Assembly: GCA_026391255.1 (NCBI GenBank)
Contig: JAPLDU010000001.1
Coordinates: 42,901-106,900, forward strand
Reading direction: 5' to 3'
Length of the DNA: 64,000 bases
Source of the DNA: Bacteroidia bacterium
GTDB taxonomy: Bacteria > Bacteroidota > Bacteroidia > Bacteroidales > JAPLDU01
Position numbers and translations under genes: made by a program
The notes under the pieces: model-generated
Told to the model about the DNA's origin: nothing
Database searches by the model: none
What the model saw: the letters and a program-made list of their open reading frames with translations, nothing else
In this document: positions 1 through 64,000 of the stretch, piece by piece
How positions within the stretch are numbered: position 1 is the first letter of the stretch
Layout of the letters: each line of letters begins with the position of its first letter

Positions 1-86
1 GGGAGGGTAAATAAATTAAATTATACGCTAATAATCAAACTCTTAATAAAATTCAAAACAGTTTCTAATAATCTTAAACCGGAATA

Positions 87-1445
87 ATGATTAGATGGAT
101 TGCAGGGTTACTATTTGTTGCACTGAGTATGGCAGGTGTGCATCAGGTTTTTGGCCAGAATGAAAAGGTCATTGACCAGGTGGTTGCCGTTGTAGGTAAT
201 AAAATTATTCTCATATCTGATATTGAAGCTCAATATCATCAATTAAAAGAACAGGGATATATTTCTCAAGGGGATCCGAAATGCGAGATACTGGAAGAAA
301 TGTTATTTCAGAAACTCTTGCTGAATCAGGCTACTCTTGACAGTCTGGAAGTGACCGACAATCAGGTGGAGTCGGCATTAGAGAACAGATTAAAAATGTT
401 TGTCAACCAGGCAGGGTCGGAGCAAAAATTAGAAGAGTATTTTAATAAATCAATACTTGACATTAAGACCGATCTGAAGGAAATCATCCGTGACCAGATG
501 CTTACACAGAAGATGCAGGGAAAGATCACCGACGATATAAAAGTTACACCATCTGATATAAGGCAGTATTATAACCGTATTCCAAAAGACAGCCTGCCTT
601 TGATTGCTGCAGAATATCAGATTGGGCAAATTGTGAAATACCCGGTGATTACTGAGTCCGAGAAGCTCGAAGTCAAGGAAAAACTACAGAATTTTCGGGA
701 TCAGGTGATTGCAGGGAAGAAAAAATTTTCCACCCTGGCATTCATGTATTCTGAGGATAAGGAATCTGCCAAGAACAATGGAGACCTGGGATTTGTCGGC
801 AGGACTGACCTTGTTCCTGAATTTGCTGCCGCAGCTTTCAGGCTGAGGGAAAAGGACGAAGTATCTAATGTTATTGAAACTCAATATGGTTATCATATTA
901 TTCAGCTCATAGAACGAAAAGGTGAAAAGGTGGATGTAAGACATATACTATTGACACCCAAACCTTCTCCGGAATCAATCAATAAAGCCTCGAATTTCCT
1001 TGACAGCATTGCCACAGTGATTCGCACAGGTAAAATCGCCTTTGATGAAGCTGCACAGAAATTTTCAGAAGATGAAAAAACCAGAAATAACGGGGGCCTG
1101 GTTGTCAATGAAGAGTCAGGAAACTCAAAGCTCACTGCAGATGAAATTGATAAAGTGACCAACATACACCTGAAGAATTTAAAGGTCGGTGAAATTAGCC
1201 CTGCTTTTGAATTAAAGGAAATGAAAGGGAGAATTTCTTATAGGATTATTCGACTGAAAAACCTCATTCCTCCTCATACATCCAATCTGACCGATGATTA
1301 TCAGAGGATACAGGATAATGCACTGGCTGAAAAAAAGCAAAAGGCAGTCGACGAATGGGTCAGTAAAAAACTTCAATCTACCTATGTACACGTGGATGAT
1401 TCATACCATAACTGCAGTTTTAAGAATAAAAAGTGGCTTAAATAA
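87..1445 (+). CDS. Peptidylprolyl isomerase, SurA/PpiC-like periplasmic chaperone
   Basis: Signal peptide, SurA N-domain-like start (IDQVVAVVGNKIILISDIE), two parvulin-like segments (FSTLAFMYSEDKESAKNNGDLGFVGR; VRHILLTPKP...FSEDEKTRNNGG). Confidence 0.9.
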   Translation: MIRWIAGLLFVALSMAGVHQVFGQNEKVIDQVVAVVGNKIILISDIEAQYHQLKEQGYISQGDPKCEILEEMLFQKLLLNQATLDSLEVTDNQVESALENRLKMFVNQAGSEQKLEEYFNKSILDIKTDLKEIIRDQMLTQKMQGKITDDIKVTPSDIRQYYNRIPKDSLPLIAAEYQIGQIVKYPVITESEKLEVKEKLQNFRDQVIAGKKKFSTLAFMYSEDKESAKNNGDLGFVGRTDLVPEFAAAAFRLREKDEVSNVIETQYGYHIIQLIERKGEKVDVRHILLTPKPSPESINKASNFLDSIATVIRTGKIAFDEAAQKFSEDEKTRNNGGLVVNEESGNSKLTADEIDKVTNIHLKNLKVGEISPAFELKEMKGRISYRIIRLKNLIPPHTSNLTDDYQRIQDNALAEKKQKAVDEWVSKKLQSTYVHVDDSYHNCSFKNKKWLK

Positions 1446-1638
1446 GCATGAAAGACGGATGATAATTCCCAATAATTAGTATATATAACTGAATAACAAG
1501 TAATAGAATAATATCTTACTACTTAGAATTTTCGGAGTAATAATTGTGAATCTCATTGCATTTACAATTTTTGGAGTTAATTACAGTTATTAGTAATTCA
1601 TTATTACAAAATTTGATTAAGTCAAAAAAACATAACTC

Positions 1639-2604
1639 ATGAATTACAAAAATGATGTGGAAGCTGTTGACAGCCTGAGAAAATCATATGAAACCCTTTT
1701 GAATGAAATAAAAAAAGTCATTTATGGACAGGATGATGTTGTTAAAGAAGTAATAATTTCCATTTTCAGCAAAGGACATTGTTTGCTTGTGGGAGTACCT
1801 GGTCTTGCCAAAACCTTACTTGTTAATACGATAGCTCATGCTCTTGGGCTTACATATAAAAGGATACAGTTTACACCTGACCTGATGCCTTCTGATATTA
1901 TCGGAACTGAAATATTAGGTGAGAACAGGCAGTTCAAGTTTGTAAAAGGACCGTTGTTTGCGAATATCATACTTGCTGATGAGATCAACCGCACACCTCC
2001 CAAGACCCAGGCTGCATTACTTGAAGCAATGCAGGAAAGGGCAGTTACTGCTGCAGGTACGCGATATATACTCGATGAGCCATTTTTTGTACTTGCAACA
2101 CAGAACCCTATCGAACAGGAAGGTACATATCCATTGCCCGAAGCACAGCTCGACAGGTTCATGTTCAATATCTGGCTTGATTATCCTGCATTCAACGACG
2201 AGATCACTATTGTTAAAAATACTACATCACACCTTGATTATGTGGCCGGTAAAGTCATTTCAGGTGAGGAAATTAACGATTTTCAAAATTTGGTACGACG
2301 TATCCCGATTAATGATAACGTGCTGGATTACGCTGTAAAACTTGCTTCTAAAACCAGACCTCATACAAAATATGCTCATCCCCTGGCCGACCAGTATATC
2401 CAATGGGGAGCAGGTCCGCGTGCTTCACAGTTCCTCGTACTGGGAGCAAAAACACATGCCGTATTAAACGGAAAATATTCGCCTGATACTGAGGATATAA
2501 AAGCGGTTGCCAAACCTATTCTAAGGCATCGTATCATAAAAAACTACAAAGCGGAAGCGGAAAATATTACTGTAGAACATATTATTGAAGAATTCCTGAA
2601 ATAG
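1639..2604 (+). CDS. MoxR-family AAA ATPase
   Basis: Walker A-like GVPGLAKT, ADEINRTPPKTQAALLEAMQE, ATQNPIEQEGTYPLPEAQLDRF signature of MoxR. Confidence 0.93.
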   Translation: MNYKNDVEAVDSLRKSYETLLNEIKKVIYGQDDVVKEVIISIFSKGHCLLVGVPGLAKTLLVNTIAHALGLTYKRIQFTPDLMPSDIIGTEILGENRQFKFVKGPLFANIILADEINRTPPKTQAALLEAMQERAVTAAGTRYILDEPFFVLATQNPIEQEGTYPLPEAQLDRFMFNIWLDYPAFNDEITIVKNTTSHLDYVAGKVISGEEINDFQNLVRRIPINDNVLDYAVKLASKTRPHTKYAHPLADQYIQWGAGPRASQFLVLGAKTHAVLNGKYSPDTEDIKAVAKPILRHRIIKNYKAEAENITVEHIIEEFLK

Positions 2605-2722
2605 CAATATATATATTACATTGCATCTGACCAATATGTCTACAATATGACCCTCACTCCAATTTATCAAATTGGTAAAATATTCCTATCAGTGAGAAGA
2701 AAACTGTGTCCTTTCAGTATAT

Positions 2723-2763
2723 AAAAAAACCGGGCAACGAATATCATCCACTGCCCGGAAAAA
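2723..2763 (-). terminator. Rho-independent terminator of the lipocalin-like gene
   Basis: 7-bp stem CCGGGCA/TGCCCGG (2730-2736/2752-2758) with a T-run on the minus strand, just downstream of the minus-strand CDS. Confidence 0.75.
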
Positions 2764-2770
2764 TAAGTTA

Positions 2771-3241
2771 TTAATGAACCTGTGATGTAACAGTATAGGT
2801 GTACGTCATTGCTCCTGATCCATAATCAGCAACTTCAGAGTACTTAGCTACAATAGTCATAGAATTGATTGAAATAATGGTGTAACTATCAGTTACTCCA
2901 TTGTCAGTGATGGACAAAATTGTATCGTCAGAATTGAACGACCAGATTCCATTAGTGGTCTGAGGATCGTTAGCGGAGCATTTAGAAGCGCCTTCATCAA
3001 ATGTATATACTCCGTTGGTAGTAAATTTCTGGAGGTCATCTTGTCTGCAAGTTTCCTCCTGGGCAAAAATATCAGTTACAAGAGTGCCATTAATATTCAC
3101 AGCCGGATCAATTGTAACTGCTGTAGTTATCCAGTACTTACCAGTAAGAAGTTCAGTTCTTGATTTTGTCTCATCCTTTTTACAGGAAATTACCACCAAT
3201 ACCAGTGATAAAACGATTAAGAAATGTTGTATTATTTTCAT
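2771..3241 (-). CDS. Lipocalin-like lipoprotein
   Basis: Lipoprotein signal (LVLVVISCKKDE), small beta-rich protein (GKYWITTAVTIDP...). Confidence 0.55.
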   Translation of the reverse strand: MKIIQHFLIVLSLVLVVISCKKDETKSRTELLTGKYWITTAVTIDPAVNINGTLVTDIFAQEETCRQDDLQKFTTNGVYTFDEGASKCSANDPQTTNGIWSFNSDDTILSITDNGVTDSYTIISINSMTIVAKYSEVADYGSGAMTYTYTVTSQVH

Positions 3242-3424
3242 ATTATTTGAATTAGGTTAATAAATAATTCTATTTTATACTGCAACATTCAATTTTCAAA
3301 AACACTGAACAAATCTTCATATGCAAAACTACGAATAATTTTATTTATAAATTTAAATTATTCAGATAAGCAAAAAATCACTTGGAAAATATTATGGATG
3401 AAGAATAGAAAATTACTGGTAAGA

Positions 3425-3500
3425 GTCGGGGTGAGAAGACTCGAACTTCCGGCCTCCACGTCCCGAACGTGGCGCGCTAGCCAACTGCGCTACACCCCGA
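3425..3500 (-). tRNA. tRNA-Pro (anticodon CGG)
   Basis: Reverse complement TCGGGGTGTAGCGCAG...CCACG-TTCGGGA-CGTGG...GGTTCGAGT-like T arm...ACCCCGA folds as a cloverleaf; anticodon CGG. Confidence 0.9.
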
Positions 3501-3506
3501 TCTGCG

Positions 3507-3590
3507 TGCCCGGAACAGGACTCGAACCTGCACATCCTTGCGAATACTGGTCCCTGAAACCAGCGCGTCTACCAATTCCGCCATCCGGGC
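3507..3590 (-). tRNA. tRNA-Leu (anticodon CAG)
   Basis: Reverse complement GCCCGGATGGCGGAATTGGTAGACGCGCTGGTTTCAGGGACCAG...long variable arm...CCGGGC; anticodon CAG. Confidence 0.92.
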
Positions 3591-3617
3591 GATTCATAAT
3601 ATCGCTTTCTTTTAAAG

Positions 3618-3701
3618 TGCCCAGGACAAGACTCGAACTTGCACATCCGTACGGACACCAGCCCCTCAAGCTGGCGTGTCTACCAATTTCACCACCTGGG
3701 C
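3618..3701 (-). tRNA. tRNA-Leu (anticodon GAG)
   Basis: Reverse complement GCCCAGGTGGTGAAATTGGTAGACACGCCAGCTTGAGGGGCTGG...CCTGGGC; anticodon GAG. Confidence 0.92.
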
Positions 3702-4694
3702 AAATGAGGCGCAAAATTATATTAATTTTCATATTTATAAGATTTTTTATATGATTATCCAAATATTAATTACGATCAACAATATTCTTTATAATTAATC
3801 AGTCAACTCTAATATTATCGATAGCTATTCTTAAATCTCTTTACTTTTTAAAATAATAAGAACATAATGAACTTGCTTATAATTTTTGGAATTGCTAATA
3901 ATTCTTTGAATAGTTATTTCATTCAATAAGATTAAAATAACTATAAAAAGGGGAGAACCTTTCCAAATTGTAAAAAATATCAAAAATTTACTCATTTTAT
4001 TTAAAATTTCAATTTTTCATCTAACCAGAAGATTTAAAAAAACCATATGAATATTTAAAAAGATTAATTCAGTTAACTTTTACTTATGTGAACGCATATT
4101 TACCTTATTAAAAAGATAGTTAAAATGTTCAGTAAATAATATTAACCGTATTAACTAGCATAAATTAACCATTCTATTAACTTTACAAATATATTTTGAT
4201 GTTTTGTTTATTCTGTAAATTAATGATTTTAATTAATGATAATCAGTAATATATTCATTACTACCTAAACACTAATATTCCATAATTCTTCAAATAAAAG
4301 TGAAATGAAAAGAATACTTCATTTATATGAAATAATATTTATATATAATTCATATTATCAGTATTTTATATTTATTATCTAAATATCAAATCAAATATGA
4401 AATGTAATTAATTGGTAGTTCATAAAGACAGAAGATATCTTCAACTGCAGATAACTTTTTTATTTATCTGATTACAAGCATAATATTAAATATTATTATT
4501 GACCGGAATATTATAATGATTAATATAATCAACATTGCTAATTGTTTTGATTATTGATTAATAATCAATTAAAAAGAATTTTCTATATAATTTAGTATCA
4601 CATCGGAAAAATTAACTATAGTTAAATATTATATTCTATTAGTTAAGTGTATTTAATTAAAAATATATTTACTTTTGTCAATAGGATTAAATTT

Positions 4695-5111
4695 ATGAAA
4701 GAAAGATTAATTCACCTGATTGAGCTCTTAAAATATAGAACACAAAATGATTTTGCAGCACGTATCGGACTTTCGGGATCCATTATATCACAGTACATTT
4801 CAGGGTTAAAGGAGCCAGGAAATAAGTTCTGGCGGGCACTGGCCATGATACACCCAGAAGTAAATCCTGAATGGCTGAGAGACGGAACTGGGTCTATGCT
4901 AAGGTCTGCGACTGTTTTGCAACCAAGTTTGCCTTTTGAATCGATTTTGTCAAATAACACTGAAAATGGAGCACAAATCCCTGAAAATAAAGCAGTAAAT
5001 AAAGAAAAAGTAATCGAAAAAGCACTTCCGGAAGAGAAAAAAAATGTAAAAATTGATAAAATCATCATATTTTTCTCGGATAAGTCATTCCAGGAATTTC
5101 ATCCAGGATGA
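4695..5111 (+). CDS. XRE/HTH transcriptional regulator-like protein
   Basis: N-terminal HTH (LKYRTQNDFAARIGLSGSIISQYISGLKEPGNKFW). ATG 4695 fits better than the longer ORF start 4647, which lies upstream of a TACTTTTG -7 box. Confidence 0.7.
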   Translation: MKERLIHLIELLKYRTQNDFAARIGLSGSIISQYISGLKEPGNKFWRALAMIHPEVNPEWLRDGTGSMLRSATVLQPSLPFESILSNNTENGAQIPENKAVNKEKVIEKALPEEKKNVKIDKIIIFFSDKSFQEFHPG

Positions 5112-5152
5112 TCAGAATTTGAAATAGCTCCTTATTTTTGCAAAAAAAGAGC

Positions 5153-6214
5153 ATGTACAAACTCATCTTCCGAAAGATATTTTTCCTGTTTCAGCCAGAA
5201 TCAATTCATAATTTTGTTGTATTTATTTTAAAACTGATAAACCTGTTGCCTGGATTTAGAATTGTTTTAAATATTTTTTACAGGGTTCGTGATCCACGTT
5301 TGGAAAAAAACGTATTCTCATTAAGGTTTAAAAACCCGGTGGGAATTGCAGCGGGTTTTGATAAGGATGCCGAAGTGTCTGATAGTCTGGAAGCATTTGG
5401 CTTTGGTTTTATTGAAATAGGTACAGTGACTCCAAAAGCTCAGCCTGGTAATGAAAAGCCACGTTTATTCAGGCTTAGGAAGGACCAGGCATTGATCAAC
5501 CGCATGGGATTTAATAACAAAGGAATGCGGAATGCAGCAGGGAATCTGAGTAAAAGGAAAAGCAATGTGATCATTGGTGGTAATATAGGGAAAAACAAGC
5601 TGACTTCCATTGAAAATGCAATGGATGATTACCTGCAGTGTTTTATGGCTCTTTATCCTTATGTAGATTATTTTGCTGTTAATGTGAGTTCACCGAACAC
5701 ACCTGGGTTGCGGAACCTTCAGGAAAAAGAGCCATTGAGGGAATTATTGCATGCTATAATGACAGTCAATAAATCAATGGATAAGATAAGACCTGTCTTG
5801 CTGAAAATTGCACCGGATCTGACAAATGAACAGCTTGACGATATTATTTCCATTGTTAAAGAGACAGGAATTCATGGCATTATTGCAACTAACACAACAA
5901 TCTCTAGAGATTATCTGAACTATGATGAGGCAAGAGTTGAAAGCTTCGGAAGCGGTGGTTTAAGCGGAAAGCCATTGTGTGAAATGTCAACAAAGGTAAT
6001 CAGATACATTATTGAAAAATCAGGAAACACAATTCCGGTAATTGCTTCAGGGGGAATATTTAATGCAATTGATGCCAGAGAAAAACTAAATGCTGGTGCT
6101 TCATTGGTTCAGGTTTACACGGGTTTTATCTATGAAGGGCCATCAATTGCAAGAAAGATTAATAAAGGATTGCTCAGAGAATTAGATTCTGTCAAAGAAC
6201 AATCAAAGAATTGA
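5153..6214 (+). CDS. pyrD: Dihydroorotate dehydrogenase (quinone), class 2
   Basis: [66 protein letters not shown] motifs. Confidence 0.93.
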
Positions 6215-7031
6215 CAGCATTAGCTAAAGCGCTATTCTGTTCACCATCTGACATCCGATACTGAGTAATTAATTCATCCGGTGAACCCTCAACAACAAAA
6301 CTGTATGCTGTCCATGCCAAAAGGTCTGAATCATTATAATCGTTACCAATACTCATACTTCGGCTCTGATCAATTGATAAAAATTCACACAACAAGGCAG
6401 CTGCCGAAGCTTTTGAAACATTCCCCGGAAAAACCTCCATCCAAATTGATCTGCCATTAATTGGGGAAGTTGTACGAATAAGTTTAATATTCAATGAATT
6501 AATCAATAATTTGCCACTTAGAAAATCAAACCAGTCTTTATTTTCATCAATAATCCCTACAAACTGACAAGCCTGATCAGGTAAACTGCTAATATCTGTT
6601 AATTCAGATACGTAATCTCTATATATGTCACATCGTTTAATAAAATCATGATTATTTAGGCTGAACTGCTTATAATGGAAACGGTGATTCTCAGGAATAG
6701 GATCATGGATCATAAAATCGACCTGGTAACAGAAAAATATTCGACCAACTTCCTGAATTTCTTTTTGATATAAATGGCAGGAGTGAAGAAGAATTTTGTT
6801 TTTCCAGTCCAGAATACCTGAACCTGAAGAAAAGATCAGGTAATCAACCGGAAAATCATCTGAAATTACTTTAGATATTGAATAGACAGACCTGCCAGTT
6901 GCAATGACTCTTGTTATTCCTGATTTTCCCAATTTGACAAGTATATCATAATCTGGTTCAGAAATTTTCCGTTCACGTGTAAATAATGTGCCGTCAAAAT
7001 CTGTAAATACAATGGACAAGAGTGGTTTCAT
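6192..7031 (-). CDS. HAD-family (Cof-type) hydrolase
   Basis: [14 protein letters not shown] and C-terminal [15 protein letters not shown] motifs. Confidence 0.85.
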
Positions 7032-7149
7032 ATTACTGTCAAAACTACTAATATTCTTTGTTTTTTTCGTTAATCACAAGATATTAAGACATTTTACATT
7101 ATTAATAAAGTCTTATAATTAATATTATGTTAAATAGTAATTATTGAAA

Positions 7150-7180
7150 TAAAGGAGAAGCATTCAATGCCTCTCCTTCG
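7150..7180 (-). terminator. Terminator hairpin downstream of the TPR gene
   Basis: AAGGAGA/TCTCCTT 7-bp stem with inner GCATT/AATGC pairing, immediately 3' of the minus-strand CDS ending at 7184. Confidence 0.6.
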
Positions 7181-7183
7181 ATA

Positions 7184-8758
7184 TTATTTCTTTTCAAGAA
7201 GATCTTTCATTTCTTTCGCTTTATCATACATCTGCAAGCGGGTGTAAATTATTTGAAGACTTTGTATGGTGGTAACATCTTTATCATTCAGGCTGTGTGC
7301 TTTTTCCAGGTATGGTTTTGCCAGATTTAACTGTTCTTTTGCAGAAGCAATTTCCTGGTCGTATTTCTGTTGCTGATCAGAAGGAATATCATTTGCAGCC
7401 GTAAAATATTCAACCGCTTTGTTATAATACAACGCTCCCAGATTGTACTGTGCATCAAAATAATCAGGCTTAATTTCAAGAGCTTTGTTATATGCTTTAA
7501 TGGCCGCATCTTCATAATTAATATCTGGTTTTTGAGTCGGAACTATTTCTGTCCAGGACTTTACAACTCCATTTTCTAAAATAACAGATATATTTTTATA
7601 CATTAATGTTTCTGTAACTATTTGAGGTTTTGTTTGTTGTATAGATTTTCCTTTTGTACCCGTTTTTGGATTTGAGGCAGGCTTTGCAGGTTGATCTGTC
7701 TTGTCATCCAGGGGCTTCCCAAAAAGCTTGATCACATCATCTTTCTTCATCCCCGTTTTGATGTTATTGATAGGCAATTTTTTCCATTCATCATTCAAAT
7801 TATCGTATAATGAACCTTGTGCAAAATAATAAATATAGTTACCAGGAGATTTCTCAATTGCCACTTTCAGAAACGCTAATTCTTCCGCAGTTTTATTGGC
7901 TTTAGAATAATATTTGACCAGTTCAAGTACCAGTAAATCGCTTTCTTTCGGATATTTATCCATTCCTTCTTTCAAAGCATTTATATACTTAATTGTATCT
8001 TTCTGGTTAATATATCCATTGGCAATTCCCAAATATAAAATATTAGGTTTCAGGTAATCAGCAGTTTTCTTTCCAATAATAGCACCAGGCTTTAATAACT
8101 TGGATAAAACAGTATAATACTCAACTACTTTATCATATTTTTTTGCCTTTTCTGCAGCAAGCGCTGTGTAATAAACAACTGGTGTGTCGAGCCTGGTCAT
8201 TGATGACAGGAACAAAGAAGTCTCAAAATAATCCACTGCTTTTTCATTATCAGTTAAGACGGTCGACTTATATTTTTCTACTCCCTTATTAACAAATACA
8301 TTAGCAAGGCTTGGAAAAATCTCTCCGATAATTTTCATGGTTATTTCCGGATCATCCAAACTTTTCCGATCACTCATCAACTGAGAGAAAACTTTTGCAT
8401 CAGCTTCCTTATTCATTGGATCGAGTGTATGCCATTTTGGATCTTTAAAGTTAAGTACCAATGCTTTTATGTATGAGTTAAATGCAATATCTGCCGCATC
8501 CGGTACCAGGTCACAGAACTTTTTGATTTTGGAAAACATACAGCTATCACTCATCGATTGATAGATCAAACCATTATAATACCATGTCTTGCAAAGGTTC
8601 ATGGTTTTTTCATGCTTGGTAGCACGGTCAATATGTTCTTTAGCTTTAAATAACTCCTTGTATCTCCAATAATTATAAGCGCTTACGACTTCATTAGGCT
8701 GAGCCATTAAAGCATTGAAAACAAAAACAGAGATCAAAACCAAAACAAACCGTTTCAT
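7184..8758 (-). CDS. Tetratricopeptide-repeat exported protein
   Basis: Signal peptide and TPR-like repeats (AYNKALEIKPDYFDAQYNLGALYYNKA). Confidence 0.75.
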   Translation of the reverse strand: MKRFVLVLISVFVFNALMAQPNEVVSAYNYWRYKELFKAKEHIDRATKHEKTMNLCKTWYYNGLIYQSMSDSCMFSKIKKFCDLVPDAADIAFNSYIKALVLNFKDPKWHTLDPMNKEADAKVFSQLMSDRKSLDDPEITMKIIGEIFPSLANVFVNKGVEKYKSTVLTDNEKAVDYFETSLFLSSMTRLDTPVVYYTALAAEKAKKYDKVVEYYTVLSKLLKPGAIIGKKTADYLKPNILYLGIANGYINQKDTIKYINALKEGMDKYPKESDLLVLELVKYYSKANKTAEELAFLKVAIEKSPGNYIYYFAQGSLYDNLNDEWKKLPINNIKTGMKKDDVIKLFGKPLDDKTDQPAKPASNPKTGTKGKSIQQTKPQIVTETLMYKNISVILENGVVKSWTEIVPTQKPDINYEDAAIKAYNKALEIKPDYFDAQYNLGALYYNKAVEYFTAANDIPSDQQQKYDQEIASAKEQLNLAKPYLEKAHSLNDKDVTTIQSLQIIYTRLQMYDKAKEMKDLLEKK

Positions 8759-8922
8759 AATAAAAGTTTTAATTATTATAATTCATATAAAAATAACTAT
8801 TCAGGTTGTTTAGACTGTAGACTGTCAGGCCTTTAGAAAAGATTAACTTATCAGAATAAAATCAAACATTTAATAGCCTACAGCCTAATAGTCTACAACC
8901 TATCTGCCTTCAAAAAAAACTA

Positions 8923-11506
8923 TCAGATATCCTCTTCCGGTTCCTCCTGTGAAAGATCTTCTAATTCGTCTTCGTCTTCCAAATCATCGTCCTCTTCCTC
9001 TTCTATTTCAGAGTATTCCGGGTCATCATTAATATCATCTTCTTCAGCAAATTCTTCAATCTCTTCATTCTCAACCGCACTCTCATCCCAATCCTCAGGT
9101 TTATCATTATTTTCAGAGACGTTTTTCTGCTCATTGAATTCTATGGTAGCAACTGCTGCAATCGCATCGTTTTCTTTTAGCTGAATAAGTTTAACGCCCT
9201 GTGTTGCACGGCCAAGAACCCTGATTTTTTCACATTCGAGGCGAATAATATTTCCCGAACGTGTAATAATCATTATGTCATCGGCATCTATCACGGTTTT
9301 CATACCAATCAATTTGCCGGTTTTTTCAGTGATATTTAAAGTTTTTACTCCTTTCCCACCCCTGTTGGTAATCCTGTAATCATCCAGGTTAGATCTTTTG
9401 CCGTACCCGTTTTCGGAAACTACCAGTACGTTTTCTTTTCCGCCTATATCAGCAATAACCATCCCTACCACTTCATCCGTTTCATTAGACAGCCTGATTC
9501 CTCTGACACCTGAAGCATTTCTGCCCATCGGCCTGACTCTTGTTTCGTGGAAGTGTACCGCCCTGCCTGCCCTTGATGCCAGTACCATTTCATTATTTCC
9601 ACTGGTCAGTTTGGCCTCAATTAACTGATCACCTTCTCTTATATTGATTGCTATGATTCCATTTAATCTTGGACGTGAGTACGCAATCAATGAGGTCTTT
9701 TTGATAATACCTTTCTTAGTACAGAGAATGATAAAATTATTAGTGACATATTCTTTATCAGTCAATGATTTTGTATTAATAAATGCCCTGACTTTATCTT
9801 CAGGATCAATATTCAAAAGATTCTGAATTGCCCTGCCTTTGGAAGCCTTGCTGCCTTCCGGTATTTCATAAACTTTAAGCCAGAAGCACTTACCCTTTTC
9901 AGTAAAAAATAACATGGTATTATGCATGGTAGCAATAAACAGATGTTCAAGGAAATCCTCGTCACGGGTGATCACCCCTTTGCTGCCTATCCCTCCCCTG
10001 TTTTGGGTACGGTATTCTGTAAGAGGTGTGCGTTTTATGTAACCAAGATGAGATATAGTAATGGCAACTTCATCATCGGCATAAAAATCCTCAGGATTCA
10101 TGTCCTCAGATGAATATACAATTTCAGTCCTGCGGGGATCAGCAAATTTGTCCCTGACTTCAATCAGTTCATCTTTAATAATCTGCATTCTGATTGACTT
10201 ATTTTCCAGTATTTCTTTCAGATGAGCTATCAGCTTAACAATTTCATCGTACTCATCCCTGATTTTATCTCTTTCAAGCCCGGTAAGTCTTTGCAACCTT
10301 AGGTCGAGTATGGCTTTGGACTGAATCTCGCTCAAACCGAAATTTAGCATCAGCCCGTTTAATGCTTCTTCAGGGTTCTTTGAAGCTCTGATCAGGTTAA
10401 TGACTTCATCCAGATGATCAAGTGCAATAAGCAGTCCTTCAAGAACGTGAGCTTTTTTTTCTGACTGGTCGAGATCGTATTGGGTGCGTCTTACGATAAC
10501 ATCATGCCGATGATTTACGAAATGAAAAATTAACTCCTTTAGGTTCAGTAACTTTGGTCTACCGTCAACCAGGCATATATTATTTACGCTATAACTGGTT
10601 TGTAATTGTGTGTATTTGAACAATTTATTGAGAATCACACCAGCTACGGCATCCCTGCGCAGATCAAAGACAATACGCATACCAAACTTATCTGATTCAT
10701 CATTGGCATTTGTAATGCCATCAATTTTCTTTTCATTGATCAGGTCAGCCACTTTCTTGATAAGTTCTTCTTTATTGACCTGGTAAGGAATTTCTGTGAC
10801 TATGATTTTTTCTTTTCCTGACGGAGATGTCTCAACATTTGTCTTAGACCTGATAACAATACGGCCTCTTCCAGTTTCAAATGCATCTTTGACTCCCTGG
10901 TATCCGTATATTATGCCACCTGTCGGGAAATCAGGTGCAAGAACAAAATGCATGAGTTCTTCAATAGTGATTTCATTTTTATCAATAAACGCCACAATGG
11001 CATTTACTACCTCTCCCAGGTTATGTGGCGGCATATTGGTTGCCATCCCCACTGCAATACCTGAAGCTCCGTTAATCAATAGGTTGGGAATTCTGGTAGG
11101 TAGTACCGATGGTTCCTCCAGCGTATCATCAAAGTTCAGAGTAAAATCAACAGTGTTTTTATCAAGGTCTGACAAAACTTCCTCGGCAATTTTTTTCAGC
11201 CTTGCTTCGGTATATCTCATTGCAGCAGGGCTATCACCGTCAATTGATCCGAAATTTCCCTGGCCATCAATCAAAGGATACCTTAATGACCAGTTTTGCG
11301 CCATTCTGACCATTTTTGTAAGCCCTGTTTGCAGATACCCCGAGTTCATTCATTCCGAATAAAACCCTGCGCTGAACCGGTTTGAGTCCATCCCTTACAT
11401 CAGGAAGAGCACGCGATACTATGACCGACATTGAATAATCAATGTAGGCCGATTTCATTTCCTCTTCTATATTTACCTTAAGAATTCTTTCTCCTGTATC
11501 TTCCAT
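8923..11506 (-). CDS. gyrA: DNA gyrase subunit A, reading frame interrupted in this sequence
   Basis: Two ORFs in different frames: 11267-11506 ([49 protein letters not shown]...NRAYK) and 8923-11349 ([39 protein letters not shown]...), plus an acidic C-tail. See finding. Confidence 0.93.
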
Positions 11507-11732
11507 TCAATACCTATATAATCAAAACAATTAAATATGAAAATCCTTTAATAATTAACTTTTTTTTAAAGCCACACAAAAGTAGTGATTTAAAGCTAAT
11601 AATCAACTCTTTTTAAATGTATTTATTAACATAAAGATGTAAATAATTGTCAATAAAAATACACGCTATTAAAGATAATATTAATTGGTTATTTGTAGTT
11701 AATAATTTGATTTTAAAATATATAATCAATAT

Positions 11733-11763
11733 TTTGGACTTTAGGCCAATTTTAGTATTTTTG
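11733..11763 (+). promoter_or_regulatory. Bacteroidetes-type promoter upstream of clpC
   Basis: TTTG (11733-11736) - 19 nt - TATTTTTG (11756-11763), matching TTTG-N19-21-TAnnTTTG. Confidence 0.7.
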
Positions 11764-11782
11764 TCATCACAAATATTTGACC

Positions 11783-14317
11783 ATGGATTCAAAGTTTTCT
11801 CAACGGGTTAGAGATGTATTAACATACAGCAAAGAAGAAGCGATAAGGCTTGGTAATGACTTTGTTGGCAATGAGCACTTATTTTTAGGAATTTTACGTG
11901 ATGGTGAGGGCGTTGCCATTGATGCCCTGCTCTCATTGGGTATTGATCTCATCGACATCAGGCATTCGGTAGAAATTAAAATTAAAAAAGGAATTCCGGG
12001 CAAACGCCTGGAACTTGGAGATATACATTTATTAAAATCTGCAGAGCGCACCTTAAAATTAGTATATCTTGAAGCTCAATCATTTAAAGATCCTGAGGTG
12101 AACACGGGCCATTTGTTGCTTGCTATATTGAAAGATGAAAATAATATTGTGACCCAAATATTTGATACAATGAATATTAATTATCATATTATCAAGCAGC
12201 AATTAAGTGATCCCGGCCCATCGGCCAATTCAGATTTTTCTGATGATGATGACGAAAAACCAATAGGCCAGCAGGGTAATCCCCGTTCGAATGTTCCACA
12301 GTCCGGTAAGTCTAATTCAGATACACCGGTACTTGATAATTTTGGTATTGATATTACAAAAGCAGCAGAAGAAAACAAGCTCGATCCTATTGTTGGCCGC
12401 GAGGTCGAAATTGAACGACTGGCACAAATACTGAGCCGGCGAAAGAAAAATAATCCGGTACTTATCGGTGAACCCGGGGTTGGTAAATCTGCAATTGCAG
12501 AAGGACTTGCACTCAGGATAGTTCAAAAGAAAGTTTCGAGGGTATTATTTGGAAAAAGGGTTATTACCCTGGATCTTGCTTCAATTGTTGCCGGAACAAA
12601 ATACCGAGGCCAGTTTGAAGAACGAATGAAAGCCATTCTGAATGAGCTGGCTAAGACCAACAATATCATTCTTTTTATTGACGAAATTCATACTATTGTT
12701 GGTGCTGGTGGGGCAACAGGTTCCCTCGATGCAGCCAATATGCTCAAACCTGCACTTGCACGTGGTGAAATTCAGTGCATTGGAGCAACAACTTTGGATG
12801 AGTACCGTCAGTATATTGAAAAAGACGGAGCCCTGGAAAGACGGTTTCAGAAAGTGATGGTAGAACCGACCAATGCAGAGGAAACCATAGAGATTTTAAA
12901 TAACATCAAAGAACGTTACGAGGAGCATCACAATGTTACCTATACTCCTGAGGCTATCAAGGCTTGTGTAATACTTACCCAAAGATATATATCTGACAGG
13001 CATTTACCTGATAAAGCCATTGATGCTCTTGATGAATCAGGTAGTCGCGTGCATATCACCAATATCAAGGTACCTAAAAATATTGAGGAAATTGAAAAGT
13101 CAATTGAAGAAATCAAAAACAGTAAGGTAACTGCAGTAAAAAGCCAGAATTTTGAGTTCGCTGCCAACCTCAGAGATAAAGAGAAGGAACTATTACAAGT
13201 ACTGGAATATGAGAAAGTAAGATGGGAAAAAGAATTGTCACTTCACCGCGAGATAGTAGATGAGGAAAAGGTTGCAGAAGTAGTTGCCATGATGACAGGC
13301 GTTCCTGTTCAGAGAATAGCCCAGACTGAGATGACCCGGCTTGCTAATATGGCCGATGAACTGAAGAAAAGCATTATCGGACAGGATGAAGCAATCAGTA
13401 AAGTGGTCAAAGCCATACAACGAAACCGTGTTGGATTAAAAGATCCAAATAAGCCAATAGGGACATTTATCTTTCTTGGACCTACCGGTGTGGGAAAAAC
13501 CCAGTTGGCCAAGGTTCTTTCAAACTATCTATTTGATAGTAAGGATGCTTTGATAAGAATTGATATGAGCGAATACATGGAAAAATTTTCCGTGTCAAGG
13601 CTCGTCGGAGCACCTCCGGGGTATATTGGTTATGAAGAAGGTGGACAACTTACTGAAAAAGTCAGACGTCGCCCCTATTCAGTTGTTCTTCTCGATGAGA
13701 TAGAAAAAGCACATCCTGATGTATTTCATATCTTACTCCAGGTTCTTGACGACGGCCATCTTACCGATAGCCTCGGCCGCAGGGTCGATTTCAAAAACAC
13801 AATTGTGATCATGACTTCAAATATCGGTACCCGGCAACTGAAAGATTTCGGCCGTGGCGTCGGATTTTCAACCAAACTAACGGATGAAATTGACGATACT
13901 TATATTAAAGATGTGATACAGAATGCATTGAAAAAAGCATTCTCCCCTGAATTTCTAAACAGGGTTGATGACCTGATCGTCTTTAATTCACTGAATCGCA
14001 AGCATATTCATGAAATAATCGACATTGAACTCAAAGGCCTGTATGAACGCGTCAATTCATTAGGGTTTAAAATTATTATATCTCCTGCTGCAAAGGACTT
14101 TATCACTGAAAAAGGATATGATGTGAAGTTCGGTGCAAGACCATTGAAAAGAGCTATCCAGAAGTACCTTGAAGATCAGATGGCTGAAGTAATCATAAAA
14201 GCTTCACTGATGAAAGGAGCTGTCATCCATGTGGGATTTAATAAAAAGAAGCAGGATGTGGTGATAAATGTAAAACCAGCTAAGGAAAAAAATAAATTAG
14301 ACGAAAAGCAGAATTAA
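11783..14317 (+). CDS. clpC: ClpC-type ATP-dependent Clp protease ATP-binding subunit
   Basis: Clp N-domain repeats, two AAA modules ([27 protein letters not shown]), central UVR-like coil. Confidence 0.94.
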
Positions 14318-14392
14318 ATGTGCTAATTTGACAATAACCCAATGTGATAATGTAGCAATTTGGAAATAAAGATATAGAAATAGGCATCGAAT

Positions 14393-14427
14393 AATTATCA
14401 ATTATCAATTATCAATTATCAATTATC
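14393..14427. repeat. 5 x 7-bp tandem repeat (AATTATC)
   Basis: Five exact consecutive AATTATC copies between the convergent clpC and rimO genes. Confidence 0.9.
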
Positions 14428-14449
14428 ACATTAACACATTAGCACATTT

Positions 14450-15748
14450 TCAAATTATCTCTCCGAAAAGATCGTATTCGCTTGCAGAAGTGATCTTTAC
14501 ATTCAAAATATTACCGATTTCAATTTGATGGCCATTATCTTTTACCAGTACTTCGTTATCAACCTCAGGTGAGTCATATTCGGTTCTTCCGACGAAATAT
14601 TCTCCTTCCTTCCTGTCAACAATAATCCTGAAAATTACGCCGGTTTTTGAGAGGTTTTGTTCTTTCGAAATTTGCTGCTGCAATTTCATAATTTCGGATG
14701 CTCTTTGTTTTTTAACACTTTCAGGAACACTGTCTTTATAATGACTGGCTGAATAAGTGCCTTCTTCTTCCGAATATGTAAAAACACCAAGTCTTTCAAA
14801 CCTGTTCTTCACGACGAATTCTTTCAGTTCTTTGAATTCCTTTTCTGTTTCACCAGGATGTCCCACCAGTAGTGTGGTTCTGATAGCTACTCCGGGTACT
14901 CTGCTGCGAATCTGATTAATGAGTTCGGTCGTTTTAAAACTGTCGATATTTCTCCTCATTCCTACCAGGATTTTGTCACTGATATGCTGGAACGGCAGGT
15001 CTATATATTTGCATATCTTTGAATTAGCATTAATTATATCCAATAATTCGAGAGGAAAATTTGCAGGATAGGTATAATGTAACCTGATCCATTCGATTTC
15101 CGGGATTCTGGTAATTTCTGAAAGCAGGTCAGCCAGCATTGATCTGTTATTCAAATCGTATCCATAATAGGTCAGGTCCTGGGCAATGAGAATCAGCTCT
15201 TTTACCCCAGCACTTGCAAGATTTTCAGCTTCATGCATTATTTCTTCTGGAGGCTTGGAAATATGTTTACCTCTGATAAGAGGGATTGCACAAAACGAAC
15301 ATGAACGGTCACAACCTTCTGATATTTTGAGATATGCATAGTGTGACGGTGTAGTGAGCACTCTTTCTCCCATGAGGCTTTTATCGTACCGGAAACCAAG
15401 CTTTTCAATAATTGAACTCAGATCGTCAATCCCAAAAAATCCATTTACTTCGGGTATCTCCTTTTGAAGTTCGCTTAAATATCTTTCACTTAAACAACCA
15501 ATTACAAATAAATGGTCAATGATACCCTTTGTTTTTGCTTGTGCAAATCTAAGAATGGCATCAATGGATTCTTTTTTTGCATCGTTGATAAAACCACAGG
15601 TATTAATGATAACGGTTTTGTAATCAGGGTCTGAAGAATTATGTACTACCTCAGCATGGTTTGAAGCTATTTGTTTCATCAATACTTCGGAGTCGACCAG
15701 ATTTTTGGAGCATCCGAGGGTTACGATATTGATTTTATGCTTCTTCAC
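14450..15748 (-). CDS. rimO: Ribosomal protein S12 methylthiotransferase RimO
   Basis: NIVTLGCSKNLVDSEVLMKQ, KISEGCDRSCSFCAIPLIRG radical SAM CxxxCxxC, TRAM-like C-terminus. Confidence 0.94.
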   Translation of the reverse strand: MKKHKINIVTLGCSKNLVDSEVLMKQIASNHAEVVHNSSDPDYKTVIINTCGFINDAKKESIDAILRFAQAKTKGIIDHLFVIGCLSERYLSELQKEIPEVNGFFGIDDLSSIIEKLGFRYDKSLMGERVLTTPSHYAYLKISEGCDRSCSFCAIPLIRGKHISKPPEEIMHEAENLASAGVKELILIAQDLTYYGYDLNNRSMLADLLSEITRIPEIEWIRLHYTYPANFPLELLDIINANSKICKYIDLPFQHISDKILVGMRRNIDSFKTTELINQIRSRVPGVAIRTTLLVGHPGETEKEFKELKEFVVKNRFERLGVFTYSEEEGTYSASHYKDSVPESVKKQRASEIMKLQQQISKEQNLSKTGVIFRIIVDRKEGEYFVGRTEYDSPEVDNEVLVKDNGHQIEIGNILNVKITSASEYDLFGEII

Positions 15749-15765
15749 AAGGAAATAAAAGAAAT

Positions 15766-16719
15766 TTATTCGGAGAAAAGTGAATCAACAAATTCATATT
15801 TATTAAAAATCTGGATGTCATCCATTCCTTCTCCTGTCCCGATATATTTTACAGGTATCCTGAACTGATCAGAAATACCAATGACAACACCGCCTTTGGC
15901 AGTTCCGTCTAATTTAGTAATTGCCAGAGAACTGACCTCAGTCGCATTAGTAAATTGCCTGGCTTGTTCAAAAGCATTCTGTCCCGTTGAACCGTCGAGA
16001 ATCAGCAACACATCATGAGGAGCATCCGGAATTACCTTTTGCATCACTTTCCTGATCTTTGACAATTCATTCATTAATGGTATCTTATTATGTAACCTGC
16101 CGGCCGTGTCAATGATCACCACGCTGGCTTTATTTTTCTTTGCAACTACCAATGTTTCATAGGCAACAGAGGCCGGATCGGATCCCATTTTTTGCTTTAC
16201 AATAGCTACTCCTGCCCTTTCGGCCCATATGGATAACTGATCAACAGCCGCCGCACGGAAAGTATCAGAAGCGCCAACATAAACAACATTTCCTGCTTTT
16301 TTGAACTGGTATGCAAGTTTTGCTATGGTTGTGGTTTTACCAACGCCGTTCACACCTACTACCATAATAACATATGGATCATCCATTTCTGGCAGAGTAA
16401 AAGTACTAAGCTGGACTGAATTGTTTTCTTCGAGCATGTCAGTAATTTCCTTTTTCAGAATGGAATTCAGTTCATCCACGCCCAGGAACTTATTTTCCTG
16501 CACTCTTTTTTCTATTCTTCTGATTATCTTAACAGTAGTGTCAACGCCCACATCAGAAGATATCAGTACTTCTTCAAGCTTATCCAGGACTTCATCATCA
16601 ACTTTTGATTTACCGATAACAATACGTGAAAGTTTTTTAAAAACACTTTCTTTCGTTTTGGCAAGGCCTTTTTCAAGGTTTTCATTTTTATCTTTTGACA
16701 GAAATCCGAAAAGTCCCAT
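15766..16719 (-). CDS. ftsY: Signal recognition particle receptor FtsY
   Basis: GVNGVGKTTTIAKLAYQFK, DTFRAAAVDQL, DTAGRLHN, TKLDGTAKGG. Confidence 0.95.
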   Translation of the reverse strand: MGLFGFLSKDKNENLEKGLAKTKESVFKKLSRIVIGKSKVDDEVLDKLEEVLISSDVGVDTTVKIIRRIEKRVQENKFLGVDELNSILKKEITDMLEENNSVQLSTFTLPEMDDPYVIMVVGVNGVGKTTTIAKLAYQFKKAGNVVYVGASDTFRAAAVDQLSIWAERAGVAIVKQKMGSDPASVAYETLVVAKKNKASVVIIDTAGRLHNKIPLMNELSKIRKVMQKVIPDAPHDVLLILDGSTGQNAFEQARQFTNATEVSSLAITKLDGTAKGGVVIGISDQFRIPVKYIGTGEGMDDIQIFNKYEFVDSLFSE

Positions 16720-16798
16720 GAGTGAATATTGATTATTATGAACAAAAAAAGCCTTCCCGGTATGAGAAAGCCTGAATATCGCTGATATTACAATATAA

Positions 16799-16954
16799 CT
16801 ATTTCTTTGCGAAAAAGTCCTTCACATGGTCGGTATGGACAATTTCTTCCTTAAACTCATAGGCACCGGACTTAGGTGATTTTATCATTTTAACGACCCT
16901 GACGAATGTTTTGCCGGATCCGGTTTTCAGGGTTGCGATAACTTTCTTTGCCAT
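16799..16954 (-). CDS. DUF4295 family small protein (51 aa)
   Basis: Translated by hand: MAKKVIATLKTGSGKTFVRVVKMIKSPKSGAYEFKEEIVHTDHVKDFFAKK*; clustered with rpmG/rpmB. Below the ORF-track length cutoff. Confidence 0.85.
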   Translation of the reverse strand: MAKKVIATLKTGSGKTFVRVVKMIKSPKSGAYEFKEEIVHTDHVKDFFAKK

Positions 16955-16963
16955 AATGTTAAA

Positions 16964-17146
16964 TTATTTAATTTCACGATGAACTGTAACTTTCTTTAAT
17001 ATCTGGTTGTATTTTTTAAGTTCAAGCCTGTCGGGGGTGTTTTTTTTGTTCTTGGTGGTAATATACCTTGAAGTTCCCGGCATGCCGCTGTCCTTATGCT
17101 CTGTACATTCCATAATAACCTGTACCCTGTTTCCTTTCTTTGCCAT
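16964..17146 (-). CDS. rpmG: 50S ribosomal protein L33
   Basis: [48 protein letters not shown]. Confidence 0.95.
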
Positions 17147-17157
17147 GTGTAATTATA

Positions 17158-17397
17158 TTATAAGTTAAGAAAACCTTTCTGTGCAGCATCAGCCATTGCC
17201 CGCTTCAGCCCCACTTTATCAATAATTCTGATTCCTTCAGCCGACACCTTTAATGTAATCCAACGATCTTCTTCGACCGAATAAAAGCGTTTTGTAAACA
17301 AATTGGGATAAAATTTCCTTTTTGTTTTACGGTTTGAATGGGAAACACTGTTTCCAACCATCACTTTTTTCCCTGTTATTTCACAAATTCTCGACAT
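17158..17397 (-). CDS. rpmB: 50S ribosomal protein L28
   Basis: [33 protein letters not shown]. Confidence 0.96.
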
Positions 17398-17553
17398 TTC
17401 GCGTGTTTTTTAAAACGGATTGCAAAGAACGTGGTAATTATTGAATTAACCAAATTATTTTTCAGGAAAGTTATCAAAATATTTTTGTTGATAATTATTG
17501 AACATTATTTTATTATAATCACCAATATAATTGAATGATTATCATGAATATAT

Positions 17554-18807
17554 TTATTTTTCCAATATCATTCTCAACATATTCAGCGCTGTGAGAGATG
17601 CCCTGATAATATTTCTTTCCCTATTATCTCCAAAGCTGTACTTCTTTGAGAACAAGCCATCTGGCGAAGCAATAGCTATCCATACTGTTCCTACCGGTTT
17701 TTCTTCTGATCCACCATCAGGGCCTGCGATTCCTGATGTAGCAATTGCATAATCGGTTGAAAATAACTTACGTACCCCAAATGCCATCTGTTCCACCACC
17801 TCCCTGCTCACCGCTCCATATATTTCAAGTGATTCGTGCTTTACTTTTAACACATTTTCCTTAATGTGGTTCGAATATGCAGTAACTGATCCGGTAAAAT
17901 ATTCCGAACAACCGGAAATTGATGTAATCATGGAAGCAATTTTTCCGCCTGTACAACTTTCAGCAACCGCCAGATTGCTGTTTTTATTTATAAGCAAATG
18001 TCCGACGAGTTTTTCAAGACTGTCGTCATCATATCCATATATTGCCTCCGGAATGATCAGTTTTAATTCCTCAATTTTCTTCCATGCCAGTGATTTAAGT
18101 ACTTCTTCATTTTCGCCCTTCAGGCTGAGTCGTAACCTTAATAGTCCGGGCGATGGAAGATATGCCAGTTTAATACCGTCAGGCAGACTATCTTCCCAAT
18201 CAGCGATCTTGATAGCCAATGTAGATTCAGGTATTCCAAAAGTCAGAACAGTTCTGTGTAAAATGAATTGCGTTTTAAAGTAAGCTTTTATTCTTGGTAT
18301 GACTTCCAGTTCCATCAGTGCTTTCATCTCAAAAGGAACCCCAGGAAGGGAAACAATGACCTTACCATTTCGTTCGAACCACATGCCCGGAGCTGTTCCA
18401 ATCGTATTCGGAAGAGGAATGCAATTATCTGGGACCATTGCCTGCAACCTGTTAAGCTCATTGATGGCAAACCCTCTTTTCACAAACCGGTTGGTGATTG
18501 ATTGAAGAACAGTTTCATTTAATACCAGTTTTGATCCAAAAAATGAACAAAGACTGTTTTTGGTAATGTCATCTTTTGTCGGCCCTAATCCACCGGTAAT
18601 GATCACAAGATATGCATTCATTTCGGAATCAGTTAACGTATCAATTATATGTTGATGATCATCTGAAACAGAAATGATCTGCCTTACATTGATACCTGTC
18701 ATGTTCAGTTGTTCAGCTATCCATGCCGAATTGGTATCAATAACCTGACCAATCAAAATCTCGTCACCAATGGTAATAATATCAGCCTGCATAGAATTTC
18801 TTTTCAT
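17554..18807 (-). CDS. cinA: CinA-family nicotinamide-nucleotide amidohydrolase / competence-damage protein
   Basis: IITIGDEILIGQVIDTNSAWIAEQLN; C-terminal AVAESCTGGKIASMITSISGCSEYFTGSVTAYSN. Confidence 0.93.
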   Translation of the reverse strand: MKRNSMQADIITIGDEILIGQVIDTNSAWIAEQLNMTGINVRQIISVSDDHQHIIDTLTDSEMNAYLVIITGGLGPTKDDITKNSLCSFFGSKLVLNETVLQSITNRFVKRGFAINELNRLQAMVPDNCIPLPNTIGTAPGMWFERNGKVIVSLPGVPFEMKALMELEVIPRIKAYFKTQFILHRTVLTFGIPESTLAIKIADWEDSLPDGIKLAYLPSPGLLRLRLSLKGENEEVLKSLAWKKIEELKLIIPEAIYGYDDDSLEKLVGHLLINKNSNLAVAESCTGGKIASMITSISGCSEYFTGSVTAYSNHIKENVLKVKHESLEIYGAVSREVVEQMAFGVRKLFSTDYAIATSGIAGPDGGSEEKPVGTVWIAIASPDGLFSKKYSFGDNRERNIIRASLTALNMLRMILEK

Positions 18808-19510
18808 GGTTGATTTTTATTATTAAGAGAATCGCAAAAATATGTAAGACGACTCCCGTCGAAAAAACTGGCCAGTGAAATGATCCGGGAATATAATTCT
18901 TCGCGAGGTCAATAACAGAGTGCTTATCAGAAGGGAAGATAATTTCAGGAAAGGAGAAATGTTTTAATAAAAACTGCATGTAATCTTCAGTATACGATAC
19001 CAGGATTATCAATGAACCGGTAATTAGCAAAACCCAGGCTGAACCTGATATCCGTGCATTTCCGCATCGGCTGCAAAAATACAACAGGAACATTGCCAAA
19101 GCAATCATTATCATAGAGTTAATTACGGGAGCCAATACTGGGCCGACCCAAATAACTGGCACCAGAAACAGAATATCCCAGCTCAGGAACGATTCAGGCC
19201 AGTTAAGTAATAATTTCAGAAACACATAGTAAAAGATATCCCATAAAGCAAAGGAATAGATAAACCATGCAAATTTTTCGGTGAAGTTTTTTCCGGCAAG
19301 CGCTCCGGCTGCGATCAGCATGAAAATGGTAGCTATTTCCCTGAGTAATTCTGTAAATGCGATTCTTCCTGAAATGATTTTCAAAGGAAATCCGAAACCT
19401 TCCGGGTAGTATAACTGACGGAGGTACACAACTACCGCACTTTCAAGAAATCCCATGGCCACTGCAAAAACAGTGATCCATACCAGCTTTTTATAATACT
19501 CACCGGTCAT
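18782..19510 (-). CDS. Multi-spanning membrane protein, unknown function
   Basis: Several hydrophobic segments; overlaps the cinA start. Confidence 0.55.
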   Translation of the reverse strand: MTGEYYKKLVWITVFAVAMGFLESAVVVYLRQLYYPEGFGFPLKIISGRIAFTELLREIATIFMLIAAGALAGKNFTEKFAWFIYSFALWDIFYYVFLKLLLNWPESFLSWDILFLVPVIWVGPVLAPVINSMIMIALAMFLLYFCSRCGNARISGSAWVLLITGSLIILVSYTEDYMQFLLKHFSFPEIIFPSDKHSVIDLAKNYIPGSFHWPVFSTGVVLHIFAILLIIKINHEKKFYAG

Positions 19511-19619
19511 ATACTATACTTAGACGCTTTGGAAACAAAACTTACCAACATGTTGTCGCTAATCTTTTTCCCGGGAAACGGATTTAATTTTCAAATTTGC
19601 ACATTTTCAAATTTTCAAA

Positions 19620-20843
19620 TTAATTTAGTGCCCTTATTCTCTGAAGAAGCGTGGGATGCGAATAATGAAAAAACACATAATAAGGATGAGGTGTAATATT
19701 TGTCAGATTCTTAGCTGATAATCTTTTTAATGCATTTATAAGGTACTTAGCGTCAAAATTTATTTTTGTAAAATGATCTGCTTCATACTCGTTTTTCCTT
19801 GATATAAAGTTCATTCCAAGACTGATAATGGTGGAGACAGGACTGTAGATTATGCCAAAGACCACGATCCCGATATGAAAACTGACCTTTGCACCTAAGG
19901 ATGCAGATAGTGAAGGATTGCCGATAAAAAGGGATAAAACATACAAGGTGATCCCGGTTTCGATAACAGAAATGATCATCCCTGTCTGTATATGTTTTTT
20001 TTTGTAATGACCGATCTCATGGGCAAGAACAGCAACTATCTCGTTTACTGACAAATCATTAATCAATGTATCATATAAAACAATTCTTTTCTTAGGTCCG
20101 AACCCACTAAAGTAAGCATTTGCCTTGGTTGACCGTTTGGAGCCATTTATGACAAAAATATTGGTTAACCGGAAACCTACCTTTTTACTGAACTCCTCGA
20201 TTGCATTTCTGAGTTCGCCCTCTTCCAGAGGTATTTGTTTATTGAATAAAGGGACAATCAGGCTTGAATAGAACATGGCCATGAAAATGGAAAAAACGCT
20301 GATGGCAATCCAGGTATATACCCAGAACAAATCAGTGGTGGCCTGGTAAAACCAGACAATGAGGGCAATCAATCCTCCTCCAATGATGGCTGCAAGCAAC
20401 CAGCCTTTTAGTTTATCAAGAAAAAACGTCTTATGCGTGGTAGTATTAAACCCGTACTTCTGTTCAATTACAAAAGTCGAATAAATGGAAAAAGGAATGG
20501 ATATCAAATCGGATGCAAACATCAGAATTCCAAAAAACAGCAGGGCCATAGGCACAGGTTTAACCGTAATGCTCCTTACTAAATCATCAACAAATGAAAA
20601 GCCATTGAATAGCAACATACCCAGTATCAGAACAAAACTCAGGGAACTTGTGATAAATCCGAATCTGGCAGATTCTTTTTCGTATAACCTTGACTTCTTA
20701 AATTGTTCAGGATCGAATACATCTGCCAGTTCATCAGGAATCGCTGAATCTATCATCCTGAAATTCAGGTAATCAAGTATACGTTCAAAAACATAGTAAA
20801 TGACTATGATGGAAATAATGATAAAATAGAGCGTATGTGCCAT
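19620..20843 (-). CDS. M48-family (Ste24/CAAX-like) membrane metalloprotease
   Basis: Zinc motif VLAHEIGHYKKKH plus downstream NEYEAD; multiple TM segments. Confidence 0.9.
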   Translation of the reverse strand: MAHTLYFIIISIIVIYYVFERILDYLNFRMIDSAIPDELADVFDPEQFKKSRLYEKESARFGFITSSLSFVLILGMLLFNGFSFVDDLVRSITVKPVPMALLFFGILMFASDLISIPFSIYSTFVIEQKYGFNTTTHKTFFLDKLKGWLLAAIIGGGLIALIVWFYQATTDLFWVYTWIAISVFSIFMAMFYSSLIVPLFNKQIPLEEGELRNAIEEFSKKVGFRLTNIFVINGSKRSTKANAYFSGFGPKKRIVLYDTLINDLSVNEIVAVLAHEIGHYKKKHIQTGMIISVIETGITLYVLSLFIGNPSLSASLGAKVSFHIGIVVFGIIYSPVSTIISLGMNFISRKNEYEADHFTKINFDAKYLINALKRLSAKNLTNITPHPYYVFFHYSHPTLLQRIRALN

Positions 20844-20872
20844 ATTTTGAAAATACCGTGGAGGATCAATTA

Positions 20873-22957
20873 TTAATAACTACCGAAAAATTTGCGTGTA
20901 AACCATTCTGCACTAAGCAAAATCAGGATAAAAACAAATAATAGCTTGAGGTTTATGAGTTCTGTTAGTTTTTGTTCTGAATATGAGACTGGTACAATAT
21001 CATTATTATTGATCAGCCGGTTATACAAACTATCTGTTTGCCGGGGATAGAACATTTTCCCGTGATTATTCTTAGAAAGCTGAAATAACACCTGGTGATT
21101 TGCAATGGTGTTTGTCGCCTCAGTATTGACCTGCAACACTGTGAATCTTCCGTTTAATGTAAACTTCTTGTCACCGACAGTGGTATTTGCAGTATACGTG
21201 TAATCACCAACAGGAAAAACACCGGCATTCAGCCTGTATGACCTGGCTGTTTTATTGAATACAAAGGGAAACTTATTATTTTCTTTATTCAAAATCTCAA
21301 TAAATACGTCGGGTTCGTTGATCAGTTCATAACTAAGGTTATAAACTTCAGCATTCAGGATGACAGGTTCATTTTCATTAAAAACATTTTTTCCATACAC
21401 GTTTAGTTGTTCCCTGTTCAGTTTTAGGGCTAGGTATTGAACAATTTTATTGATCAGATCGCCAAAAACAACCTGGTTTGAATGCTGCAAAAAATCATAC
21501 ATTTTCCACCGCCAGATGCCTTCACCGGTAATAAAGCCCACCTTGTTATCAGCAAGCTGGCAGAAAAAGAGTAATGGTTTGGAAGTAGGTATTGATTTTA
21601 TTTTCTGATAGTAAAGAACCTGAGCTGACGAGTTGATATTATAATTTCCAAAAGGTGAAATAAGTGGCGGGGCTTTGGGGATAAAGTCCTTACCCTCTTC
21701 CCCGGGTTCAAATAGCATGAACTGGTCATTATACGATGCCTGGGTTTCTTCAAATGATTCTTTAGATTCGATAATATTCAGTCCGGCTTTCAGGTTATTC
21801 AGGCTTTGAACAGAGCTTTGGGAACCTAAAATAAAAAGCACGGGTATCTTATTTTTAAATATTTCCTGTAATACGCTTGTTGCTGAGTTTGTCAATGAAG
21901 GTAATTGATGCAATACAACCAGGTTATAATCTTTTACCGGTTTATTAAAATCGTTTATTGTAAAGCTCTGAACTTCAAAATTTTCATTTGATTTTAAGCT
22001 TTCATAAATAGCAGAAACATCAGGATGAGGAGAATTTGCCAGGATGAGTATCTTCTGGCGGCTGTCAATTACTTCAATTGCAATGTCCCTGTAATTGTTT
22101 TTTGTATTAATCTCCCTGAAATCAGGAGTGAGAGAAATGTGGTAATGTTGCATACCGGTTTTTTTTGCTTCCAGTTCAAGGTTCACAGTTTCAGAATAAT
22201 TTGCGGAAGAAACGTTGATATCCTTAGAGAAAACGGCCGTATTATTATTAAAAACAGTCAGCGTGGTTTTCACCCCGCTAAGGTCTTTCACATCTGCAAT
22301 CACCTGGATGGGAAACCGGTTTCCGAGAAATACGATCTTATTGTAATTGACTTCAGATAAAATAATATCCTTCAATACACTGGTATCACCAAGTGCGAGT
22401 GAATAAATGGGAAAATTAACAGAATTTGCAGAATATACAGGGTTGCTGCCTTCGTTATAAATCCCATCGCTGGCAAGGATCATGGCGCCGACATTCCTGT
22501 TCACATAACGATTCTTTATTTCATCCATCAATGATGAAATAGACGTTTGCTTGTCGGAATAATTAAACTTCAGTCCCTCAGATATCTTGTCACCAAATGA
22601 ATAAGTATTTACCTCATATTTAGATGATAGTTTTCTGATCAGATCATTGACCTTATTCTTGTAGTCATTCCTGTAAAACGATGAATCTTTATTAATGACA
22701 ATAGATTCTGAGTTATCCTGGGCTAAAATAATAATTGGTCTCTCAATATATTTATATAGTGATTTGATCAGAGGCGAAAGCAGAAGAAGAGAAATAAAAA
22801 ATACAGAAACAAAACGCGAAATGGCCATTCCCCAGGTTGCCCAGGCAGGTATATCTTTAAGACTTTTGTCTTTCCTGTAAAGCAAAACAGAGGCTGCAAC
22901 TGCCAGAATAATGCAGAATATTATCAGCCAGAGAGGGTATTCAGTTAATAATCTCAA
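20873..22957 (-). CDS. Membrane-anchored large protein (BatA/VWA-like periplasmic protein)
   Basis: N-terminal TM pair, AQDNSESI and YSFGDKIS, C-terminal TM; reminiscent of Bacteroidetes BatA/amidotransferase-like membrane proteins. Confidence 0.5.
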   Translation of the reverse strand: MRLLTEYPLWLIIFCIILAVAASVLLYRKDKSLKDIPAWATWGMAISRFVSVFFISLLLLSPLIKSLYKYIERPIIILAQDNSESIVINKDSSFYRNDYKNKVNDLIRKLSSKYEVNTYSFGDKISEGLKFNYSDKQTSISSLMDEIKNRYVNRNVGAMILASDGIYNEGSNPVYSANSVNFPIYSLALGDTSVLKDIILSEVNYNKIVFLGNRFPIQVIADVKDLSGVKTTLTVFNNNTAVFSKDINVSSANYSETVNLELEAKKTGMQHYHISLTPDFREINTKNNYRDIAIEVIDSRQKILILANSPHPDVSAIYESLKSNENFEVQSFTINDFNKPVKDYNLVVLHQLPSLTNSATSVLQEIFKNKIPVLFILGSQSSVQSLNNLKAGLNIIESKESFEETQASYNDQFMLFEPGEEGKDFIPKAPPLISPFGNYNINSSAQVLYYQKIKSIPTSKPLLFFCQLADNKVGFITGEGIWRWKMYDFLQHSNQVVFGDLINKIVQYLALKLNREQLNVYGKNVFNENEPVILNAEVYNLSYELINEPDVFIEILNKENNKFPFVFNKTARSYRLNAGVFPVGDYTYTANTTVGDKKFTLNGRFTVLQVNTEATNTIANHQVLFQLSKNNHGKMFYPRQTDSLYNRLINNNDIVPVSYSEQKLTELINLKLLFVFILILLSAEWFTRKFFGSY

Positions 22958-22987
22958 TTGGAAAAATTGAACAGGTTAAAATTGTTA

Positions 22988-23734
22988 TCAGGTATTCATT
23001 GCACCACAGACATTTATCACTTGTCCGCTCACATAGGAAGAAAGATCGGAAGCAAGAAAGAGCACCACATTGGCAACATCTTCGGTTGTACCGCCTCTTT
23101 TAAGGGGAATTTTTTCAATCCAGCCGGCTTTTACTTCCTCCGGAAGAGTATCGGTCATTTCAGTGAGGATGAAGCCCGGTGCAACGGCATTACACCTTAT
23201 GTTGCGCGATCCCATCTCTTTTGCTACCGATTTAGTGAATCCAATGATTCCGGCCTTGGATGCCGAATAGTTGGATTGTCCTGCATTTCCACTTACACCT
23301 ACAACAGAACTCATGTTAATAATAGAGCCGGATCGTTGGTTAAGCATTGTTTTTTGAACGGCCTTGGTAAAATTAAAAACGGATTTTAAATTGACATTTA
23401 TCACAGCATCCCATTGATCTTCAGACATTCTCATCAATAAAGTATCTTTTGTGATACCGGCATTATTCACCAGGAAATCTATTCTTCCGAAATCTTTCAC
23501 AATCTGATCTACAACTGTCATTGTATCAAGTAATTTACTCGCATCTGAAGCATAACCCTTGGCTTTAACCCCAAAAGCAGTAAGTTCTTTCTCCAGGTTT
23601 TGCATATGCTCATTGTAAACCAGGTCAGTAAAAGCAACATCAGCTCCTTCTCCAGCCAGTTTCAGAGCGATAGACTTGCCAATTCCCCTTGCTGCACCTG
23701 TTACTACAGCTGTTTTTCCTTCAAGTAATTTCAT
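22988..23734 (-). CDS. fabG: 3-oxoacyl-ACP reductase
   Basis: TGAARGIGKSIALKLA, NNAGITKDTLLMRM, YSASKAGIIGFTKS, SSYVSGQVINVCGAM. Confidence 0.93.
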   Translation of the reverse strand: MKLLEGKTAVVTGAARGIGKSIALKLAGEGADVAFTDLVYNEHMQNLEKELTAFGVKAKGYASDASKLLDTMTVVDQIVKDFGRIDFLVNNAGITKDTLLMRMSEDQWDAVINVNLKSVFNFTKAVQKTMLNQRSGSIINMSSVVGVSGNAGQSNYSASKAGIIGFTKSVAKEMGSRNIRCNAVAPGFILTEMTDTLPEEVKAGWIEKIPLKRGGTTEDVANVVLFLASDLSSYVSGQVINVCGAMNT

Positions 23735-23799
23735 AATTATCAGTTTTACATTCTCAATAACAATAATTATCCGGAAAAATTATGATCATGAATGATTGC

Positions 23800-23835
23800 A
23801 AAAAAGCCCTGCCGTTAAAAAAATGCAGGGCTGTA
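23800..23835 (-). terminator. Rho-independent terminator
   Basis: Perfect 8-bp stem AGCCCTGC/GCAGGGCT followed by T-run on the minus strand, 3' of the CDS 23858-24502. Confidence 0.8.
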
Positions 23836-23857
23836 TATTTATAAATCCTGTCTGTTT

Positions 23858-24502
23858 TCAATGATTAAAATAAGATCTTTGAGGAAACATTGCAACATTA
23901 TCAAATTGCTGAAAAGGTGCATTGCCACTGACATTTCTGATTTCTATACCAATCATGGAATTATCGGTGACTTTAAATTCTGCACCAAAAGAAAATTCCT
24001 TTGCTTGATAATCAATGCTTTTATTATCGCCATTCTGTTTATAAGTATTAATTCCATAGGCAGCCGTTCCATACAGGGTAATCCTGTCATTCACCAAATA
24101 CCTTCCCCTGGTAAATACCAGTTTCTGGTCAAGAGAGCCAGCTACCGGCAAAGAAATATCACCATATAAAGGATTATAAGTGTTTAGCATATTTCCCCGG
24201 GAATAAGTAACCCCGACATCTAATGAAAACCGGTTTGAAAGATCATAACTGACAAAGGGCGAAACAAAGGTATTAAAGCAGGTACCATAACCTTTAAAAG
24301 AGCTGACAGATGTTCCAAGTTCAAGGGATGTTCTGATTTTCGGATTATTTTTTAAAATATTGAATGAACTGTTTGGTTCTAATGTATTACCAGATTTTAG
24401 AGTATCCTTTCTCCGGGCATATTCAGGAATTTCAGTTGAATATTGGGCGTATCCATTGTAAAAGAGAATACTAAAAGCAAATATGCAAATAAATGTTTTC
24501 AT
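23858..24502 (-). CDS. Outer-membrane beta-barrel-like protein, unknown
   Basis: Signal peptide; alternating hydrophobic pattern (RFSLDVGVTYSRGNML...); aromatic C-terminal region. Confidence 0.5.
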   Translation of the reverse strand: MKTFICIFAFSILFYNGYAQYSTEIPEYARRKDTLKSGNTLEPNSSFNILKNNPKIRTSLELGTSVSSFKGYGTCFNTFVSPFVSYDLSNRFSLDVGVTYSRGNMLNTYNPLYGDISLPVAGSLDQKLVFTRGRYLVNDRITLYGTAAYGINTYKQNGDNKSIDYQAKEFSFGAEFKVTDNSMIGIEIRNVSGNAPFQQFDNVAMFPQRSYFNH

Positions 24503-24664
24503 AACATTTGTATTTCAAATACAACGCAAAAGTAATCATTTTATTTATGGCGAAATTATTTTTAAGGTGAATCAATTTACGAATGACGAATGACGATTTA
24601 CGAATTAAAGACAACAAATAAGCGACAATATGTTAGTAAGTTTTTTCTCTTAATCGCCTACAGT

Positions 24665-25498
24665 CTAAAGATGCCTGACAGTCTGGTGCAATCTGACAAG
24701 TCTGGTCAGCAATCCTTCCAATCGGGACAGATTAAGCATATTTGCCCCATCGGAAAGGGCTTTTTCAGGGTGAGGATGAGTTTCGAGGAAAATTCCATCT
24801 ACACCTGTTGCAATCCCAGCCCTGGCAATTGTTTCGATTAACTCAGGATTACCCCCGGTAACACCTGTTGACTGGTTAGGTTGTTTAAGTGAATGTGTAA
24901 TATCGAGAATCACAGGATAACCAATCTTTTGCATGACAGGAATGCTACGGAAATCAACTACTAAGTCCTGGTAACCGAACATAGTTCCACGTTCTGTGAG
25001 CATTATCCTGTCGTTGCCCGAATCAATTACTTTATCAACGGAGAATTTCATTGCTTCTGCTGACATGAACTGACCTTTTTTAATATTCACCACTTTACCG
25101 GTTTTTGCTGCTGCAATCAGTAAGTCGGTCTGACGACAAAGAAATGCAGGAATCTGAAGTATGTCAACAAATCCGGCTGCCAGGTCAGCTTCTTCTGCAG
25201 AATGAATATCGGTCACAATAACAAGGCCTAGCTGCTTCCTGACTTTAGCAAGTATTTCAAGAGCCTGAACATCACCAATACCAGAAAAAGAATCAACCCT
25301 TGACCTGTTGGCTTTACGGTAAGATGCCTTGAATACCAAAGGAATCTGAAGCACAGAACAAATTTCCCTGACTTTTCCGGCAACTTCAAACACCAGATTT
25401 TCACTCTCCACTACACAGGGACCAGCAAGCAGGAAGAAATTGCCATTCTCAAAATCAAAATCTTTAAACAGGCTACTCAATATTTCATTTTTCTTCAT
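24665..25498 (-). CDS. kdsA: 3-deoxy-8-phosphooctulonate synthase
   Basis: LAGPCVVESE, VFKASYRKANRSRVDSFSG, DIHSAEEADLAA, DITHSLKQPN. Confidence 0.94.
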   Translation of the reverse strand: MKKNEILSSLFKDFDFENGNFFLLAGPCVVESENLVFEVAGKVREICSVLQIPLVFKASYRKANRSRVDSFSGIGDVQALEILAKVRKQLGLVIVTDIHSAEEADLAAGFVDILQIPAFLCRQTDLLIAAAKTGKVVNIKKGQFMSAEAMKFSVDKVIDSGNDRIMLTERGTMFGYQDLVVDFRSIPVMQKIGYPVILDITHSLKQPNQSTGVTGGNPELIETIARAGIATGVDGIFLETHPHPEKALSDGANMLNLSRLEGLLTRLVRLHQTVRHL

Positions 25499-25508
25499 GT
25501 CAAATTAA

Positions 25509-26807
25509 TTAATTTCCATAAATAAGCTGAATATTAATGCTTTGTGATAAAGAGTTGTCAGGTTTAATAAATCCGATAATATTACCACTTGCTATTCTGA
25601 ATCTGAAACGATGAATTTTAATCTCTGTGCCTAATCCAAGCCTGATATCAGATGAATTTCCACCATAGCTCAACTGGAATAATGCAGCTAGATTATTATT
25701 ATCATTTATATTGAAGAATTTCTTCCCAGCTAAATAGATTACTGGAGCTGGCATTACTGAAGCCTGGTAACAATAAGCACCAGGTGAAAGAATAAGATTA
25801 TTATGTAAAAAAGGGATATCCATTTCAAATGAAATTTTTCTTGGCAAAGATGTTTTATACTCCCCTTTTTTTGCTTGTGAATAATAAAATTGCTTTTTCA
25901 GGCTGTCAATGGAAAATGAGTTGAAATTAGCGCTCCCCAGATCAAAGAGACTTGTAATATCAACACCTGTGTAACTTATTGAAGTATCATGGTTAACTAA
26001 AGTCGACTGATCATTCCAGTAGACTGTGCCTGCATCTTCTAACGTCAATGATATGGTTATCTGGCTTTTAACAAACCTGTATGAAAGCATGAAATCAGTT
26101 GAAAAACCAATTCCTCTGCCATTACCTGTCGAATCTGCGGCTTTTGTACTACGGTAATCATAGTTTGCATCAAGATTCAGGTATTCCCCGTCTTCACTGG
26201 TAGAAATATGCGCATCATTAAATCTTATGGAATAATTATTAACACCATTCACAATGGAAATGGCAGAAAAAAAAGTAAGGTTATTGTGAGCCAGGAATCT
26301 CCTGAACAAACCGAACTTTATTTTTTGATAATCAGTATAATTTAGACTGAACCCGGAAAGGTCAGCAGTTTTCCCTGCAAACATTGAATTTCCATAGAAA
26401 ACAATGTTATAATAATCCCTGGAAAATTTTATTCCTGCAAAATAATTCTGTGATCCCGATATCAGGTATCCACATCTTTTGCTATGAGGAAAAAATCCTG
26501 TGAGGAACCAATCAAGACTTCCTGAAGCAAGAAAGAAATTATTGTTTGCCAGTTTACTGGCTCCTTTCAGATCAGCGCTGATGTATTTCCCCTGATAGAA
26601 TGAATTTACAAAATTGTTTGTCAGTGAATTGGAAAACGTGCCAAGTGTTCCGGAAATGCCTGTTTTTAAACCTGTCGTTGTATCTGAGGTCAAAAAATAT
26701 TTCCAGTATCCATTTGTTTCATCCAATGAACCAAGACCACCATATTGGGAGAATGAATATTGTGCACAAATACACAACATGCTGATAATAAACCAAATTC
26801 TTGTCAA
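25509..26807 (-). CDS. Putative outer-membrane protein, unknown
   Basis: Signal peptide; beta-barrel-like composition; C-terminal INIQLIYGN. Confidence 0.5.
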   Translation of the reverse strand: MTRIWFIISMLCICAQYSFSQYGGLGSLDETNGYWKYFLTSDTTTGLKTGISGTLGTFSNSLTNNFVNSFYQGKYISADLKGASKLANNNFFLASGSLDWFLTGFFPHSKRCGYLISGSQNYFAGIKFSRDYYNIVFYGNSMFAGKTADLSGFSLNYTDYQKIKFGLFRRFLAHNNLTFFSAISIVNGVNNYSIRFNDAHISTSEDGEYLNLDANYDYRSTKAADSTGNGRGIGFSTDFMLSYRFVKSQITISLTLEDAGTVYWNDQSTLVNHDTSISYTGVDITSLFDLGSANFNSFSIDSLKKQFYYSQAKKGEYKTSLPRKISFEMDIPFLHNNLILSPGAYCYQASVMPAPVIYLAGKKFFNINDNNNLAALFQLSYGGNSSDIRLGLGTEIKIHRFRFRIASGNIIGFIKPDNSLSQSINIQLIYGN

Positions 26808-27132
26808 AAGATATGATTGAATATTTGCTGCTAATAAAATGAAAAAAACTAATTTCTACCTGAATTATTTGGTGGTATTAATTTCAACCTTTTAGTATCT
26901 CATTTCTGAAATATTGACGCGTTTTGGCAAAAAATTCCAAAAAATAAATCACAAAAAACACATAATAAGCAATATCAAAATTTCAAATACGAAACAAGCT
27001 ACTTTGAATTTGTCATTTTGTTGATTGATATTTATTTGTTATTTGTATTTTGAGATTTGTGATTTCTTGTTACGTTCTGGCTCGTCTAGGTTAGGTTCTA
27101 TGCATAATTGGCATTTATAATTAAACTCAATT

Positions 27133-29346
27133 TTAGGATTCCAGCCTGATTGCTTTAGTAACTCCTTTTACTTCAATTAATTTTCTGAGTAATATTTGAA
27201 GTTGCGTTTGACCATTGACAAAAACCTTAATAATTCCCTCAAAAACCCCTTTTTTAGAAGACAGAGTAAATGATCTCATATTCAATTTAAGTTCCTGGGA
27301 AATAACGGTCGAAATATTGTTGATCATACCTAATTCATCCAAACCGGTAATTTTAATAATAGCCTGAAAAGCTGATTTCTCAGGACGGGTTCCCCAGGTA
27401 ATTTTCATAATTCTGTAGTTGTATTTTTCTATCATTCGTAAGGCATTGGGGCAATTCTTCCTGTGAATGCTGATCCCTTTGCCTACCCTTACAAATCCAA
27501 AAACATCATCGCCAAAAATAGGACTACAACATTTAGCTAATGAATAATTTACATTTTTTATATTTTCACCCAGATGTATATAATCAGCATTAGTATCTTC
27601 ATTATTAGAATATTCAATATGTTTTTGTTCAGGTAATAAAGGAGTAATCTCTTGTTTTTCAGGGATGGTAAGTATGGTTTTAATCTCGGAAACAGCAATA
27701 CTTTCGTCATAAATCCGGTAGTACAACTCGGTGGAAGTCTTTAACTTATAATGAGCTAATAGCTTAGTAATACTTTCATCCACATTTAATTTCCAGTTTT
27801 TCAGTTTTCTGTGAATGATCTCCTTACCTGCTTCGGCCAACTTAAACTTTTCTTCATCAATCAGTTTCTTTATTCTGGCTCTGGCTTTAGTAGTAACAAC
27901 GATATTCAACCAGTCGTGGGCAGGCTTTTGGTTTTTGCTGGTAAGAATTTCGACCTGGTCGCCGTTCTGCAACTGGTATCGAAGAGGTACGGCTTTATGG
28001 TTTACTTTGGCACCAATGCATTTAGCACCCACATCTGTATGTATCTCGAAAGCAAAATCCAAAGCTGTAGCGCCTTTTGGAAGTTTTTTCAGATCACCGC
28101 CAGGAGTGAAAACAAAAACCTCGTTTGAAGCCATATCCATACTAAAGTAGTTAATGAAATCAACTACATTAAGTTCAGAATTTTCAAGCAATTCGCGTAA
28201 ATTATTCAACCATTGCCGGTCAAAATCACCAGTTTCCTTTATCCCTTTGTATTTCCAATGAGCTGCCAGTCCACGTTCAGCTAAATCATTCATTCTCTGC
28301 GTTCTGATCTGAATCTCAACCCACTTTCCCTGTGGGCCCATTACAGTAGTATGAAGGGATTCGTAACCATTTGATTTCGGTATTGATATCCAGTCCCGCA
28401 GCCGGCTTGGATTTGGTGGATAAATATCTGTGACCACAGAATATACTTTCCAGCATTCCATTTTTTCATTTTCCATGTTGGTTGTCAGTATGATCCTGAT
28501 AGCAAAAATGTCATATACTTCTTCAAATTCCACATTCTGTTTCTTCATTTTCGACCAGATGGAGTAGACCGATTTGGTTCTCCATTTAATTTCATATCGA
28601 ACCTTCCTTTTATCCAGCTCATTTCTCAGCGGCAAAAGGAACGTTTCGACATATTCTTTCCTGACTTCCTGAGTATCAGATAATTTTTGAAATATTGAAT
28701 GATATATGTCAGGTTGGGAATATTTTAGTATAAGGTCTTCGAGTTCAGTCTTAATATTATAAAATCCGAGTCTGTGAGCCAAGGGAATATAAATCTGTTT
28801 TGCTTCTTCGCAGGTTATCAAGGTTATTTCCTTTTCAAACAATGAGGTATTCCTGAGTTTGTACATTTGAATTGCAAGGGAAATCAAGATTACCCTCACA
28901 TCTTTTGCCAGTGAAAACAGATACTTTCTGAAGTTATCGGCCTGCAAAATCACTTTACTATTCGTAACTGTCTGGAACTTGAGCAAGCCATCCAGTATTT
29001 CAGCTTCGACAAGTCCAAATTCATCAGTAATCTGTGCAATAGTGATCTGACCTTCAATTACCGGTATAAAGAGCAATGCACAAATGATTGTGGATGTTCC
29101 CAGTCCTATTTCCTGAACTGAAATTCGCGCAACACCAATCGAAAAGAGAATGGTTGGTTGTTCATTATTTAAATATTTATTACTCTGATATTTTAATAAT
29201 AATTCATAAGCCTTTCGAATCCTTCCTGTATCGCCTTTTTTAAGCAATGGCTTGGAAATTTTAAGTAAAGCTTTATATTCATCATTCAATTTTACTTTGT
29301 CATCTCTGCTGATACCCGATGAAACCAATGATGTATTATTTTTCAT
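27133..29346 (-). CDS. relA: RelA/SpoT-family (p)ppGpp synthetase with degenerate HD domain
   Basis: Synthetase RTKSVYSIWSKMKKQ...YDIFAIRIIL...SIPKSNGYESLHTTVMGPQGKWVEIQIRT; TGS and ACT domains; no HD dyad in N-domain. Confidence 0.9.
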   Translation of the reverse strand: MKNNTSLVSSGISRDDKVKLNDEYKALLKISKPLLKKGDTGRIRKAYELLLKYQSNKYLNNEQPTILFSIGVARISVQEIGLGTSTIICALLFIPVIEGQITIAQITDEFGLVEAEILDGLLKFQTVTNSKVILQADNFRKYLFSLAKDVRVILISLAIQMYKLRNTSLFEKEITLITCEEAKQIYIPLAHRLGFYNIKTELEDLILKYSQPDIYHSIFQKLSDTQEVRKEYVETFLLPLRNELDKRKVRYEIKWRTKSVYSIWSKMKKQNVEFEEVYDIFAIRIILTTNMENEKMECWKVYSVVTDIYPPNPSRLRDWISIPKSNGYESLHTTVMGPQGKWVEIQIRTQRMNDLAERGLAAHWKYKGIKETGDFDRQWLNNLRELLENSELNVVDFINYFSMDMASNEVFVFTPGGDLKKLPKGATALDFAFEIHTDVGAKCIGAKVNHKAVPLRYQLQNGDQVEILTSKNQKPAHDWLNIVVTTKARARIKKLIDEEKFKLAEAGKEIIHRKLKNWKLNVDESITKLLAHYKLKTSTELYYRIYDESIAVSEIKTILTIPEKQEITPLLPEQKHIEYSNNEDTNADYIHLGENIKNVNYSLAKCCSPIFGDDVFGFVRVGKGISIHRKNCPNALRMIEKYNYRIMKITWGTRPEKSAFQAIIKITGLDELGMINNISTVISQELKLNMRSFTLSSKKGVFEGIIKVFVNGQTQLQILLRKLIEVKGVTKAIRLES

Positions 29347-29382
29347 TCTTTACGATTAATCGATATATTAACCTAAAAACTA

Positions 29383-30294
29383 TTATTTATATTTATCAAC
29401 CTGAGTCAGATATAATTTACCTCTCCTGAATCTTTCAACCCTGCAATAAATTGTAGTCAGGTTCAGCCAATCATGGAAATTATGGCTTAGAGGGGTAACA
29501 GGACAAGTAATGCCAAATTTATCCCTGGCAGTTAATATGTATTCTTTCTGTTTGTTGTACCAGTTAACTTCTTCGAAACCTGCAAATTGAAACTCATATA
29601 CTTCTCCTGTCCTATAAACAGGATTTTCCACTTCAATATATTGACCTGTTGTTTCTGTTACTAACCCATTTATTTCCTGCTCTTTATGGAAATTAAAATG
29701 ATCATAGTATTTTTTACGGATAATATGCTTGTATCCAAATGGATCCATTATCACAAAATATTCGGTATTTCCGGCAAGGGTCAGAATACCGGTAATTGTG
29801 AATTTATACTGAGAAAACTGAACCAATCCTTTATGGTACTTATAATCATAACTGTTTAAATAAAGCCTGCCTCTTTTGATTCTTTCAATGGTGCAGATCA
29901 ATTCTTTTGGAGGATTAAGCTGTTCATAATCAGATGATACACTAATATCATTTCCCATCTTATCTGAGACAATTAAGAGGTTTTCCTTGTCACCAAAGGA
30001 ATTAACTAAGGATGATGAGGCTTTTACAGGAAATAGATATCTGTTACCAGACTCATAATAAGGATTTTGCGGTTCAATAAATATTTTGCCGCTGCAGTTT
30101 ATTTTATCGATGCGACATTGAACAAACTGACCGGGAAAAAAGTGATAATCTGCATACAGATTCTTAAGGATCAGGTGTTTATTATTAAAATGATCCTTAA
30201 ATAGATAATACTCTTCATGATCAGGCATTAGTACGGTTTTATCAATGATAAACCGGTAGTACTCTCCTTCTCTGAATCTTTCAAACCCTGTCAT
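29383..30294 (-). CDS. Tandem-repeat (OB/S1-like) protein, unknown
   Basis: Repeated unit patterns C-R-I-D/E...G-K/R-L/I-Y/F (VQCRIDKINCSGKIFI, LICTIERIKRGRLYL, IYCRVERFRRGKLYL). Confidence 0.5.
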   Translation of the reverse strand: MTGFERFREGEYYRFIIDKTVLMPDHEEYYLFKDHFNNKHLILKNLYADYHFFPGQFVQCRIDKINCSGKIFIEPQNPYYESGNRYLFPVKASSSLVNSFGDKENLLIVSDKMGNDISVSSDYEQLNPPKELICTIERIKRGRLYLNSYDYKYHKGLVQFSQYKFTITGILTLAGNTEYFVIMDPFGYKHIIRKKYYDHFNFHKEQEINGLVTETTGQYIEVENPVYRTGEVYEFQFAGFEEVNWYNKQKEYILTARDKFGITCPVTPLSHNFHDWLNLTTIYCRVERFRRGKLYLTQVDKYK

Positions 30295-30352
30295 CAGAGA
30301 TCTGTTAATTATCGGTCTGATACATCTGGGAAATACATGAAAAGTAACGAAA

Positions 30353-30793
30353 TCAGAGAGTTATTGTATAGTTATATACTTCAGGTACAGGTTGTTTTGA
30401 AAATTCATCCTGTTCATCTTTCTTAATATCACTTCTGACAAATGAATAAGAAATTCCACCGCCGATTTTGAAATCAATTTTAAGCCTCATGGTCTTTTTC
30501 ACACGCATTCCCCTGTTATAAGTCTTGTTATATTTCAGCATTCTGACCAGGCGTAATGCCTCTTCATCACATTCATGCCCAATGCCTCTCAGGATTTTCT
30601 CATTGCTGACTTCTCCATTGTGGTCAACATCATAACTGATATGCACAAAACCTTCGATTCTGTTATTAACAGCATCGGCCGGATAACGGAGGTTTTCTTT
30701 AATAAATTTATTCAATTCTTCCTTTCCGCCGGGATATTCGGGCAGTTTAATGAAGTCCTTTTTTTTCCTGTTTTCGTTACTCTCTTTCTTCAT
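30353..30793 (-). CDS. TonB C-terminal-domain protein
   Basis: YPGGKEELNKFIKENLRYPADAVNNRIEGFVHISYDVDHNGEVSNEKILRGIGHECDEEALRLVRML. Confidence 0.8.
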   Translation of the reverse strand: MKKESNENRKKKDFIKLPEYPGGKEELNKFIKENLRYPADAVNNRIEGFVHISYDVDHNGEVSNEKILRGIGHECDEEALRLVRMLKYNKTYNRGMRVKKTMRLKIDFKIGGGISYSFVRSDIKKDEQDEFSKQPVPEVYNYTITL

Positions 30794-31057
30794 ATCTTTC
30801 AGATAAGGTTAAAACTCATAAATCCTGTCAAAATTATTCAAACCGGAGCAATCAGGAAAACGAATGTATTTATATATCGACAAAATTTTGATGATGCAGA
30901 TATTTTATTCAATGATATTCATAGTTTGAATCTGTGTATGTATACGATAACTAAATCAATGTCGAGAGATTAGAAAAACTGATTCAAGCTATAATTGACC
31001 AGCTATCTCATTTTTTCTGGTTATATTCGTCAATAAAATATCCTTAAATTTTGCAAG

Positions 31058-32329
31058 GTGGATTTTAATTTTAAACTGGTTTTCGTCTTATTATTTATCA
31101 TACTGATAGATATTTATACATTTAAAGGAGTCAGGCTTGCCTTTTTCAAAAGGATCAACAGTCCAGTTTTTAAAAGGATATTTATTTACCTTTTCTGGAT
31201 TATTACACTGATATTCATCATACTCAGTTTTTATATCTTCAAATTAAAACCTAACATCAGAAGTGTGGTTGCCTATAAGCACATTTATTTTTTTACAGGA
31301 TTGCTGGTGTTGTTATATGTACCTAAACTGATATTTATTATTTTTCATTTTATTGAAGATGTGATACATTACTTTAGGATGCTGCATTTTTTAAAAAAGG
31401 CCAGTAAAGCGATCTCATTGGGTGAAACATTACCCCCTCAGGCAAGGATGACCCTGATATCTGAAATAGGTATAGTTTTGGCCATCATCCCATTTGCATC
31501 CATTGTATATGGAATTTCAGAAGGAAAATTCAACTTTAAAGTAAAGTCAGTTGAATTATTTTTTCCGAATTTGCCGTCGAATTTTGACGGAATGAAAATC
31601 GTACAGATTTCTGATTTTCATATCGGCAGCTTTTACGGGGACAAGAAGCAGATTGAAGCCATTGTTGATCTGGTAAACGAGCAGGATCCTGATATTTTGG
31701 TTTTTACTGGTGACATGGTTAATTATACGGCCAATGAAATGGATAGTTTTATGAGCATTTTATCAGGTTTTAATGCAAAACTCGGTAAATATGCAATATT
31801 AGGTAATCATGATTACGGTGATTACCAAACATGGCAGTCTGATGATATGAAAGAGAATGATCACAGACAACTGATGAAAAATGAGCAACTACTGGGATTT
31901 AAGCTGCTGTTGAATGAGAATGTGAAGATACGGATTGATAATAATGAGATTGCACTGATTGGCGTTGAAAACTGGGGCCTACCTCCTTATAGTCAATATG
32001 GCAACTTGGATAAAGCCATGAAAGGTGTCGAAAATATTGGTTTTAAGCTGTTATTAAGCCATGATCCGACCTTTTGGGATGCAAAAGTAATTAAGAAAAC
32101 TGACATTGACCTGACTTTATCAGGCCATACACATGGAATGCAATTTGGATTTCGCATACCCGGATTAAAATGGAGCCCGGCAAAATATAAGTATCCGCGA
32201 TGGTCAGGTTTATACCAGGTTGGTAAACAATATCTTTATGTAAATGTCGGTCTTGGTTTTTTTGGATTTCCAGGCAGAATTGGCATGCCTCCGGAAATCA
32301 CCGTGATTAAACTTAGAAAAAGACAATAG
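31058..32329 (+). CDS. Membrane-anchored metallophosphoesterase
   Basis: QISDFHIGSFYG, FTGDMVNY, LGNHDYGDY, LSGHTHGMQFG metallophosphatase motifs after N-terminal TM helices. Confidence 0.92.
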   Translation: MDFNFKLVFVLLFIILIDIYTFKGVRLAFFKRINSPVFKRIFIYLFWIITLIFIILSFYIFKLKPNIRSVVAYKHIYFFTGLLVLLYVPKLIFIIFHFIEDVIHYFRMLHFLKKASKAISLGETLPPQARMTLISEIGIVLAIIPFASIVYGISEGKFNFKVKSVELFFPNLPSNFDGMKIVQISDFHIGSFYGDKKQIEAIVDLVNEQDPDILVFTGDMVNYTANEMDSFMSILSGFNAKLGKYAILGNHDYGDYQTWQSDDMKENDHRQLMKNEQLLGFKLLLNENVKIRIDNNEIALIGVENWGLPPYSQYGNLDKAMKGVENIGFKLLLSHDPTFWDAKVIKKTDIDLTLSGHTHGMQFGFRIPGLKWSPAKYKYPRWSGLYQVGKQYLYVNVGLGFFGFPGRIGMPPEITVIKLRKRQ

Positions 32330-32467
32330 GAATTTGGGCTAAAGACTATGAGACATTAGTCATTTATTTTTGTGAAGATATATTAGTTTGAACTTTATAA
32401 ACTTTATAGACTTTACGAACTTTTAACTATAGCCTACAGTCTAAAGACCTAAAAAGCTATTCAAGCT

Positions 32468-32872
32468 TTACTTGAATAATTTTCCAAACATTGATTTGTT
32501 CTTTTTCTTTCCTGAGTAGTTAATATTCTTCTCATCATTTTCATTTAATATTTGCCATATATTGCTCCAGCCAGGGAAACCGCCGACATTTCTGTCGTCA
32601 ATATAAACATCAGCTTCAATTTTACGGCTGATGGACCGATCGAAAACTTCTTCGGGGTAATTTTGATTTACTGCATAAAATTCAAGTCCGTTTGCCCGGC
32701 AAAAAGCAACCGCTTCGTCCAGTTCCCTGCCTGCCCTGAATGTCCAGAGCACAAGAATGTGTCCTTTTTTTTGTAATTCTTTAAGTGTCTGAAAAGCAAA
32801 CAGTTTCTCCTCTCCTATATCAGGGTAACAATGTTCCACTATGGTTCCGTCAAAATCAACCGCTATTTTCAT
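32468..32872 (-). CDS. Small HAD-like hydrolase
   Basis: MKIAVDFDGTIVEHCYPDIGEEKLFAFQTLKELQKKGHILVLWTFR...VYIDDRN. Confidence 0.8.
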   Translation of the reverse strand: MKIAVDFDGTIVEHCYPDIGEEKLFAFQTLKELQKKGHILVLWTFRAGRELDEAVAFCRANGLEFYAVNQNYPEEVFDRSISRKIEADVYIDDRNVGGFPGWSNIWQILNENDEKNINYSGKKKNKSMFGKLFK

Positions 32873-33007
32873 TTATCAAGTTAAGTTTATTATAGTTGTA
32901 AGTCATAAGTCATAAGTCGTAAGTCAACAGTCATTAGTTGTGAGGTATATTAGTCAAATGTTTATGTCTTATGTCTTATTCCTTATGTCTTATTGCATTT
33001 TAATCAA

Positions 33008-33412
33008 TCAGAAATACTTCTCAAACAATTCAGTGATATTTTCCGGAGGTTTTTTGAGTTTACGGGTAACAGAATCAATGAATACAAGAGTAGTTTCGGC
33101 CTTATTTACCAATTCATTTTGTTCATTAAAAATTTCGTAAACGAATCTGATACTGGCAGAGGGTTTTTCATCTACTTTTGTCCTGATGGTTATCAGTTCG
33201 TCATAAAGTGATGGTTTTATATAGCGAATGTTCATTGAAATAACAGGCATAAGTATGCCATTATCCTCAATACTTTTATAAGATATGCCTGCGCTGCGCA
33301 TAAGATCTACACGGGCAATTTCATAATATTGCGGGTAATTGCCATAATACACGTATCCCATCTGGTCAGTTTCGCTGTATCTTACCCGTAATTTTGTTTC
33401 AGACTGAATCAT
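33008..33412 (-). CDS. Acyl-CoA thioesterase, YbgC/4HBT family
   Basis: RVRYSETDQMGYVYYGNYPQYYEIARVDLMR hotdog motif; start chosen at MIQSETK. Confidence 0.87.
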   Translation of the reverse strand: MIQSETKLRVRYSETDQMGYVYYGNYPQYYEIARVDLMRSAGISYKSIEDNGILMPVISMNIRYIKPSLYDELITIRTKVDEKPSASIRFVYEIFNEQNELVNKAETTLVFIDSVTRKLKKPPENITELFEKYF

Positions 33413-33527
33413 AATAAATAATTTTGGTCGGCAAATATACGGATTGAGGAATAAGAAAACCAAATACAATTTATACAGGTATGATATTTAGGCTATTAAA
33501 TAAGTTTCATGAAAATTACCACAGGTA

Positions 33528-33558
33528 TTTGTTTTGGATTGAAGAAAACGTATTTTTG
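33528..33558 (+). promoter_or_regulatory. Bacteroidetes-type promoter for tRNA-Lys
   Basis: TTTG (33528-33531) - 19 nt - TATTTTTG (33551-33558). Confidence 0.7.
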
Positions 33559-33576
33559 CGGCCTGATTTTTCAGAA

Positions 33577-33651
33577 TGATTTGCTAGCTCAGTAGGTAGA
33601 GCACATCCCTTTTAAGGATGGGGTCCTGGGTTCGAATCCCAGGCAGATCAC
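33577..33651 (+). tRNA. tRNA-Lys (anticodon TTT)
   Basis: TGATTTGCTAGCTCAGTAGGTAGAGCACATCCCTTTTAAGGATGGGGTCCTGGGTTCGAATCCCAGGCAGATCA cloverleaf; anticodon loop CTTTTAA. Confidence 0.94.
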
Positions 33652-33893
33652 CTGCAAATTAATGTAAAGCATTGTATGAATGAGATATACAATGCTTTTT
33701 TATTTTCAACTGAAACAATACTGAAACTTTTTTGATTTAGGGCAATGATGGTAAACCTTTTACTTAATATTGGTATCCAAAATGATATATTATTAAATTA
33801 TTGCTATTCAATTGATTATTTACAATGCTTAGCATTAATTAATAGACTGAACAAAGATTCTGATGGTCTTAAATATAATTGATTTCAAATATT

Positions 33894-34088
33894 TCAACGT
33901 TTTTTGATTGATAAGGGATTGATTCGGTTTCGCTTCATCAGGTTTTCGATATCAGCCCTTTCACAGTAGATTTTTCGTCCGATGTGTATGATTTGAAGAA
34001 TCCCCTGTTTGTGATAGTTGTGGAACGTTTTGCTGCATATCCCCAGCATCTTCATTACCTGGGCTTTGGTCAGTTTCTCCCTTGCCAT
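33894..34088 (-). CDS. Small excisionase/MerR-like HTH DNA-binding protein
   Basis: LTKAQVMKMLGICSKTFHNYHKQGILQIIHIGRKIYCERADIENLM, HTH_17-like. Confidence 0.75.
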   Translation of the reverse strand: MAREKLTKAQVMKMLGICSKTFHNYHKQGILQIIHIGRKIYCERADIENLMKRNRINPLSIKKR

Positions 34089-34209
34089 TTCAGCTATATG
34101 GCCTGACGGAGGAGGAAATTAGGATAGTGAAAGGATAATAAATTTAATTAATTTTGAGAAAATTTGAAGGAAGATAAACATAAGCATCAATTATATAAAC
34201 TTATAAACC

Positions 34210-34629
34210 ATGAGAAGTAAGATTTTATGCCTGGCAATTTTGATAAGTGCATTTACGCTCAATGTTCATGCACAATGCGGTGGTGCAGAACCAGGCACAA
34301 ATAAGCCGACCAGCATTGGCATTGTAATTTATTCAAACGATGCGGAGACTGTCTGGAATGCCATGCGGTTTGCAAATTTCTCGAAGAACCAGGGCGATAC
34401 GGTAAGTATTTTCCTACTTGGAAAAGGAGTGGAATTGGACAACCTGGTGAAGACTGATAAGAATATTAAAGAGCAGACCGATGAATTTACAGAGGCCGGT
34501 GGAACTATACTTGGCTGTGGCACTTGCTTACAAAGCCGTAAAATAAGTGAACCACAGGTATGCAAATTCTCATCTATGAAAGACCTGTATGATATTGTCC
34601 GCAAAAACAAGGTTGTTTTAACATTTTAA
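34210..34629 (+). CDS. Exported DsrE-family protein
   Basis: Signal peptide (AILISAFTLNVHAQ), DsrE core IGIVIYSNDAETVWNAMRFANFSKNQGDTVSIFLLGKGVEL and conserved ILGCGTCLQSR. Confidence 0.82.
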   Translation: MRSKILCLAILISAFTLNVHAQCGGAEPGTNKPTSIGIVIYSNDAETVWNAMRFANFSKNQGDTVSIFLLGKGVELDNLVKTDKNIKEQTDEFTEAGGTILGCGTCLQSRKISEPQVCKFSSMKDLYDIVRKNKVVLTF

Positions 34630-34703
34630 TTTTTATTTTGAATAACATAATCAGATAGGAAATTCAAGTCAATTCATTTAATAAAAAACTAAAAATTACT
34701 GTC

Positions 34704-34916
34704 ATGAAAAAAAACATGGGAAGTGCCGACAAGATAATCAGGTTGGTCATTGCGGCCATTATTGTAATTCTATATATGACCAATGTCATTTCCGGTACAT
34801 TGGGTATTATTTTACTGATACTTGCGGGGATTTTTGTGCTGACAAGTATTATTAATTTTTGTCCCCTTTATACTATTTTCGGACTAAAAACCTGTAAGGA
34901 AAAGTTAGAACAGTAA
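34704..34916 (+). CDS. DUF2892 (YgaP-like membrane) protein
   Basis: KNMGSADKIIRLVIAAIIVILY...INFCPLYTIFGLKTC. Confidence 0.85.
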   Translation: MKKNMGSADKIIRLVIAAIIVILYMTNVISGTLGIILLILAGIFVLTSIINFCPLYTIFGLKTCKEKLEQ

Positions 34917-35241
34917 AATAAAATACAATATCCCAGGTGCAGGAAGCTGAAGCTTTTATTCTGATCAGTACCGGTTCAGGAAAAATAAGTACTTCCTGAA
35001 AACTCAAATATTTCCGGGATTAATTAGTGTCTGTCTTTAAACTCAATGATGATAATGATTTAAGAACAAGGATTACTCACAATCATATTAATTTTAAAAT
35101 GTGTTCGTGAGATCGCTTCGCTAAGTTAACGATTTTTGATTTTAGAAGTATTTGTAATCATCTGATTTAATGATAACATCAAAAATCTAAAATCGTTAAT
35201 CGATATTCGTCAATCAAAATATTGAACATTATTGACGGACT

Positions 35242-36363
35242 CTAATTATTTGATAAATTCTCCCGGAAGTAATAAAATAATGCCAGTGGTCTGTACACAG
35301 CGTGTGCAAACTTTGAAAATGCAAACAGGAGTACCAGTTCCATTGAAATAATGGTATGCACTAGTAAAATGTAGTGATTTGCAGGATGGTTAAAAGTAAA
35401 AAATACGGATATTTCCATCCAGAAGCCTGTAAATCCTGCTATCCAAAGAAACCATAGGAAAACGTTATCGGCAATATTTGTCTCTGCATAAGACCTTGTG
35501 GCTTTCCTGCTGCGGTAAAGGAGCATCATGCTTGTGCCATAAATCAGAAATAAACCGGCCAGGGTTCCCAATATGCGGGCAGGCCACCAGGTTGTGGTTG
35601 CCGGATCTTTCAACAGAAAATCAAGTAAAGTGGCTGCAAGTAAACCAATAAACCCCCACATCACCGACCAGTGAATAAACCATGGTTTCTGAAAAGCAGG
35701 TTTGTCCTTCCAGTATGAATCTTCTTCCAGGTCGCATGTCCGGTAACGTTTCATGGTGGCTAATTCGCCAAATACTTCTTTCCAAGAACTAAGACAGCTG
35801 TTTTTCTTTGCTTCACCTGATTTATTACTTTTCAGCCTGAGGAACATGTTCAAAAGCCCCCAGATGATTGACATTCCGGTAATAGTGAATATAACCAGTC
35901 CCATGTTATGGATCACAGCGTATGGGATCATTTTAAATATCCACCTCGATACAACATGATCTGGTTTCAGGGTAAAAAGAAAAACCCCGAGTACTAATGC
36001 CATGATTGATGTAAACAGGATGAATAAAAGCTTGTTTTTGAACAATAACTTTGTTAGGCCGGTAGGTTCGTAGCTGGCAATGGCGTAACGATGCAGGGCT
36101 GCCATGTAATTACCGGGTGCGGCCTGCCTTGGGCAGGTTTCGGAACAATCACCGCAGGCATAACACAACCATAATTCTTTGCTTTTGAGGATTTCTTCTT
36201 TTAATCCTAACATACCGTATCGTATGAACATGCGGGGGAAGTTAGCATCATTTGCCGTTAATCCACATATAGCAGTGCAATTGCCACAATTAAAACAAGC
36301 ATTGAAATCGCTGGCTCCGTATTTTGTTATTTCGGATGCAAAACCCGGATCAATTCTGGTCAT
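35242..36363 (-). CDS. QmoC-like: HdrC-type 4Fe-4S domain fused to cytochrome b-type membrane domain
   Basis: N-terminal CFNCGNCTAIC and CYACGDCSETCP; about six hydrophobic helices with His residues C-terminally. Confidence 0.85.
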   Translation of the reverse strand: MTRIDPGFASEITKYGASDFNACFNCGNCTAICGLTANDANFPRMFIRYGMLGLKEEILKSKELWLCYACGDCSETCPRQAAPGNYMAALHRYAIASYEPTGLTKLLFKNKLLFILFTSIMALVLGVFLFTLKPDHVVSRWIFKMIPYAVIHNMGLVIFTITGMSIIWGLLNMFLRLKSNKSGEAKKNSCLSSWKEVFGELATMKRYRTCDLEEDSYWKDKPAFQKPWFIHWSVMWGFIGLLAATLLDFLLKDPATTTWWPARILGTLAGLFLIYGTSMMLLYRSRKATRSYAETNIADNVFLWFLWIAGFTGFWMEISVFFTFNHPANHYILLVHTIISMELVLLFAFSKFAHAVYRPLALFYYFRENLSNN

Positions 36364-38353
36364 GTTGTATATTCTTCAGTCTGTAATAATAATATTCATC
36401 GGAATCATCCATCCCATCAGCCTCAACCAGGCTGTATTTATTCATTGTCATCAGGTGATAAGTCAGGACATTGGCAGGTACATCAAGCTCTTTTACCAAT
36501 GCAGGTATAGTCTTTGATTCCTTCTGCAGAGATGCTGATATTCTTAGCCATAACTGCGGCTGGTCTTTCATTTCAGCCCCGGTAACTGCACTTTGTTCAT
36601 CTTCACTTTCTGCGGATTCTTTGAGTTCGACTTTCTCTGAAAATCCGTCAATCATTCCTTCGATTTCAGCATTCGAATACTGAGCTATGTCAATGGCATC
36701 GTTAGGGCAAACAGGTGCGCAGATACCACAACCCTTACAAACCGCTTCGTTCACTGAGGCAACTGTTTTTCCGTACATTTCCAATGGATGAACAGCGTCG
36801 TATTCACAGACTTCAGCGCATTTTCCGCACCAGACACAGGTATCAAAATTCACTCTTGCAATGACGGGTTCAAGTTGAATAGTAGGATTTTTCGTGAGGG
36901 CATTGATCTTAACTGTTGCAGCCATGGCTGATTGTACCGATTCTGTGATATTCTTCGGTCCCTGGCATGATCCGCCGATGAATACTCCATTGATCACTGT
37001 TTCTACAGGTCTTAACTTTGGATGTATCTCATTAAAAAACTTATCATTTCCGACCGGTATCTTCAGTTTTCCCGCTAATTCCGCTGTATCTTTTCCGGGA
37101 ACCAACCCGGTGACAAGTACCACAAGATCAGTCTCCAGTTCGAGGTCCTGTTTTCTTGTAAGTTCATCCTTCACCTGAATAAGGAGGCGATGCTTTGAAT
37201 TACTCACTTTGGGAGGTATTTTCTCATCAAATTTCAGGTAAATATCCCCGTTCTTTGATGATTGTTCATACAATACTTCCTGTTTCCCATAAGTACGAAT
37301 ATCCCTGTAAAGGTGATATACCAAAACTGATTTGAATTTATTATGAACAAGCAGTGAACTATGGATGGCAGTAGTGCAGCAGACCCTGGAACAATATTTG
37401 TTTTCGCCTTTGGTCTGCCGCATTCCAACACAGTAAATAAAAGCTATGCTGTTTACCTTTTTATTCTGATAATTGAGAGTATCACCGCAGTTATTTAATA
37501 GCTCTCTAAATTCAGGCAGGGTAATTACATTAGAAAGTTCACCATATCCATATTCACCAATAGCCGGCTGGTAATGGTCATATCCGGTGGTGACAAGAAT
37601 AGCTCCCACTTTTAAATTCAGTATTTCATCACTAATTCTGACTTCAACATCGAAATTTCCGAGACTGCCGCTGACCTTACCAATACCGGCATTAGTAAAC
37701 AGGGTGATATTTTTATCGGATTTCACTTTGGTCAACAGTGCGGAAATAATTTCATCACCTGTTTTTCCATCCATAAACATTTCTCCCCAGCGGGCAATGT
37801 GCCCTCCCGGTTTGTATTCCTTTTCGATCAGGTACACCTGGTTTCCCATTTGTGACAAACCTATTGCTGCACGCATACCGGATACGCCTGCACCAATGAC
37901 TACTGCTGCCCTTGTTGAACTGACTTCAATATTTTCAAGCGCTTCAGAATGTGAAACTCTGTTGATACCTGCCAGAATGAGACCTGCTGCTTTCTCACTT
38001 GCTTCTGATGGGGTGTCTGAATGAGCCCATGAACATTGCTCACGTATATTCACCTGGGTATAATTGTAAGGATTTAATCCGGCTCTTATTGCCACATTGC
38101 GGAAAGTATGCAGGTGAAGTTTAGGAGAGCAGGAAGCAACAACAATACCATCAAGCTTTTGATCAACAATATCATTGACCATTTCCTTCTGGTTTGAATC
38201 GGCACAGGCAAACATCACATTCTTTGCGACCACAACCCCGTCCAGTCCTTTCACAATATCTTTTATCTGTGATACATCCACATAGTCGGAGATATTTCCC
38301 CCGCAATGACAGATGTACACTCCTATCCGTTGTTTTTTCTCCATGAAACTCAA
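36350..38353 (-). CDS. HdrA/QmoA-like iron-sulfur flavoprotein with C-terminal ferredoxin and winged-helix-like extension
   Basis: VYICHCGGNI, VIGAGVSGMRAAIGLSQMG, YCSRVCCTTAI, CVWCGKCAEVCEYDAV, CKGCGICAPVCPNDAI. Confidence 0.88.
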   Translation of the reverse strand: MSFMEKKQRIGVYICHCGGNISDYVDVSQIKDIVKGLDGVVVAKNVMFACADSNQKEMVNDIVDQKLDGIVVASCSPKLHLHTFRNVAIRAGLNPYNYTQVNIREQCSWAHSDTPSEASEKAAGLILAGINRVSHSEALENIEVSSTRAAVVIGAGVSGMRAAIGLSQMGNQVYLIEKEYKPGGHIARWGEMFMDGKTGDEIISALLTKVKSDKNITLFTNAGIGKVSGSLGNFDVEVRISDEILNLKVGAILVTTGYDHYQPAIGEYGYGELSNVITLPEFRELLNNCGDTLNYQNKKVNSIAFIYCVGMRQTKGENKYCSRVCCTTAIHSSLLVHNKFKSVLVYHLYRDIRTYGKQEVLYEQSSKNGDIYLKFDEKIPPKVSNSKHRLLIQVKDELTRKQDLELETDLVVLVTGLVPGKDTAELAGKLKIPVGNDKFFNEIHPKLRPVETVINGVFIGGSCQGPKNITESVQSAMAATVKINALTKNPTIQLEPVIARVNFDTCVWCGKCAEVCEYDAVHPLEMYGKTVASVNEAVCKGCGICAPVCPNDAIDIAQYSNAEIEGMIDGFSEKVELKESAESEDEQSAVTGAEMKDQPQLWLRISASLQKESKTIPALVKELDVPANVLTYHLMTMNKYSLVEADGMDDSDEYYYYRLKNIQHDQN

Positions 38354-38541
38354 TTTGAAAATTTGAAAATTTGAAGATTTGAAGATGAGGAGATAGGCAT
38401 TAGTGAATTATGATACAAGTTCAGATAATTAATCATAATATAATTTTGAATTTCTATATTGGGTTCATATTTATTCGATTGACGATTCATGTGTTTACTT
38501 GTATTTTATGATAATTTTCAAATTAGCACATTTTCAAATTT

Positions 38542-41292
38542 TCAAATTCTTTCATTCAGGTAACCGGCCACTTCTGAGGCAGCACATCCTGCTGACAATA
38601 TCGAATCGGGAATATCCATTGGTGCTGCAGCAGTTCCGGCAACAAACACTCCATCGACCGATGTTCTGGCCGGGCTTGTCATTACATCTATCTGGCGTAT
38701 GAAACTAAACTGGTCAAGTTCCGGCTGATTGTCACCGAAGGCCTGTACAATTTTATTATCAGGCAAAACACCTACAGACAAGACTACCAGGTCGTGAACC
38801 ACTTCTTTTACCTGGCCGGTCTCAATATTCTCATATCTCAGGATAAGGTCTCCGCTTTTATCGTCCTTTTCCTTAATCCTTGCAACCTTACCTTTGATAA
38901 AATTTACTCCCATAGATTTCGACTGCTGGAAGAATTCTTCGTATCCTTTTCCGAAAGCCCTGATATCGATGTAATAAATGGTAATATCGGCCATGGGCAA
39001 GGCACCCATTAACAATTGTGCCTGTTTGATAGAATACATACAGCAAATCTGTGAGCAAATGGGGTTGTTGGCACTGGCCATGCTGCAGGAGCGGTAATTT
39101 TCAAGGCTTGAATCACGTGATCCGGTACAAAGCACATAAGCTATATTTCCCGGTATCTTTCCATCACCCGGTCGCAGGACATTATTAAATGGCCTGGTCG
39201 GAGCAATGAGACGGTCCATCTGCAGTGAATCGATTACGTTGGGATAGATGGCAGAGCCGTACTGAGGTTTAGATTCAGGATTAAACAAATTGAATCCAGT
39301 TGAAATGATTACTGAACGGGCGTTTGCAGAAATGCTCTCTTCCTTTTGTGAGAAATCAATGGCATCGGCCGGACAGGCAGAAATGCACTGATGACACTCA
39401 CGGCAGTTGCTGCAATCAAGACACCTGTTTGTACTCTGCCTGACCTCGTCTTTAGTGAATGTCAGTTCCACATCCTCGAAATCCCTGATCCTTTCTGAAA
39501 CAGGACGCATTTTTTCTTTCAGTCCGGGAAGCAATAAAATATCTTTACGTTCCAGTATCTTGTTTTTATCAACCGGAGCAAGCTTATCGCCAAATTCATA
39601 CTCTCCGGGATTTTTACCTTCCAGAAATTTGTTCATATAAAAAGCGGCCCTCTTTCCTTGCCCAATAGCTTCAATGATGGTTGACGGGCCTGTCACCGAA
39701 TCACCTCCTGCGAATATCCATGATGTGTTTGTTTGTAAAGTTTTATCATTTACTTTTATGGCTCCGTCTTTGCCCAGTGTCAGTTCTCTGCCGAACACCG
39801 ATGTTGTCGGATACAGACCAATGGCTTCAATGACGAAATCAACATCAACCGAATATTCCGAACCTTCAATGGAAACTGGTCTTCTGCGCCCGCTTTCGTC
39901 TTTATCACCAAGTTTCATCCTGATTAGCTCAGCTTTAACTACATTACCGTTTTCGCCTATAAATCGTACAGGGTTACTCAATTCATTAATTTTGACACCT
40001 TCTTCCTCAGCCTCATGAATCTCTGCTTTCCAGGCCGGCATTTCATTTCTGCTCCTGCGGTAAACAATGTTCACTTCTTTTGCGCCGAGCCTGATGGCAG
40101 TGCGAGATGCATCCATGGCTGTATTACCTCCACCTATTACCATGACCTTTTTACCTTCCAGGCTGATCTTATTCCCTATCTTTGATTCACGCAGAAAATC
40201 AAGGCATGAAACAATTCCTTGTAGTTCTGAGCCTTCCACATTCATCTTACTTGTTTCGTGAGTACCCACAGAGACAAACACGGTATCAAATCCAGCATTT
40301 TTAAGAGTTTCAAGATTTTCAACCTTGTGGTTCACTTCATATTCAACACCCAGCGACAATATGTTCATAATATCCCTGTCGACAATGGCTTTTGGAAGCC
40401 GGTATTCGGGAAGGGTAAGCTTCAGCATGCCACCAAGTTCGGAAGCTGCTTCAAATAATTTAACCTGGTGTCCGGCCAGTGCAAGAAAATAGGCTGCTGT
40501 GAGCCCTGCAGGCCCTGATCCCACCACGGCAGCTTTTTTGCCTGATTTCTTTTCAATTGAAATGGCAGGAGGAACAGGGTATTTTGTATAGTAATCTTCA
40601 GCAAAGAATCTCTTTATCCTGCGTATATCAACTGATGCTTCAAGGCTTGCACGTGTACACTCACTTTGGCAGGGAGCATAGCATGCACGGCCCAGACTGC
40701 CTGGTAATGGAGCATCCTCAAGGTGAAGCATCATGGCATCTTCATATTGTCCGTTCCTGACTAATGAAATATAGCCATATGGCTTTATACCTCCGGGACA
40801 GGCTGCGATACATGGCGCAGATGAATCCTGCCTGTCAATGACTGCAATACGGGGGTTTGCCAGGCTGAATGGTATATAGGCCACTTTTCGGCCTGCCAGG
40901 TAACGGTTGTATTCATCTGGTCTGACTTCAGGGCATGCCTGCTCACATTCCTGGCAGCCGGTACATGCTTCAGGGATAACATACCTGGGACGCTTATTGA
41001 TATTAATGCTGAACTCTCCGTTATTTTTCCTGATGCTCTTAATATCACTGTTCAGAAGCACAGTAATATTCGGATGTCTTGCTGTCTCTGACATCTTTGG
41101 AGTTGTGATGCAGGCAGCACAATCGAGAGTAGGAAATACCTTGCTTAACTGAATCATTTTCCCGCCAATGGAAAGTTCTTTATCAACCAAGAGAACTTTA
41201 TAATCCATATTGGCCAGGTTGAGCGCCGCTTCCTGCCCGGCAATCCCTCCGCCAATAACCAATGTGTCGAATGTCTGATTGTTATTTGTCAT
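38542..41292 (-). CDS. HdrA/QmoB-like flavoprotein with inserted GltD/NfnB-like FAD-NAD(P) oxidoreductase module
   Basis: N-terminal IGGGIAGQEAALNLA and CTGCQECEQACP; internal AAVVGSGPAGLTAAYFLALAGHQVKLFEA and VMVIGGGNTAMDASRTAIRLGAKEVNIVYRRSRNEMPA; C-terminal HdrA half CRECHQCISACPADAI, ICSQICCMYSIKQA. Confidence 0.88.
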   Translation of the reverse strand: MTNNNQTFDTLVIGGGIAGQEAALNLANMDYKVLLVDKELSIGGKMIQLSKVFPTLDCAACITTPKMSETARHPNITVLLNSDIKSIRKNNGEFSININKRPRYVIPEACTGCQECEQACPEVRPDEYNRYLAGRKVAYIPFSLANPRIAVIDRQDSSAPCIAACPGGIKPYGYISLVRNGQYEDAMMLHLEDAPLPGSLGRACYAPCQSECTRASLEASVDIRRIKRFFAEDYYTKYPVPPAISIEKKSGKKAAVVGSGPAGLTAAYFLALAGHQVKLFEAASELGGMLKLTLPEYRLPKAIVDRDIMNILSLGVEYEVNHKVENLETLKNAGFDTVFVSVGTHETSKMNVEGSELQGIVSCLDFLRESKIGNKISLEGKKVMVIGGGNTAMDASRTAIRLGAKEVNIVYRRSRNEMPAWKAEIHEAEEEGVKINELSNPVRFIGENGNVVKAELIRMKLGDKDESGRRRPVSIEGSEYSVDVDFVIEAIGLYPTTSVFGRELTLGKDGAIKVNDKTLQTNTSWIFAGGDSVTGPSTIIEAIGQGKRAAFYMNKFLEGKNPGEYEFGDKLAPVDKNKILERKDILLLPGLKEKMRPVSERIRDFEDVELTFTKDEVRQSTNRCLDCSNCRECHQCISACPADAIDFSQKEESISANARSVIISTGFNLFNPESKPQYGSAIYPNVIDSLQMDRLIAPTRPFNNVLRPGDGKIPGNIAYVLCTGSRDSSLENYRSCSMASANNPICSQICCMYSIKQAQLLMGALPMADITIYYIDIRAFGKGYEEFFQQSKSMGVNFIKGKVARIKEKDDKSGDLILRYENIETGQVKEVVHDLVVLSVGVLPDNKIVQAFGDNQPELDQFSFIRQIDVMTSPARTSVDGVFVAGTAAAPMDIPDSILSAGCAASEVAGYLNERI

Positions 41293-41687
41293 TCCAGTTC
41301 AGCTAATATCCTGGTAAAATTGGCCATATGGCTGGCAAACGGCTCAGCACAAACTGAACAGATCGCTGCCATCCTGATACGTTTCGGGCTGATATTTGCC
41401 TCCTTCATTAACCGCTGTGATTCCTCAATGATCATGTTGGTATATTCTGGACACTTAGAGCTGTAGGAACACTCATGCCCATCAGCAGCAATGAATACCC
41501 CATCGAAACCCTGGTTGAAAGCATGCATGATCCAGCGAGGTTTGATGCCTGAAGAACAAGGCAGACTTATCACATAAACAGAAGGTGAGTAATGGATTTT
41601 TCTCAATCCTGCCTGGTCAATGCCCGGATCAGAAATTTTATCAGTTGAAAATACCAGTATCCTTGGTCTGGTATGTTGATTTCCCAT
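41289..41687 (-). CDS. MvhD/FrhD-like delta subunit
   Basis: PRILVFSTDK...YVISLPCSSGIKPRWIMHAFNQGFDGVFIAADGHECSYSSKCPEYT; 4-nt overlap with the HdrA-like gene. Confidence 0.83.
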   Translation of the reverse strand: MGNQHTRPRILVFSTDKISDPGIDQAGLRKIHYSPSVYVISLPCSSGIKPRWIMHAFNQGFDGVFIAADGHECSYSSKCPEYTNMIIEESQRLMKEANISPKRIRMAAICSVCAEPFASHMANFTRILAELE

Positions 41688-41851
41688 GATTGTCTAATAA
41701 ATTGATAATAATCTTAAGTACTCCAAAATTCCGTGGATTTAATACTCTTATTTTTTTTGCGTCCCTTGCGTAAGTTGAGTTAAAAATTAAACGCAAAAGG
41801 CGCAAACGACGCAATTTCAAAGTACTCTTACAGAGATGTTAAAGATCATAT

Positions 41852-42103
41852 TCAGGCTTTTTTCAGGAAAAGTCTTGAATAACTGTCTTCTTCAATGATT
41901 CCGAGGAATTCATGTGTCATTTTCTGACACCATTTCGGAATGTCATTTTTGGTTCCTTCATCTGATGAATAAATCTCCATGATCTCACCTGATCCGATTT
42001 CCCCAATTCCTTTTTTTGCGGCCAGCAGTGGTCCGGGACAGGCTGTTCCTCTTGCATCAACAATTGTAGCTGGTTTTATTCCTTTTAATTCTTCTGTAGT
42101 CAT
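41852..42103 (-). CDS. tusA: TusA-family sulfur carrier protein
   Basis: IVDARGTACPGPLLAAKKGIGEIGSGEIMEIYSSDEGTKNDIPKWCQKMTHEFLG. Confidence 0.9.
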   Translation of the reverse strand: MTTEELKGIKPATIVDARGTACPGPLLAAKKGIGEIGSGEIMEIYSSDEGTKNDIPKWCQKMTHEFLGIIEEDSYSRLFLKKA

Positions 42104-42114
42104 TGTATGTTATT

Positions 42115-42666
42115 TTAAATGAATAATTGTATTTTACTTTCCTGAGCATCTGCAAGGAATGTTGCCACGCCACAAACTGTTAAACCGGGGTAATCAATCA
42201 TTTCTTCCTTTTTGAATCCCATCAGGTTCATCGACATCTCGCATATATTGATCACAACCCCAAGTTCACCGGCTGTTTTAATCATTTCAGGGAGAGATGC
42301 AACCTTGTGTTTTTTCATGATGCCTTTGATCATGGATGTTCCCATACCGCACATGTTCATTTTCGAGAGTTTTACCTTTCTGCTTCCTTTGGGAAGCATC
42401 ATTCCAAACATCTTTTCCACCAGATTTTTCCCTTTCCCGCTTTTTTCAGGATCACGCAAAGCTGAAGTAGCCCAGAATGTGAAGAATAGTTTGACTGTCA
42501 TATCATAAGCTGCGGCACCTGTCGCAATAATCATTGCAGCAAGAATTTTATCCAGGTCGCCGGAAAATACTACCATTGATAGCTGATCCTTTGTACCGGT
42601 TTCAATCTTATATACTTTGGAAGTCAATTCCATCAACTGCCTTTCAAAATCAGGGGTCATAGTCAT
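42115..42666 (-). CDS. DsrE2-like (DsrE/DsrF/DrsH-like) protein
   Basis: VVFSGDLDKILAAMIIATGAAAYDMTVKLFFTFW..., MNMCGMGTSMIKGIMKKH, CEMSMNLMGFKKEE. Confidence 0.85.
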   Translation of the reverse strand: MTMTPDFERQLMELTSKVYKIETGTKDQLSMVVFSGDLDKILAAMIIATGAAAYDMTVKLFFTFWATSALRDPEKSGKGKNLVEKMFGMMLPKGSRKVKLSKMNMCGMGTSMIKGIMKKHKVASLPEMIKTAGELGVVINICEMSMNLMGFKKEEMIDYPGLTVCGVATFLADAQESKIQLFI

Positions 42667-42742
42667 GTATATTAATTTATATATATAGATTTATAAATAT
42701 TTGCAATGTTACAAAGTATATAAATGCTTTAAAAATTATATA

Positions 42743-42758
42743 TGTGCTTTATATCACA
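42743..42758 (-). promoter_or_regulatory. Candidate Crp/Fnr-family operator upstream of dsrE2
   Basis: Minus strand TTGTGATATAAAGCACATAT; 18/20 identical to the palindromic site at 48438-48453. Confidence 0.6.
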
Positions 42759-42773
42759 ACACAATGTGCAATT

Positions 42774-43946
42774 TTACACATTGCGATTTTTGCCAATAGC
42801 AGCAATATCTGCAAGGGCATTTATTGCCGTATCGATATGATCCTCAGTATTAAATGGCCCTATACTTAACCTGACAGTACCATGAATTTTATCAGTTCCA
42901 AGCAATTCATGAACCATTGGCGCACACTGGAGTCCGGTTCGTACTGCAATATTGTAATCTACGTCAAGTAAAGTACCCACATCGCCTGAGTCGAAGCCTT
43001 TGATGTTCAGACTCAGAACAGGATTATGGTGGATTATACTTCCTGCGCAATAAATAGTTATGTTCTCAATATTCTGCAGACCATTTAGAAGTTTGTTCCA
43101 AAGAGCCATCTCGTGGTCATGCAGTTTATCAATCCCTCTTTCTAGTATCCATTTAACACCTGCATTAAGTCCTGCAACCCCAAGTATATTAAGTGTACCA
43201 CATTCAAGTCGGTATGGATATTCATCGAGGTGTGTTTTTTGAGCAGAACGAACCCCGGTTCCACCGTAGCGCGAATGGCGCACATTTACTCCTTCCATTA
43301 CGTATGAACCGCCTATTCCTGTCGGCCCCATCAGGCATTTATGTCCTGTGAACACAATTATATCAATTCCCATTTTTTTCATGTCGATAGGTATTGCTCC
43401 GGCGCTCTGGCTTGAATCTACTACAAACAGAACTCCATGTTCTTTACATATCTTACCAATTTCCTCAAGGGGTTGAATTGTTCCTATCACATTTGAACAA
43501 TGGTTCACAACTACCATTTTTGTATTAATGCGTAAGGCCTTTTTTATATCGTCAGGTTCGACGTAACCTTGTGAATCAAATGGGATGTAGGTCACATTTA
43601 TTATTTTATCAAGGCTTAAATGATATAATGGCCGCAGTACTGAATTATGTTCGAGCATGGTTGTCACCACGTGGTCACCTGGCTCAGCAAGCCCCTGCAA
43701 AATCATATTTAGTGAATCGGTGGCATTATAACTAAATGTAAGGCGGTTCGGGTCATCTCCGTTAAAAAGACCGGTAAGCAGTTTCCTGGTTTCCTGTACA
43801 AGGCTTTCTGTTTCAATTGCAGCATCAAACCCGGAACGACCATGGTTAACACCATGCTCACGGTAAAACTTGCACATGAAATCGTACACAAAATCAGGTT
43901 TTGGGAATGTTGTAGCTGAATTATCCAGGTAAATCAGATTGCTCAT
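42774..43946 (-). CDS. Cysteine desulfurase-like class V aminotransferase
   Basis: IYLDNSATTFPKP, VVDSSQSAG, FTGHKCLMGPTGIGG (PLP Lys), VRTGLQCAP (candidate catalytic Cys). Confidence 0.88.
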   Translation of the reverse strand: MSNLIYLDNSATTFPKPDFVYDFMCKFYREHGVNHGRSGFDAAIETESLVQETRKLLTGLFNGDDPNRLTFSYNATDSLNMILQGLAEPGDHVVTTMLEHNSVLRPLYHLSLDKIINVTYIPFDSQGYVEPDDIKKALRINTKMVVVNHCSNVIGTIQPLEEIGKICKEHGVLFVVDSSQSAGAIPIDMKKMGIDIIVFTGHKCLMGPTGIGGSYVMEGVNVRHSRYGGTGVRSAQKTHLDEYPYRLECGTLNILGVAGLNAGVKWILERGIDKLHDHEMALWNKLLNGLQNIENITIYCAGSIIHHNPVLSLNIKGFDSGDVGTLLDVDYNIAVRTGLQCAPMVHELLGTDKIHGTVRLSIGPFNTEDHIDTAINALADIAAIGKNRNV

Positions 43947-44095
43947 TTTGCTGGCATTTATATTAATTTTAGAATTACGATTTACGAATATAATAATATG
44001 ATATTTAATGGATTAAACAATATTTATGTAATAAATAAATTTCGGTTTAATATTATTAAAAATTGACTATTTGTGGGAGAATTAATCTTGAGTTT

Positions 44096-45394
44096 TCAGA
44101 AATTAGTTTTATGGGGAATAATAGCTTCCGCTACTATTTCGGCCATGGTCATCAATTTTATTCCAAGTTTATAATAAATGTTAACCTGTGTAAGCTGGTC
44201 GATACAATTGTGGCATGGAGTCACGACAATTTTGGCTCCTGTTTGCCTTATCTGTTCAGCTTTTATTACGGCTGCTTTCATCCGTCGCTCATTGAACTCG
44301 CTCATGGCAAGCTGACCGCCGCCTCCTCCACAGCAGAAATTATCAATTCCGTGAGGCTCCATTTCTATAAATTGTTTTACGAACTGTTTCAGAATATATC
44401 TTTGCTCGTTAATTACACCACCATTTCTAACCAGGTTACACGGGTCGTGAATCGTAACCGGTACTTTAATTTTATCAGGGTCGAGATTTATACGGCCTTT
44501 GCGGATATAATCAGCAATGCACTCAACCGAACTTATCACTTTGAACGGAAATTGCTGCTTAAGGTAATTCGGAGCCTCCCAGCGAAATGCCCTTGTACCA
44601 TGTCCGCATTCTGCAAGCACCAGCGTGTTGCAATCAAGATGTTTCATTTCTTTTCGCAACCGTTCTGCAATAATAGCTGCCTCTTTGTTGTTACCTGAAA
44701 AATATGCATAATTGGTCACATCGTACATTTCTGATGACAATGTCCAGCTTTCGCCGGCGAAATAAAATATTTTTGCCATTGCTGAAATCGACAACGGATA
44801 AAATTTGGGTTCCCTTGGATTAAGTGTATACAAAATTTCTTTTCGTTTTTCATTAACCGGAATACGTGAAAGGGGATCACCTGTCTCATCCATCAGTTCC
44901 TCTTCCATCCATTTAATAGTATCAAGAAATTCTGTTAAAGGGATACTCATATTATTTCCGCTTTCCAGCGCTGCATTCACCGTCGATTGCAATGTTGCAG
45001 GAACAAAGCCCATTTCGGAAAGCATTGTCCTTCCCAGGCGGACAAGGTATGGTACATCAACACCGGTTGAGCAATGCATAGAACATCTGCCGCACATGGT
45101 ACAAGCTCCAAAGAGCAGATCGGTCATCTCTGATGCAAATTCGCCGTTCAGTTCTCTTGCATTTACCAGCTTTGGAAACACTTTTCCCTGCCATGTGCAG
45201 TAACGCCTGTATACAGATGTTACAAGATCGGCTTTCCTGCCTGGCATGAACCGCTCATCTTTTGTGGCCAGATAAAAAAAACAGCTTTCCGCACAAAGAC
45301 CACAGTGCACACAACTGTTCATATTTGTAATCATCCTGCTGTCTGGATGATTATTAAATATCCCGGGTTTTATTTTTGGTGTATTTCCCTGCAT
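44096..45394 (-). CDS. DsrK/HdrD-like Fe-S oxidoreductase
   Basis: CVHCGLCAESC, CTMCGRCSMHC; CCG-type motifs HDPCNLVRNGG and NFCCGGGGGQLAM...VTPCHNCIDQL. Confidence 0.87.
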   Translation of the reverse strand: MQGNTPKIKPGIFNNHPDSRMITNMNSCVHCGLCAESCFFYLATKDERFMPGRKADLVTSVYRRYCTWQGKVFPKLVNARELNGEFASEMTDLLFGACTMCGRCSMHCSTGVDVPYLVRLGRTMLSEMGFVPATLQSTVNAALESGNNMSIPLTEFLDTIKWMEEELMDETGDPLSRIPVNEKRKEILYTLNPREPKFYPLSISAMAKIFYFAGESWTLSSEMYDVTNYAYFSGNNKEAAIIAERLRKEMKHLDCNTLVLAECGHGTRAFRWEAPNYLKQQFPFKVISSVECIADYIRKGRINLDPDKIKVPVTIHDPCNLVRNGGVINEQRYILKQFVKQFIEMEPHGIDNFCCGGGGGQLAMSEFNERRMKAAVIKAEQIRQTGAKIVVTPCHNCIDQLTQVNIYYKLGIKLMTMAEIVAEAIIPHKTNF

Positions 45395-45410
45395 TTCCCT
45401 GAGGTCATAT

Positions 45411-46055
45411 TTATTTTTCGTTTACCGGTGGCCATACTCCGCGTCTTCCAAAGAAAAGCCCGAGATGATAACGGGCTGCAAAGAAATATACGGCATGTTT
45501 AAGCTTTCCTACCGGAAAATAAAGGAAAAGCAAACCTGAAACAATGAAATATGTAAAGTATGCAGATGAAAAATTAAGTACAATGACTGTTGTTACCTGA
45601 AAACCTGTAACAAGGATATTGGAAATGTAATCATCAGGATTTGATAATTTGCGCATCCTGGAATTGGTCATCCTTTTTATCAGAATTCCGATTCCACACA
45701 GGGCAGACGAGACCAGCACAATTGATGTAATAAAAATAACAGGTTCTGAAGGTGATAACTGCAGCCAGATGAAAGGGAAAAAAATAAGCGACAGGAATGT
45801 TCCGGCATGATAGATAATGCCTGCGGCATATGTTGGGAGATGCAAAAATGCTGTTTCTTTTCTTGCCGGGTTCATTGATGAAGTATAGGCGTACCTGATA
45901 CTTTCAGAAATGTTGCCGGCTGGTACTGAAAAGTCCTCAGGACGGCCAGGAGTAACAAGCCGGATTATCAACCGAAGGCAGGTTATACAGGCTAACACAG
46001 GCGGAATTATTGCAACCCAGTAATACCATTTCATAGCACGGATAGTTAAACGCAA
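45411..46055 (-). CDS. DsrM-like cytochrome b-type membrane subunit
   Basis: Hydrophobic helices with His (IIYHAGTFLSLIFFPF; KLKHAVYFFAARYHLGLFFGRRGVWPP) and position next to DsrK/DsrC. Confidence 0.78.
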   Translation of the reverse strand: MRLTIRAMKWYYWVAIIPPVLACITCLRLIIRLVTPGRPEDFSVPAGNISESIRYAYTSSMNPARKETAFLHLPTYAAGIIYHAGTFLSLIFFPFIWLQLSPSEPVIFITSIVLVSSALCGIGILIKRMTNSRMRKLSNPDDYISNILVTGFQVTTVIVLNFSSAYFTYFIVSGLLFLYFPVGKLKHAVYFFAARYHLGLFFGRRGVWPPVNEK

Positions 46056-46363
46056 CCGTCAGGTTTAGGTAATCCTGCGACGCGGCATGCCCCGCGGGCA
46101 GGGCCAAGAGGAAATAACTCATATATCTCACGGAGTTTTAGTCCTGTTTGCTGGCAGATTACACGTATCATAGGCGCCATTCCTGTTTCTTCCCAACTTT
46201 TACGAATGATTCTGACAATTGCCCAATGTTTTTCATTTAATTCGGTAATGCCGTCGTATCCGGCAAATAACCGTGCTACTTCATCATTCCAAATGTCAGG
46301 CGTAAGTAAGAAACCATCACCATCAATCTCAAAATTTCTACCTTCAATTTCAATGCTTGGCAT
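46046..46363 (-). CDS. dsrC: DsrC-family sulfur carrier protein with both C-terminal cysteines
   Basis: EIDGDGFLLTPDIWNDEVARLFA..., C-terminus FPLGPARGACRVAGLPKPDGCV. Confidence 0.9.
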   Translation of the reverse strand: MPSIEIEGRNFEIDGDGFLLTPDIWNDEVARLFAGYDGITELNEKHWAIVRIIRKSWEETGMAPMIRVICQQTGLKLREIYELFPLGPARGACRVAGLPKPDGCV

Positions 46364-46374
46364 AATTCGTTATT

Positions 46375-47862
46375 TTATAAAATAAACCATGATTCAACTT
46401 GTATCGATGATCTGTCTTTTCTTTTATTAACAAATTCATTGGTTCGCCTGTCATATTCATAATCCCTGCCCCATTCATCATAATGATTCCGTATCTGCCT
46501 GATTGCATCGATAATGTAAATCACATCTGTATCAGACATAGTCGGGTGAAGCGAAATTCTAACCCATCCCGGCTTTTCTGACAGGTCGCCAGCATTTATC
46601 TTACCTGTGATTTTTCGTGATTTTTCATAGCTGACATCAAGCAGGTAATGTCCGTATGTTCCGGCACATGCACATCCGCCCCTTGACTGAATTCCAAACC
46701 GGTCACTCAGTGACTTAACGATCAGGTTATAATGGATACCGGGAATATAAAATGAGATAACACCAAGACGGTCTTTAATATGATCAGCAAGTATATGAAT
46801 ATCAGGTACTGATTGCAATTCCCTGAAAGCAATATTAACCAGTTGATCTTCCCTTTCATGAATTTTTGAAGTATTCATTTTGTTTTTTAAATCAATACAC
46901 AGGGCTGTCTTGATTGCTTGCAGAAAACCAGGGGTACCGCCGTCTTCACGAATCTCAATATTATCAATGAATTTATATTCACCCCAGCGATTAGTCCAGT
47001 CAACTGTGCCGCCCCCCGGTTGGTCAGGTGATTTGTTATTGTATAGTTCTGAATCAAAGATAAGAACTCCTGATGCCCCGGGACCACCCAAAAATTTATG
47101 TGGTGAAAAGAAGATGGCATCAAGTTTTTCCCGTGGGTCATCCGGATGCATATTAATATCATCATATGGAGCTGAGGCAGCAAAGTCAATAAAAGCAAGG
47201 CCTCCGTATTCATGCATCAAGCGGGCCATTTCATGATAGGGAGTACGAATACCTGTAACATTTGAACAAGCGGAGAATGATCCGATCTTACGCTTCCTGT
47301 CTTTGAATTTTTTCAGTGCATCTTCCAGTTTGTTCAGATCAACAAGCATATCTTCTCCTGGCTCGACTACCACCACATCTGCGGATGTCTCGTACCAGGT
47401 GGTCTGATTGGAGTGATGTTCCATATGAGTGACGAATATCACAGGTTTTTCTGTTTCCCTGAGACATTTACTGTGTAATATATCTCCGCAAAGTTTTAAT
47501 CCGAGGATTCTCTGAAATTTAACTACAGCTCCTGTCATGCCAAATCCGGTCGTCAGGATAACATCATCAGCGTTGGCATTTACATGTTCTTTAATCTTTT
47601 TATGGGCAAGATGGTAGGCCTGTGTCATCAGCTTCCCGGTTTCACTGGTTTCAGTGTGTGTGTTACCGATGAATGGACCGATATGTTCAGTGATCATTTC
47701 TTCAATAGGCCTGTATAAACGACCACTTGCAATCCAGTCGGCATAGACCATTTTCACCCTGCCATATGGAGTCTGGTAATACTGGTCAATACCAATGATA
47801 TTATTGCGAAATGTACTGAAGTATTGCTCTGAATGGACTATTTCTTTGTCTGTAAGGAACAT
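46375..47862 (-). CDS. Class V aminotransferase / cysteine desulfurase-like protein
   Basis: VILTTGFGMTGA, FIDFAASAPYDD, FFSPHKFLGGPGASG (PLP Lys), SRGGCACAGTYGHYLL. Confidence 0.85.
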   Translation of the reverse strand: MFLTDKEIVHSEQYFSTFRNNIIGIDQYYQTPYGRVKMVYADWIASGRLYRPIEEMITEHIGPFIGNTHTETSETGKLMTQAYHLAHKKIKEHVNANADDVILTTGFGMTGAVVKFQRILGLKLCGDILHSKCLRETEKPVIFVTHMEHHSNQTTWYETSADVVVVEPGEDMLVDLNKLEDALKKFKDRKRKIGSFSACSNVTGIRTPYHEMARLMHEYGGLAFIDFAASAPYDDINMHPDDPREKLDAIFFSPHKFLGGPGASGVLIFDSELYNNKSPDQPGGGTVDWTNRWGEYKFIDNIEIREDGGTPGFLQAIKTALCIDLKNKMNTSKIHEREDQLVNIAFRELQSVPDIHILADHIKDRLGVISFYIPGIHYNLIVKSLSDRFGIQSRGGCACAGTYGHYLLDVSYEKSRKITGKINAGDLSEKPGWVRISLHPTMSDTDVIYIIDAIRQIRNHYDEWGRDYEYDRRTNEFVNKRKDRSSIQVESWFIL

Positions 47863-47939
47863 AATGATTTCAGGGAATATCTTTTGCAGATGTTAGATTG
47901 AAAAATATAAGTCAAATAACCCATTAGCTTGATAATCAG

Positions 47940-48269
47940 CTAAGGGCAACAGCAATAATTTGATTCCCTGTGAAGATATTCTGCCAGAAAATGAATGACA
48001 GCCTTAGTAATGATCTGATCATCAGAATTTATGATCTCTTTATTTTTTAAATTTAACTGCTGGCGGTATTTATCTTCAATTTCCTTTACTAAAATCCCAT
48101 CGCAATCAGTTATGTTATCATCTGAAATCCCGGGGTTTCCTGAAATGTTCCAGCGTAACTGCTGCTCAGTGATCTCACCTGATTTGATTGTAAGGATGAG
48201 AAACCCTTTGGCAGACCCAAAGTTGCGTGTCATCATCAACCCATCATCAGTCGGAATGGCTAATTTCAT
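47940..48269 (-). CDS. NifX/NifB-like (dinitrogenase FeMo-cofactor) domain protein
   Basis: MKLAIPTDDGLMMTRNFGSAKGFLILTIKSGEI...DCDGILV; start chosen at MKLAIP rather than 48410. Confidence 0.75.
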   Translation of the reverse strand: MKLAIPTDDGLMMTRNFGSAKGFLILTIKSGEITEQQLRWNISGNPGISDDNITDCDGILVKEIEDKYRQQLNLKNKEIINSDDQIITKAVIHFLAEYLHRESNYCCCP

Positions 48270-48437
48270 ATATTTCAGATTATTGGTTAATAAACAAATA
48301 TCACTTTTACAAAAGTACTCAGTAATAGTGCTGTAGGAGGTAAAGGAAATGTGATTATAACTATAATAGGTTGTGAGAGATGACCTGATATTATATACGT
48401 AAATACACATACATATATGACTATGTAATTAATAAAT

Positions 48438-48453
48438 TGTGATATATATCACA
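48438..48453. promoter_or_regulatory. Crp/HcpR-type operator palindrome
   Basis: TGTGATATATATCACA, perfect 16-bp dyad TGTGA-N6-TCACA just upstream of the Crp/Fnr gene and near TAAGTTTG / TACTTTTG -7 boxes. Confidence 0.75.
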
Positions 48454-48475
48454 TATTGTCATTTTCTAAGTTTGC

Positions 48476-49204
48476 ATGATTACTTTTGCAACAACAAAAA
48501 CTCCGATGTTTGAATTTGAGAATAAAAAGACAACGTGTCCTGATTGTAAGGATAAATCCTGTGCAGCTGCCATCCTGAGCAGGGAAGAGCTTGAAATGAT
48601 CAACTTTAACAGCCATGAGAGTGTGGTCAAGAAAGGAGAAATCATCCTTCATGAAGGTTCTCTGACTTCTCATATTATATACCTGAAGAGCGGGCTTGCC
48701 AAGGAGTTTGTAAAACCCACACCTGAGTCAGAGCAGATACTGTCCATCGTAAAAGAACATACCTATTTAGGTTTGTCCTCTTTATTTGGTGACAGGATCA
48801 ATCACTATTCCTATTCGGCACTGGAAGATGTAAAGGTGTGCTATATTGATATTGCAGTTTTTATCAATCTGGTCAGGAAGAACGGAAATTTTGCATATGA
48901 AATATTGGTATCGGTGAGTCGTGACAGCCTGAACAATTTTCACAGGTTTATCAATCAACTGCATAAAAAGATTTATGGTCGTGTAGCTGATGGGATTCTG
49001 TATTTCTCCAGGATCATTTACGAAAATACCACCTTCTCCCTTCCCATGTCAAGGCAGGAATTTGCTGATCTGATTGGTGTATCGAGGGAAAGCGCCACCA
49101 GGGTGCTCATTAAATTCAAGGATGAGGGGATCATCAATATTAAAGGCCACCTGATTGAAATAAACAAGGTGGAATTACTCGAACAGATCAGCAGGAAAGG
49201 TTGA
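48476..49204 (+). CDS. Crp/Fnr-family regulator with Fnr-like cysteines
   Basis: cNMP-fold and HTH MSRQEFADLIGVSRESATRVLIKFKDEG; N-terminal CPDCKDKSC and central VCYI. True start may be ATG 48506. Confidence 0.9.
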   Translation: MITFATTKTPMFEFENKKTTCPDCKDKSCAAAILSREELEMINFNSHESVVKKGEIILHEGSLTSHIIYLKSGLAKEFVKPTPESEQILSIVKEHTYLGLSSLFGDRINHYSYSALEDVKVCYIDIAVFINLVRKNGNFAYEILVSVSRDSLNNFHRFINQLHKKIYGRVADGILYFSRIIYENTTFSLPMSRQEFADLIGVSRESATRVLIKFKDEGIINIKGHLIEINKVELLEQISRKG

Positions 49205-49239
49205 TATTAATTAATATTACTTCAAATCCATGATAAAAT

Positions 49240-49935
49240 TCAGCCTGTTTTACTGATTTTTTCAAGCCTTGTTTTATCAATAATCACAATGTCTTTTTCT
49301 CTGAGGCTGATCACAGAATCTTTCTCAAGTCCTTTAAGCAGCTTTACAGTACTTTCGGTTGATATACCTGCAAAGTCGGCAATATCCTTTCTTGAAAGTA
49401 GTTGGAAAATCTCCGGATTTCCGGCCTTTAATTGATTAATATAAAGCAAAGTATCAGCCAAACGACCATTCATTTGTTTAAACAGAACATTTTGCAAAGA
49501 GTGAAACAGGTTTGTGTTTTGTTCACAATATCGTTTTATGATATTGAATCCAAACAGTCCATTTTGCTTTACCACTTCTTCAATAGCTTCCTTTTCAACT
49601 AAGTAAGCCTGGCATTCTGTAAGGCATACAGCCGAATAATTATAGGTGTTCTTTAAAAAAACAGATGACAAACCGACAAATTCACCTTTAGTTATGATCT
49701 TCAGGTTATAACTTTTATCATGTTCACTTTCAATATACTGTTTGACAAATCCGTGAATGATAAACAATATGTATGATGCAAAGACTCCCTGTTTGGTCAG
49801 AGTATCCCCTTTCCTGAAAAGCACCTGTGTCTTGCTTTTTCTGACAAGTTCCGCCTCGTCAGACGAAAGCATCTGAAAGCATGGAGCCTGTATGTCACAA
49901 ATGAAATCGTGATTGGTTTCGACTATTGTCTTCAT
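49240..49935 (-). CDS. Crp/Fnr-family regulator (second)
   Basis: FRKGDTLTKQGVFASYILFIIHGFVKQYIE...; HTH LSRKDIADFAGISTESTVKLLKGLEKD. Confidence 0.88.
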   Translation of the reverse strand: MKTIVETNHDFICDIQAPCFQMLSSDEAELVRKSKTQVLFRKGDTLTKQGVFASYILFIIHGFVKQYIESEHDKSYNLKIITKGEFVGLSSVFLKNTYNYSAVCLTECQAYLVEKEAIEEVVKQNGLFGFNIIKRYCEQNTNLFHSLQNVLFKQMNGRLADTLLYINQLKAGNPEIFQLLSRKDIADFAGISTESTVKLLKGLEKDSVISLREKDIVIIDKTRLEKISKTG

Positions 49936-50034
49936 TAAAATTTACCAGATTATTTGAATGGTAAAATTAATCTAAATCAATAAATAAGTTGTCGCATTTC
50001 AATGGGATAGTTGTTGCCATATACACGAAACTGC

Positions 50035-50065
50035 TTTGTAATAAATTAATTAGCCGGTACTTTTG
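50035..50065 (+). promoter_or_regulatory. Bacteroidetes-type promoter upstream of the Trx-like/TrxB/Trx operon
   Basis: TTTG (50035-50038) - 19 nt - TACTTTTG (50058-50065). Confidence 0.7.
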
Positions 50066-50101
50066 AGCCGTATTTAATTATTCACATTAAAATTTAAAAA
50101 T

Positions 50102-50398
50102 ATGTTGTACACTAATTTAAAACACATCGAATCGGTATCTGAACATGCTAAGGTAATCAGTGAAAATGATAATGTCATGATAGTTTGCGGTCGTATGGGA
50201 CCCATGTGTATCCCTGTTTATGGGATTGCTGAAGAACTTGAGGAAGAATATTCCCATGTAAAATTCTGTGATTTGGAATTTGATAACCCTGCATCGTCTG
50301 TTATCCGCAATTTGCCTGAAGTACGCGGTTTTATGGGTATTCCATTTACCATATATTATTACACAACAGGTAATCACCATTCTGAAGGAATACTTTAA
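50102..50398 (+). CDS. Thioredoxin-like protein with CGRMGPMC motif, apparently truncated by frameshift
   Basis: NVMIVCGRMGPMCIPVYGIAEELEEEYSHVKFCDLEFDNPASSVIRNLPEVRGFMGIPFTIYY then abnormal tail; see finding. Confidence 0.7.
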   Translation: MLYTNLKHIESVSEHAKVISENDNVMIVCGRMGPMCIPVYGIAEELEEEYSHVKFCDLEFDNPASSVIRNLPEVRGFMGIPFTIYYYTTGNHHSEGIL

Positions 50399-50409
50399 AG
50401 TTCCGGTCA

Positions 50410-51381
50410 ATGCATAAAATGATGAATCAAAGCAAACATTACGATACCATTGTGATAGGTGCAGGCCCTGCCGGATTGACGGCAGGGATATACCTTTCAC
50501 GGGCAAAACTGAAGACCCTCATTCTGAATGAAGGCACGGTAGGCGGGCAAATGGTACTTACGCACGAAATTGCCAATTTTCCCGGTGTAGAAAGCACCAG
50601 CGGTTACCAGCTTGCCAATATTATGAAAAAGCAGGCAAAATCATTCGGTTGTGATATTCTGGCGAATGTAAATATCTGTGATATTGATCTTGATGGAGAC
50701 ATTAAAACCGTTGCAATCACTGACGGGAGCACTTACACATCGGATAGTGTCATCCTTACACCGGGAGGAAGACCACGTACTTTGAATGTGCCGGGAGAAG
50801 ATCAACTCAAGGGGAAAGGTATTTCCTACTGTGCAACCTGTGATGGCGATTTCTTTACGGGTAAAGAGATTGTAGTGGTTGGAGGTGGAAACTCTGCACT
50901 GGAAGAAGCAGTTTCGCTTACTAAATATGCAACCACAGTGACTGTTGTACACCAGTTTGATCATTTCCAGGCTTATGAACATGCGATTGAAGAAGCCCGG
51001 GAACATCTCCAAATAAATTTTGTAATGGAATCAACCATTTCAGCTTTTTATGGTAATGAAAACCTCGAAAGTGTCGATATCATCAGCCTTAAAACAGGTG
51101 AAGTGACTAATTTCAAAACAGACGGTGTCTTTATATTCATCGGATATATTCCAAATACTGAATTTCTTAACAAAAAAGTGGAATTGAATCAATGGGGTGA
51201 AATAGTTGTAATGCCCGACATGTCAACCAATATTGAAGGTGTTTATGCCGCTGGTGATTGTACTGCAAAAAGATACAGGCAGGTTACTACAGCCGTGGGT
51301 GATGGGACGATTGCTGCACTGGCAGTTTCAAATTATATGAACGAAGTAAAAGCAAAACAAAAAGAATTAATATTAGTATAG
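50410..51381 (+). CDS. trxB: Thioredoxin reductase
   Basis: IVIGAGPAGLTAGIYLSRA, CATCDGDFF, VVGGGNSALEEAVSLTKYA, VYAAGDC. Start may be ATG 50419/50422. Confidence 0.93.
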   Translation: MHKMMNQSKHYDTIVIGAGPAGLTAGIYLSRAKLKTLILNEGTVGGQMVLTHEIANFPGVESTSGYQLANIMKKQAKSFGCDILANVNICDIDLDGDIKTVAITDGSTYTSDSVILTPGGRPRTLNVPGEDQLKGKGISYCATCDGDFFTGKEIVVVGGGNSALEEAVSLTKYATTVTVVHQFDHFQAYEHAIEEAREHLQINFVMESTISAFYGNENLESVDIISLKTGEVTNFKTDGVFIFIGYIPNTEFLNKKVELNQWGEIVVMPDMSTNIEGVYAAGDCTAKRYRQVTTAVGDGTIAALAVSNYMNEVKAKQKELILV

Positions 51382-51382
51382 T

Positions 51383-51799
51383 ATGCAAACAACAATGATT
51401 ATTATTGGCGCAGTAGTTTTGGCTATCGGTGTTCTGATCTATTTAGCCAGATTAAAGATGAAAAACATTCCGGTTGTAGAGGATCATCAGAACATAGTCA
51501 AGCTAACCAATGCAAACTTTCAGTTGCAGACAAAGAACAAGCTTATCCTGGTTGACTTCTGGGCAAGCTGGTGTGCCCCTTGCCGTATGATGGCACCAGT
51601 TTTGAACGATGTTGCCAGAGAATTAAATGGCAATGCCAGTGTGGGCAAGGTCAATGTAGAACATGAGCAATTGCTGGCACAAAAGCATAAAGTCAGGAAT
51701 ATCCCAACGCTTGTACTTTTTAGGAATGGTAAGGAAATTGACCGGTTTGTCGGTGTTAAATCAAAAGAATTTTTATTACAACAAATTCAGAAAGCATAA
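51383..51799 (+). CDS. Membrane-anchored thioredoxin
   Basis: N-terminal TM helix; VDFWASWCAPCRMMAPVL; NIPTLVLFRNGKE. Confidence 0.92.
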   Translation: MQTTMIIIGAVVLAIGVLIYLARLKMKNIPVVEDHQNIVKLTNANFQLQTKNKLILVDFWASWCAPCRMMAPVLNDVARELNGNASVGKVNVEHEQLLAQKHKVRNIPTLVLFRNGKEIDRFVGVKSKEFLLQQIQKA

Positions 51800-51898
51800 T
51801 AATAAAGGTTTAGACAATAGATTATCAGGTGTTTAGGAATAATAATATTTATACCCTAAAACCTGATATTCTACAGTCTCTAAAAGCCTACAGTCAAT

Positions 51899-52285
51899 TT
51901 AATGGTTGCATTGCTGGCCGTTGCCCTGACCATGATGTTCCTGATGAAGGGAACAACTTTCACCGCTATCAGAAATCCTGCCTTCAATAAACTGTTTTAC
52001 AAGGTCGGCGGCATTTCCGGAGCAGCCCCGAATTACCTGAATGCCCCATTGATTTAGTACATTGATTGCACCGCCACCAATGCCACCGGCAAGCATCGTT
52101 GTAACTCCCTGTTCAGATAAAACACCTGCAATATTTGACTTGCATCCGCAACCCTGTTCAGATTTTAAAAATTGAACATCGACTATTTCATTTTTTTCTG
52201 AGATGGTATAAACTCCGTAAAATTCACAATGACCAAAATGGTCGTCTACCTGGTTACCTCTGGTAACTGGAATTGCTATTTTCAT
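51899..52285 (-). CDS. NifX/NifB-like (dinitrogenase FeMo-cofactor) domain protein
   Basis: MKIAIPVTRGNQVDDHFGHCEFYGVYTI...GCGCKSNIAGVLSEQGVTTMLAGGIGGGAINVLNQWGIQVIRGCSGNA; start chosen at MKIAIPV. Confidence 0.88.
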   Translation of the reverse strand: MKIAIPVTRGNQVDDHFGHCEFYGVYTISEKNEIVDVQFLKSEQGCGCKSNIAGVLSEQGVTTMLAGGIGGGAINVLNQWGIQVIRGCSGNAADLVKQFIEGRISDSGESCSLHQEHHGQGNGQQCNH

Positions 52286-52311
52286 ATTATTTAAATTATT
52301 GATTAGTAACA

Positions 52312-52953
52312 TTATTTATCAAAAATACCTGAAGGTACTGCATTTGCAGTTACCAGAAATACAGGAAATTCTTTTTCATTTCCGCTATTCCCGGGTCTTT
52401 TAATTACAAAACAAGGTTTCAGATTAATATTATGAAATCCTGTCAGTTCAAGAAGATGAACTAAACTGTAAGGATCAAAACCATGATGACCCGTAAAATC
52501 AGCATCATGAAACGATCCGTCTTCTTTGTATAGATCAGCAATAGCCAAATGTCCGCCAGGGTTTAATAAATGATAAAACTTCAAAAACATTTTCTCAATG
52601 TTGTCAACGTGATGAAGAGCCATTTGGGAGAAAATATAATCGAACTTTTTTCCCGGGTATTCATCCTTTTCTAAATCAAAAAGAAGAGGATGAAGATGAT
52701 CAATTCCGTTTTTGGCAAGTTTTTCCCTTGCAGTTTTGATCATCTCAACTGAACTATCCATCAGGATTATCTCAGAAAAATAGTCCTTAAGTGTGAAGCT
52801 AAGCAGACCTGTGCCTGATCCAATTTCCAATGCGGTTTTCTGCACATCTAATTCACCTCTGGCTATCAGCTCTTTTGCAATTGCTTCAGTCCTATCGAGG
52901 TGCATCTGGTTTTTGTCCCAATCCCCGGCAACCTGGTCAAAATGGTTTGCCAT
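52312..52953 (-). CDS. Class I SAM-dependent methyltransferase
   Basis: ALEIGSGTGLLSFTLKDYFSEIILMDSSVEMI; FDYIFSQMALHHV. Confidence 0.9.
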   Translation of the reverse strand: MANHFDQVAGDWDKNQMHLDRTEAIAKELIARGELDVQKTALEIGSGTGLLSFTLKDYFSEIILMDSSVEMIKTAREKLAKNGIDHLHPLLFDLEKDEYPGKKFDYIFSQMALHHVDNIEKMFLKFYHLLNPGGHLAIADLYKEDGSFHDADFTGHHGFDPYSLVHLLELTGFHNINLKPCFVIKRPGNSGNEKEFPVFLVTANAVPSGIFDK

Positions 52954-52960
52954 TATAATG

Positions 52961-53350
52961 TTATAAAATGCTTGTAATCACTTCAAATTTTGGCGGGTTT
53001 GCAATGGTCTTTTTAACCTTGCATAAATCAGCAGCATTAATAACAGCTTCCTTGTATTTTTCAGGAAAATCAGCAGGGACCTGTATATCAATTTTAATAT
53101 TGGTTGGCAGACCTGTTTCCCGATTATATTCAGCAGTTTGAACGATTTTTATATTATCAGTTGCTATCTTCCTCTGGTCGCAGAATGATTTCACGTATAT
53201 ACCAGCACAAGTGCCAATTGAAGCTAAAAATAATTCAAAAGGCGAAGGTGCTGAATTTTCACCACCTTCTTTTACAGGCTGGTCAGTCCTGATTGTATGT
53301 TCGTGTAAATGGGCGGTAATTACTTTTCCGCCATCGAAAGTAACATCCAT
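52961..53350 (-). CDS. OsmC-family protein
   Basis: GGENSAPSPFELFLASIGTCAGIYVKSFCDQR. Confidence 0.88.
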   Translation of the reverse strand: MDVTFDGGKVITAHLHEHTIRTDQPVKEGGENSAPSPFELFLASIGTCAGIYVKSFCDQRKIATDNIKIVQTAEYNRETGLPTNIKIDIQVPADFPEKYKEAVINAADLCKVKKTIANPPKFEVITSIL

Positions 53351-53398
53351 ATTAATAATTATTATTGATTAAAATTTGGTTAATATTTTATTGTATGA

Positions 53399-53824
53399 TC
53401 AAATCTGTTCAGTAATTGCCGGATTGAGATTTATCAGTTCAGTGCTTCCATACATTTTGCAATCGGTACATTTAATGTGATTTTCAGCGCCTTCAATTAA
53501 TTTATAGCACTTTTTACATCTGAACCATTCTTTTTCAAATTGATAACTTCCACCTTCAATTAAAATCGCTTTACCTTCTACAAATGCCTTGGTTATTGTC
53601 TTTAATGCTTTGTTGTAAACCCGTGTTAAAGTTGGCCTGGAGACATTCATCTGCTCTGCTGCCTGTTCCTGAGAAAGCATTTCATAATTAACCAATCTGG
53701 TACTTTCGTATTCCTCAAGAGTCAACCTGATAGTCTCCATTTTACACAATGGCATTCCAAAAGGTTTAAATCCCTTCATCAGAGGTGGCTCACAGATTTT
53801 CCTGTTTTTTTCCGGTCTTGCCAT
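53399..53824 (-). CDS. DUF134 predicted DNA-binding protein
   Basis: ARPEKNRKICEPPLMKGFKPFG...ETIRLTLEEYESTRLVNYEMLSQEQAAEQMNVSRPTLTRVYNKA plus C-terminal CxxC pairs. Confidence 0.87.
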   Translation of the reverse strand: MARPEKNRKICEPPLMKGFKPFGMPLCKMETIRLTLEEYESTRLVNYEMLSQEQAAEQMNVSRPTLTRVYNKALKTITKAFVEGKAILIEGGSYQFEKEWFRCKKCYKLIEGAENHIKCTDCKMYGSTELINLNPAITEQI

Positions 53825-54090
53825 TAATCACTGATCATTTTGAAGTTCACAGATAAAATATTTTGGCAAAGATAATGAACCTACGTTCATAATAAAAATT
53901 CTTTGCTGATATTTGTAAAATTTTTTTTACAATGGATGAATGGATAAGAAAATCTGAAACGAGACAATTTAGAGTCATTTTTCCAGGTATTATAAATAAC
54001 AATGATCGGCTTTACTATTTTTTACATTACCACCTCCATAAGATGTGGATTTTTAATTTGAAATAGTAGTAACTTTAAAACCAAATTAAT

Positions 54091-54780
54091 GTGAAACAGA
54101 TGTGCAAAATTTGGATTTACTCATTAGCTATAATGGGAATGTTATTAAGCAGTTGTAAAAATAATACGGGCAGTTGTAAACAAAATAAAGATACAGTTAC
54201 TGATATTGACGGCAATAAATATCATACCGCGACTATTGGTAGTCAGGAATGGATGGTGGAGAACCTTAAGACCACCAAATACAACAATGGCATAGCAATA
54301 CCGCTGGTGACTGATAATACTGCTTGGAGTAATTTAAGCACTCCCGGATATTGTTGGTCTGACAATGATTCTACCAACAAAAATACTTATGGAGCCTTGT
54401 ACAATTGGCACGCTGTAAATACAGGGAACCTTTGCCCGACTGGCTGGCACGTACCTACTGATAATGAATGGACAACATTGACTGATTATTTGGGAGGATT
54501 ACGTCTTGCCGGAGGTAAATTAAAGTCAAAAATAGACTGGTCCAGTCCTAACGACATCGAAACGACAAATAGTAGTTGTTTTTCAGCTCTTCCAGGTGGT
54601 CACTGTGAGTCTAATGGTTCATTTCAGGAAGTAGGCCGCCACGGATACTGGTGGTCATCATCTGAGTACGATATTAACAGTGCATGGATGCGCAGGATGA
54701 ATAACAGTAGTTCATGTGTATTCTGTAACAACTACCTTAAAATGAATGGGCTTTCAGTACGTTGCATCAGGGATAAATAG
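54091..54780 (+). CDS. FISUMP-domain lipoprotein
   Basis: Lipobox LLSSCKNN; VTDIDGNKYHTATIGSQEWMVENLKTTKYNNG...CPTGWHVPTDNEWTTL...VRCIRDK. Confidence 0.88.
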   Translation: MKQMCKIWIYSLAIMGMLLSSCKNNTGSCKQNKDTVTDIDGNKYHTATIGSQEWMVENLKTTKYNNGIAIPLVTDNTAWSNLSTPGYCWSDNDSTNKNTYGALYNWHAVNTGNLCPTGWHVPTDNEWTTLTDYLGGLRLAGGKLKSKIDWSSPNDIETTNSSCFSALPGGHCESNGSFQEVGRHGYWWSSSEYDINSAWMRRMNNSSSCVFCNNYLKMNGLSVRCIRDK

Positions 54781-55436
54781 ACTATTTTGATTTCTTTTTT
54801 GCAAATTCTTTGACTTCATCTGTTACCTTGTTTGAACAACCCTTGCTGACCTCTTCAATTTGTTTTTTCTGTTTATAATTTTGTCATTTAAGTCGGTTCC
54901 CGATGTACGTTTGACCCAAGCCATTTACAAGATAGACCATTAAATTCTTTGTTATATATTCAGTATTCAATTTCATATATAACATCCTATCTGGTATCTA
55001 CTCAATTTAATTATTGATATTTAATAATTAGGAACTGAAATCAGATAAAAAAATATTGGGGTCGGGTTGATTATTTTTGTTCATACATAACAATTGGTAC
55101 TTATTCAATAATTTAACATTCAACATAGCTATAAAATTTATGTCAATTACGATAATTAATAAATTAATAAAGTTGGATTAACAAATAGTTAATATACGTG
55201 ATCTACTTTTGTCATGTTAAAAAACATATAATGTTTAAGCTTTGTATGATTTGAAAATAATATGTCGATGGAACCTAATAGAAGATATATAAAATTGAAG
55301 GAAATTTCTCCTGAAAAATAGCAATAATGCTTGTAATAGCCAAATTGCCACACTGATACAGAATGAAATAAATATTTACCATATATAAAATTATAAATAA
55401 TATTGAAACTAAATCTCTAATCTAATTTTAATTATA

Positions 55437-56579
55437 ATGAAAACAACGATTTATTTAATTGCAGCAATCTTTTTTATGATTAGCACATCCTATGCGCAGG
55501 ATGCTACTAAAAATGACTTTATCCCATCGGGAAAAGTCTGGGGATATGCATTTGGTGATTATTACATGAAATTACATGCAGATTCTCTTAACAGGGGAAA
55601 AACACAATATGCAAATATGCCTAAAAGTTCTAATTCATTTGAATTCAGGCGTGTTTACCTTGGTTATGATTATAACATCAGTCCAAAATTCTCATCCGAA
55701 TTTCTGTTGTCATATGAAGGTACAACTTTAAGTGATGGAGTGACCCGGACAGTATTTATTAAAAGTGCAAATATCCGGTGGAACAATATTCTACCTAATA
55801 CTGATTTGATTTTCGGGCAGTCGGCTACGCCCGGATTCCCGGGATCAACTGAGAAAGTCTGGGGTTACCGTTCAATTGAAAAAACGATAACGGATATGAG
55901 GGGTGTCTGCAGTTCAAATGATGTTGGAATTGCACTGAAAAGTAAACTTATTTCCAATGATAACACTGAATTGGGGATTCATTTTATGGTTGGTAACGGA
56001 ACAGGCCAGAAATTAGAATCTGACAGGTTTAAAAAATTGTATGGAGAAATATATGCATTAATACTGAACAAAAAGATACTTATCGATTTATATGGTGATT
56101 TCAACCGTGACCAGCTTGATCCATATCATAAAAGCCGTATGACTATGAAAGCTTCTCTTGCTTATATCTCCGATATGATCAATGGTGGTATTGAAATCTA
56201 TAACCAGGCCCAGCAGAATTATGTTATCAATGCAGATTCCCCAACAGGTACAAAAGATACTACCAACGCAATATCATTTGGTGTTTCTGTTTTTGTTAAC
56301 GGGAAAATCATTAAAGATAAACTTAGATATTTTGCACGCTACGATATGTATAATCCGGATAATTCTTTTAAAGCTGATAAATATTACTTCAGCGGCGGTT
56401 TACCAAATACTGAATCATTTATCACTGCCGGAATAGATTATATACCTGCCAAAAATATTCATATTATGCCCAATATTTGGTACGATTCATATAATAACAG
56501 AACGAGTGGTGTGACAGGTTTGACAAAGAGTGATTATGATATGGTTGCCAGACTGACTATATGGTACATTTTCAAATAA
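55437..56579 (+). CDS. Outer-membrane porin-like beta-barrel (candidate phosphate-linked porin)
   Basis: Signal peptide; FEFRRVYLGYDYNISPKFSSEFLLSYEG; directly upstream of pstS. Confidence 0.7.
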   Translation: MKTTIYLIAAIFFMISTSYAQDATKNDFIPSGKVWGYAFGDYYMKLHADSLNRGKTQYANMPKSSNSFEFRRVYLGYDYNISPKFSSEFLLSYEGTTLSDGVTRTVFIKSANIRWNNILPNTDLIFGQSATPGFPGSTEKVWGYRSIEKTITDMRGVCSSNDVGIALKSKLISNDNTELGIHFMVGNGTGQKLESDRFKKLYGEIYALILNKKILIDLYGDFNRDQLDPYHKSRMTMKASLAYISDMINGGIEIYNQAQQNYVINADSPTGTKDTTNAISFGVSVFVNGKIIKDKLRYFARYDMYNPDNSFKADKYYFSGGLPNTESFITAGIDYIPAKNIHIMPNIWYDSYNNRTSGVTGLTKSDYDMVARLTIWYIFK

Positions 56580-56626
56580 TAATAAATAAATTTCAGTACA
56601 AATAAATTATAATTAAAAATATTAAA

Positions 56627-57706
56627 ATGAAAACTTTTAAATCAGCATTATCAATAGTTATTTTAACAGCTGTAATAATTATAGCAATGGCATTTTCCAA
56701 TACCAAAAATGAAAATGCGAAAATGACCGGTTCATCAGATATTGAACTTACCGCCGCCGGCGCCACATTCCCTTATCCTTTGTATTCAAAATTGTTTTAT
56801 GAATATAATAAGCAAACGGGTGTAAAAGTGAATTACCAATCCATTGGTTCAGGCGGAGGGATCAAACAACTTCAGTCAAAAACCGTAGACTTTGGCGCTT
56901 CAGATGCTCCTATGAGTGATGAAGAATTACAAACATCCCCCGGAGCAATAGTTCATATCCCGACCTGCCTTGGCGCTGTTGTTGTGACCTATAATCTTAC
57001 AGGCAATCCTGTATTAGCACTGACTTCTGATGTTGTTGCTGATATTTTCCTTGGAAAAATCACCAAATGGAATGACAAACGTATCCAAGGAATCAACCCT
57101 GGTGTAAAACTTCCTGACCTTGCAATTTCAATCATTCATCGTTCAGATGGAAGCGGAACTACATACATATTCAGTGATTATTTATCAAAAGTCAGTGACA
57201 GTTGGAAAAACAAACCCGGTACGGGTAAATCGCTTGACTGGCCGGTTGGTATCGGGGCAAAAGGTAATGAAGGTGTCAGCGGATTAGTAAAACAAACTCC
57301 GGGTAGTATAGGATATGTGGAACTTATTTATGCCATCCAGAATAAAATGCCATTTGCCAAATTAAAAAACAAGAGTGGTAATTTTGTGGAAGCTTCTCTT
57401 AAATCTGTAAGCGCTTCAGCTGATGTTTCCATTCCTGCCGATGCAAGGGTCTCCCTTACCAATACTGATGCTAAAGATGGTTATCCTATCAGTAGTTTTA
57501 CATATATACTTGTTTATAAAGATCAAAAATATGGTACACGTTCAGAATCTCAGGCAAAATCAACTATAGATTTAATCTGGTGGATGATTCATAATTGCAA
57601 ACAATATGCAGAACCTCTCAACTATTCATCTCTTCCTGTTGCTGCGTTAAAAATAGCTGAAGCAAATCTGAAATCTGTGATGTATGGAAATAAGAAATTA
57701 TTGTAA
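56627..57706 (+). CDS. pstS: Phosphate ABC transporter substrate-binding protein
   Basis: LTAAGATFPYPLYSKLFYEYNKQTGVKVNYQSIGSGGGIKQL; HRSDGSGTTYIFSDYLS. Confidence 0.95.
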   Translation: MKTFKSALSIVILTAVIIIAMAFSNTKNENAKMTGSSDIELTAAGATFPYPLYSKLFYEYNKQTGVKVNYQSIGSGGGIKQLQSKTVDFGASDAPMSDEELQTSPGAIVHIPTCLGAVVVTYNLTGNPVLALTSDVVADIFLGKITKWNDKRIQGINPGVKLPDLAISIIHRSDGSGTTYIFSDYLSKVSDSWKNKPGTGKSLDWPVGIGAKGNEGVSGLVKQTPGSIGYVELIYAIQNKMPFAKLKNKSGNFVEASLKSVSASADVSIPADARVSLTNTDAKDGYPISSFTYILVYKDQKYGTRSESQAKSTIDLIWWMIHNCKQYAEPLNYSSLPVAALKIAEANLKSVMYGNKKLL

Positions 57707-57793
57707 TATATAGCTCTCTCATTATTTTAATAATTGCAAATAAAACATATATAATCCGAAATGATTTTTTCGGAAAGTCATTGAACGATCTTA

Positions 57794-57820
57794 GGGCAAT
57801 CCTCCGTGGGATTGCCTTTA
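57794..57820 (+). terminator. Hairpin between pstS and pstC (attenuator/processing candidate)
   Basis: Perfect 8-bp stem GGCAATCC/GGATTGCC, 6-nt loop, weak T tract. Confidence 0.55.
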
Positions 57821-57832
57821 TAGTAAAATAAT

Positions 57833-58735
57833 ATGCCAATTACAACCGATCAGCAGATAAAAGGAATAAATTTTTCGGAATTTGCATTCCGGAAAATATT
57901 ATTCATTTCAGCAATCAGTATTGTCATATTGTTATTTTGTTTTTTTCTGACACTTGTTGCTTCTTCACTTCCTTCAATTAATACAATCGGTATAAAATTT
58001 ATTTATGGGGTCACCTGGGACCCGGTCTCTGATAAATTCGGAGGATTCCCTTTTTTAGCCGGCACACTATTTACCTCTTTACTTGCTTTAATCATTGCAA
58101 TTCCTTTTTCTTTATCTGTCGCATTATTCCTTGGGGAATATTTTCGCACAGGGTTAATTTCAGCAATTTTTAAGAATATTGTTGAATTACTGGCTGCAAT
58201 TCCATCTGTAATATACGGTTTTTGGGGTTTATTTGTCCTTGTACCATTAATCCGTTCCCTTGAAACAAAAATAGGGGTGGCTCCTTATGGCGTGGGTATT
58301 TTAACCTCTTCAATAATATTGTCTATTATGATCGTACCTTATGCAGTTTCACTCACAGTACAGGTAATCACACTTGTTCCTGCAGACCTTAAAGAAGCTG
58401 CATATTCACTTGGCGCTACAAGGCTTGAAGTAATCAGGAATATCATTCTCCCCTATACCCGTTCCGGAATTTTTGCCGGGATACTTCTTGCTCTTGGTCG
58501 CGCACTCGGTGAAACTATGGCTGTTACAATGCTTATTGGCAATTCTCATATCGTACCTGTTAGTATTTTTAGTCCGGGCAATACAATGGCCAGCGTTATT
58601 GCGAACGAATTTACAGAAGCCACAGGAAAAATATACCTTTCTGCACTTATAGAAATGGGATTATTCCTGTTCCTGGTCACTACTATCATTAATATTATCG
58701 GGAGAAGCGTAATAAAACGATTTTCAATAAGCTAA
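57833..58735 (+). CDS. pstC: Phosphate ABC transporter permease PstC
   Basis: ELLAAIPSVIYGFWGLFVLVP; LKEAAYSLGATRLEVIRNIILP; ALGRALGETMAVTMLIGN. Confidence 0.94.
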   Translation: MPITTDQQIKGINFSEFAFRKILFISAISIVILLFCFFLTLVASSLPSINTIGIKFIYGVTWDPVSDKFGGFPFLAGTLFTSLLALIIAIPFSLSVALFLGEYFRTGLISAIFKNIVELLAAIPSVIYGFWGLFVLVPLIRSLETKIGVAPYGVGILTSSIILSIMIVPYAVSLTVQVITLVPADLKEAAYSLGATRLEVIRNIILPYTRSGIFAGILLALGRALGETMAVTMLIGNSHIVPVSIFSPGNTMASVIANEFTEATGKIYLSALIEMGLFLFLVTTIINIIGRSVIKRFSIS

Positions 58736-59580
58736 TGGTAACAACTATTAAATACAGGGAATTTAAAAATAAATTATTTAAAGTAATAATTATTCTTTTG
58801 ACAACGGTTTGCACATTGCCATTGCTTCTGGTGCTTTACAAGATATTCAGGGAGGGTATATCTGCAATAAATTGGGATTTTTTTGTAAATCTTCCGAAAC
58901 CGGTTGGTGAAACAGGAGGAGGAATTGTCAATGCCCTTATCGGAAGCGTGCTACTTATTCTTGTAGCATCGGTCATTTCCATTCCATTAGGTGTTTTTAC
59001 CGGTATATATTTAAGCGAATACAGGAATACTAAACTGTCTTACTTTACACTATTATCAGTCGATGTTTTAACGGGAGTTCCTTCAATAGTTATTGGTATT
59101 ATAATTTACCTATGGGTAGTAAAGACAATGGGAGGATTTTCGGCTATTTCAGGAAGTATTGCTCTTTCGGTTATGATGCTTCCTTCCATTATTAAATCAA
59201 CTGAAGAAACACTGAAATTAATTCCCAATACTTTAAAAGAAGCATCCCTGTCCTTAGGCGTCCCTTATTACCGAACGATATTAAAGGTAATTCTTCCCGC
59301 AGGAATAACGGGAATTTTATCAGGTATAATACTCAGCATCGCAAGAGTCGCGGGAGAAACAGCCCCGCTATTGTTTACTGCATTTGGAAATCCATTTATC
59401 AATACTAATATCCTGAAGCCAATCAGCAGTCTGCCTGCAATCATATTTAATTATGCCATAAGTCCTTATGAAGACTGGCATAAATTAGCTTGGGGGGCAT
59501 CTTTTGTATTAATAATTATTGTTTTATTTCTGAACATTATCACAAAAATTGCCCAGAGAAAATGGAAGGTACAATTTTAA
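58735..59580 (+). CDS. pstA: Phosphate ABC transporter permease PstA
   Basis: [62 protein letters not shown]. Confidence 0.94.
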
Positions 59581-60320
59581 AAACATTCAATTTTAGCGCT
59601 AATTTCGGAGAATCCCAGGTTCTGAAAAACATCAGTATTGAAATTAACCGGAATGAGGTCGTTGCTGTGATGGGACCCTCAGGTTGCGGGAAAACTACTT
59701 TTATCCGTTGTATCAACCGTATGCACGAACTGACGCAGGGAGCAACCGTGAATGGTGACATCAGGGTTGATGATAACAGTATTTATACAATGAACCTCAT
59801 TGTTTTAAGAAGAAAAATCGGAATGGTTTTTCAACACCCAAATCCTTTTCCTACCATGAGTATCTACCAAAACGTGGTTGCCGGATATTTGCTGAACGGG
59901 ATCAAATTAAAAAAAACTGAACGTGACGAAGTAGTAGAAAGATCACTTAAAAGAGTAGCATTGTGGGATGAAGTAAAAGATGACCTGCATAAAAAGGGGA
60001 CATTCCTGTCAGGCGGACAACAGCAACGCTTATGTATTGCGAGATCAATTTCGATGAATCCGGAAATACTCTTACTCGATGAGCCAACTTCTGCCCTGGA
60101 TCCTATTTCAACTGCAAAAATTGAAGAACTAATTTTTGAATTGAAAAAAAATTATACCATTATTATTGTAACGCACAATATGCAGCAAGCAGGAAGGATA
60201 AGCGATAGAACAGCATTCTTTTATCTTGGTGAATTACTTGAATTCAATGATACAACTGAATTATTTATAAATCCCAAGCATGAAAAAACACAGAATTATA
60301 TTACCGGAAGGTTTGGTTGA
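59562..60320 (+). CDS. pstB: Phosphate ABC transporter ATPase PstB
   Basis: [51 protein letters not shown]. Start placed at MEGTILK, overlapping pstA. Confidence 0.94.
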
Positions 60321-60350
60321 TAATTTCAACAATTAAATAAAAATAAAAAA

Positions 60351-61031
60351 ATGACTCATTTAGAAGAACAGATACAAATGCTGAAAGCAAGCACAGTTGA
60401 AATGTGGCATCTGGTAATCAGCCAGCTGAGCAAATCACAGGCAGCCGTTAAGGATTTTGATAAAAGCATTGTTCATAATATACAGGTGAACGAAAAAATG
60501 GTTGATACCTACGAATTGAAAATTGATAAAGATTGTGAAAATATTATTGCACTTTTTAATCCTGTGGCTATCGATCTCAGGTTTGTCCTTGCCGTTTTAA
60601 AAATAAATTATAACCTGGAAAGGATCGGTGATTATGCCTATGGTATTTCAAAATTGCTCGATGATATGGATTCCCCGTTTTCAGATGAATTATTGAAGTC
60701 TTGCAGGATTTCTGAAATGTTTGATATTAGTATTGAATTGCTGATAGAAACACTTATTTCTTTCGAAAACGAAAATAAACAACTTACCAAAACCATTATT
60801 GGTAAAGAAAAACCCCACAACAAAATAAATAAAGATGCTATTGAAAAAATTGCAGAATACAAAAATAACACACCCGGTGAAATTAAAATGACCATGAAAA
60901 CCCTGGCAATCATACTGAAATTGGAAAGAGTGATTGACCATATTCAAAACATAGCCGAAGAGATGATTTTCCACATGGAAGCCAGGGTACTGAAACACGA
61001 TAAAAAAGGAAAAAAGGAAATCAGTCGGTAA
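60351..61031 (+). CDS. phoU: Phosphate transport regulator PhoU
   Basis: ENIIALFNPVAIDLRFVLAVLKINYNLERIGDYAYGI; position after pstB. Confidence 0.92.
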   Translation: MTHLEEQIQMLKASTVEMWHLVISQLSKSQAAVKDFDKSIVHNIQVNEKMVDTYELKIDKDCENIIALFNPVAIDLRFVLAVLKINYNLERIGDYAYGISKLLDDMDSPFSDELLKSCRISEMFDISIELLIETLISFENENKQLTKTIIGKEKPHNKINKDAIEKIAEYKNNTPGEIKMTMKTLAIILKLERVIDHIQNIAEEMIFHMEARVLKHDKKGKKEISR

Positions 61032-61037
61032 TATTTG

Positions 61038-61102
61038 TGTAAAAAGCAAACTTTCATTTTCCAGTTTGATTCCTGGTAAGGAAAGGATTGCTTTTTACAA
61101 AA
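61038..61102. terminator. Bidirectional stem-loop between convergent phoU and ompA-like genes
   Basis: Perfect 12-bp inverted repeat TGTAAAAAGCAA / TTGCTTTTTACA. Confidence 0.6.
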
Positions 61103-61140
61103 ATTATATGAAATTGATTATGATGGGTTATCTTATAAAA

Positions 61141-62004
61141 TTACTTTTTCACCAACAATTTGAAAAACTGATCCAGTTGTGGTAAAATGATAATTCGTGT
61201 CCTGCGGTTAAGTGCCCTGCCATCAGCACTATTGTTTGATGCTATAGGATCATATTTTCCATGACCTGCTGCAGTCATTCTCAATGGATCAATTTTGTAT
61301 TTGTCCTGCAATATTCTCACTACTGATGTAGCCCGTTTCACACTTAAATCCCAATTGTCAAATAATATCGGATTGTGGATGGGAACGCTGTCCGTGTGTC
61401 CTTCAACCATTAAATCAAGGTCAGGATGAGCATTCAGTACATTTGCTATTTTACTTAACACCTTTTTGGCATTTTCTGTAACTGTATATTGACCACTGTT
61501 AAACAGTAATTTATCCGATAAGTCAATATAAATTACTCCTTTTTCTACTTTAATATTGATATCCTTGTCATTAATATCACCTAAACTGCTTTTGAGATTC
61601 ATCACAAGAATCATGTTCAATGAATCTTTACGCATAATAGCTGACTGAAGGTTTTTGATATATGCTTCCCTTTCAGAAAGAGTTTTTAATGATTCCTTCA
61701 TGCTTTCTGCTTGTTTGCCTGATAAAACTGACATATCCTGCAGTGTGCTCAACACTTGATTACTGCTTTTTTTCAGATAGGCCACCTGTTCAGCAAGGGA
61801 TTTGTTTTGATTGACCAGTTCAGTATTTGAGGCGTTTAAGTTCATATTCTCCTGTTTCATTTTTTCAGTTAGTGTCGCGCAATCTTTCTGATCTGAAAGT
61901 GATTTCTGATACTTGGAATCAAGAGTTGTATACTTTTTGGAACTTACGCATGATAACATTAGCGTTGAAAGTCCAATAACGAACAGATAAATTATTGTTT
62001 TCAT
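61141..62004 (-). CDS. OmpA-family lipoprotein
   Basis: Lipobox TLMLSCVSSKK; coiled coil; OmpA-C LMVEGHTDSVPIH...WDLSVKRATSVVRIL...NRRTRIII. Confidence 0.92.
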   Translation of the reverse strand: MKTIIYLFVIGLSTLMLSCVSSKKYTTLDSKYQKSLSDQKDCATLTEKMKQENMNLNASNTELVNQNKSLAEQVAYLKKSSNQVLSTLQDMSVLSGKQAESMKESLKTLSEREAYIKNLQSAIMRKDSLNMILVMNLKSSLGDINDKDINIKVEKGVIYIDLSDKLLFNSGQYTVTENAKKVLSKIANVLNAHPDLDLMVEGHTDSVPIHNPILFDNWDLSVKRATSVVRILQDKYKIDPLRMTAAGHGKYDPIASNNSADGRALNRRTRIIILPQLDQFFKLLVKK

Positions 62005-62370
62005 CGCATTATAATATAATTAGTCAACAATTAATTAATAAACCTATTTTTAAAAAATCAAACGGGATTCATATTAAAATGTTATTAAAATAATATTTTT
62101 TAAGATTCCGTTAACCCTCTTTTCATTCAGGTGAATTAAAGCTCGGGGTTGTAGTATTTATGCCGGCATATCTAAAGGATTCCTATTACTATGTAACAAA
62201 GCATACTTCTAATATGCACCATCATTAATTCCCTTTACAGATATTATTTTCCCATTTGAATTCTTAACATCATTTAACATTTACTGAGAAGGGAATAAGT
62301 CTGATTATAATTTAACTTAGTTTTTTGATACTATCGGTAATACATTCCTTTGCCTTTGCCCATGCAAGGT

Positions 62371-63453
62371 TTAAGTTTGCGCAGCGAAATACTTTCTTTT
62401 AAATGAGAACGCCACATTTACAAGACCTATCATGACAGGAACTTCCACCAAAGGGCCGATGACGGCGGCAAATGCTTCGCCGGAATTCATGCCAAAGATG
62501 GCAATGGCTACTGCAATGGCAAGTTCAAAGTTGTTGCTGGCAGCTGTGAATGATAAGGTCACTGCCTGGCCATAAGTTGCACCAACTTTTTTACTCATAA
62601 AGAAAGATAGTGTGAACATCACCACAAAGTAAATAAGCAAAGGGATAGCGATCATTACAACATCAAGTGGGATTTTGATGATGTATTCGCCTTTAAGCGA
62701 AAACATGACTATGATTGTGAAAAGCAGCGCTATCAGTGTCAACGGGCTGATTTTGGGAATAAATTTCCGGTGATACCAGTCTTTGCTTTTCACCCTGATG
62801 AGAATGAAACGGGTAAGAAAACCAGTGATAAAAGGGATGCCGAGATAAATAAATACACTTTTAGCAATCTGTCCAATGGTGATCTTTTCAACAGCATCGT
62901 TTGTCGGAATACCAAACCAGCCCGGTAGAATAGCAATAAAGAAATAGGCGTAAACAGAAAAGAACAAAACCTGGAAAATGGAATTAAAAGCTACCAGTCC
63001 TGCTGCATACTGTGTGTCGCCTTTTGCAAGATCGTTCCAGACAATCACCATCGCAATACAACGTGCAAGTCCTATCATGATAATGCCATACATATAAGGC
63101 AGGTTGGCATTATTTACGCCCGGGAACACCTTGAATAATAAGATTGCGAGGGCAAACATCAGCACCGGGCCTATGATCCAGTTCTGAACCAATGATAGCG
63201 AAAGCACTTTCCAGCTGCGGAACACATCGCCCAATTCTTCGTACTTCACTTTTGCCAGTGGAGGGAACATCATCACGATTAACCCTATGGCAATCGGGAT
63301 ATTTGTTGTGCTTTCAGGGGATGATTTTAGTGATTCCCAGAAAGTGGCTATTGCCGGGAAAAGATAACCGGAAAGAACACCGACAGCCATTGCAAGAAAA
63401 ATCCATAACGTGAGGTAGCGGTCAAGAAAATTTAATCTTTTTTCTGAAGGCAT
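62371..63453 (-). CDS. ACR3-family arsenite efflux permease
   Basis: [62 protein letters not shown]. Start at MPSEKR. Confidence 0.93.
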
Positions 63454-63466
63454 GGTAAACAATTTA

Positions 63467-63892
63467 TTAATTTGAAAATGTGTCAATTTGAATATAAAAC
63501 TCCCAAAACCTGGCTTTGATCTGATCTCTGGCATCCCTGAACTTTACTATAATTTCGTCGTCAGTCCCTTTTGCATCAGCCGGGTCTTCAAATCCAATAT
63601 GCAACCTGTTTTTTACTTTACCTATGAAGACAGGACAGGTTTCTTTAGCATCATCGCATACAGTGATCACATAATCAAATTCCTGTGATAAAAACTCATC
63701 AACATTTTTAGGTTTATTTCCCTTCAGATCAATTCCGGCTTCTGCCATAACCCTGATGGCATAAGGATTTACATTTACAGTGGGCTTTGTTCCTGCTGAA
63801 TAAACAAGCAATTTATCATCAAATGATTTCAGAAAGCCTTCAGCAATCTGACTGCGGCAACTATTGCCTGTGCATAAAATAAGAATTTTCAT
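63467..63892 (-). CDS. arsC: Low-molecular-weight phosphatase-fold arsenate reductase
   Basis: [37 protein letters not shown]. Confidence 0.92.
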
Positions 63893-63895
63893 TTA

Positions 63896-64000
63896 TTAAT
63901 TTATTTCTCCATTAATCAGGTTAATCTTTCTGTTTCCGAATTCAGCAGCCAAAGGGCTGTGGGTAACCATCAATATGGTAATGTTTTCCTGTTGGTTTAT
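63896..64000 (-). CDS. ABC transporter ATP-binding protein, C-terminal fragment (truncated by window edge)
   Basis: Minus-strand translation INQQENITILMVTHSPLAAEFGNRKINLINGEIN* resembles the H-loop region of LolD/MacB-type ATPases. Confidence 0.65.
   Translation of the reverse strand: MNQQENITILMVTHSPLAAEFGNRKINLINGEIN

Follow-up and report, generated by a model that had tools for sequence, protein, structure and literature searches.

We consider it likely, from the sequence comparisons given below, that the site at 42743-42758 belongs to a tandem pair of operators in a genuine dsrE2-tusA-mvhD-hdr/qmo promoter, a judgement made jointly with the model of its regulator. In that model, a dedicated Crp/Fnr activator would probably be bound as a phased array at both promoters of the sulfur locus, the one preceding dsrE2 and the divergent one preceding the first half of the locus. 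The features of the window, i.e., the whole stretch of 64,000 nucleotides analysed, are listed in Table 1.

Table 1. Positions of genes and of observed or proposed promoter features in the window.
Feature	Position	Strand	Remarks
QmoC-like membrane subunit	35242-36363	-	NF038018 188.9 bits, below 300-bit cut-off
HdrA2/Qmo-like flavoprotein	36350-38353	-	
HdrA/Qmo-like flavoprotein	38542-41292	-	GltD-like insert
mvhD/FlpD-like	41289-41687	-	PF02662 1.5e-27
tusA-like	41852-42103	-	PF01206 6.1e-20
dsrE2	42115-42666	-	first gene of downstream operon; PF13686 1.8e-48
Proposed -7 element TAACATTG	42704-42711	-	one mismatch to TAnnTTTG; in register
-7-like element TATACTTTG of the initial annotation	42712-42720	-	out of register; 3-nt instead of 2-nt spacer
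Proximal operator (rung 48) TGTGATATAAAGCACA	42743-42758	-	9/10 to TGTGA-N6-TCACA; site of the initial annotation
Distal operator (rung 70) TGTGTAAAATTGCACA	42765-42780	-	8/10; best site of relatives at same position
Cysteine desulfurase-like	42774-43946	-	directly upstream of dsrE2 promoter; TIGR01977 449.5 bits, above cut-off
DsrK/HdrD-like iron-sulfur protein	44096-45394	-	CCG and 4Fe-4S domains
DsrC-like	46046-46363	-	PF04358 2e-32
SufS-like aminotransferase class V	46375-47862	-	
-7 box TACTTTTG of divergent (first-half) operon	48310-48317	-	
Half-site TCAC (rung 48)	48351-48354	-	37 bp from -7 box
Half-site TCAC (rung 70)	48373-48376	-	59 bp from -7 box
Weak rungs 92 (left half TGTGT) and 114 (right half TCAT)	48394-48431	-	same register; weak on their own
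Perfect palindrome TGTGATATATATCACA (rung 136 of divergent promoter)	48438-48453	.	also just upstream of regulator gene
Crp/Fnr-family regulator	48476-49204	+	Cys21/24/29/122; CRP-type R-E-x-x-x-R helix; start may be Met11 at 48506
Second Crp/Fnr-like gene	49240-49935	-	convergent with regulator; T-E-x-x-x-K helix

Tandem operators upstream of dsrE2

The initial annotation had reported a minus-strand 20-mer matching 48437-48456 (+) at 18 of 20 positions, and this copy, TTGTGATATAAAGCACATAT, was recovered at 42740-42759. A search of the window allowing three mismatches returned only these two places, at a shuffle expectation of 0.02. The start assigned to dsrE2, 42666, was likewise upheld as the start of the open reading frame. 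The site is real but had been taken as single: its tandem partner begins exactly 22 bp upstream, measured from start to start, and the 22-bp array had been missed. The distal operator overlaps the stop codon of the desulfurase gene. Both operators have GCACA as their right half-site, and the proximal one is the stronger of the two.

The proposed -7 element lies 69 and 47 bp from the two operators. The promoter consensus of the primary sigma factor of Bacteroidota comprises a -7 element, TAnnTTTG, and a -33 element, TTTG (PMC7366714). The former occurs in exact form in the divergent promoter and in most relatives. In a matrix of 31 promoters, conserved bases were confined to the -7 box and two rungs, and neither TTTG nor TTG was conserved upstream of the box. 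When the window was scanned with the matrix of two rungs and -7 box at an allowed spacing of 69-71 bp, the promoter containing TAACATTG ranked first of about 128,000 positions with 22.9 bits. It again ranked first at a strict spacing of 70 bp, but with 9.8 bits, while the relatives, each left out of the training set, scored 23.7-62.7 bits on this scale; because of this difference the dsrE2 promoter of the window looks weak or drifted. If only the rungs are scored, the tandem gives the better reading on the plus strand, on which no -7 box is found. The element TATACTTTG, previously suggested as -7-like, is less likely to serve as such, as it is displaced by about one helical turn from the register kept by the relatives, in which TAACATTG is the element.

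Conservation of the dsrE2 promoter in related loci

We collected 80 loci with a relative of dsrE2 from species-level genomes, the named ones being mostly Bacteroidota, and compared 80 dsrE2 upstream regions (the window and 79 loci) with 1389 control windows from the same loci. Perfect TGTGA-N6-TCACA was present in 51 of the 80 upstream regions and in 6 control windows; at a threshold of at least 9/10, the numbers were 62 and 22, respectively. In 38 dsrE2 promoters the spacing from the first T of the site (at least 9/10) to the TAnnTTTG box could be read, and it was 70 bp in 31, 69 bp in six and 71 bp in one. A second site or half-site occurs at 48 bp from the -7 box and passes 9/10 in seven dsrE2 promoters. 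A separate promoter after the desulfurase gene had been predicted, and the prediction is supported by the relatives, which keep the site and the -7 box at fixed spacing before dsrE2; in several of these, a desulfurase gene ends directly upstream.

The combined pattern of site, spacing and box was matched 19 times in 295 genomes, compared to two matches for the reversed control, and 17 of these matches are located at sulfur genes, with dsrE or dsrE2 in 15. Since the scans pick sulfur loci with little background, the promoter pattern can be used for regulon mapping. Identification by eye assigned the genes behind the pattern in genomes G151 (locus L166) and G039 (L167) to an SQR-like flavoprotein in one case and a multihaem cytochrome in the other. 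At both places a divergent regulator gene with the R-E-x-x-x-R motif is located beside the pattern; the family may thus have further targets among sulfur or respiratory genes.

Nine sulfur loci were examined for a divergent Crp/Fnr gene encoding an R-E-x-x-x-R helix, and all nine have one. A site within 1.5 kb upstream of dsrE2 was found in 64 of 64 loci with the regulator nearby and in 7 of 12 without it (Fisher P = 4e-5); in the latter seven, the contig is often short. Together with the presence of the matching helix in only one full-length paralog (see below), this co-occurrence supports the earlier proposal of a link, through the site, between the Fnr-like regulator and the second half of the sulfur locus.

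A 22-bp ladder in the divergent promoter

The first half of the locus comprises the genes for the SufS-like, DsrC, DsrK/HdrD-like and desulfurase proteins, and its promoter adjoins the regulator gene. We compared 13 such divergent promoters, that of the window included, which are partly related by descent, with many close relatives among them. The palindrome is separated from the -7 box by 114, 136 or 158 bp (115 bp in one case), and between the two, right half-sites TCAC follow at 22-bp steps. Every one of the 13 promoters has a TCAC exactly 37 bp from the -7 box. Outside the palindrome, 29 of 33 TCACs fall into one phase of 22, as do all 13 TCACs in a conservative subset of six promoters. 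Throughout the window and 80 loci, at least two rungs in the true register were encountered at 29 positions, whereas 42 shifted registers gave 0.21 on average and at most 5, the latter in the neighbouring register, which is that of the 69-bp promoters. In the genome of the window, the pattern TCAC-N18-TCAC-N33-TAnnTTTG occurs once, at 48310-48376 (-). The SufS-like gene is widespread in the order, and a ladder was found at 4 of 30 of its loci, among them that of the window. We read the dsrE2 and divergent promoters as following one grammar of a distal full site and phased rungs, with two rungs (70 and 48) at dsrE2.

The constant TCAC at 37 bp, the 22-bp phase of the remaining half-sites and a palindrome that shifts in 22-bp steps only, apart from the one at 115 bp, argue against the main alternative, in which one or two Crp/Fnr dimers activate in the ordinary way from full sites only, without an array, and the half-sites are remnants or have another role. 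We regard this alternative as unlikely but as the strongest of those considered: tandem Crp/Fnr sites are commonplace, many dsrE2 promoters have one perfect site only, at 70 bp, and in the group L076-L086 little is left at rung 48.

It is less probable still that the regulator acts at these sites as a repressor. The palindrome near the start of the regulator's own gene would fit autorepression, but in the dsrE2 and divergent promoters, which lack a conserved -33 element, the -7 box is preceded by the sites at distances that are fixed and phased, an arrangement typical of activator dependence. Just downstream of the palindrome, around the annotated start of the regulator gene, there are two exact TAnnTTTG boxes, at 48467-48474 (+) and 48481-48488 (+). 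As the spacings on this side are not conserved, autoregulation is only a possibility.

At three further loci (L215, L238, L239), direct repeats TTCACCGAT occur 22 bp apart and in the same register to a TAnnTTTG box. The genes behind them encode small membrane proteins, LiaF-like by eye. These repeats probably belong to a different regulator with the same geometry towards RNA polymerase.

The regulator and the specificity of its proposed site

The protein encoded at 48476-49204 scored above the gathering cut-offs of PF00027 and PF13545 and is thus a member of the Crp/Fnr superfamily. Its scores against the equivalog models of Fnr (52.1 bits, cut-off 228) and CRP (45.9 bits, cut-off 266) were far below those required, and in the alignment Leu, His and Tyr take the place of the cAMP-contact residues Glu72, Arg82 and Ser83 of CRP. 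The four cluster-ligating cysteines of FNR have counterparts in this regulator and its near orthologs. In more distant orthologs the third N-terminal cysteine is absent and the other three are kept; the sensing chemistry may therefore differ among orthologs.

The recognition helix reads SRESATRVL. Among the five full-length Crp/Fnr paralogs in the genome, R-E-x-x-x-R is restricted to the one adjacent to the dsrE2 locus; the other four have K-E-R (two), T-S-R and T-E-K at these positions. The dsrE2-linked orthologs share the motif, and the exceptions in the set are more distant additional paralogs elsewhere in the same loci. The second Crp/Fnr-like gene of the window was rejected as the cognate regulator, its helix being of a type that should not read TGTGA. 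Relatives of this gene also occur near dsrE2 in loci L102, L114, L120 and L121.

We searched the whole genome (4.08 Mb, 161 contigs) for the operator patterns. Within two mismatches of TTGTGATATATATCACATAT, only the two window sites were obtained, and three mismatches added one further place besides the reverse reading of the site at 48437. Perfect TGTGA-N6-TCACA occurs at two places, the regulator's own site and C105:4594. Many equally good matches genome-wide had been named as an outcome that would speak against the site; since the pair is unique within two mismatches and the perfect palindrome is limited to two places, this check came out in favour of the claim. A scan of 382 genomes of the same order for the tandem pattern TGTG-N8-CACA-N6-TGTG-N8-CACA gave five occurrences, each of them at a sulfur locus, compared to none for the reversed pattern; the one in the window is the only occurrence in its own genome.

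This rarity bears on the possibility that the neighbouring gene is not the cognate one and that the sites are used by a TGTGA-binding regulator with a broader role, similar to Crp or HcpR. CRP and HcpR1 of Desulfovibrio desulfuricans have the same palindrome as their site (PMC5701242), and the genome contains about twice as many near-matches with one mismatch as the reversed control. With only two perfect sites, no other full-length paralog carrying the helix, site and regulator co-occurring across species, and no hcp in the genome, we consider such a regulator very improbable. Chance resemblance of an AT-rich stretch, despite numerous genome-wide one-mismatch matches to TTGTGA-N6-TCACA, was rejected as having a negligible probability, given the shuffles, the uniqueness of the 18/20 pair and the tandem in the genome, the tandem scan, and the position and spacing kept in dozens of species.

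Proposed activation of the sulfur locus

From register, spacing, conservation, co-occurrence and specificity residues we infer the following course of binding, activation, cooperativity and redox signalling for the dedicated activator. The regulator would bind the dsrE2 promoter as dimers 22 bp apart, which by this distance would be placed on one face of the DNA, and would activate the dsrE2 operon from a -7 box located at a constant distance. The regulator would also activate the divergent first half from 48438-48453 through a longer array consisting of a distal full site and half-sites every 22 bp, the last of them 37 bp before the -7 box. At most promoters, the distal full site would probably nucleate binding, and weak rungs would extend occupancy to RNA polymerase, by analogy to BvgA, with the dimer nearest the -7 box contacting the polymerase. 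The signal is probably redox, sensed via the cysteines of the regulator. We regard as evenly balanced the more specific proposal that a full palindrome far upstream nucleates dimers spreading in 22-bp steps over half-sites to a -7-type promoter, and that each half of the locus responds according to its number of rungs. Single half-site rungs may be unbound.

The set of genes at 35242-47862 (-), encoding DsrC, DsrK-like, DsrE2, TusA and Qmo-like proteins, resides in a genome in which no match to dsrA was detected; the pathway is therefore probably not classical sulfite reduction. In the open-access literature, we found no described regulator for DsrE2/TusA/DsrC/Qmo-type sulfur genes in Bacteroidota and no phased Crp/Fnr half-site array. 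The analysis turns a single suspected site into a testable promoter grammar and points to a dedicated regulator of such genes in this phylum. If the rungs are truly bound, they would form a BvgA-like array made of a Crp/Fnr protein, for which that literature likewise yielded no description.

Comparison with known regulatory systems

In E. coli FNR, the cysteines are located at positions 20, 23, 29 and 122, closely resembling positions 21, 24, 29 and 122 of the window regulator. Unlike FNR, the latter has a CRP-like helix and a TGTGA site instead of the TTGAT half-site. CRP has the same DNA half-site and recognition residues and activates from upstream, helically phased positions. In contrast to CRP, the window regulator lacks the cAMP-contact residues, and CRP is not known to have a half-site ladder.

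HcpR-type regulators are recognized by an R-E-x-x-x-R helix and a TGTGA-N6-TCACA site (PMC5701242), both of which were found in the window regulator and its site. HcpR1 of D. desulfuricans further shares with it the Crp/Fnr family and a site at its own gene (PMC5701242). HcpR is defined by hcp and nitrosative stress targets, whereas the targets here are sulfur-transfer genes. TIGR01703 had no match in the 97.5% complete genome, and HcpR proper was rejected for this lack of hcp. Phased half-site ladders are not mentioned for HcpR1 in the passages of PMC5701242 consulted.

The closest geometric parallel is BvgA of Bordetella pertussis, whose dimers are spaced by 22 bp on one DNA face at Pfha and Pptx (PMC7250471). 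At Pfha, a high-affinity site farthest upstream nucleates occupation of weaker sites down to the core promoter (PMC7250471). A 22-bp spacing of sites and a strongest site in distal position were also found here, except that in the dsrE2 promoter of the window the proximal site is the stronger. BvgA, a phosphorylated response regulator, recognizes another motif and abuts a -35 element. Here, in contrast, a protein of the Crp/Fnr family is proposed to occupy rungs in the form of TCAC half-sites, and the core promoter has a Bacteroidota -7 box but lacks a conserved -33 element.

Follow-up and report, generated by a model that had tools for sequence, protein, structure and literature searches.

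Many Bacteroidota, a cultured gut genus among them, encode a DsrC-family sulfur carrier which has both C-terminal cysteines in the absence of a sulfite reductase and which is encoded with a DsrM/DsrK-like pair of proteins (the M/K pair) and a dedicated cysteine desulfurase, a combination that suggests an undescribed handling of cysteine sulfur with release of H2S. The DNA studied is a stretch of 64,000 nt, referred to below as the window, from the Bacteroidia bacterium assembly GCA_026391255.1 (contig JAPLDU010000001.1), which represents a Bacteroidales genome of 4.08 Mb that is 97.5% complete and contains a single DsrC. The genes of the locus (Table 1) follow one another on the minus strand in the order SufS-like, DsrC, DsrM-like, DsrK-like, desulfurase, DsrE2, TusA, MvhD/FlpD, HdrA-GltD, HdrA2/QmoB-like and QmoC-like. 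The intergenic gaps are short inside sub-blocks, but because gaps of 107-188 nt separate some of the sub-blocks, the arrangement does not demonstrate a single transcript.

Table 1. Features of the DsrC locus, in window coordinates
Feature	Position	Strand	Basis or remark
Crp/FNR-family regulator, divergent	48476..49204	+	kept upstream of extended locus in relatives
Second class-V (SufS-like) PLP enzyme, directly upstream of DsrC in extended locus form	46375..47862	-	profiles
DsrC-family sulfur carrier, 105 aa, ATG start; C93, penultimate C104, clade-specific C70	46046..46363	-	profiles, alignment, structure model
DsrM/HmcE/TmcC-like membrane protein	45411..46034	-	probable ATG 46034, TTG 46055 possible
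DsrK/HmcF/TmcB-like iron-sulfur protein, two 4Fe-4S motifs and CX34CCX38CXXC	44096..45394	-	profiles, alignment
Class-V cysteine desulfurase, PLP lysine K203, catalytic C341	42774..43946	-	TIGR01977, over cut-off
DsrE2-family sulfur carrier	42115..42666	-	profile, alignment
TusA sulfur carrier, invariant Cys22 (CPGP)	41852..42103	-	profile, alignment
MvhD/FlpD-like electron-transfer subunit	41289..41687	-	profiles
HdrA split by inserted GltD/NfnB-like NAD(P)H flavoprotein domain, QmoA-like position, 916 aa	38542..41292	-	profiles
HdrA2/QmoB-like flavin and Fe-S subunit	36350..38353	-	profiles
QmoC-like Fe-S and membrane cytochrome b subunit	35242..36363	-	188.9 bits against QmoC model NF038018, below cut-off of 300

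The DsrC protein exceeds the cut-offs of both family profiles in a profile search (112 bits against PF04358, cut-off 24.9; 94.8 bits against TIGR03342, cut-off 53.5) and remains below that of the TusE model PRK11508 (62.8 bits, cut-off 191). Its C-terminal end, ACRVAGLPKPDGCV, contains C93 and C104 spaced by ten residues, a spacing identical to that of Cys100 and Cys111 in A. vinosum DsrC (PMC3397948). Both cysteines are invariant in 90/90 sequences of the type defined below as type A, the window's included, so the pair is not a product of chance, and the claim of the first-pass annotation that both redox cysteines are kept at the C-terminus is borne out. The third cysteine of these proteins, C70, is also invariant (90/90), and none of the 13 reference sequences has it, S, T or V standing in its place. 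An AlphaFold2 model of the window's protein (mean pLDDT 92, from a 35-sequence alignment without the E. coli row) finds its best matches among solved structures in the DsrC subunits of sulfate reducers, with TM-scores of 0.86-0.87 and 44-48% identity, and in the alignment the type A proteins lack the loop insertion of the TusE, A. vinosum and Chlorobia proteins.

A profile search of the window's whole genome gave no match to DsrA, using a model which also weakly detects other sulfite reductases, so that the occurrence of a two-cysteine DsrC without DsrAB, first remarked on from the window, holds at the level of the genome. DsrA was likewise found in 0/25 tested genomes with a type A DsrC, a set that took in the window's genome, a Butyricimonas isolate and the complete chromosome of Bacteroidales bacterium CF, whereas the Chlorobia controls gave matches; these 25 genomes, one of them complete, rule out an assembly gap as the cause of the absence. 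The second DsrC cysteine has been described as confined to organisms with DsrAB, the exceptions being Methylococcaceae, Marinobacter and Lawsonia (PMC3397948), and the passages on DsrC in PMC7380581 add Ca. Methanomixophus as a further holder of a two-cysteine DsrC without dsrAB. The type A proteins constitute a large clade which is a clear exception to this published rule.

In a survey of 99 genomes of the order, one per family, a DsrC-family match was found in 29, and reading of the loci split these into two types. Type A, with both cysteines, is present in 10 genomes, of which the window's is one, and is nearly always accompanied by DsrM/K-like genes and the desulfurase. In type B, C93 is replaced by S, T or A in 23/23 sequences, and in many Bacteroidales (L040-L058 and others) the gene lies in a cluster of SQR-like, DUF1641-like, DsrC and DsrE2 genes beside a Crp-family regulator, the SQR and DUF1641 names being a reading of the sequences and not a profile match; with its single cysteine, type B may be of the RspA kind. 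The two types adjoin each other in loci L068, L092, L093 and L121.

An unrooted tree of the family (62 sequences, 105 columns), which does not fix the root or the finer order, contains three sets: type B with support of 100/100, the references (sulfate reducers, sulfur oxidisers and E. coli TusE) with 91/95, and type A with 97/88 when the divergent L031 is left out. Type A is not placed with TusE in this tree, yet an AU test does not reject a tree that joins it to E. coli TusE (p 0.24), and the case against TusE therefore rests on residues, indel and gene linkage rather than on the tree. It is the presence of C93 and the absence of the E. coli-type loop that rule out a TusE identity for the window's protein, and across type A these two features speak for DsrC-like chemistry. 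The DsrC of L067, a record titled Ignavibacteriales, is 81% identical to the window's protein and nested among Bacteroidales, through either transfer or a binning error.

Gene linkage was read in the best 80 of 337 relatives from a species-level genome scan; these 80 are mostly Bacteroidota, the remainder being records titled Ignavibacteria, and among them are Butyricimonas sp. Marseille-P3923 and Bacteroidales bacterium CF, the latter with a complete genome. Within these 80, a DsrM-like gene is linked to the type A DsrC in 76/77 testable loci (those with sufficient sequence beyond DsrC) and a DsrK-like gene in 70/70, and in the order survey DsrK orthologs (E < 1e-30) occur in 9/99 genomes, all of which have type A, the one type A exception being G072. 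The true-DsrC reading of the first-pass annotation had been set against two findings taken together, placement with TusE or RspA and lack of conserved dsrMK linkage in relatives: the linkage proves strong, and the protein falls in a clade of its own, but the TusE grouping stands unrejected.

The same annotation had identified the adjoining genes as DsrM and DsrK, the established redox partner of DsrC, and here the conserved pair is upheld while the names are not. The K protein scores 256 bits against the DsrK equivalog model NF045796 (cut-off 400; Chlorobia DsrK 704-718), and its scores against HmcF (312, E 5e-93) and TmcB (275) are higher than its DsrK score but far under the cut-offs of both models; the M protein scores 19.5 bits against the DsrM equivalog model NF038037 (cut-off 300) and 29.1 against HmcE. 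The curated DsrM and DsrK cut-offs rule out full DsrM/DsrK identity, and the term "DsrMK-like" describes an architecture and not equivalog identity. Members of the HdrD/DsrK/HmcF/TmcB superfamily have two 4Fe-4S motifs and a C-Xn-CC-Xn-CXXC catalytic motif, and the K protein, which also matches the HmcF model, has both elements: its pair of 4Fe-4S motifs and a CX34CCX38CXXC motif like that of the HdrD/DsrK disulfide reductases are 99-100% conserved in 70 sequences. In the M protein, heme may be bound by two conserved histidines, H83 and H187 (counted from the TTG). The reported overlap of 10 nt between the DsrC and DsrM-like genes hinges on a TTG start at 46055, whereas the in-frame ATG at 46034 leaves a gap of 11 nt; most relatives have a gap of 9-19 nt, which favours the latter and makes the overlap doubtful.

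The most faithful partner of the type A DsrC is a gene that was overlooked in the first reading, the class-V cysteine desulfurase. This protein scores 449.5 bits against TIGR01977 (cut-off 377), and K203 and C341 are invariant in 62/62 sequences. It is adjacent to the type A module in 59/59 testable loci from the best 80 of 337 relatives, on the same strand in 58 and on the opposite strand in 1, and close orthologs (63-74% identity) occur among the 99 order genomes in exactly the 10 that have type A, the next-best matches in the survey being only 38-42% identical. The probability of such a coincidence of profiles by chance is approximately 6e-14 if genomes are treated as independent, which they are not strictly, being related though from different families. 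The co-occurrence also survives where the remainder of the module is dispersed or incomplete, and it is for this reason that the desulfurase is ranked first: the assembly of G001 is fragmented, with the DsrC, DsrK and desulfurase genes on separate contigs, and in G072 (L033) the type A DsrC is followed directly by the desulfurase, while a DsrK ortholog was not found in the genome.

The window's extended gene arrangement is shared by loci L062, L063, L065, L068, L073, L076, L077 and L092. Directly upstream of DsrC, 36/77 loci have a small protein of approximately 80 aa with five invariant cysteines (e.g. L035:9541-9795), which was not found in the window, where the SufS-like gene takes its place. 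The HdrA/GltD protein, whose insert spans approximately 155-560, stands beside QmoB- and QmoC-like genes despite the absence of AprA from the genome. Beyond the QmoC-like end, at 34210-34916 on the plus strand, lie a DsrE-family protein with a signal-peptide-like start and then a YgaP-like transmembrane protein. A block of two Crp-family regulators, a thioredoxin-reductase-like gene and a thioredoxin-like gene is flanked by two small ORFs (47940-48410 and 51899-52312) whose similarity is of the MrpORP or NifX type.

We tentatively favour, with somewhat less than even confidence, a DsrC thiol-redox module that is supplied by the cysteine desulfurase in place of DsrAB. From the gene content we infer its substrate, the transfer of sulfur to DsrC, the release of H2S, the direction of the reaction and the quinone coupling as follows. 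The desulfurase would convert L-cysteine to alanine, leaving a persulfide on its Cys341. DsrC would receive this sulfur on its penultimate Cys104, straight from the desulfurase in the core module and, in the window's locus, perhaps with TusA and DsrE2 as relays. Attack on the DsrC persulfide by Cys93 would then free H2S and leave a C93-C104 disulfide, which would be reduced at the special 4Fe-4S site of the DsrK-like subunit, the DsrM-like membrane subunit supplying electrons drawn from menaquinol; the net reaction would be cysteine + menaquinol -> alanine + H2S + menaquinone. The disulfide step is drawn from the scheme for A. vinosum DsrC, in which the penultimate cysteine alone binds sulfur and release by formation of an inter-cysteine disulfide has been proposed (PMC3397948), with the desulfurase as the donor. 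Trisulfide cycling, which the first-pass annotation linked to the cysteine pair, is unsupported in its known form, since in the known cycle DsrAB, absent here, is needed to make the trisulfide.

In favour of the desulfurase-fed module are the gene linkage and co-occurrence, the conserved catalytic residues, the invariant C93 and C104 and the lack of DsrA described above, together with the absence of the type B cluster's SQR-like gene from the window's genome and most relatives tested. The window's locus also contains homologs of parts of the E. coli sulfur relay, which runs from IscS to TusA, TusBCD and TusE (PMC3397948). Two genes of the MqnA/MqnD family in the window's genome (futalosine route) are consistent with a menaquinone route; a search of this genome for MenD gave no match, and MqnA/D were not found in the relatives G001, G034, G072, G040, G046 and G074. 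Against the module count this lack of MqnA/D in several relatives, the lack of any documented persulfide transfer from a desulfurase to DsrC without an intermediary in the literature searched, the fact that gene adjacency gives no direction of reaction, and the absence of a DsrK ortholog from G072. The larger proposal, that the DsrK-like complex cycles desulfurase-loaded DsrC in a DsrAB-independent, quinol-linked reduction of cysteine sulfur ("cysteine respiration") which conserves energy and gives off H2S in many Bacteroidota, gut Butyricimonas included, is doubtful.

The locus could instead operate in the oxidative direction, with sulfide or persulfide sulfur on DsrC being oxidised to the disulfide/trisulfide level, electrons passing from DsrK/M to menaquinone, and the Qmo-like and HdrA/GltD proteins passing electrons onward. 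TusA and DsrE2 are present in the window, and the extended locus adjoins the SQR-DUF1641 cluster in the four loci where types A and B meet; AprA, moreover, is over its cut-off in two Bacteroidales genomes without DsrA (G097 and G318) and split in a third (G074). This direction is nevertheless unlikely, because the SQR of the type B cluster is absent from the window's genome and most relatives tested, AprA is absent from the window's genome, most tested core-module genomes lack both, and DsrC has a cysteine desulfurase, not an oxidising enzyme, as its obligate partner. A biosynthetic relay, in which a TusE-like carrier would supply tRNA, cofactors or Fe-S clusters with sulfur from cysteine and the M/K pair would be a repair reductase, gains from the way in which the desulfurase, TusA, DsrE2 and DsrC mirror the E. 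coli Tus chain (PMC3397948), and from the unrejected TusE grouping; it is quite unlikely in view of a distribution (10/99 order families) that is too patchy for core thiolation, the retention of C93, which TusE lacks, and the constant linkage to a membrane disulfide-reductase-like pair. That the PLP enzyme uses selenocysteine or cysteine sulfinate, and that selenium or sulfite-level sulfur is what the module processes, is improbable: the desulfurase also matches the selenocysteine lyase model SclA, but its 344 bits there are under the cut-off of 525, whereas that of TIGR01977 is exceeded, and the genome has no match to the DsrA model with its weak reach to other sulfite reductases. Finally, most of the genomes are draft MAGs, but that DsrAB was missed through incomplete assembly, or that the locus is what remains of a Dsr pathway since lost, is scarcely credible given the 0/25 result for DsrA with the complete CF genome and the Butyricimonas isolate among those tested, the restriction of full-scoring DsrK to Chlorobia, and a conservation of residues that speaks against decay.

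If the desulfurase-fed model is true, it describes a sulfide-producing route that is invisible to dsrAB or asr markers, and it can be tested directly in cultured members that carry the module, namely Butyricimonas and Bacteroidales bacterium CF. No description of a DsrC-desulfurase-M/K module was found in the literature searched, a search that left subscription journals mostly outside its range. Such a module would escape two published surveys because of how their genomes were selected, the 2023 study of Dsr protein evolution being based on organisms with DsrABCMK (PMC10504309) and the FEMS survey on genomes carrying dsrAB (PMC10591310).

Among known systems, the DsrC of the sulfate reducers D. 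vulgaris, D. norvegicum and D. gigas is like type A in its fold, in both cysteines of the C-terminal arm and in the absence of a loop insertion ahead of the last helices, but type A differs in the lack of DsrAB, the extra invariant C70, a clade of its own and a fixed desulfurase neighbour. The type B protein of the same order shares the family fold and the penultimate cysteine, and differs in residue 93, in its separate clade and in its neighbours. The two-cysteine DsrC of Ca. Methanomixophus likewise occurs without dsrAB, but it is archaeal, its role is called unclear, and the passages that deal with it report no desulfurase/M/K module (PMC7380581). The M/K pair has the composition of DsrMK, HmcEF and TmcCB, a membrane subunit with an Fe-S protein bearing a CCG-type catalytic motif, but its K protein scores far under the cut-offs for all three counterparts, and JOP subunits were not seen near the pair. 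Compared with the E. coli Tus relay (IscS-TusA-TusBCD-TusE), the extended locus has an equivalent desulfurase, TusA, and DsrE-type and DsrC-type carriers, whereas its carrier arm has two cysteines where that of TusE has one, the core module lacks TusA and DsrE2, and the chain ends at a disulfide-reductase-like pair.

Follow-up and report, generated by a model that had tools for sequence, protein, structure and literature searches.

A phased half-site array proposed to connect a putative FNR-like regulator with divergent sulfur genes in a Bacteroidia genome

Within the analyzed stretch of DNA (64 kb in total, here referred to as the window) the gene of a Crp/Fnr regulator is located divergently from a run of minus-strand genes, spanning from a NifX-like to a QmoC-like protein. 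The genes and the putative regulatory features are listed in Table 1. The gene order was kept in sister genomes, some of which carried the DsrE2 part alone or lacked the DsrC-Tmc part. Distant homologues of the regulator were mostly orientated divergently from DsrE2-TusA-HdrD with a palindrome in between. A search of the window's genome with the dsrA model gave no match, and in this genome the QmoA/HdrA-like protein with its GltD-like module is found inside an island together with DsrC, DsrE2 and TusA. Beyond thioredoxin genes, a second NifX/MrpORP-like protein and a DUF134 protein are encoded at 51899-52312 and 53399-53824 (both on the minus strand). This pair recurs near several of the orthologous loci.

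Table 1. Genes and predicted regulatory features of the analyzed locus (window coordinates)
Feature	Position	Strand	Remarks
QmoC-like membrane subunit	35242..36363	-	qmoC 2e-55, below curated cut-off
QmoB/HdrA-like flavoprotein	36350..38353	-	
QmoA/HdrA-like flavoprotein	38542..41292	-	916 aa, embedded GltD-like NAD(P)H module
MvhD/FlpD iron-sulfur protein (HdrD-labelled)	41289..41687	-	PF02662
TusA	41852..42103	-	
DsrE2 sulfur carrier	42115..42666	-	PF13686 2e-48
Weak -7-like box of DsrE2 promoter, TAACATTG	42704..42711	-	5/6
Proximal member of tandem pair, TGTGATATAAAGCACA	42743..42758	-	9/10; 22 bp from distal member
Distal member of degenerate tandem operator pair, TGTGTAAAATTGCACA	42765..42780	-	8/10; predicted
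Cysteine desulfurase family protein	42774..43946	-	TIGR01977, above cut-off
TmcB/HmcF/DsrK-like iron-sulfur protein	44096..45394	-	
TmcC/HmcE-like membrane subunit	45411..46055	-	weak, 7e-07
DsrC/TusE family protein	46046..46363	-	
SufS-like PLP enzyme, cysteine desulfurase superfamily	46375..47862	-	
NifX/MrpORP-like protein, first gene of divergent operon, start MKLAIPTDDG	47940..48269	-	weak, MrpORP 1e-05 for longer ORF
-7 box of divergent sulfur operon, TACTTTTG	48310..48317	-	in register with array
Array slot 5, half-site TCACA	48350..48354	-	begins 37 nt upstream of -7 box
Array slot 4, half-site TCACA	48372..48376	-	in phase, 22-bp steps
Array slot 3, unmatched in window species (GTATA)	48394..48398	-	
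Array slot 2, degenerate half-site TCATA	48416..48420	-	22 bp from TCACA of palindrome
Operator palindrome, TGTGATATATATCACA	48438..48453	.	predicted, common to regulator and divergent sulfur operon
-7-like box of regulator, TAAGTTTG	48467..48474	+	operator centre at ~-33.5 if used
Second -7-like box of regulator, TACTTTTG	48481..48488	+	operator centre at ~-47.5 if used
Crp/Fnr regulator, FNR-like	48506..49204	+	232 aa from ATG 48506; Pfam HTH_Crp_2, cNMP_binding, Crp

The palindrome had already been described in a first-pass annotation of this DNA, and both its sequence and its coordinates were exact. No other sequence of the window matches TGTGA-N6-TCACA at 10/10 positions, and the site is one of two perfect 16-bp palindromes within the 64 kb. 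According to the base composition, 0.07 exact matches were expected per window and approximately 1e-4 per 120 bp. Looser matches (up to two mismatches) were at background level with 40 found and 36.5 expected. The total genome (4.08 Mb, 161 contigs) contained 2 exact matches versus ~4.7 expected, and the pattern by itself is therefore no mark of a large regulon. The second match lies inside a repeat-rich coding sequence, and a large CRP-like regulon was rejected on these grounds. Sites with one mismatch were present 19 times across the genome and 6 times in the control, the site at 42743 being among them. That it is conserved upstream of the orthologues is what sets the predicted operator apart from chance.

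For this comparison 14 close relatives of the regulator (49-78% identical) and 27 distant homologues (34-46%) were used, and with the window the close set counts 15 members. Both sets are supported clades in the tree (100/99 and 99/96, respectively). A site had to match at least 9/10 positions within 300 bp upstream. Such a site was carried by all 15 members of the close clade (exact in 13, 9/10 in the other two) and by 21/27 members of the distant clade, the remaining 6/27 having no site within 300 bp; most of these loci originate from metagenome-assembled genomes, and the counts are inflated by kinship by descent and hence not independent. Absence of the palindrome upstream of orthologues had been named beforehand as the outcome that would speak against the proposed site, and the opposite was observed in both clades. 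The arms were kept while the central N6 varied between orthologues. The conserved sites have the form TGTGA-N6-TCACA, often TGTGAT-N4-ATCACA, and do not correspond to the FNR box TTGAT-N4-ATCAA. Far from the regulator, palindromes in the orthologue genomes were mostly TGTGAA-type pairs, besides the tandem pairs described below. Judged from this distribution, the operator is probably older than the split between the close and the distant clade.

It had also been proposed that the recognition helix of the regulator keeps the R-E-x3-R pattern of E. coli CRP. Presence of the palindrome tracks this R-E-x3-R helix. The genome also encodes four paralogues (25-34% identical) whose helices contain SKE, TKE, TES or TSN instead and lack an equivalent of CRP R180, and none of them has a site of at least 9/10 upstream. 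The pairing of palindrome and helix agrees with a published correlation between R180/E181 and the site bases G3/A6 (PMC1274295). Conservation together with this co-occurrence supports the palindrome as predicted operator of the adjacent Crp/Fnr regulator, in agreement with the earlier proposal.

The ORF of the regulator is also open from ATG 48476, where the first-pass annotation had placed its start. The TAnnTTTG box has been placed at -12 to -5 (PMC9723704), and this position was used here for all transcription starts, which are estimates; they come out at about 48305 and 42699 on the minus strand and at 48479 or 48493 on the plus strand. Either of the two -7 boxes therefore puts the transcription start of the regulator downstream of 48476. 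Since additionally the start Met of the orthologues aligns with ATG 48506, translation probably starts at 48506 and the upstream start is probably wrong.

The regulator belongs to the Crp/Fnr superfamily: PF00027, PF13545 and PF00325 scored over cut-off and the fold agrees. The curated Fnr model PRK11161.1 gave 52 bits versus a cut-off of 228 and the CRP equivalog PRK11753.1 gave 46 bits versus 266. The protein is thus not classed as Fnr by the curated model and at most works like FNR. Its predicted structure had a pLDDT of 86.5, with the first 10 residues of the model being unreliable, so that it does not extend to the cluster site itself. Best fold matches were FNR of Aliivibrio fischeri and 2gau of P. 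gingivalis, and A. fischeri holo-FNR ranked first in the fold search as the closest solved fold (TM 0.82; 2gau alike). In common with FNR of E. coli and A. fischeri the regulator has three N-terminal cysteines and a mid-protein cysteine aligned with E. coli C122, and according to the alignment its phosphate-binding stretch carries no cAMP-type RS motif. However, identity over the aligned length is only 23%, the third cysteine follows after 4 residues (5 in FNR), the recognition helix carries an R where CRP has R180, and TGTGA-N6-TCACA takes the place of TTGAT-N4-ATCAA as operator.

Three cysteines were conserved in 42/42 members of both clades. The FNR-type set of four, i.e. three N-terminal ones and one near E. 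coli C122, was complete in the close clade (15/15). Here the third N-terminal cysteine was present in 15/15, compared to 0/27 in the distant clade, whose members carried the other three in 27/27 and a shifted fourth, 17 residues further on, in 22/27. The presumed third Fe-S ligand is thus found either in a C-x2-C-x4-C arrangement (close) or ~17 residues later, and two members (L048 and L049) carry both positions and appear intermediate-like. Based on the conserved residues, C-x2-C-x4-C together with the mid-protein cysteine probably ligates a [4Fe-4S] cluster in the regulator. The protein is likely to be related to E. coli FNR and to sense oxygen or redox state, with O2, NO or the sulfur redox state as candidate signals.

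On the side of the sulfur genes the palindrome is followed by TCACA half-sites at intervals of 22 bp and in a single orientation, and the last of them begins 37 nt ahead of a TAnnTTTG box. In 12 loci, 21/22 of the TCACA copies lying between the palindrome and this -7 box were in phase, and none was found in TGTGA orientation. Counted from the beginning of the palindrome, the -7 box itself was located at 70, 114-115 or 136-137 nt, corresponding to steps of 22. Nine less redundant loci contained 14 in-phase half-sites versus 0.05 in shuffles, and 0/20,000 shuffles reached 14. In the same nine loci the half-site columns were 80% identical and the spacer columns 39%. At the divergent promoter of the distant clade a half-site was present at offset 33 in 14/17 and the box at offset 70 in 13/17, which gives the same distance of 37 nt between half-site and box.

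A related arrangement is found at the DsrE2 promoter. Six sister loci carried two palindromes 22 bp apart at the orthologous place upstream of DsrE2, with the last TCACA 37 nt before a -7 box that was exact in five and TATCTTTA in one. In the window the tandem pair (42743-42780) begins where the gene of the cysteine desulfurase ends at its 3' side (stop 42774), and the DsrE2 promoter of this species therefore overlaps the preceding gene.

We also searched 393 genomes of the order for the whole module at the DNA level, i.e. palindrome, half-site and -7 box at the observed spacings with one mismatch. The module was found in 31/393 genomes and the reversed control gave 0. A homologue of the regulator adjoined 29 of the 30 loci examined; the one exception belongs to a close sister and is its DsrE2 promoter. 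DsrE2, TusA or SufS was present within the examined stretch of ~1.5 kb in 22/30 loci. In 15 close genomes the pattern of two half-sites plus -7 box gave about eight exact matches, all of them in the two sulfur promoters, compared with 0 exact and 2 one-mismatch matches in the control.

On the regulator side, sequences and coordinates of the two -7 boxes were as previously given; they do not overlap as had been stated, but are separated by 6 nt. The sign of an autoregulation in the window is not fixed by them, since the candidate boxes give operator centres of either -33.5 or -47.5. In seven close members a CA[AC]CTTTG box puts the palindrome centre at -41.5. Members of the distant clade had the -7 box at offsets mostly of 22-25, with the palindrome centre at ~-27 to -30. 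Here the palindrome covers the core promoter and therefore should repress the regulator. Autoregulation via the palindrome is likely, with either sign compatible in the window species. The first-pass annotation had considered the regulator side alone and is incomplete in this respect: on its other side the palindrome starts the 22-bp-phased array of the sulfur operon. On that divergent side the last operator would be centred at ~-52.5 and the next at -74.5 relative to the estimated start, a layout which favours activation. Classical activator positions in E. coli are -41.5 and -61.5, and -52.5 is neither of them.

Taken together, we consider it likely that the regulator, bound to a phased array, controls the sulfur genes as well as itself. 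This reading builds on site conservation, helix correlation, 22-bp phasing, the fixed 37-nt distance, linkage to sulfur genes, cysteine conservation and the FNR fold. The adjacent FNR-type regulator would bind the palindrome as high-affinity site. Further dimers would be added cooperatively side by side on the same DNA face every 22 bp, at half-sites which keep the promoter-proximal TCACA alone. The last dimer would come to lie ~49 to 53 bp ahead of the point where the divergent operon starts and may activate the NifX-like, SufS, DsrC and Tmc-like genes. In sister genomes the second, tandem operator would act likewise on DsrE2-TusA-HdrD-Qmo, with this pair being degenerate in the window genome. 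On its other side the palindrome, which overlaps the promoter of the regulator or lies close to it, would mediate autoregulation, in the wider family probably by occlusion. More tentatively, and here we would hesitate to commit ourselves, a single palindrome could nucleate up to five dimers in 22-bp steps with the number of slots setting the response of the sulfur operon, and the third cysteine ligand could have moved between the sister clades.

Other explanations have to be considered. Side-by-side dimer arrays are able to silence promoters, and the array could form a repressing nucleoprotein filament under which the sulfur operon is repressed too. HcpR of Desulfovibrio has been linked to lower transcription of apsBA/sat and qmoABC (PMC1274295). 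However, the last half-site keeps a constant distance to the -7 box downstream of it and stays out of the region where a -33 element would lie, as would be expected of an activator, and repressing sites mostly overlap the core promoter; we regard repression as rather unlikely. Simple autoregulation alone, with the divergent operon under some other control, would account for the palindrome near the -7 boxes of the regulator in nearly all members, for its position over the core promoter in the distant clade and for three close-clade members (L048, L049 and L009) that have the palindrome without adjacent sulfur genes. It would leave unexplained why the half-sites and the -7 box of the divergent side strictly keep the register set by the palindrome, and why DsrE2 promoters located 5-6 kb from the regulator carry this module too, and is therefore judged quite unlikely.

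The sites might also belong to another Crp/Fnr paralogue, as the genome carries at least five related Crp/Fnr genes, one of them (49240-49935) directly adjacent. This is very improbable given that the other four helices (SKE, TKE, TES, TSN) have no R180 equivalent and no palindrome upstream, and that the operator module adjoins homologues of the 48506-49204 regulator in nearly all loci. Chance, or a DNA or RNA hairpin without any regulator, would fit the TATA-rich centre and the lack of genome-wide enrichment of the exact pattern. Conserved arms around a variable centre and a strict phasing across unalignable spacers argue against it, the module search contradicts it, and its probability is practically negligible.

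Autoregulation by a Crp/Fnr protein through TGTGA-N6-TCACA is already known from HcpR1 of Desulfovibrio, which was reported to regulate its own gene by binding (PMC1274295, PMC5701242). Compared by its published description, HcpR1 resembles the present regulator in family (CRP/FNR), in the operator wTGTGAnnnnnnTCACAw and in having predicted sulfur genes in its regulon (PMC1274295, PMC5701242), but its targets are hcp, nap and aps/sat instead of DsrE2-TusA-Qmo and SufS-DsrC-Tmc. An HcpR1-type operator was found upstream of the regulator's own gene here, a common feature that alone is no proof of orthology. The first-pass annotation had pointed to HcpR-type regulators as relatives in general. 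This was not supported, as the HcpR of Bacteroides (HcpR2) has the motif GTAACnnnnGTTAC and a predicted regulon of hcp alone (PMC1274295), and among the HcpR compared only Desulfovibrio HcpR1 shares TGTGA-N6-TCACA. Since the motif of the present locus differs from GTAACnnnnGTTAC and its neighbours are sulfur genes, an identity as HcpR was rejected. With E. coli CRP the regulator shares operator, R-E-x3-R helix and fold; it differs by the FNR cysteine pattern, by having no cAMP pocket signature and by a regulon that is small and local rather than global. The best solved relative by sequence profile is 2gau of P. gingivalis (6e-31, TM 0.85-0.90), with 24% identity and a helix (LSNMTVSNAIRTL region) without R-E-x3-R.

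In the literature covered, which left out most subscription journals, no paper was found on a regulator of DsrE2-TusA-HdrD-Qmo or SufS-DsrC-Tmc in this order, and a full-text search for a 22-bp half-site array, likewise outside most subscription papers, gave nothing relevant. For a Crp/Fnr promoter such an array is unusual. The locus provides a transcription factor, an operator and a set of targets that can be tested for the DsrE2-TusA-HdrD-Qmo and SufS-DsrC-Tmc genes in an order of the Bacteroidota. If its signal were defined, the regulator would furthermore provide a handle on the role of these sulfur proteins in a genome without a dsrA match.

Additional Crp/Fnr genes were observed at several of the loci. 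The second one in the window (49240-49935, minus strand) adjoins the regulator and has a different helix (STESTVK); its homologues (68-70% identical) also adjoin the regulator in three other loci (L021, L136 and L137). In locus L147 (G323:C7) two homologues of the regulator, 56% and 39% identical to that of the window, are located in a row beside an array-bearing NifX-SufS promoter. One genome carried both types of regulator, the close-clade type next to NifX-SufS-DsrC (L119, G153:C503) and the distant-clade type next to DsrE2-TusA (L088, G153:C13). The same arrangement was present in Prolixibacter (L118).
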